NCBI GenBank assembly: GCA_946537565.1
Contig: CAMNFW010000003.1
Location: 1 to 22,859 of the forward strand
DNA: 22,859 nucleotides
From: an uncultured Ruminococcus sp.
GTDB taxonomy: Bacteria; Bacillota; Clostridia; Oscillospirales; Ruminococcaceae
Direction: 5' to 3'
The number at the start of each line of letters is the position of its first letter. Position 1 is the stretch's first letter. The position numbers were made by a program, and so were the translations under genes. Under the pieces are notes generated by a model. The model saw nothing but the letters and a program-made list of their open reading frames with translations. It was not told where the DNA came from and searched no databases. Positions 1 through 22,859 of this stretch are shown here, one piece after another.

Positions 1-1359
1 ACCGATTCTGACGGCAATGTAAATACCGTTGAAGGTGCTGTTTTCTCCCGTGATGATATCAAGTTCAAGGGCGTCGGCACTCTCACTGTCAACGGCAATC
101 AGGACGATGCTATCGTTTGCAAGAACGATATCAAGATCTACAACGGCACTATCAATGTAAACGCTGTTGATGACGGTATCAGAGGCAAGGACAGCGTTAC
201 TATCGGCAACGATTCTGACACTGATTTCAGCACCCTTAACCTTACTGTAAAGACTTCCTCCGGCGACGGTATCAAGTCCACTGCTACAGACACTGCAACT
301 GATAAATCCTATGGTCTTATCACTATCAACGGCGGTACGATCGACGTAACTGCTTATGCTGACGGAATCCAGGGCGAGCAGGAGGTCACTGTCAACGGCG
401 GTACTATCAACATTAAAACTACCGGTACATCTTCCGGTATGACAGGCTCAGATATTTCAGCAAAGGGAATCAAGGCTGTAGGCTTATACGCTGCTGACGG
501 AACAACTTATCAGAGCGCCGGTATCTTAAATATAAACGGCGGACTGATAACTGTAGATTCTAAGGACGATTGTCTGCACTGCGGCGGTGACGCATACCTC
601 AATGCCGGCAAGCTTAAACTTACTTCCGGTGATGATGCTGTTCACTCTGACAAATCACTCTACGTTGGCGGAACAACAGCTGGCACAGATTATACAAGCC
701 TTGAGGTTTATGTAACAGCTTGCTATGAGGGCTTTGAGGCTGTTTACATCTACCAGAACAACGGAAATATCTACATCATCTCCAGCGACGACGGCTTCAA
801 CGCAGCTGGCGGTGCAGATTCATCAGGAAGCTCCAGCACAGGCGGCTGGTCACAGGGTCCTGGCGGCATGGGCGGAGGTACATTCGGTGAAATGCACCTC
901 AACGGCGGTATCGTTTCTGTAAACACTTCATTCAACGATGCAGACGGCTTTGATTCCAACGGCAATCTGTACTTCAACGGCGGCTACTACTTCGGCAACG
1001 GCGGCGATTCCTTCGACTGCGGCGATGGATACTCTATCTCATACAACGGTGGATATGCTTTCGGCGGTCTCGGAATGGGCGGCAGCAGAGGCTATGATAT
1101 GTCCACACAGATGGTATTCACAACCACCAACGGCACAGTTCTTGCTTCCAGTATGACAGGTGCATCATTGAACTATTCCTACGGTGATTCCAATGTTCTG
1201 GCATATTCCGGCGCACAGATCTCCGGCGGTACAAACATTTCAACTCTTGGACAGCCGGCTGTATACATTTCCGGAACAGCATCAGGCGGTACAGCTAAAA
1301 CTCTCTCTCAGGGCGGTTCTACACAGCCCGGAGGTCCCGGCACAAATCCCTGGGGCTGA
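1..1359 (+). CDS. Carbohydrate-binding beta-helix protein, Cthe_2159-like (5' truncated)
   Basis: The reading frame is open from base 1 to the TGA at 1357-1359, so the N-terminus lies outside the window and 452 residues are visible. The protein is built of short repeated beta-strand turns of the type NGGTIxV, with many GDDG, DDG and SDD turns such as DDGIRG, SGDGIKS, DDCLHCGGDA and SGDDAVHS. This is the pattern of right-handed parallel beta-helices in the Cthe_2159 family (Pfam carbohydrate-binding domain, DUF4353), whose founding member from a cellulolytic Clostridium binds cellulose and pectin-like polymers and calcium. The last ~170 residues are Gly/Ser/Asn-rich and end in a PGGPGTNPWG tail. 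I infer a secreted or surface-anchored polysaccharide-binding role. The signal peptide cannot be seen. A secreted adhesin or polysaccharide lyase-like helix is the alternative. Family assignment is by pattern, not by search. Confidence 0.75.
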   Translation, partial: TDSDGNVNTVEGAVFSRDDIKFKGVGTLTVNGNQDDAIVCKNDIKIYNGTINVNAVDDGIRGKDSVTIGNDSDTDFSTLNLTVKTSSGDGIKSTATDTATDKSYGLITINGGTIDVTAYADGIQGEQEVTVNGGTINIKTTGTSSGMTGSDISAKGIKAVGLYAADGTTYQSAGILNINGGLITVDSKDDCLHCGGDAYLNAGKLKLTSGDDAVHSDKSLYVGGTTAGTDYTSLEVYVTACYEGFEAVYIYQNNGNIYIISSDDGFNAAGGADSSGSSSTGGWSQGPGGMGGGTFGEMHLNGGIVSVNTSFNDADGFDSNGNLYFNGGYYFGNGGDSFDCGDGYSISYNGGYAFGGLGMGGSRGYDMSTQMVFTTTNGTVLASSMTGASLNYSYGDSNVLAYSGAQISGGTNISTLGQPAVYISGTASGGTAKTLSQGGSTQPGGPGTNPWG

Positions 1360-1395
1360 TCTGGCAAGAGTTTAATTAAATAATCATAAGATAAA

Positions 1396-1433
1396 AAAAG
1401 AGTGCTGATCATTTCACAGGTCAGCACTCTTTT
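1396..1433. terminator. Bidirectional rho-independent terminator
   Basis: A 13-bp perfect stem (1396-1408 with 1421-1433, core AGTGCTGA/TCAGCACT) has a 12-nt loop. On the minus strand it is followed by a run of T, so it terminates the GGDEF gene ending at 1462. On the plus strand it ends in TTTT and can serve the carbohydrate-binding gene ending at 1359. Confidence 0.9.
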
Positions 1434-1461
1434 GCATTGAGGAAAAAGCAATAATGTCTGG

Positions 1462-2592
1462 TCAGCAGTTTCTGACGGCGTGTTTGTTTTTCTTCTCAGC
1501 ATACATATTTTCGTCCATTTCATGCAGGAAGGTATCAGTAGTCTCAGCAGCACCGTCATAGATACTGCTTCCCACGGACAGAGAAAGCTCATACATAGTT
1601 TCTCTTTGTTCATTGAACAGGGTAAGACTTTTTCTCAGTGAAGAGATTGCGGCATCAATGTCATTCTGCTTACCGGAGCGGAGCAGAACGATGAACTCGT
1701 CACCGGCAAAACGGCAGACGATAGCATCATCAGGCATTGAGCTGCTGATGATATTAGCGGCATTCACAAGAGCCTTGTCACCTTCCGTGTGGCCGAAGGT
1801 GTCGTTAATAATTTTAAAAAAATCCATGTCTATCATGAGACCGCCGTATTTAGAATGTTTGCGGCTCATATCCCTGAGAATATGGTCGAGGTAATTTCTG
1901 TTGTAAAGCTTAGTCAGGGGGTCGATGTAGGACAGTTCATTTTGCAGACACATGAAGGTGCCCACAAGTCCCATTGCCACTGAACACCACACCACTGAAA
2001 CACCGTAAAACAGCACCTGAACCACTGCTCCGAGACAGATAGGCGCTATGAACATATATATCGGGAAAAACTTGGTCTGCCCGTATTTTTTGTAGTAGAT
2101 CTGCCTAATTACAACGCTCTGGGCGAGGTTATAAACAGCGAAGAAAAAGTATAAATAACCGGTCAGGTTGCGGTGATAGATAAGACTATCATCTATGGTG
2201 AAAATATAATTAAACTTGAAATTCAGCAGGATCCCGATATATCCGATAAATGACGGTATACCGTATATCAGGGCATTTTTCCGCATATGCTCACGGCTGC
2301 GGTAGAGCCGGAGATCAACATACAGACACCACAGATAGGATACGGTTATGTTGCAGAAATAAAGGTAGCTGTTGATCAGCAAATCCCATAGATAAGCCAT
2401 AGAGAACACTTTTCCGTCAAGTATGAACGACAGCCCTTCAAGAATGCAGGCGCTGGCTGTCAGAAAGATCATGGCGGTGAAAATACGGTCTGTGACCTTT
2501 CGCCGGAGCCTGACCACATAGCTGTTTATCAGCAGAATCACAAGAATAACGCAGCCTATACCATTGGTTACAAGAATTGACTGCAAGCTCAT
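1462..2592 (-). CDS. Membrane-bound GGDEF diguanylate cyclase
   Basis: This 376-aa protein has an N-terminal integral-membrane sensor region of about six or seven hydrophobic segments (residues ~5-215) followed by a GGDEF domain. The domain opens with DPLTKLYNRNYL (224-235), continues through IDMDFFKIINDTFGH (254-268) and has the signature as AGDEF (296-300). It ends with MDENMYAEKK (359-368). GGDEF enzymes condense two GTP to c-di-GMP, and Ala in the first position is found in some active members. The RxxD product-inhibition I-site normally just before the signature is absent (MPDDAIVC precedes RFAGDEF). The start is fixed by TCCTCC (2598-2603), which reads GGAGGA on the minus strand five bases before ATG. 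A perfect sigma-A promoter lies just upstream. The gene is monocistronic and divergent from the kinase operon. The ligand of the membrane region is unknown. Confidence 0.9.
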   Translation of the reverse strand: MSLQSILVTNGIGCVILVILLINSYVVRLRRKVTDRIFTAMIFLTASACILEGLSFILDGKVFSMAYLWDLLINSYLYFCNITVSYLWCLYVDLRLYRSREHMRKNALIYGIPSFIGYIGILLNFKFNYIFTIDDSLIYHRNLTGYLYFFFAVYNLAQSVVIRQIYYKKYGQTKFFPIYMFIAPICLGAVVQVLFYGVSVVWCSVAMGLVGTFMCLQNELSYIDPLTKLYNRNYLDHILRDMSRKHSKYGGLMIDMDFFKIINDTFGHTEGDKALVNAANIISSSMPDDAIVCRFAGDEFIVLLRSGKQNDIDAAISSLRKSLTLFNEQRETMYELSLSVGSSIYDGAAETTDTFLHEMDENMYAEKKNKHAVRNC

Positions 2593-2621
2593 GGTTATCC
2601 TCCAAACATATGTATATATAC

Positions 2622-2650
2622 ATTATAACTCATTTTTCGTCAATTGTCAA
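2622..2650 (-). promoter_or_regulatory. Sigma-A promoter of the GGDEF gene
   Basis: On the minus strand TTGACA (2650-2645) and TATAAT (2627-2622) match consensus perfectly with a 17-bp spacer. The predicted start gives a leader of about 20 nt to the ATG at 2592. Confidence 0.85.
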
Positions 2651-2766
2651 TAAAAAATGTGAATTTTGGTTGACTTATTATATTGATATTTATTTTAACG
2701 TGACAGTCGGCTATTATTTATATTTATTGCAAAATTCTGCTGCGGCGAAATGTTTTTTAGCTGACC

Positions 2767-2795
2767 TTGACATATATAGTAAAATAGTATATAAT
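2767..2795 (+). promoter_or_regulatory. Upstream sigma-A promoter (P1) of the kinase/phosphatase operon
   Basis: TTGACA (2767-2772), a 17-bp spacer and TATAAT (2790-2795) match consensus at all twelve positions. A leader of about 105 nt follows. It can fold as ATTTTTCA (2825-2832) with TGAAAAAT (2838-2845), nested in GGGG (2800-2803) pairing with a C-run at 2848-2853. The leader contains no ORF of note. Confidence 0.8.
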
Positions 2796-2855
2796 TAAAG
2801 GGGTGTAAATGGTGTTTTTTGAGCATTTTTCAGGTTTTGAAAAATATCCCCCCTT

Positions 2856-2884
2856 TGGAAAAGTGCGAAGGAGTTTAGTATAAT
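2856..2884 (+). promoter_or_regulatory. Possible proximal promoter (P2) of the kinase/phosphatase operon
   Basis: TGGAAA (2856-2861) and TATAAT (2879-2884) are separated by 17 bp. Initiation here would start around 2891 and give a very short leader that still contains the GGAG at 2899-2902. The -35 element matches only four of six positions, so this is weaker than P1. Confidence 0.45.
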
Positions 2885-2908
2885 AAATAACAGGAACTGG
2901 AGCTGATC

Positions 2909-4681
2909 ATGATGTATACGGATAAAGAGCTTAAAGCAATGCGTGAGGAAGGTATGCTCACTGTTGTGATGAGAAACGCAATGAATGAGCTGGAAGATGA
3001 GTTCACCTCGCTTATCGACATCAACGCCTTCAACGCTAAGCTGGCAAAGCTGAAAAAAGCAAGAGGAAGGTCGGATTGGTCGAGTGTACTTGCCGGACTT
3101 TATGAGATGTTCCGTTCCTGCGGCATAAGCTTTGAGACCGGACGGGACTGGGATTATTATGCGGAGCTTGTGAAAAAGTCCGATATTCCACGGTTTATAG
3201 ACATTGAGGATAAAATAATGTACGCCCTCTACAAACGCTTCGGCGACTATCCTTCACCGGAGGAATACATGAAGCGCATTGTGGATAAGCTGTCAAATTC
3301 GGAGGATAACTGGCAGAATGACACTCTCCGGCTGAGGATATTGAAGCAGTTCATTAAATACGGCGGAACCCTGACTTTCAAGCGGCAGAACGCTGCCACG
3401 GGTAAAAATGAGGAGGTCAAGGTCTATAACGGCAAGCCTTATATTGTTAAATATGTCAAGAAAATAACCGGAAAAGCCCCGAAGCTCAACGATATCCTCG
3501 AAAATATCAGCGACGATATTTTTTCCTGCCTGGATTCTGCAACCAAAGATCAGAAAAAATCCGACGGCACTTATGGTATCCTCAAAATGGCTGACGACCT
3601 CGCTGCCGGAAAATTCCGCTCCGGCGGCGCTACTAAACGCAGCCTCTATTACTTCGCAATGGTCTATGGAATGACCTATTTTTCTGGAGCTTCCGGTGAA
3701 AAACGTGACCCGGCGACGGATATTGAAAAGAATCTCTTTCAGGATTATTACACCAATAATCTCGTGCGGTTCATCACTAATGCCTACAGCGGAAAGCTCA
3801 ATGAGTTTGAGTACGACCCTTCCGGTCAGGGCATCAATTATAAAAATTTTGCGGAAATGGTCTATATCTACTATATTTCCCGAAATATCAGCGGTGAGGA
3901 GAAAATCAAACGCTCCTATGAAATGATCGAACGACTCAAAAATTCTGCCTCAAAGCCTGTGGAAAGCTCCTCAATGGACACCGTGATGTACCGGGAAAAT
4001 TTCTTCACCGATACCCATATCCTTGACCATAACGGGGCGAATGTGCTGGAATACAGCGAGGAGGATTTTGAGAATTTTATCCGCCGCAGCTATAACTGTA
4101 ATCCCACCGATGAGACCGGTGCGGCAATTGGTGCATTGCAGGTGGAAAATGACCAGAATTCAGCTTTTGCAGCATACCGGGAGATAATCTCAATGCTGGA
4201 GTATGAGACCGCCGATGCTGACAGCTGTAATTACGGTCTGTGGTTCACGGACATTTCATCTTACCAGAAGGACGGCTATGGCAGCTTCCTTAAAAAGCAT
4301 CCCGATGCGGATAAGGAGAGGTTCAGCCAGCTGATTGGTCTGCTGAGCGGTATCAACGCCTATCTCGGCTATTCTGTGGACGAAAACGTGAACTTCAAGG
4401 ACAACCGCAGCGGCACGAAAAAATTCCGGCTGCGGGCGCTGAATATTACCAAGCCTTCGGAAATGACAAGAACCTCCATTGTAGTAGCTTATTATTACTT
4501 TTACAATGCACTGCATGAAAGCGATGACCCCGAAAACCGCAAGTCCTTTTCCGGGCTTTTCAATGATTTCAAGGACGGAATCGATGTTTACCTTGAACAG
4601 GCTGGCTATCAGGAATTCAGCGGAAGGAATATTTTTGACGTTATTACAGCCTTTTCAGCCTACGCATATCCTTATCTCTGA
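2909..4681 (+). CDS. Uncharacterised 590-aa protein, first gene of kinase/phosphatase operon
   Basis: I do not recognise a named family. The protein is soluble, with no signal peptide or membrane segment, and looks mainly alpha-helical with charged and aromatic-rich segments. The most motif-like stretch is about residues 220-292: GILKMADDLAAGKFRSGG, then TKRSLYYFAMVYGMTYFSG, then DIEKNLFQDYYTNNLVRF. It also contains FTDISSYQKDG, which superficially recalls a von Willebrand A metal site (DxSxS) but does not fit it. GGAG (2899-2902) is six bases before the first ATG and nine before a second ATG at 2912, so either could be used. A PP2C phosphatase follows 75 bp after the stop and a large kinase protein after that, which suggests it is a substrate, scaffold, sensor or effector regulated by those two enzymes. 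That role is inference from gene order only. Confidence 0.85.
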   Translation: MMYTDKELKAMREEGMLTVVMRNAMNELEDEFTSLIDINAFNAKLAKLKKARGRSDWSSVLAGLYEMFRSCGISFETGRDWDYYAELVKKSDIPRFIDIEDKIMYALYKRFGDYPSPEEYMKRIVDKLSNSEDNWQNDTLRLRILKQFIKYGGTLTFKRQNAATGKNEEVKVYNGKPYIVKYVKKITGKAPKLNDILENISDDIFSCLDSATKDQKKSDGTYGILKMADDLAAGKFRSGGATKRSLYYFAMVYGMTYFSGASGEKRDPATDIEKNLFQDYYTNNLVRFITNAYSGKLNEFEYDPSGQGINYKNFAEMVYIYYISRNISGEEKIKRSYEMIERLKNSASKPVESSSMDTVMYRENFFTDTHILDHNGANVLEYSEEDFENFIRRSYNCNPTDETGAAIGALQVENDQNSAFAAYREIISMLEYETADADSCNYGLWFTDISSYQKDGYGSFLKKHPDADKERFSQLIGLLSGINAYLGYSVDENVNFKDNRSGTKKFRLRALNITKPSEMTRTSIVVAYYYFYNALHESDDPENRKSFSGLFNDFKDGIDVYLEQAGYQEFSGRNIFDVITAFSAYAYPYL

Positions 4682-4756
4682 GCATTGGAATACCGCCGGA
4701 AAGCTTGTGCCGCAGATAATTTTACGTTGGATAAAACTATGAAAGGAGCGACAGAA

Positions 4757-5458
4757 TTGACTTTTTTCTGGAGCAGAGCAGGCAGCTTTCATTCCTGTCA
4801 GGAGGATAAAAATCAGGACAGGGTAATGTCTGCGGAAAATGAACGGTTCACCGTTATTACCCTGGCGGACGGCGCAAGCGGCTGTCCGGAATCAGGTACA
4901 GGCGCTGAAATTGCCTGCGAAGCGGTTACAGCGCTGTTTCTGAGCAGAGCGGAGATGTTTTTCGGTTTCAACAGAAGAGAGACCGCAGATTTTGTGCTGG
5001 GTCACATAAGACATAGGATAAAGAAGCGTGCAGAGGCTGAAAACCGCTGTATTTCCGATTATTCCAGCACAATTGCCAGTGTGATATGTGACAGCAGGCT
5101 GAACAGGTTTTTTTATTTCAGTCTCGGTGACAGCCTTATTGCTGGTACTGACAAGAGCCGCTGTTTTATGATAGCGATGCCCCCGGACAGCTTTGGCGGC
5201 ACCTGTATGACTACTACCGAAAATGCCGAAAAACTGGCGGAATGCGGAGTTGTCCAGGGCAGGGAAGTGGACACGGTTTTTATTTGCTCGGACGGAGCGT
5301 GGAGGCTGATGTTTGAGCGGAACAGGCTTTATAAGGATATGGAGCGATTGCTGGTTGAGGGCGATTTTAAGGGGCTGAGCGAAGCTGTCGTGCAGAAGGA
5401 GAGCTTTGACGATCACAGTCTGATATGCTGTGACATGAGCCGCCGGATAATAGCTTAA
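4757..5458 (+). CDS. PP2C-family protein phosphatase
   Basis: This is a 233-aa PP2C/PPM-type Ser/Thr phosphatase using two Mn2+ or Mg2+ ions. The acidic metal ligands are all visible: NQDR (Asp21), LADGAS (Asp38), SDGAW (Asp179) and DDHS (Asp218/219). A SLGDS strand is also present in the middle. AAAGGAG (4742-4748) is eight bases before a TTG codon at 4757, and the product then begins TFFWSRAGSFHSCQEDKNQDR, a normal PP2C N-terminus. An in-frame ATG at 4739 would overlap the ribosome binding site, so TTG is preferred. The enzyme is shorter than many PP2Cs (~240-250 aa) but looks complete and cytosolic. It sits 32 bp before the kinase gene, so I infer that it reverses phosphorylation made by that kinase, either on the kinase itself or on the 590-aa partner. 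Confidence 0.88.
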   Translation: MTFFWSRAGSFHSCQEDKNQDRVMSAENERFTVITLADGASGCPESGTGAEIACEAVTALFLSRAEMFFGFNRRETADFVLGHIRHRIKKRAEAENRCISDYSSTIASVICDSRLNRFFYFSLGDSLIAGTDKSRCFMIAMPPDSFGGTCMTTTENAEKLAECGVVQGREVDTVFICSDGAWRLMFERNRLYKDMERLLVEGDFKGLSEAVVQKESFDDHSLICCDMSRRIIA

Positions 5459-5490
5459 ACTGACAAGCTCCAAAGGAAGGACTTCATTCT

Positions 5491-8400
5491 ATGAATAGAT
5501 TCTACTTGAAAAAATCCTCAGTGATATCCCTTAAGGCTGAGGACGAGGACAATATCAGGACGTTCACTGTCGAGAAAAAAATCAAAGCCGGCAGCAGTGC
5601 TGTGACCTATTACGCCCATTACAGCGGCAGCGGCACCGGTGTGCTTAAGGAATTTTACCCGAAGGACGCTTATGCTCAGCTGGGACTTTTGCGTGACAGC
5701 GAGAATCAGCTGGTGTATGACAGCGCTCTTGAGGACGGTGCTGAACAGTTCAGGGCGGCGGCTGAGAGATATATATCCACCTACAAAACTCTGCTCAGGG
5801 CTAAAAGGTCAGGCAGGAAAAATGACGTATTATCGACATTTATTCCGCATTTTGAGATTTTCCGCAGCCTTGACCCGGATTACGGCTCGGTCTATATATG
5901 GACTACCGACCCTAATCTTGTCACCTTCGATAAGATCTGTCAGGAGATCCATTCTGACCCGGAGGATAAGCCTGAACACAAGCTGGTGCAGATTCTCTGT
6001 GCTATTGAATCGCTGAACGAGTGTATCTGTGAGCTGCATAAGCTGGGAATGCTCCACCGTGACATCAAGCCTGCCAATTTTGGTTTTGAGAAGCGTGGCG
6101 AGAAAACCCTTACCCAGTCCTTGACCATGTTCGATATCGACACCGTATGCTCGGTATTTGACCCGCCGGCGGATAAAGCCGGAACACCGGGTTTTACCGA
6201 GAAGGAACAGCGACTGAATCCGCCTACCAATCAGACCGATATCTATGGCATCGGTGCGACTTTGTTTTCAGCCCTTGTGGTCAGCAATGAGAGCCGTCAG
6301 AAGAGTCTGGTCTATAAAGATGAGTATTTTCCGCACCTGAAAGAAATGGTGGACAGCTCCGAGCTGATTCAGGCTTCCGAGGCAAACTCCCACCCCACCC
6401 TCCGCAATATCCTGACGGAAATTCTTAAAAAATCCCTGTGCAGCCGTGACAAAAGATACAGCTGCTGTGAGGAGCTGGCTGAGGATATCAAGCGTGCCAA
6501 ATATTACGCTCTGCCTTCGGAAATTGCTAAGGATATGTCACCCTCCGAGCGGTGGATACTTGCGGACGTTGATAAATTCCTTGACAAGAATACCGAGCGC
6601 AGCACCACCCTCGCCCTCCAGTATCAGCTCTACACCGAACCGCTGTACAAGCACACCGATAACACCGGAAATGCTGTGAATATCTATGTTTTCGGCTTTG
6701 GAAAATACGGCAGGCGGTTCACCGATCTGGCAGCCCAGACCGGTCAGATGCCGGAGATAAAGCTGAATATCACCGCTGTCTCCAATCGTGAAAGCGATGC
6801 AGCTGAATATCTTTCTGACCGCCCTGAACTGGAGAAATTCTTCAACTTCAACGGCAGCATCACCAATGACCCCGAATGCTATGGAAATATCTCCACGAGA
6901 GTTATGGAGCTTGACCCCGATGACAGCTCTCAGCAGCGGCTTATGAAGTCCTTCAGCCGTAAAAAACCGGGTTATATTTTCATTGCCCTGGGCAGCGATA
7001 AGCTCAACGAAAAATTTGCTTCCGTCCTTAGCAGGCTCAACACCGGCAGTTACATCTGTTATGTCCGGGAAAGCCGTGTGGAGAAAAAAGCCGCAGCCGG
7101 TACGGATATCATAAAAGTTTACGATGACCTGAGCCGTTATAAGTTCAGCAGTGAGATCGAACGAATGGCTTTCAACACCCATATGCTCTGGAAAAGCGAT
7201 CTCAGCATCGACTATAAAAAAGTCCGGGCAGAATTTCGTGTTCCCTACAACCACGATTCCAGCGTATCTTCGATACTTTCCATAAAGTATAAGCTTTACA
7301 GCATGGGAATTGATCTGGAGCAGCTCAGCAATGAGGAAGCTGCCAGGCAGTTTCTGGAGGTCATGAGGAAAAACAGCAAAATGACCGATTTGCTCATATG
7401 CTACGAGCATCGCAGGTGGACGGCAGAAAAAATCTGCGAAGGCTATACACGCATCACCGACCTCAGTGAGTGCAGGGCTGGAAAATCTTCCACCCGTGAC
7501 AAAAAAAATAAGCGGCATATCTGTATTGTCCGCAGCCGTCCGGAGCGTCCGCTGGAAACAAGCTTCAGCCGTGAAAAGTGGGACAGCTGCACTAAAGAAG
7601 AACTGCAAAAGCTGGACGAGCTGGACAGAATGTCAGTTGAACTGCACAGAATGTACCGGCGCTATGCGGAGGAAGCCAGGCGGCAGAATATCATCACCGG
7701 CGAGAGCATAAACGGTGTCAGAACGCTGATAAGCAGCGACCCTTCGGCATCTGCGGCATTTCAGGAGTGGTACAGCTGCATCAAGGATATCTGGAACGGC
7801 GACAGCGAAAAATCCAGGCTGTACACCGGTCTTAAGGACGCTTTCGAGGCTTCGCTCAAAGGTTATACCAATGAAGAGAAAAATTCTGTGAAAGGGCTTG
7901 TCCAGTCTTTTGATTCACAGTTTTACCCAATTTACGCCAGCATGGAGTATACCAATTACAAAAATAATGACGCCCAGCTGATCAAAAATATCCCCTTCAT
8001 ACTTACCAACAGCAGCAGTATTTATCTTGCCGTACCCTTTGTTGAGGGTGATAATAATTCCATGTTTGCGAATGTCGCCTCCGCCACGGTCATCGACCCG
8101 GCAAAGGTCATTTACCTGAGTTACATCAATTCCAACGAGGAGCTTAAGGCGCTGAAAAAAACACTGGTCTATATCTCCGGCTATATGCTTAAGAAAAAGC
8201 TTCGTGCTTCGGTGGAATTCATCATCGGCAGCAAAAATACCGGCAGTGCAGTTTTTGAGGATATCGAAAACCAGCTCAGGGAACTGTCCGGCGGCAGGGT
8301 GAAAGCTGTGAAGCTTGTTGAAGATAAAAACAGCCGGGCGTTTGCGGGCAGTCTTGATGATATATTTTCCGGCAGCAGATTTTCGGGGCATTATTTTGCA

Positions 8401-9633
8401 GTCGAAAACAATGACACTGCTCTGTCCGGGGTAATGTACGGCTATGGTCTTCATGAGAAATACCGGGGATATGAGTTTGATTCTGCGGAGCTTAAATTCA
8501 CTTCGCTCTGTGACGAGATCTGCATTTTCAGCTATGTGACACGGAAACCGAAAATGAGCGTGTCGGATATGGCAGCCTTCAAGCAGTCCGGCAGCGCAGG
8601 TGCAGATCAGCCGGAGTTTTACAACGAATACCGGGAGCTTTGGAAGGTCTACCAGAAAGACCCGTGGGCATGGAAACAGTTCTGCACCGTTATCGGAAAG
8701 GCGGCTGCACAGTCGGACAGTCTGGCTTCATTCAGCTTTGTAAGTCAGTCGCAGAAGAATGAAAAAACGGCCGTATATCGGTATTTATTGCCGTTTCAGT
8801 GCAGCCGTGCAGCAAGAAAGATAACCAGTCAGCTGCTGGAAAGCAAGGTCATTGAAGGCGGCAGCGAGGTCAACGGCTACACCTCGGATTCCTGCGAGGT
8901 CATGATCAGGGACAGGACAGGCAATAAACGCAGCTTTGACAGGGTTTTCACCAACATCATCGCACTTATGTCACCGGAAAGCATTACCGCATATTTCGAC
9001 CCCCACCGCAAAGAGGTCAAAGTTGAGTATGACGATCTGTACATACGCAATGCGGATATTTCCCGGCTCACTAATGACGAGTACGTCAAGGTCATGAAGC
9101 TGGCGGAGTATTTTGAATCCATAGGCTTTATCATGGGACTGCGGGAGGTGGATAAAAAGCTGAGCCTGATATTTGCCACCCACCAGATCAAGCATCTCCT
9201 GACGGTTCAGGGCAGAATGCTGGAGGTCTACACCTACCACAAGGTCAAGGAGACCGGCGGTTTTGACGATGCAGCCAGCAGCTTTGAGGTGAACTGGGAA
9301 GGCACTACGGTGAAGAGCGAGTTTGACTGCATATTGACCAAAGGCTTCCGGACGCTGTTTGTGGAATGCAAAGCCAGACCGGAGATCGAAAGCGGATTTT
9401 ATGAAAAGCTCACGTCCCAGGTCAAGCAGTTCGGCATAAATGCAAAGGCAGTGCTGGTCATTGACACCCAGGAGAAGGAGTGGTATTTCACCGCAAAGCT
9501 CAACGATACCAGACGGCAGCAGGGCGATATGCTTGACATAATCACAGTCTGGAAGCCTGATGAGATCGAGAATATTGGCGAGACACTTCTCAGCATCATC
9601 AACGGCACCTATCAGAAGGATATCAGATCATAG
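5491..9633 (+). CDS. Multidomain Ser/Thr kinase - Rossmann - RyR - Card1-like nuclease protein
   Basis: This is a 1380-aa soluble protein. Residues ~25-340 are a eukaryotic-type protein kinase: a glycine-rich turn IKAGSSAVTY (31-40), Lys53 in VLKEFYP, the catalytic loop HRDIKPAN (189-196), DID (215-217) in place of DFG, and GTPGF (231-235). Residues ~395-530 begin VFGFGKYG (400-407), a GxGxxG Rossmann start like TrkA-N, with a second strand at IFIALGSD (496-503). Residues ~636-724 carry EHRRWTAEKICEGY (639-652) and LDRMSVELHRMYRR (711-724), matching the bacterial RyR domain pattern. Residues ~830-1000 are unassigned alpha/beta. Residues ~1235-1330 fit the Card1/DUF1887 nuclease: GRMLEVYTY (1241-1249), SEFDC with Asp1279 and VECKA with Glu1292 and Lys1294, a PD-(D/E)XK set. 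AAAGGAAGG (5472-5480) supports the start. A signalling kinase with a nuclease effector is my inference; the kinase call is the firmest. Confidence 0.85.
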   Translation: MNRFYLKKSSVISLKAEDEDNIRTFTVEKKIKAGSSAVTYYAHYSGSGTGVLKEFYPKDAYAQLGLLRDSENQLVYDSALEDGAEQFRAAAERYISTYKTLLRAKRSGRKNDVLSTFIPHFEIFRSLDPDYGSVYIWTTDPNLVTFDKICQEIHSDPEDKPEHKLVQILCAIESLNECICELHKLGMLHRDIKPANFGFEKRGEKTLTQSLTMFDIDTVCSVFDPPADKAGTPGFTEKEQRLNPPTNQTDIYGIGATLFSALVVSNESRQKSLVYKDEYFPHLKEMVDSSELIQASEANSHPTLRNILTEILKKSLCSRDKRYSCCEELAEDIKRAKYYALPSEIAKDMSPSERWILADVDKFLDKNTERSTTLALQYQLYTEPLYKHTDNTGNAVNIYVFGFGKYGRRFTDLAAQTGQMPEIKLNITAVSNRESDAAEYLSDRPELEKFFNFNGSITNDPECYGNISTRVMELDPDDSSQQRLMKSFSRKKPGYIFIALGSDKLNEKFASVLSRLNTGSYICYVRESRVEKKAAAGTDIIKVYDDLSRYKFSSEIERMAFNTHMLWKSDLSIDYKKVRAEFRVPYNHDSSVSSILSIKYKLYSMGIDLEQLSNEEAARQFLEVMRKNSKMTDLLICYEHRRWTAEKICEGYTRITDLSECRAGKSSTRDKKNKRHICIVRSRPERPLETSFSREKWDSCTKEELQKLDELDRMSVELHRMYRRYAEEARRQNIITGESINGVRTLISSDPSASAAFQEWYSCIKDIWNGDSEKSRLYTGLKDAFEASLKGYTNEEKNSVKGLVQSFDSQFYPIYASMEYTNYKNNDAQLIKNIPFILTNSSSIYLAVPFVEGDNNSMFANVASATVIDPAKVIYLSYINSNEELKALKKTLVYISGYMLKKKLRASVEFIIGSKNTGSAVFEDIENQLRELSGGRVKAVKLVEDKNSRAFAGSLDDIFSGSRFSGHYFAVENNDTALSGVMYGYGLHEKYRGYEFDSAELKFTSLCDEICIFSYVTRKPKMSVSDMAAFKQSGSAGADQPEFYNEYRELWKVYQKDPWAWKQFCTVIGKAAAQSDSLASFSFVSQSQKNEKTAVYRYLLPFQCSRAARKITSQLLESKVIEGGSEVNGYTSDSCEVMIRDRTGNKRSFDRVFTNIIALMSPESITAYFDPHRKEVKVEYDDLYIRNADISRLTNDEYVKVMKLAEYFESIGFIMGLREVDKKLSLIFATHQIKHLLTVQGRMLEVYTYHKVKETGGFDDAASSFEVNWEGTTVKSEFDCILTKGFRTLFVECKARPEIESGFYEKLTSQVKQFGINAKAVLVIDTQEKEWYFTAKLNDTRRQQGDMLDIITVWKPDEIENIGETLLSIINGTYQKDIRS

Positions 9634-9649
9634 AACTTATCAGTACAGT

Positions 9650-9781
9650 TTTGGTTTAAATTAATAATATTATCAATAAATAATTTCCGGTTCATACTTT
9701 GATTCCGGAAAAAATAAGAGCAGGCTTTAGTTTAAACTAATTATTTTAATAATAAAATCCGGTTCATACTTTGATTCCGGA
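9650..9781 (+). repeat. Imperfect tandem duplication of ~74 bp with exact 24-bp repeats
   Basis: Two copies begin TTTGGTTTAAA (9650) and TTTAGTTTAAAC (9726). Each ends in an identical 24-bp element (9686-9709 and 9758-9781) of the form TCCGG-N14-CCGGA with the middle TTCATACTTTGATT. The TCCGG/CCGGA ends can pair as a short hairpin. The middles of the copies are AT-only and diverged, with a 4-bp length difference. A weaker third resemblance, TCCGGAACTTTG, lies near 9967. No coding potential was seen. Function is unknown. Confidence 0.8.
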
Positions 9782-9790
9782 CAAAAAAAG

Positions 9791-9826
9791 AAGGGGCACT
9801 GAAATTATTTTCAATGCTCCTTTTTT
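9791..9826 (+). terminator. Rho-independent terminator of the kinase/phosphatase operon
   Basis: A 14-bp stem with one mismatch and one G-U pair (9791-9804 with 9809-9822) has a TTAT loop and a run of six T at 9821-9826. It is the first strong terminator after the kinase gene, 158 bp past its stop. Confidence 0.9.
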
Positions 9827-9829
9827 CAT

Positions 9830-9898
9830 CTCACGTTTTTTTAGCTCACGTTTTTTTAGCTCACGTTTTTTTGGCTCACGTTTTTTTGGCTCACGTTG
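9830..9898 (+). repeat. 15-bp tandem repeat array, unit CTCACGTTTTTTTAG
   Basis: CTCACG recurs at 9830, 9845, 9860, 9875 and 9890, exactly every 15 bp, each copy followed by a T-run of seven and then AG or GG. The fifth copy is cut short (CTCACGTTG). An inverted match AACGTGA lies at 9923-9929, and between them is a hairpin GTAAAC-TC-GTTTAC (9905-9918). The rest of 9930-10021 holds no gene, and I see no clear terminator there for the minus-strand symporter. Confidence 0.85.
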
Positions 9899-10021
9899 TC
9901 ACTCGTAAACTCGTTTACTCTTAACGTGATTTGTTACATTCAGATCGCATACGGCACAGCTGCTTATCCGGAACTTTGTGATGCCGCTGCTATGTGAAAA
10001 TTGTAAACTGATTTAAGTAGT

Positions 10022-11563
10022 TCAGGCTTTGACTTCCTTAACCACCTCGTCAAATTCAGCTGTGATCTCATCTGAGGGCGGTGCGGTCAGAAGTGATACC
10101 ACAACTATTGCAATAAGCGCACAGATGAATGCCGGCAGAAGCTCATAGATATCGAAAATTCCGCCAAGTGATCTCACTGCAAACTTCCATACGAAGATCA
10201 TTATACCGCCAGTAAGCATACCGGCGATAGCACCGTATTTGTTTGAACGCTTCCAGAACAGTGCTGTCAGCATTACAGGTCCGAAGGTCGCACCGAAGCC
10301 TGCCCACGCAAAGGATACAACTCTGAATACTGAGCTGTTCTGATCCCATGCAAGAATAATGCCGAGAACTGCAATAATAATAAGTACAACTCTTGCAGCG
10401 ATCATAGAAGTTTTTTCGCTGAGCTTGATCTTGAAAACGCCTTTGAGAATGTTTTCGGACATACTTGATGAAGCTGCCAGGAGCTGTGAATCCGAAGTTG
10501 ACATAGTGCAGGCGAGGATACCGGCAAAGATAAGTCCGGCAATAAGTGCTGCAAGAACACCGTGTTTGCTGAGAACTGTAGCAATTTCCAGCACGATGGT
10601 CTCAGAGGAAGATGAATCCTCAAGAACCTTGACGTGACCCTGTGCGGAGAGTGCATTGCCGATGATACCAATGAAAACTGCAACGCCCATTGCGAGCACT
10701 ACCCAGATCGAAGCGATGCGTCTGGAGGTTTTGATATTGTCCTTGTTGTCGATAGCCATGAAACGCAGGAGAATATGCGGCATTCCAAAGTAGCCCAGTC
10801 CCCATGCAAGGGTTGAAACTATACTGATAAAACCGAAGGACGTTGGCTGACCGTCAGCGGTGAGAGTTTTAGTGAGGCTGAGGTAGTTGGTGATACCCTT
10901 AGCATTGTCGATAACATTGTCGATGCCGCCGGCGGTGGAGACACCGTAAACAACGAGGATAACCAGTGCAGTTGTCATAACTATGCTCTGGATAAGGTCG
11001 GTGAAGCTGGCAGCAAGGAAACCGCCGAGGCTGGTGTAAGCGATGATGATGATCGCACTCATTATCATAGCTGTGTGGTAGTCCATATCGAAGAGCTGGT
11101 TGAAGAGCTTACCGCAGGCAGAGAAGCCGGAAGCGGTATATGGAACGAAGAAAATGATAATGATAGCAGCAGCGATACCGGTGAGGATATTTTTGTCGTC
11201 ACGGTAACGGTTGGCGAAGAAATCCGGGATAGTGATAGAATTCCGGCACTTATGTGAATAGACTCTCAGACGTTTTGCAACGAAGAGCCAGTTAAGATAA
11301 GTACCGGCGGCGAGACCGATAGCAGTCCAGCCGACTTCCGCAGCTCCGCAGAGATAAGCCAGACCCGGCAGTCCCATAAGCAGGTAGCTGCTCATATCCG
11401 AAGCCTCAGCGCTCATAGCAGAGACCAAAGGACCCAGTTTTCTGCCGCCCAGGTAGAAATCGCTGACATCATTATTCTTCTTAGAATAAATGATGCCGAT
11501 CACGATCATCATCAGCAGGTAGACGATGATCGTAATGAGTATACATATAACAGATTTGCTCAT
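10022..11563 (-). CDS. putP: Sodium/solute symporter, PutP (proline) type
   Basis: This 513-aa polytopic membrane protein of the SSS family has about thirteen hydrophobic segments. It follows PutP closely: the N-terminal helix leads to SDFYLGGRKLGPLVSAMS, then SAEASDMSSYLLMGLPG and GWTAIGLAAGTYLNW. NSITIPDFFANRYRD and a GGFLAASFTDLIQS segment follow. It is predicted to import proline with Na+; other SSS substrates cannot be excluded. Start choice is unusual. ATG at 11563 gives the expected N-terminus and an in-frame TGA lies 15 bases upstream, but no ribosome binding site precedes it closely. The strong GAAAGGAGG (11605-11597) is 33 bases away and adjoins an out-of-frame ATG at 11594. The gene is divergent from the aldolase gene and stands alone. 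Confidence 0.9.
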   Translation of the reverse strand: MSKSVICILITIIVYLLMMIVIGIIYSKKNNDVSDFYLGGRKLGPLVSAMSAEASDMSSYLLMGLPGLAYLCGAAEVGWTAIGLAAGTYLNWLFVAKRLRVYSHKCRNSITIPDFFANRYRDDKNILTGIAAAIIIIFFVPYTASGFSACGKLFNQLFDMDYHTAMIMSAIIIIAYTSLGGFLAASFTDLIQSIVMTTALVILVVYGVSTAGGIDNVIDNAKGITNYLSLTKTLTADGQPTSFGFISIVSTLAWGLGYFGMPHILLRFMAIDNKDNIKTSRRIASIWVVLAMGVAVFIGIIGNALSAQGHVKVLEDSSSSETIVLEIATVLSKHGVLAALIAGLIFAGILACTMSTSDSQLLAASSSMSENILKGVFKIKLSEKTSMIAARVVLIIIAVLGIILAWDQNSSVFRVVSFAWAGFGATFGPVMLTALFWKRSNKYGAIAGMLTGGIMIFVWKFAVRSLGGIFDIYELLPAFICALIAIVVVSLLTAPPSDEITAEFDEVVKEVKA

Positions 11564-11594
11564 AAGTTTTATGAATCAGGGTTGACCTGTTCAT
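11481..11594 (-). other. Possible 37-codon leader ORF overlapping the symporter start
   Basis: ATG at 11594 follows GAAAGGAGG by only two bases and opens 37 codons ending in TAA at 11481, in the +1 frame relative to the symporter and overlapping its first ~27 codons. The peptide is His/Asp-rich near its end and has no recognisable motif. The short SD spacing argues against efficient use. It may be chance. Confidence 0.2.
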
Positions 11595-11620
11595 AACCTC
11601 CTTTCAAAAAACTGTTAATA

Positions 11621-11649
11621 ATTATATCACATTTTTATCACATTTTCAA
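11621..11649 (-). promoter_or_regulatory. Sigma-A promoter of the symporter gene
   Basis: On the minus strand TTGAAA (11649-11644) and TATAAT (11626-11621) are separated by 17 bp. A short direct repeat ATCACATTTT (11626-11635 and 11637-11646) spans the promoter and could be an operator, though this is speculative. Confidence 0.75.
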
Positions 11650-11766
11650 GAGTTAAAGCTATAAAATTACACTAAGCCGGAAAATGTCAGCGGAATCTAC
11701 AAAAATCCAACAGGTTATTTGTAATTGCTGACAATATGAAAAGATGATTATTTTTTTCTGTAGGTA

Positions 11767-11795
11767 TTGCTTTTTTTGAAGAAATATGTTACAAT
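11767..11795 (+). promoter_or_regulatory. Extended -10 promoter of the aldolase gene
   Basis: TACAAT (11790-11795) is preceded by TGT at 11787-11789, an extended -10 element. The -35 at 17 bp spacing is the weak TTGCTT (11767-11772). The predicted leader is about 48 nt. Confidence 0.65.
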
Positions 11796-11849
11796 AATAA
11801 CGATGGGGAAAAATCCCTGCCAACAGAATTATTTCAGGAGGAATATAAA

Positions 11850-12713
11850 ATGTTAGTATCCGCTACAGAAATGCTTAAAAAAGCAAGAGACGGCAAGTAC
11901 GCAGTTGGTCAGTTCAATATCAACAACCTTGAATGGACAAAGGCTATTCTGCTCACCGCACAGGAGCTTAATTCTCCCGTTATCCTCGGTGTATCTGAGG
12001 GCGCAGGCAAGTACATGACAGGCTTTGAGACTGTTGCAGCAATGGTAAAGGCAATGGACAAGTCACTGGGAATCACAGTTCCTGTTGCCCTCCACCTCGA
12101 CCACGGCACATATGACGGCTGCTATAAGTGCATCAAGGCTGGCTTTACTTCTATCATGTTTGACGGTTCACACTTCCCGATCGACGAGAATGTTGCAAAG
12201 ACCACAGAACTGGTAAACGTTGCACATGGTCTCGGACTTTCAATTGAAGCTGAGGTTGGCGCAATCGGCGGCGAAGAAGACGGTGTTATCGGTAAGGGTG
12301 AGTGTGCTGATCCTGCTGAGTGCAAGATGATCGCTGATCTCGGAGTAGACTTCCTTGCAGCTGGTATCGGAAATATCCACGGTGTATATCCTGCAAACTG
12401 GGAAGGTCTGAGCTTTGAGACTCTCGAAGCTATCAACAAGACAGTCGGCGATATGCCGCTTGTTCTCCACGGCGGTACAGGTATTCCTGACGATCAGATC
12501 ACAAAGGCTATCTCACTCGGCGTTGCAAAGATCAACGTTAACACAGAGTGCCAGCTGGTATTCGCTGAGGCTACAAGAGGCTATATTGAGGCTGGTAAAG
12601 ATCAGCAGGGCAAGGGCTTCGACCCAAGAAAGCTTCTCGCACCCGGCTTTGAGGCTATCAAGGCTAAGGTCAAGGAGAAGATGGAGCTGTTCGGCAGCGT
12701 AAACAAGGCTTGA
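11850..12713 (+). CDS. fba: Class II fructose-1,6-bisphosphate aldolase
   Basis: This 287-aa cytosolic Zn2+-dependent enzyme cleaves fructose-1,6-bisphosphate to dihydroxyacetone phosphate and glyceraldehyde-3-phosphate in glycolysis, and works in reverse in gluconeogenesis. Length matches the FbaA class II type. Visible motifs are YAVGQFNINNLEW (17-29), LHLDHG (81-86, catalytic Asp84 and Zn ligand His85), EAEVGAIGGEEDG (133-145), GNIHGVY with His177, HGGTGIPD from His207, and INVNTE (228-233). Codon use is strongly biased to few codons, as expected for a highly expressed glycolytic gene and unlike the kinase operon. AGGAGG (11836-11841) sits eight bases before the ATG. It is monocistronic between an extended -10 promoter and a strong terminator. 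Tagatose-bisphosphate aldolase activity is the only realistic alternative. Confidence 0.96.
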   Translation: MLVSATEMLKKARDGKYAVGQFNINNLEWTKAILLTAQELNSPVILGVSEGAGKYMTGFETVAAMVKAMDKSLGITVPVALHLDHGTYDGCYKCIKAGFTSIMFDGSHFPIDENVAKTTELVNVAHGLGLSIEAEVGAIGGEEDGVIGKGECADPAECKMIADLGVDFLAAGIGNIHGVYPANWEGLSFETLEAINKTVGDMPLVLHGGTGIPDDQITKAISLGVAKINVNTECQLVFAEATRGYIEAGKDQQGKGFDPRKLLAPGFEAIKAKVKEKMELFGSVNKA

Positions 12714-12729
12714 TCGCTGATTGATATAC

Positions 12730-12766
12730 AAAAAAATCCCCTGGAAATTCCGGGGGATATTTTTTA
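12730..12766. terminator. Bidirectional rho-independent terminator
   Basis: A 9-bp stem ATCCCCTGG (12736-12744) with CCGGGGGAT (12750-12758) has an AAATT loop. It is flanked by an A-run on the left and a T-run on the right, so it can stop both the aldolase transcript and the convergent lipoprotein transcript. Confidence 0.9.
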
Positions 12767-12771
12767 TTTAA

Positions 12772-13560
12772 TTATAAATAAGAATTATTGAAATCCACAT
12801 TGTACATTTCGGAATTTTCGCCGAAAGTCAGGTGCATTACAAAGTCGGAATCCAGACGGTAAGCCAGAACTGTAGAAGCCGGGTCGCTCCAGATAACCTC
12901 TCTGTAAGGAGTTCCGAGAACGGCTTTCACCTCGTCGATAGTTGAATCCATTGTAAGACCGCCGGGCAGTTCAACGCCGGTGATATGGCTGTTGATCTTC
13001 ATATCGTAAAGCACGCCTTCGCCTACAGTTGAATCAACGGTATAGTCGGAGCTTGCAACTGAGAAAGTTACAAAGCCGGAGTTTGAAGAGCTTTTGAAGT
13101 CCAGACCGCTGATGACGGTGCTAAAGAAAGAATCAGCCTTTTTGATAGGCTCGGAGGAGTAATCGGACTTAGGCTCCCAAGTGGTATTGAGCAGGTCAGC
13201 GTAAGTAGTTTTCTGGCTTATCATTTCGATGCCGTCGAGCTTGATATAGGAATGAAGTTCAGGAGCGTTATTCCATACGATAGTGGTGGATAAGTCGGTC
13301 TTATTAGTTTCAAGCTCACTGTCCGGAGCAACAGCGCCGAGGTTAGGAGCTTCGGTGGGTTCAGCGGAATCGGCAGCAGCGGTAGTTTCAGCGGAATCGG
13401 CGGTAGTTTCAGCAGCAGCAGTTTCAGCAGCAGCAGTTTCAGCAGTAGCAGTTTCAGCGGAATTACCGTCAGAGGAGCTTGAAGAGCTTGCACAGCCTGA
13501 AAGAGCGCCGCATATAGTCAGTGCAAGGATGCCGGTTATTATTCTTTTGTTAAATGACAT
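12772..13560 (-). CDS. Secreted lipoprotein with Ala/Glu/Thr-rich linker, function unknown
   Basis: The chosen start gives 262 aa. ATG at 13560 has AAGGAGG (13576-13570) nine bases upstream, whereas the longer frame would begin with TTG at 13584 and no site. A short positive N-terminus (MSFNKR), a hydrophobic core and LSGC with Cys23 form a lipoprotein signal peptide. Residues ~24-72 are a low-complexity Ser then Ala/Glu/Thr linker, encoded in part by ~15-bp tandem repeats (13385-13465). The remaining ~190 residues form a folded domain with GVELPGGLTMDSTIDEVKAVLG, a pattern typical of small beta-rich extracytoplasmic lipoproteins in which a 'DSTxDEVKAxLG' helix leads into a beta sheet. No enzymatic motif was seen. 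I infer an outer-face membrane-anchored protein of unknown role. The gene stands alone. Confidence 0.85.
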   Translation of the reverse strand: MSFNKRIITGILALTICGALSGCASSSSSSDGNSAETATAETAAAETAAAETTADSAETTAAADSAEPTEAPNLGAVAPDSELETNKTDLSTTIVWNNAPELHSYIKLDGIEMISQKTTYADLLNTTWEPKSDYSSEPIKKADSFFSTVISGLDFKSSSNSGFVTFSVASSDYTVDSTVGEGVLYDMKINSHITGVELPGGLTMDSTIDEVKAVLGTPYREVIWSDPASTVLAYRLDSDFVMHLTFGENSEMYNVDFNNSYL

Positions 13561-13660
13561 ATCTATAAACCTCCTTATATACAAATAACAATAACTTTAT
13601 ATCACACAAATATGAACACAAGATATACGTTTTATTAATATTCTATGAATATTTTATAGC

Positions 13661-13698
13661 ATAAAATCCCGGCACATTTACTGCACCGGGACTTTTTT
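13661..13698 (-). terminator. Terminator after the U32 peptidase gene
   Basis: TCCCGG (13667-13672) pairs with CCGGGA (13686-13691), extended by weaker pairs. On the minus strand TTTTAT follows the stem directly after the U32 stop codon. This ends the thyX-to-U32 block. Confidence 0.75.
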
Positions 13699-14920
13699 AT
13701 TTCTGTTCAGTTTCTTTTCTTATGACTGTGCCTGCCGGAAAAACCATATCGCAGGGGAAAGAAAATTTCATCATCGCATGGTTAGCAGTGTCTATCTGTT
13801 CACCGTTTTCATTGTAGAGCTTGTCCAGCTTAAGAGTGACGGGTTTAGCTGAAGGCGACAGCAGCTCAACTGTGTCACCGGAGAAGAATCTGTTTCTCTG
13901 GGTGCAGTAAACTGTACCGTCCCTGCACTCGTCCACTACAGCTACAACGTCGAAATTCCGGATATATCCGCTGTTTTCGTAATACTGTGACTGCTCCGGA
14001 GTGCCGAAGAAAAAGCCATTGCAGTATTTTCTGTGGCTGACCTTGTACACCTCGTCACGGATCCAGTCCGGGAGCTTGAAATTGTACGGGTCCTTGTAAT
14101 ATTCGTCCACAGCCATGCGGTAGGCATTAGTAACAACAGTGACATAGTAAGCGGATTTAGCTCTGCCCTCGATCTTAAGGCTGTAGACACCGGCTTCCGC
14201 CAGCTTGTCGATGTATTCGATCATGCACATATCCTTAGAATTGAGGATATAAGTACCTTTTTCGTCCTCATAGACCGGGAAGAATTCGCCGGGGCGTTTT
14301 TCCTCCATAAGGTGATAACCCCAGCGGCAGGGCTGAGCGCATTCGCCACGGTTCGCATCTCTGTTGACAAGATACTGAGAAAGCAGGCATCTGCCTGAAA
14401 ATGACACGCACATAGCTCCGTGAACAAAGCATTCAATATCCAGATCAGGAGAAGTTTTCGCCCTTATTTCGGCAATTTCGTCCAGCGTAAGCTCACGGGC
14501 AAGGACAACTCTTTTAGCGCCCATATTGTGAAGCTCTCTTGCGGTGACATAATTCACGATACCGGTCTGAGTGGAGATATGTATTTCCATATCCGGGGCG
14601 AATTTTTTTATGAGCATCAGCAGACCGATATCAGCCACGATAAGGGCATCGACACCGGCTTCCTGAGCTTCATGGACAAAGCCTTCAAAGAAAGGTATTT
14701 CGTTATTTCTTGGAAGGGTATTGCAGGTAAGATAAACCTTAACACCTCTGGCATGAGCAGCTTTCACGGCATTCACCAGCTGCTCAAAGTCAAAGTTAGC
14801 GGGACCGGCACGCATACCGAACATCTGCCGTCCCAGGTATACTGCATCAGCACCGAAATTCAGCGCAGCAGCAAGACGCTCTTCATCTCCCGCAGGAGCG
14901 AGAACTTCCAGCTTATTCAT
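13697..14920 (-). CDS. trhP: U32 family peptidase-like protein, TrhP/YegQ type
   Basis: This 407-aa cytosolic protein opens with LEVLAPAGDEERLAAAL and carries the U32 signature FVHGAMCVSFSGRCLLSQYL and NRDANRGECAQPCRW (residues 165-200). Cysteines at 171, 178, 194 and 198 are likely metal or cluster ligands. U32 proteins were named as collagenases, but the YegQ/TrhP branch is known to act in prephenate-dependent hydroxylation of tRNA U34 in E. coli and B. subtilis. The full-length C-terminal part (to 407 aa) matches that branch and not the short UbiU/V form. It lies 12 bp after mltG with ACCTCC (14925-14930) as ribosome binding site. mltG followed by U32 genes is also the B. subtilis yrrL-yrrN-yrrO order, which supports the assignment. 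Confidence 0.87.
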   Translation of the reverse strand: MNKLEVLAPAGDEERLAAALNFGADAVYLGRQMFGMRAGPANFDFEQLVNAVKAAHARGVKVYLTCNTLPRNNEIPFFEGFVHEAQEAGVDALIVADIGLLMLIKKFAPDMEIHISTQTGIVNYVTARELHNMGAKRVVLARELTLDEIAEIRAKTSPDLDIECFVHGAMCVSFSGRCLLSQYLVNRDANRGECAQPCRWGYHLMEEKRPGEFFPVYEDEKGTYILNSKDMCMIEYIDKLAEAGVYSLKIEGRAKSAYYVTVVTNAYRMAVDEYYKDPYNFKLPDWIRDEVYKVSHRKYCNGFFFGTPEQSQYYENSGYIRNFDVVAVVDECRDGTVYCTQRNRFFSGDTVELLSPSAKPVTLKLDKLYNENGEQIDTANHAMMKFSFPCDMVFPAGTVIRKETEQK

Positions 14921-14932
14921 AGTTTACCTCCA

Positions 14933-16405
14933 TTAATAGCCGGCTTCTTCGGCGGCAGCAGCAGCGGAAGCCTGTTCATTTTCATACTCGAAGTCAGCGA
15001 TATTCTGTTCATGCTCTTCAAGAGTTTCAGCGAATCTGGTCTCACCGGTGCTGAGATTAGCGTAGAAGTAATAGTAATCGCTTTCATAAGCGGTAAGAAC
15101 GGCATCAATAGCCTCGATACCGGGGTTGCAGATAGCTCCGGGAGGGAGACCGGTGCTTTTATAGGTATCATAGGCATTGACGATAGTCTCGTCAAAGACG
15201 GTCATATTAGGTCTTACAACATCGTTGGCATAGTTTGAGGTCGGGTCAGACTGGAGCATCGGGAAAACATCGGGGTGGTTAAGTCTGTTCCAGAAAACTG
15301 AAGCGACAAGGGTCATAACATCGGTGGTAGCAGCTTCACGCTGAACGATAGAAGAGAAGGTGATAAGCTCATCGAGGGTAAGATTCAGCTCTTTCATACG
15401 CTTTATCCTGTCGTCAGTGAGTTTTTCGTCGAAGTTGAGGTAGATTTTCTGGCAGACCTGTTCAACGTCCATGCCCTCGAAGAAGTAGTAGGTATCCGGG
15501 AAGAGGTAGCCTTCCATACGCTCAAACTTAAGGGTAGTATCAGAGGGGAGCATTTCCTCAAATTCAAAGCCGAAACCGCCGGAGTTGAAGTAGAAGATAA
15601 AGTCATCAGCCTTGCAGATATTGTTTTCTTCCAGTTTTTTAGCAGCCTCAATGAGGGTGATACCTTCGGGGAAGGTGATCTGAACGGATTCGCCCTGTTC
15701 CTCCACCTGTTCTGAGGTCAGCTCATTGATAAGGGTCTCATAAGCCATATTCGGGCGGACGAAATGTTCACCGGGGACGAAGAGACCGTCGGATTCCTTA
15801 AGTCTGGAGAAGAGCTTAAAGGCATCGGGAGAGCGGATAATACCCTCAGATTCCAGCATATTAGCGATATCGTCGGTAGTAGCGCCTTCTGGAATGACGA
15901 GCAGGGTAGTGCGGTCACTTTTGCCGATACCGAACATATCCTTACCGTAGCCGATGATTACCAGGGACAGGATAATAGAAACACCGAAGATGAATGTAGT
16001 GAGGATAAGAACACCCGGAAGGCGGCTTCTTTGTTTTTTACGTTTTCTTTTTTTCTTTTTGTCTGAGGGAGATTTTTTGCGGTGGGGAGGCTCAGGGGGA
16101 GCATCCTGCTGATAAGACTGAGGCTCCTCATCGTTATCGTAATCATATTCCGGTTCCGGTTCAGATTCTGGATCCGGCTCAGTTTCAGGCTCGTCCTCAT
16201 CATCGGGAACAGCAACTCTTTCCGGCTCAGGGGGAGCAGCAGGCTTGTCGAGGAAGCTGAAAGCATCGGCATCAGCCTGTTCATCGGGAGAAAGCACCGG
16301 CTCATTATTTTCTGGGGGAGCGCCGGAGTTTTCGTCTGAGTCATTCTGAGGATCGCCGCCGAGGTTATCGAGGAGATCGTCGAGTTTCAAATTATCTGTA
16401 TTCAT
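14933..16405 (-). CDS. mltG: Endolytic transglycosylase MltG (YceG-like)
   Basis: This 490-aa protein cleaves nascent peptidoglycan strands and sets glycan length. It has a cytoplasmic tail (1-128) that is strongly acidic and Pro/Glu-rich, then a KKKKRKRKKQR basic patch, one membrane helix (~130-152) and an extracytoplasmic region. The outer region shows two LysM-like segments (IPEGATTDDIANMLESEGI and FPEGITLIEAAKKLEENNI), EGYLFPDTYYF (298-308) and SSIVQREAA with the catalytic Glu357. VFWNRLN, LQSDPTSNYA and LPPGAICNPG follow, all YceG hallmarks. The long acidic tail is unlike the short E. coli form and is common in Firmicutes. The start overlaps the end of the 5-FCL gene by 14 bases, which suggests translational coupling. 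Confidence 0.93.
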   Translation of the reverse strand: MNTDNLKLDDLLDNLGGDPQNDSDENSGAPPENNEPVLSPDEQADADAFSFLDKPAAPPEPERVAVPDDEDEPETEPDPESEPEPEYDYDNDEEPQSYQQDAPPEPPHRKKSPSDKKKKRKRKKQRSRLPGVLILTTFIFGVSIILSLVIIGYGKDMFGIGKSDRTTLLVIPEGATTDDIANMLESEGIIRSPDAFKLFSRLKESDGLFVPGEHFVRPNMAYETLINELTSEQVEEQGESVQITFPEGITLIEAAKKLEENNICKADDFIFYFNSGGFGFEFEEMLPSDTTLKFERMEGYLFPDTYYFFEGMDVEQVCQKIYLNFDEKLTDDRIKRMKELNLTLDELITFSSIVQREAATTDVMTLVASVFWNRLNHPDVFPMLQSDPTSNYANDVVRPNMTVFDETIVNAYDTYKSTGLPPGAICNPGIEAIDAVLTAYESDYYYFYANLSTGETRFAETLEEHEQNIADFEYENEQASAAAAAEEAGY

Positions 16406-16955
16406 TGCACAGCACAGTCCTTTCTTCTGTGATGATCAGCTCTACAGGCTTGTCATGTTCAGCCGCAGGGAGATCATGGGTGATAAGTGCTTCATAAGTC
16501 AGGGCAGCAGTTTTAATGCCGGGGTTTCCGGCGAGGAATTTATCGTAATAACCGCCGCCGTAGCCGAGTCTTCTGCCGTTCAGGGTAAAGGCAAGACCGG
16601 GAACGATGCAAACGGAATTTCGGGATAAGAACGGCTGGGGAGCGGAAAGCTCCGGCTCCGGGATACCGTAAGCACCTTTTTTCAGCTGACTGAGATCGGT
16701 AATGATATGGAAGGACATATCCCTGCCGCTGCCGCATTTTGGGAAAGCCGCAGAAATGCCCATATTCAGGAGTTTTTCAGCAATACTCCAGGTGCTGACC
16801 TCAGTGAGATAGGAAGCATAGAGCAAAACGCAGTCAACACCGCTGAGGATACCGCTGGAGAAGAGGTTTTCAGCGATACACCGGTCTTTTTCAGGAGAAT
16901 GCACCTCAGCTCTTATGCCTGAGAAGAATTTTCTCAGTTCTTTTTTATCTGTCAT
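16392..16955 (-). CDS. 5-formyltetrahydrofolate cyclo-ligase
   Basis: This 187-aa enzyme converts 5-formyl-THF to 5,10-methenyl-THF using ATP. It has the N-terminal KKELRKFF basic motif and the family signature GRRLGYGGGYYDKFL (127-141), which binds phosphate and folate. VPGLAFTLNG sits just before the signature. ATG at 16955 overlaps the TAA of the preceding gene as TAATG, so translation is probably coupled. A GTG nine bases earlier is the alternative start. It lies in a block with thyX, another folate-dependent enzyme. Length is normal for the family. Confidence 0.93.
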   Translation of the reverse strand: MTDKKELRKFFSGIRAEVHSPEKDRCIAENLFSSGILSGVDCVLLYASYLTEVSTWSIAEKLLNMGISAAFPKCGSGRDMSFHIITDLSQLKKGAYGIPEPELSAPQPFLSRNSVCIVPGLAFTLNGRRLGYGGGYYDKFLAGNPGIKTAALTYEALITHDLPAAEHDKPVELIITEERTVLCNEYR

Positions 16956-17497
16956 TACCTGCACATGATGGAAGCCTTGATGCGGCGGCTTTCAGCTTCG
17001 GAGGAAAGCACTTCGATGAGCTTAAGACCGAAATCCACAGCTACACCGGCACCTCTTGCGGTGATGATATTGCCGTCACAGGCAACGGAGTCAGTGCTGA
17101 CAAGAGCGCCTTCGAGCTGAGTTTCAAAGCCCTCATAGCAGACAGCCTTTCTGCCTTTGAGCAGACCCTTGTGGCCGAGAATGCTTGGGGCAGCACAGAT
17201 AGCGCCGATAAATTTGTTATTCTCCATGCAGAAGTCGATAGCCTGCTGAACATAGGGAGATTTTTCGAGGTTAAGGGTACCTGGCATACCGCCGGGGAGG
17301 ACGATCATTTCCAGTTCGTCAGTGAGGGGAGCCTGCTGTTCGATAGTATCAGCAGCCACATGGATACCATGGGAGCCGGCGATAACGCTGTCGCCCACAC
17401 CAACGGTAATGACCTGCTTGCCGCTTCTGCGGAGGAGGTCGATAGGAGCTGTAGCTTCCAGCTCTTCAAAGCCGTTTGCGAGAAAAACATAGATCAT
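16955..17497 (-). CDS. DJ-1/PfpI family protein
   Basis: With the start at ATG 17497 this is a 180-aa protein of the DJ-1/ThiJ/PfpI superfamily. It shows FLANGFEELEA with the conserved Glu14, PIDLLRRSG, VLPGGMPG, and the nucleophile elbow AICAAPSIL with Cys101. The DJ-1 branch is known for glyoxalase or deglycase-like and stress-related activities; the reaction here is not known. AGGA in ATCCTTT (17504-17510) lies six bases before the ATG, and the longer frame from 17533 lacks such support. The gene begins 102 bp after thyX and its stop overlaps the 5-FCL start. Confidence 0.9.
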   Translation of the reverse strand: MIYVFLANGFEELEATAPIDLLRRSGKQVITVGVGDSVIAGSHGIHVAADTIEQQAPLTDELEMIVLPGGMPGTLNLEKSPYVQQAIDFCMENNKFIGAICAAPSILGHKGLLKGRKAVCYEGFETQLEGALVSTDSVACDGNIITARGAGVAVDFGLKLIEVLSSEAESRRIKASIMCR

Positions 17498-17599
17498 AGT
17501 TGAATCCTTTCTTTGAGCCGGTGAAAACTGCAAAGCCTTACCGGAGCCGATATTACGGCAAGTTTCAGGGCATACAGTTTTTTAAAAAATACCGGACAT

Positions 17600-18397
17600 T
17601 TAACAATTATCGTTATTGACTTCTGATACAAGGTCAGCGTAAAAAGCCCTGACCTCATTTATTTTACCGCAGGACATTTTACCTTCCGGGCATTTTCCCT
17701 GAGCCACACAAGAAGGACCGGCATGGCAGAAGATATTGGGTGCGGTCTGTAAACACAGCTTGAGCATCTGCAAAGCCACTTCCCTGATCTCCCACTGAGC
17801 CCTGTTGCAGCAGCGGTGGCGGAAGAAATTGAAGAGAGACCGGACGTTCATAGTAACGACGATCTTGGTTTCGCAGGCATTTGGCAGGAGAAAGCGAGCG
17901 TCCTCATAGGCGAGTTTTTTAGCCTTGGAGAGGGCAGTTTTCTCGTCAAGACCCTGAGCGGCAAACTCCTGGGCGTGATGCTGGGTAAGAATATCAGCGA
18001 GCTTCTCATAGCTCTGGGTGATCATAGCGATAGTATTGTCGAAGATCTCCTTAGCTTCCGGGATAGAATCCACCGCCGGGGGAGTTATGAAATCGAAGCC
18101 GTTTTCATTGACATACCGCTGACTTTTCTGGGAATAAGAAGCGATACGGTGACGCACCAGCTGGTGGGAGCAGGCACGGGAGATACCCTCAATGCCGAAG
18201 GTGAAGCTGACGTGTTCCATGACACTTTCGTGGCCGATAGAAACGAGCATATCAATAAACTGGCTGGTTTTATCCGGAGTGAGTCCTTCACTGATACCGC
18301 TGATGCCGGAGCTTGAATAGCAGAGTTTAGCGGCAGTGGCAGCGATTTTTTCAGGCTCTGGGGTGTGAGCGAGAAGAGTGACTGAAGGATATGACAA
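17600..18397 (-). CDS. thyX: Flavin-dependent thymidylate synthase
   Basis: This 265-aa enzyme makes dTMP from dUMP using 5,10-methylene-THF, FAD and NADPH. The ThyX signature RHRIASYSQKSQR (82-94) fits RHRxxSxxxxSxR exactly. SVMEHVSFTFGIEG (58-71) and the later FNFFRHRCCNRAQWEIR are also typical. The start is TTG at 18397 with GAGGTG (18408-18403) five bases upstream, an uncommon start codon. It is the first gene of the minus-strand block and has its own promoter at 18509-18481. No thyA was seen in the window. The C-terminal stretch has several Cys (CHAGPSCVAQGKCPEGKMSC), possibly metal-binding, as seen in some clostridial ThyX proteins. Confidence 0.95.
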   Translation of the reverse strand: MSYPSVTLLAHTPEPEKIAATAAKLCYSSSGISGISEGLTPDKTSQFIDMLVSIGHESVMEHVSFTFGIEGISRACSHQLVRHRIASYSQKSQRYVNENGFDFITPPAVDSIPEAKEIFDNTIAMITQSYEKLADILTQHHAQEFAAQGLDEKTALSKAKKLAYEDARFLLPNACETKIVVTMNVRSLFNFFRHRCCNRAQWEIREVALQMLKLCLQTAPNIFCHAGPSCVAQGKCPEGKMSCGKINEVRAFYADLVSEVNNDNC

Positions 18398-18480
18398 AAT
18401 ATCACCTCATTATAAATAGTATAACCTTGAAGATATCAGAGCCGCCGAAGGCAGACAGCTGACAAAAAACATATATTACT

Positions 18481-18509
18481 ATTCTATCATTTTTTTGCAG
18501 TCAAGTCAA
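18481..18509 (-). promoter_or_regulatory. Sigma-A promoter of the thyX block
   Basis: On the minus strand TTGACT (18509-18504) and TAGAAT (18486-18481) are separated by 17 bp. A leader of about 75 nt follows with a small stem CTGCC-TTC-GGCGG near 18441-18453. Confidence 0.7.
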
Positions 18510-18601
18510 GGAAATACGCAAATATTATAATATATAATTGATTTAACTGACATATCCGGGGGAAGAATTATGAAATATTGGAAAAAATTTTCTTTTTTCT
18601 A

Positions 18602-18630
18602 TGGACAAATCAAAAAAAATGTAGTATAAT
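18602..18630 (+). promoter_or_regulatory. Sigma-A promoter of the PrsA-like lipoprotein gene
   Basis: TGGACA (18602-18607), a 17-bp spacer and TATAAT (18625-18630) predict a start near 18637 and a leader of about 150 nt. The leader from 18644 is open in frame with the gene but lacks a site for an upstream start. I saw no known riboswitch in it. The rest of 18398-18787 holds nothing else that I can support. Confidence 0.75.
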
Positions 18631-18787
18631 AACATAGTGTCTGATGAACGGAAGGAATTTTCAAGGTCATGCGAACCTTACTAAGGCTGGAGTGAACGTT
18701 TTCCGGACTTTTCCGCTTTTGACTATTCAGACGATTTGCCGCAGATTTCTGACTGGCGGCATTATTACGATCGGAGGCATTATTATA

Positions 18788-20035
18788 ATGAACAATATCA
18801 GAAAAATCGCTGCCGGCGCAGTGGCTGCACTGCTTGCCGCAGGTACATTCGGCTGCGCTTCACCGGCTATCGGCAGCGGTTCGAGAACTGCATTGACTGT
18901 GGACGGCTATGACGTAAACGCAGGTATTTTCATATACTATACTATGCAGGCTTACAGCGAGGCTGTTACAGAGCTGACCGGCGAGGACGGTACAGCTCCT
19001 GACCTTGAAACTGTAAAAAGCTCAAAGATCGGCGATGTGGATTCCGAGGACTGGATCCAGGACAAGGCTACTGAGTATTGCCGTGACTATGTATCGCTGC
19101 TAAAGGAGTTTGAAGCTATCGGCGGCGAGCTTTCAGCTGAGGACAAGGATCAGGCAGCTTCAATGGCTGAGTATTACTATAATTCCGACAGCCGCAATGA
19201 GACCAACGGCATCAGCCTTGACTCAATGAAAAAGGTGGCTGAAAGCACTTACATCGAGCAGGAGATCTTCAAGCATTACTATGGTTTCGACAGCGAGTAC
19301 GGCTGCTCCGAGGACGAGCTTAAGGATTATTTTGAAGAAAACTTTGCGAGAGTGAAGTATTTCTCAATAAGCCTCACCGACAGCGCAGGCGAGCCGCTTA
19401 CAGCTGATGAGGTACGTCAGCGCAAGAAGATGGCTGAGGATTATGTAAAGCAGATCAATGCAAAGTCCGGCGAGCTTGAAAAAATGCAGGAAGTTGACGT
19501 TGCAAGCGATGACTATGACGAGTTCCTTACAGCTCAGACTACCACCGCTGAGGACGGTTCTGTTGAAACCACCACCACTACCGCTGCAACTACCACCGCT
19601 GAGGGTGAAACTACCACTACTACCACCACCGACCCTTATGCAAATGAAAGACTTCTCCAGAAAAATACCACAACATCTGCTGATGAAGCTGCTGAAAACA
19701 CCGAGACCGAAGCTGCTGAGGAAGAAACTGATGCTCAGAAACAGCAGAATGCTTTCAATGACTATGTGTTCAACGAGCTGGGAATTGGCGAAGCTAAGGT
19801 CTATGAATACAGCGATGACATGATCTATGTGGTCATCAGAGGTGATCTGCGTGAGCGCATGACAGAGGACGATTACTGGTCTGAGGATTATATTTCACAG
19901 CTCCAGCAGCTGAAATATTACGATGAGTTTATTAAACTGCTGGAAAAGAAGGCTGAAAACCTTGAGATCGACAAGAACAGCTCAGCCTACAGAAGATATT
20001 CCCCCTTCAAGCTTGTACTTGAAACTGAATCATAA
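18788..20035 (+). CDS. PrsA/SurA-like lipoprotein (extracytoplasmic foldase-like)
   Basis: The start at ATG 18788 gives 415 aa. GGAGG (18773-18777) lies ten bases upstream, and the product begins with a lipoprotein signal (MNNIRKIAAG, hydrophobic core, FGC with Cys23). An in-frame ATG at 18644 would bury that signal under 48 residues. The mature part resembles the N-terminal chaperone domain of SurA/PrsA: a strand LTVDGYDVNAGIF followed by helices, then EDELKDYFEENFARVKYFSIS, which in PrsA precedes the PPIase domain. The region that would hold a parvulin fold is interrupted by a Thr-rich low-complexity stretch (about residues 252-285, with runs of TTT) and no parvulin motif is clear. I infer a membrane-anchored secretion chaperone. 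PPIase activity is doubtful. Confidence 0.75.
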   Translation: MNNIRKIAAGAVAALLAAGTFGCASPAIGSGSRTALTVDGYDVNAGIFIYYTMQAYSEAVTELTGEDGTAPDLETVKSSKIGDVDSEDWIQDKATEYCRDYVSLLKEFEAIGGELSAEDKDQAASMAEYYYNSDSRNETNGISLDSMKKVAESTYIEQEIFKHYYGFDSEYGCSEDELKDYFEENFARVKYFSISLTDSAGEPLTADEVRQRKKMAEDYVKQINAKSGELEKMQEVDVASDDYDEFLTAQTTTAEDGSVETTTTTAATTTAEGETTTTTTTDPYANERLLQKNTTTSADEAAENTETEAAEEETDAQKQQNAFNDYVFNELGIGEAKVYEYSDDMIYVVIRGDLRERMTEDDYWSEDYISQLQQLKYYDEFIKLLEKKAENLEIDKNSSAYRRYSPFKLVLETES

Positions 20036-20041
20036 TGAGAA

Positions 20042-20079
20042 CCCTCCTGCGGAAAAACTGCCGTGGGAGGGCTTTTTTT
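20042..20079 (+). terminator. Rho-independent terminator after the PrsA-like gene
   Basis: An 11-bp stem with two G-U pairs (20042-20052 with 20061-20071, core CCCTCC/GGAGGG) has an 8-nt loop and a run of seven T at 20073-20079. Confidence 0.92.
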
Positions 20080-20152
20080 ATCAGCTGATGACAAAGCCTT
20101 TTATTCATATCTGAAATGTAGGAATATTTTTTGAAAAATTTCAGAAAAGCTA

Positions 20153-20181
20153 TTGACAAATGAGAAAAGTCGTGATATAAT
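20153..20181 (+). promoter_or_regulatory. Sigma-A promoter of cysK
   Basis: TTGACA (20153-20158) and TATAAT (20176-20181) match consensus perfectly with a 17-bp spacer, plus an extended -10 TGA at 20173-20175. Just downstream, ATACC and AGGAAATAT (about 20189-20210) form a weak imperfect dyad that might be an operator for a cysteine regulator; this is speculative. Confidence 0.85.
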
Positions 20182-20260
20182 ATAAACATACCAAACATAT
20201 AGGAAATATAGTAAATCTGATTTCCCTGTTTGTGATCTTATTTTTAAAGGAGATTTTATT

Positions 20261-21187
20261 ATGGCTATTGTAAAAAAAATTACTGATCTTATAGGAAATA
20301 CACCTATCCTTGAACTGGAAAATACCGAAAAGGCTGAAAACCTCGAAGCAAGAATCCTTGCAAAGCTTGAATATTTCAATCCTGCCGGCAGTGTCAAGGA
20401 CAGGATCGCAAAGGCTATGGTGGACGATGCTGAGGCTAAGGGTCTGCTGAAACCCGGCAGCGTTATTATCGAGCCTACCAGCGGAAATACCGGTATCGGT
20501 CTTGCTTCCGTGGCAGCTTCAAGAGGCTACAGGCTTATCATCACCATGCCGGAGACCATGAGTATCGAGCGCCGCAATCTTATGAAGGCTTACGGTGCTG
20601 AGCTGGTGCTGACAGAAGGCTCAAAGGGCATGAAGGGTGCAATTGCTAAGGCTAATGAGCTGGCTAAGGAAATTCCCGACAGCTTCATCCCTTCACAGTT
20701 CACAAATCCCGCAAATCCCGAAATTCACAAGAATACCACCGGTGTTGAGATCTGGAACGACACAGAAGGCAAGGTTGATATTTTCGTTGCCGGCGTTGGC
20801 ACAGGCGGAACCATAAGCGGTGTAGGTGCATATCTTAAGTCAAAAAATCCTGACATCAAGGTGGTAGCCGTAGAGCCGAAGAGTTCACCGGTGCTGTCCG
20901 AAGGCAAAGCCGGTCCTCACAAGATTCAGGGCATCGGTGCAGGATTTGTGCCGGAAACGCTGAATACCGGCATTTATGACGAGATCATCACAGTTGAGAA
21001 CGATGCTGCATTTGCTTCCGGAAGAGCAATTGCAAAGACCGAGGGCGTGCTGGTAGGAATTTCCTCCGGAGCAGCACTCTGGGAAGCAATTCAGCTGGCG
21101 AAGCGTCCTGAGAACAAGGGAAAGACCATTGTTGCCCTTCTTCCCGACACCGGCGAGCGTTATCTTTCAACCCCGATGTTTGACTAA
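20261..21187 (+). CDS. cysK: Cysteine synthase (O-acetylserine sulfhydrylase)
   Basis: This 308-aa PLP enzyme makes L-cysteine from O-acetylserine and sulfide. Key features are [10 protein letters not shown] (11-20), the PLP lysine Lys46 in [20 protein letters not shown] (from 73), the phosphate-binding loop [10 protein letters not shown], and SGAALWEA near the C-terminus. Length and motifs fit CysK of the A type. AAAGGAG (20246-20252) lies eight bases before the ATG. It is monocistronic, with a perfect-consensus promoter upstream and a terminator right after the stop. CysM (thiosulfate-using) or cystathionine beta-synthase is less likely because there is no extra domain. Confidence 0.96.
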
Positions 21188-21213
21188 GGTGTATATAGTT
21201 ACCTCCTATTCTG

Positions 21214-21245
21214 ATCTCCCTGCGGAAACGTGGGGAGATTTTTTG
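21214..21245 (+). terminator. Rho-independent terminator after cysK
   Basis: An 11-bp stem (21214-21224 with 21229-21239, ATCTCCC/GGGAGAT core) is closed by a GAAA loop and followed by T residues to 21244. Confidence 0.92.
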
Positions 21246-21279
21246 TAGAAAAAATTTTGAAATATTTGCAAAGAAACTA

Positions 21280-21308
21280 TTGATTTTTACTGGAAAGTGT
21301 GGTATAAT
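21280..21308 (+). promoter_or_regulatory. Extended -10 promoter of the HEFGH protein gene
   Basis: TATAAT (21303-21308) is preceded by TGG at 21300-21302, an extended -10 element, and by TTGATT (21280-21285) at 17-bp spacing. The predicted start is near 21315, over 300 nt before the ATG at 21632. Confidence 0.75.
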
Positions 21309-21314
21309 ATTTAT

Positions 21315-21631
21315 ATTATATTATGTTTTGTATAATTTTAGGCTTTGCAAAACTATCTGTTTACGTTAAGTAAAAAATGATCAGCTATTTTACTACGGTC
21401 AGTCTGCACTTTATGACCGTTAGTTAAAATATATTTCAGTCTGGGACTTTAGGCAGTTTCAGGCTGAGGGGAGATCCTGTAAGGGGGAACATATCAGATG
21501 TGACCGCATTCTTTGAAATATGCGGTCATGCTGGTTTTATTTGTGCTTTTCAGCATCTGTAGGCTAAGCTTTTAAACCGCCGCAGTTAAGGCAGCTGGAC
21601 GGAAAAAATATCACTGAAGGGGTTTGAAAAA
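21315..21631 (+). ncRNA. Long structured 5' leader, possible cis-regulatory RNA
   Basis: The leader is non-coding on the plus strand and carries strong hairpins. One stem has ACGGTCA (21395-21401) with TGACCGT (21414-21420), extended by TATTTTACT pairing with AGTTAAAATA to about 17 pairs. A second has TGACCGCAT (21501-21509) with ATGCGGTCA (21520-21528). CAGATG (21495-21500) with CATCTG (21554-21559) can enclose it, next to ATGCTG (21528-21533) with CAGCAT (21551-21556). Between the two lies a purine-rich segment GAGGGGAGATCCTGTAAG. I could not match a known riboswitch class. The gene's ribosome binding site GAAGGGG is at 21616-21622. Confidence 0.5.
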
Positions 21632-22859
21632 ATGAAAAGATTTATTAAAAGATCGGCAGCAATGATATCAGCTGCTGCTCTGACACTTGGCGCACTTGGC
21701 TATGTACAGCCTGCTGTAGGCAAGCAGACTGCTGTAACTGCCGAGGCTGCGGACAGTCTCAAAACAAGAGACATCTGGTTCGCAAACGAGGACGTTAACC
21801 GTTGGGAGTCCGAGCATTTCCAGTTCATCTGGGGCAAGAACGGTGCGGATTCCAGCAAGATCACCCAGGAATTTCTGGAGGAGAACGCTAAGCATCTTGA
21901 AGCCTGCTGGGACGTTTATATGAACGAGCTTTCAATGGAACCGCCTACACAGTCGGTGAATTTAGCGCTTCGTGACGGCAATGAGTACAAGGTGAATTTT
22001 TATCTTTCAGGCACAGGATTGTCCAGATTTACCGATGACTGGGCATATATGGGCTATGACGATCAGGGCTATGCGTTCATGTTCTGCTGTGTGGGAGCGA
22101 TGCAGAACAGTCCCAATCCTTCGTGGGTCCTGCCTCATGAATTCGGCCACGTTGTTACTGCTCATCAGAGAGGCTGGAATGAAAATAAATACGTCCAGTC
22201 CTGGTGGGAAGCAATAGCTAACTGGTACCGTGAGCAGTTCCTTTATTCTGACTATTACCAGCAGTGGGCAAATGTGAACGGTGTAACGGACTATTTCGAG
22301 ACATACATGAAAAACCTCTGTTTTACGCCAATTCTTGGACGTGACAACTATGCGTCATGGTTTTTCCTTCAGTATCTCACGGAGAATCCTGACAACCTGC
22401 CGGGATATGGCAGCAGCTTTGTGAAAGATCTCATGCAGCAGGGTCAGCCTGACGAGTATCCTTATCTGGAGATCGAGCGCATTTCCGGAGCTGATATCAA
22501 GGACACTCTTGGTCATTATGCTAAGCGTATCGCCACCCTTGACTTGGCACATAAGGCTGATTATCAGAAGCGTCAGAATGAGCTGCTTGCCCGTGGAGCG
22601 TGGAACTGGGGCGAGATATTCACAATCCTTGAAAGATCCACCGGCGATCCGGAATATTATACTGTACCGACAGAGCGTGCGCCGCAGCAGTTTGGAGTTA
22701 ACGTGATACCGCTGGAGGTGACAGGAAGTACAGTTTCCGTGACGCTGACAGGTCTGACAGACGTTGAAGGCGCAGACTGGAGAGCTTGTATTGCTGTTGA
22801 GCAGAATGACGGAACTACGAGATATTCCGACCTTTTCAAATCCGGCGAAACAGCTTCAG
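21632..22859 (+). CDS. Secreted HEFGH (gluzincin-like) metallopeptidase-like protein, 3' truncated
   Basis: The frame opens at ATG 21632, with GAAGGGG nine bases upstream, and runs off the window after 409 codons. MKRFIKRSAAMISAAALTLG is a typical signal peptide, with likely cleavage after an AEA-type site near residues 37-40. The catalytic-looking motif is LPHEFGHVV with His169, Glu170 and His173. Glu193 in SWWEAIANWYREQF lies 20 residues later and fits a gluzincin third zinc ligand. The surrounding sequence is rich in Trp, Tyr and Phe (for example NYASWFFLQYL), and from about residue 350 a beta-rich domain starts. It resembles uncharacterised HExxH extracytoplasmic proteins of Ruminococcus (possibly the DUF6055 family; from memory, unverified). 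Its substrate is unknown. A dockerin could lie beyond the window. Confidence 0.75.
   Translation, partial: MKRFIKRSAAMISAAALTLGALGYVQPAVGKQTAVTAEAADSLKTRDIWFANEDVNRWESEHFQFIWGKNGADSSKITQEFLEENAKHLEACWDVYMNELSMEPPTQSVNLALRDGNEYKVNFYLSGTGLSRFTDDWAYMGYDDQGYAFMFCCVGAMQNSPNPSWVLPHEFGHVVTAHQRGWNENKYVQSWWEAIANWYREQFLYSDYYQQWANVNGVTDYFETYMKNLCFTPILGRDNYASWFFLQYLTENPDNLPGYGSSFVKDLMQQGQPDEYPYLEIERISGADIKDTLGHYAKRIATLDLAHKADYQKRQNELLARGAWNWGEIFTILERSTGDPEYYTVPTERAPQQFGVNVIPLEVTGSTVSVTLTGLTDVEGADWRACIAVEQNDGTTRYSDLFKSGETAS

Follow-up and report, generated by a model that had tools for sequence, protein, structure and literature searches.

A clostridial fusion of protein kinase, RCK, RyR-like, CARF and Card1-type nuclease domains, encoded beside a PP2C-type phosphatase

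A 22,859-nucleotide stretch of contig from an uncultured Ruminococcus (the window, hereafter) carries a three-gene operon whose last gene encodes a large protein that joins, from N- to C-terminus, a protein kinase, a TrkA/RCK Rossmann domain, an RyR-like domain, a CARF fold, a linker and a PD-(D/E)XK nuclease. This domain order, the fold predictions, the operon, the site conservation and the RyR and TIR neighbourhoods of relatives were all computed. We tentatively propose that the protein belongs to a new class of immune receptor in which the RyR-like domain would sense a TIR-made, ADP-ribose-type signal and a kinase/phosphatase gate would drive the Card1-type nuclease, the CARF domain having turned from sensor to hinge; taken whole, this reading is possible but somewhat doubtful. 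The features are as follows.

2909..4681, + strand: U590 (590 aa), mostly helical, first operon gene
4685..5458, + strand: PP2C-type protein phosphatase (257 aa), second operon gene (PF13672, E 1.6e-19)
5491..9633, + strand: large fusion protein (1380 aa, ATG start)
5491..6525, + strand: protein kinase domain, residues 1-345 (K53, HRD D191, N196, D215)
6589..7125, + strand: TrkA/RCK-type Rossmann domain, residues 367-545 (GxGxxG 402-407)
7330..7695, + strand: RyR (R12)-like domain, residues about 614-735 (H640, W643, H676, D709/D712)
8011..8550, + strand: divergent CARF domain, residues 841-1020 (ENNDTALS in place of the TGG loop)
8608..9102, + strand: linker region, residues 1040-1204 (partly like the middle of stand-alone Card1-like proteins, plus an insert)
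9103..9615, + strand: PD-(D/E)XK nuclease domain, residues 1205-1375 (D1279, E1292, K1294)

The large reading frame is real, and all residues named in the initial annotation lie where it had placed them. A relative from another genome aligns at 40% identity across residues 16-1374, and one contig scan with a profile from a set of four relatives returned 22 loci; these two results rule out a chance reading frame or an assembly join. The family ranges over Clostridia (by title mostly gut and rumen metagenome-assembled genomes) and two Synergistota. Its large proteins gave 33 rows, or 31 once L050 and L058, which lie on the same contigs as L021 and L036, were set aside. Alignment A4 holds the window and 17 of the 22 scan loci (omitting L050, L051, L053, L057 and L061), and A5 the window and 16 (omitting L046, L050, L051, L053, L056 and L061). 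Sequence searches of the PDB returned mostly kinases among the best 60 of 137 matches for the single protein and 19 weak matches (best E 0.091) for A4, and the viral structure library gave no match at E 0.001 or better.

A Card1-like nuclease had been proposed at the C-terminus, and Pfam, PADLOC, hhalign and the predicted fold agree on it. The Card1 endonuclease family PF09002 matched residues 1240-1326 (E 1e-5, under the curated cut-off), PADLOC CARF_PDDEXK models matched inside residues 1188-1371 (best E 1.3e-8), and hhalign gave 99.8%; one of 20 shuffled-column controls scored 99.4, and a repeat with 30 shuffles produced none above 3.8. Residues 830-1000, previously regarded as unassigned, proved to hold a CARF domain (hhalign 96.5-97.2%), and the hhalign and predicted-fold matches rule out a reading of the protein as lacking one. 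Structural matches of the predicted fold were to VC1899, Can2, Cdn1 and Card1, and to Csa3 for the CARF part alone; the suggested comparison with Card1/Can2 thus found a CARF domain followed by a PD-(D/E)XK nuclease in the predicted model. The CARF ligand loop after strand 4 is of an ExN type in 18 of 26 rows, TGG-like in two and neither in six, a tally that omits five rows as too short and in which the loop alignment is uncertain for the most divergent members. The replacement motif in most relatives resembles ExNx(S/T)xLS. By hhalign, the linker matched a slice from the middle of Card1-like proteins at 80.0% over 58 columns, and the whole protein at 34.4%.

At the N-terminus, the kinase motifs that had been listed (Lys53, His189-Arg190-Asp191, Asn196 and Asp215-Ile-Asp217) are all present. 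Pfam detected the window's kinase at residues 174-326 under the curated cut-off (E 2.6e-5), and relatives pass it (e.g., L036 at 71.2 bits). The nearest profiles are PknB/LanL-like and PD-T4-6/Mokosh kinases; to our knowledge, neither group of systems has the kinase-RCK-RyR-CARF-nuclease architecture. The operon runs in the order U590, PP2C and fusion gene, and its base composition is not odd relative to the window. U590 had no family match and no convincing fold; since the VIA structure list hardly covers its residues beyond 114, a new fold is not proven. Of 26 loci whose upstream sequence extends for at least 2.6 kb, 18 contain PP2C and one further locus has it joined to the large protein.

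These partners bear on the strongest alternative, a phospho-signalling hub whose main output would be the kinase, with the CARF-nuclease part as a dimerisation scaffold or optional second effector, RyR and RCK tuning the kinase, and PP2C resetting it. In its favour, K53, D191, N196 and D215 are conserved in 27 of 28 rows having a letter at all four positions (L056, reading K/S/S/P, is the single exception), the kinase being cut off or absent in three of the 31 rows. By comparison, the nuclease site is degenerate in seven of the 28 rows that reach it, with at least seven changes on the tree, for which reason the nuclease cannot be the sole output. U590 and PP2C are also absent where the kinase is absent or dead, and L061 retains kinase, RCK and RyR with neither CARF nor nuclease. 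However, L032 and L034 lack the kinase and yet retain RCK-RyR-CARF-nuclease, with sites DEK and DSK; 18 of the 28 rows retain D1279, E1292 and K1294 together; and PP2C was not found in five loci with intact kinases (L033, L035, L041, L042 and L061). We regard the hub as unlikely.

The Rossmann start described earlier was borne out: Gly402, Gly404 and Gly407 are present, and residues 367-545 form a domain of TrkA/RCK type with a structural match to the RCK N-domain fold. Kinase and PP2C pairs are also found in ordinary regulation, and both features would suit a housekeeping regulator responding to stress or to K+/NAD, with no part in defence. Its patchy presence argues against such a role, the family not being found in any of four listed same-genus genomes and the Synergistota pair being nested within Bacillota on the tree, as does the linkage of some members to TIR and RyR genes; we consider it rather improbable. 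In an insertion-site test, relatives of the flanking GGDEF gene with E 1e-30 or better turned up in two of ten other same-genus genomes, and the stretches fetched around them showed none of the other window genes.

A stand-alone RyR gene lies beside the fusion gene in nine of 28 genomes. TIR genes occur in the fetched locus of nine of 28 and in none of the other 19; in one relative a TIR gene, the helical partner gene and a kinase-RyR gene overlap end to end. The L061 operon contains a ThsB-like TIR gene. At the window's own locus, TIR and separate RyR genes are both lacking. No TIR was found on its contig and no PF02026 match in its genome, which has two TIR_2 matches on other contigs, one of them below the cut-off. 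The nearby TIR and RyR genes could reflect common defence islands instead of a common signalling pathway, and Poisson statistics for them take no account of clustering.

An RyR-like segment around residue 639 had been suggested from an EHRRW motif. Glu639-His-Arg-Arg-Trp643 is present and the profile resembles RyR, a segment of the muscle ryanodine receptor, but the Pfam cut-off is not reached: PF02026 gave no match in the window protein, and none of 29 slices reached the cut-off (five matched, best E 0.018). The top Pfam match of the window's slice was the unrelated Serum_albumin (E 2.3e-4, below cut-off, in one of 29 members). Against RyR, hhalign gave 59.6% with a profile of five sequences (shuffled controls at most 2.9), 93.1% with nine (controls at most 0.5) and 88.1% with ten; for the nine-sequence RyR profile, four of 13 fetched RyR loci passed the motif and position filter, one of them a poor fragment. 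The alignment is local, covering 41-43 of about 91 columns. All 12 matches in a PDB search with the RyR-like profile were ryanodine receptors. At HxxW the best of them (E 0.0038) is out of register; the RyR3 matches that are in register have E 0.22. No RyR fold appeared among the structure matches of the whole protein, the VIA list being taken up by other domains.

The putative ligand pocket (HxxW, a second His and an Asp) is conserved in 27 of 29 rows. All four ligand or catalytic positions of the phage enzyme RyDEP, in the part of the report available (PMC13232231), have counterparts here (H640, W643, H676 and, for RyDEP D117, D709 or D712). The domain could accordingly be an off-switch enzyme that degrades the TIR-made signal and limits the host's own alarm, with the kinase or U590 controlling the nuclease. 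In the same portion of that report, however, six of eight tested phage homologues bound signals and none but RyDEP cleaved them, and fusion to an effector would favour a sensor; we judge the off-switch improbable.

A Card1/Can2-type type III CRISPR ancillary effector, in which cyclic oligoadenylate on CARF triggers the nuclease and the other domains regulate it, would fit the shared CARF-nuclease fold and the weak or partial Csm1 matches in many genomes, but it was dropped as the leading reading, and is very improbable, on the altered CARF loop and the scarcity of Csm1/Cmr2 (no match in the window's draft genome, 90% complete; Csm1 above cut-off in only three of 28 drafts). In 17 of 28 genomes there are Csm1 matches, most of them short, with E no higher than 0.001, which leaves room for divergent Cas10 proteins.

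Returning to the immune-receptor reading, the large protein and its gene cluster, largely shared by relatives, suggest an undescribed bacterial alarm-and-response system. An abortive-infection-type defence operon of three genes, with the large protein as receptor and executor in one chain, is plausible if short of probable. Weighing against it are the lack of TIR and separate RyR genes at the window's locus, the local RyR match below the Pfam cut-off, the degenerate nuclease sites and the room left for divergent Cas10 proteins. On infection, a TIR enzyme, encoded beside the operon in some relatives and on another contig in the window's genome, would make an ADP-ribose-type nucleotide that the RyR-like domain would bind, and the RCK domain may respond to NAD or another nucleotide. 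The built-in kinase and PP2C would set the phosphorylation of the large protein, the helical partner or both, gating the signal. Nucleotide binding and phosphorylation state could then rearrange a dimeric CARF-nuclease unit, with CARF as dimer hinge and no longer a standard cyclic-oligoadenylate sensor, and the nuclease, once switched on, would cleave nucleic acid. The ligand, the dimer, the direction of signalling, the gating and the defence role are what we infer from the computed features.

We found no description of this architecture in the open-licence papers searched, and an earlier mention elsewhere is possible. The C-terminal half shares its predicted fold and order, and the D/ExK site, with Card1/Can2/Cdn1 and VC1899. 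Unlike these, the fusion adds kinase, RCK and RyR-like domains within 1380 aa, has an altered CARF loop and sits in an operon with PP2C and U590 with little sign of type III CRISPR; it couples a Card1-type nuclease that lacks the usual CARF ligand loop to a kinase-phosphatase pair. In the kinase-AAA+-CARF-wHTH family, a kinase is fused upstream of CARF and kinase signalling has been suggested, but there, unlike in the fusion, a Zn ribbon and an AAA+ ATPase precede CARF and a wHTH follows it (Makarova et al. 2014, PMC4012209, in the part available to us); the term RyR is absent from the main text of that paper in the form available.

According to a recent report, phage RyR-domain proteins bind or cleave cADPR signals made by TIR enzymes, and the accessible portion of that report describes no cellular bacterial RyR receptor for them (PMC13232231). 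RyDEP, its phage relatives and bacterial 3nrt share HxxW, the second His and the Asp with the fusion, as well as an ADP-ribose-type nucleotide as the likely ligand; in contrast to RyDEP and the phage RyR proteins, the fusion's domain is below the Pfam cut-off, has a longer loop and belongs to a cellular multidomain protein, not to phage evasion. Thoeris, in the accounts available to us, combines TIR with an effector sensing cADPR isomers. The proposed logic is alike (a TIR-made nucleotide and a separate receptor-effector), and the TIR of the L061 operon is ThsB-like, whereas here the sensor would be RyR and not SLOG or macro, the executor would be a nuclease, and the window's locus is without TIR. 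One chain here joins an RyR-like domain, whose ligand residues are conserved, to an immunity-type nuclease, and part of the family has TIR clusters, so that the question of sensing and switching by a bacterial RyR becomes directly testable. If the proposal is true, the protein would be the cellular equivalent of phage RyR proteins that break down or sequester such signals, and a bacterial parallel to the animal RyR-cADPR connection.

The open reading frame at 5491-9633 (+) encodes 1380 residues, and all the residues by which the initial annotation had recognised kinase, Rossmann, RyR-like and Card1-like nuclease parts are present in its product at the places named. Pfam models matched the kinase and the Card1 nuclease of this fusion protein, both under the cut-off, plus one chance zinc finger and nothing else; PADLOC matched it to kinase models and CARF-nuclease models. 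The gene lies in the following operon:

2909-4681, U590, a mostly helical protein of 590 residues
4685-5458, PP2C phosphatase
5491-9633 (+), fusion protein

Among 297 genomes of the same family as the window, one relative showed 40% identity across residues 16-1374, and two further relatives, one with the kinase missing, aligned along much of the fusion protein; the gene was absent from the four same-genus genomes listed in that search. More loci (L-numbers) came from order-level (394 genomes) and class-level (391 genomes) searches, and a genome_contigs scan gave 22 loci, chiefly Clostridia MAGs, from gut or rumen by title, with two Synergistota records. In a 29-row tree, where most forks are unstarred and long rows uncertain, the Synergistota pair falls inside Bacillota, which points to horizontal transfer.

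Some relatives are without the kinase (L032 and L034) or the nuclease (L061), and the L007 protein has a Rossmann-EHRRW part resembling that of the fusion protein. This modularity shows that the fusion protein has distinct input and output parts. At L039:5514-13898 (+), the L007 protein, which has the Rossmann/EHRRW region and, by eye, a hydrophobic N-terminus, is encoded ahead of a 792-aa gene and a Tubulin_2 gene (PF13809, E 4e-57); this is maybe another system with the same sensor part.

Across the family, the RyR-type residues are better kept than those of the nuclease. The nuclease site is intact (D-E-K) in 18 of the 28 rows reaching it, D-S-K in two, N-E-K in one cut row and degenerate in seven. 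Since these states require at least seven changes on the tree, loss of the site is recurrent. The D-S-K state is also that of all ten stand-alone Card1-like relatives (L005, L006, L009, L010, L011, L014, L015, L017, L018 and L019), which have Ser for the catalytic Glu throughout (D...SxK) and keep (D/E)xTGG, with SGG in one, as the CARF loop after strand 4. Among 26 fusion-family rows of sufficient length, a TGG-like loop is kept in two (L034 and L035), (E/Q)x(N/K)x(S/T/A)x(L/V/I)(S/T/F) is found in 18, and six have neither type. According to excerpts of Makarova et al. (2014, PMC4012209), the CARF ligand pocket includes a basic residue that follows strand 4 and is conserved. Because the TGG loop is mostly replaced in this region, the fusion-family CARF domain is unlikely to bind the standard ligand, and possibly binds another, or none.

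Where enough upstream sequence was available, U590 relatives were found in 21/26 loci and a separate PP2C in 18/26, with PP2C fused to the large protein in one more; the operon genes mostly overlap or are separated by no more than tens of bases. Family and fold searches recognised no family or fold for U590. Both partners are missing from the kinase-less L032 and L034 and from L056, which has Ser for the catalytic Asp; the chance of this joint absence is 0.004 (U590) and 0.013 (PP2C), assuming an independence that the rows do not have. At L046:3602-8515 (+), PP2C precedes the kinase in a single 1637-aa chain with a degenerate nuclease site. Next to the operon, 1-2592 encodes a carbohydrate-binding protein of the Cthe_2159 type as well as a GGDEF protein, with no operon link seen.

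Of 28 genomes, a set that includes that of the window, nine have a stand-alone RyR gene adjoining the operon. It lies downstream, at a distance of 3 to 249 bases, in seven of them (L032, L037, L044, L052, L054, L057 and L058) and upstream in L047 and L048. The RyR model PF02026 matched at E <= 0.001 in 16/28 fusion-family genomes (15 over cut-off), compared to 7/119 and 3/199 comparison genomes. Ten TIR_2 domains fall within 7/19 loci, against 0.495 expected with clustering ignored: L040, L047, L048 (twice), L054 (twice), L055, L058 (twice) and L061, placed by coordinates for L054, L055 and L058 and directly confirmed for the others. TIR_2 also occurs in 2/9 additional genomes (G331 and G769). 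Of 18 strong RyR genes, eight have a TIR_2 domain no more than 5 kb away, against 0.28 expected, clustering again ignored. The window locus has neither a TIR nor a stand-alone RyR neighbour; PF02026 had no match anywhere in its genome, and TIR_2 had two, both away from the operon. Individual arrangements include:

L047:3935-7375 (+), NLR-like 1146-aa TIR - NTPase (NPHP3_N/NACHT-like) - TPR - RyR protein with a canonical RyR domain at its end, encoded upstream of the U590-PP2C-fusion operon at a distance of ~100 bases
L061:2348-10213 (+), TIR gene like ThsB of Thoeris, U590 and a kinase-RCK-RyR-like gene without CARF or nuclease, overlapping by 8 and 4 bases; second RyR match at the end of the last gene (PF02026 E 9.6e-6, just under cut-off)
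L081:6275-9940 (-), TIR protein with propeller-like repeats, 3 bases from a 96-aa RyR gene, distant from that genome's fusion gene

The operon-adjoining RyR genes L036:12862-13143, L037:11230-11511, L048:6951-7244 and L054:14177-14479 keep HxxW and Asp, with Thr at the position of the second His of the fusion protein and of RyDEP, a phage RyR-domain protein.

Control by type III CRISPR was also considered. Csm1 exceeded its cut-off in 3/28 draft fusion-family genomes, and in 17/28 with weaker matches included, under a strict cut-off exceeded in just 3/7 control genomes giving a match; Cmr2 had no match over cut-off in the 28, and the window's draft genome had no match to either. The fusion protein is thus probably not a usual CRISPR effector, and a divergent Cas10 in these drafts is possible.

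We infer a defence role for the operon, in which TIR enzymes would make an ADP-ribose-type nucleotide sensed by the RyR-like domain, the kinase and PP2C would form a gate, and the Card1 unit would be the usual output, though not the sole one. No description of this architecture was found in the literature searched; its nearest precedent is the kinase-AAA+-CARF-wHTH family in the excerpts of PMC4012209.
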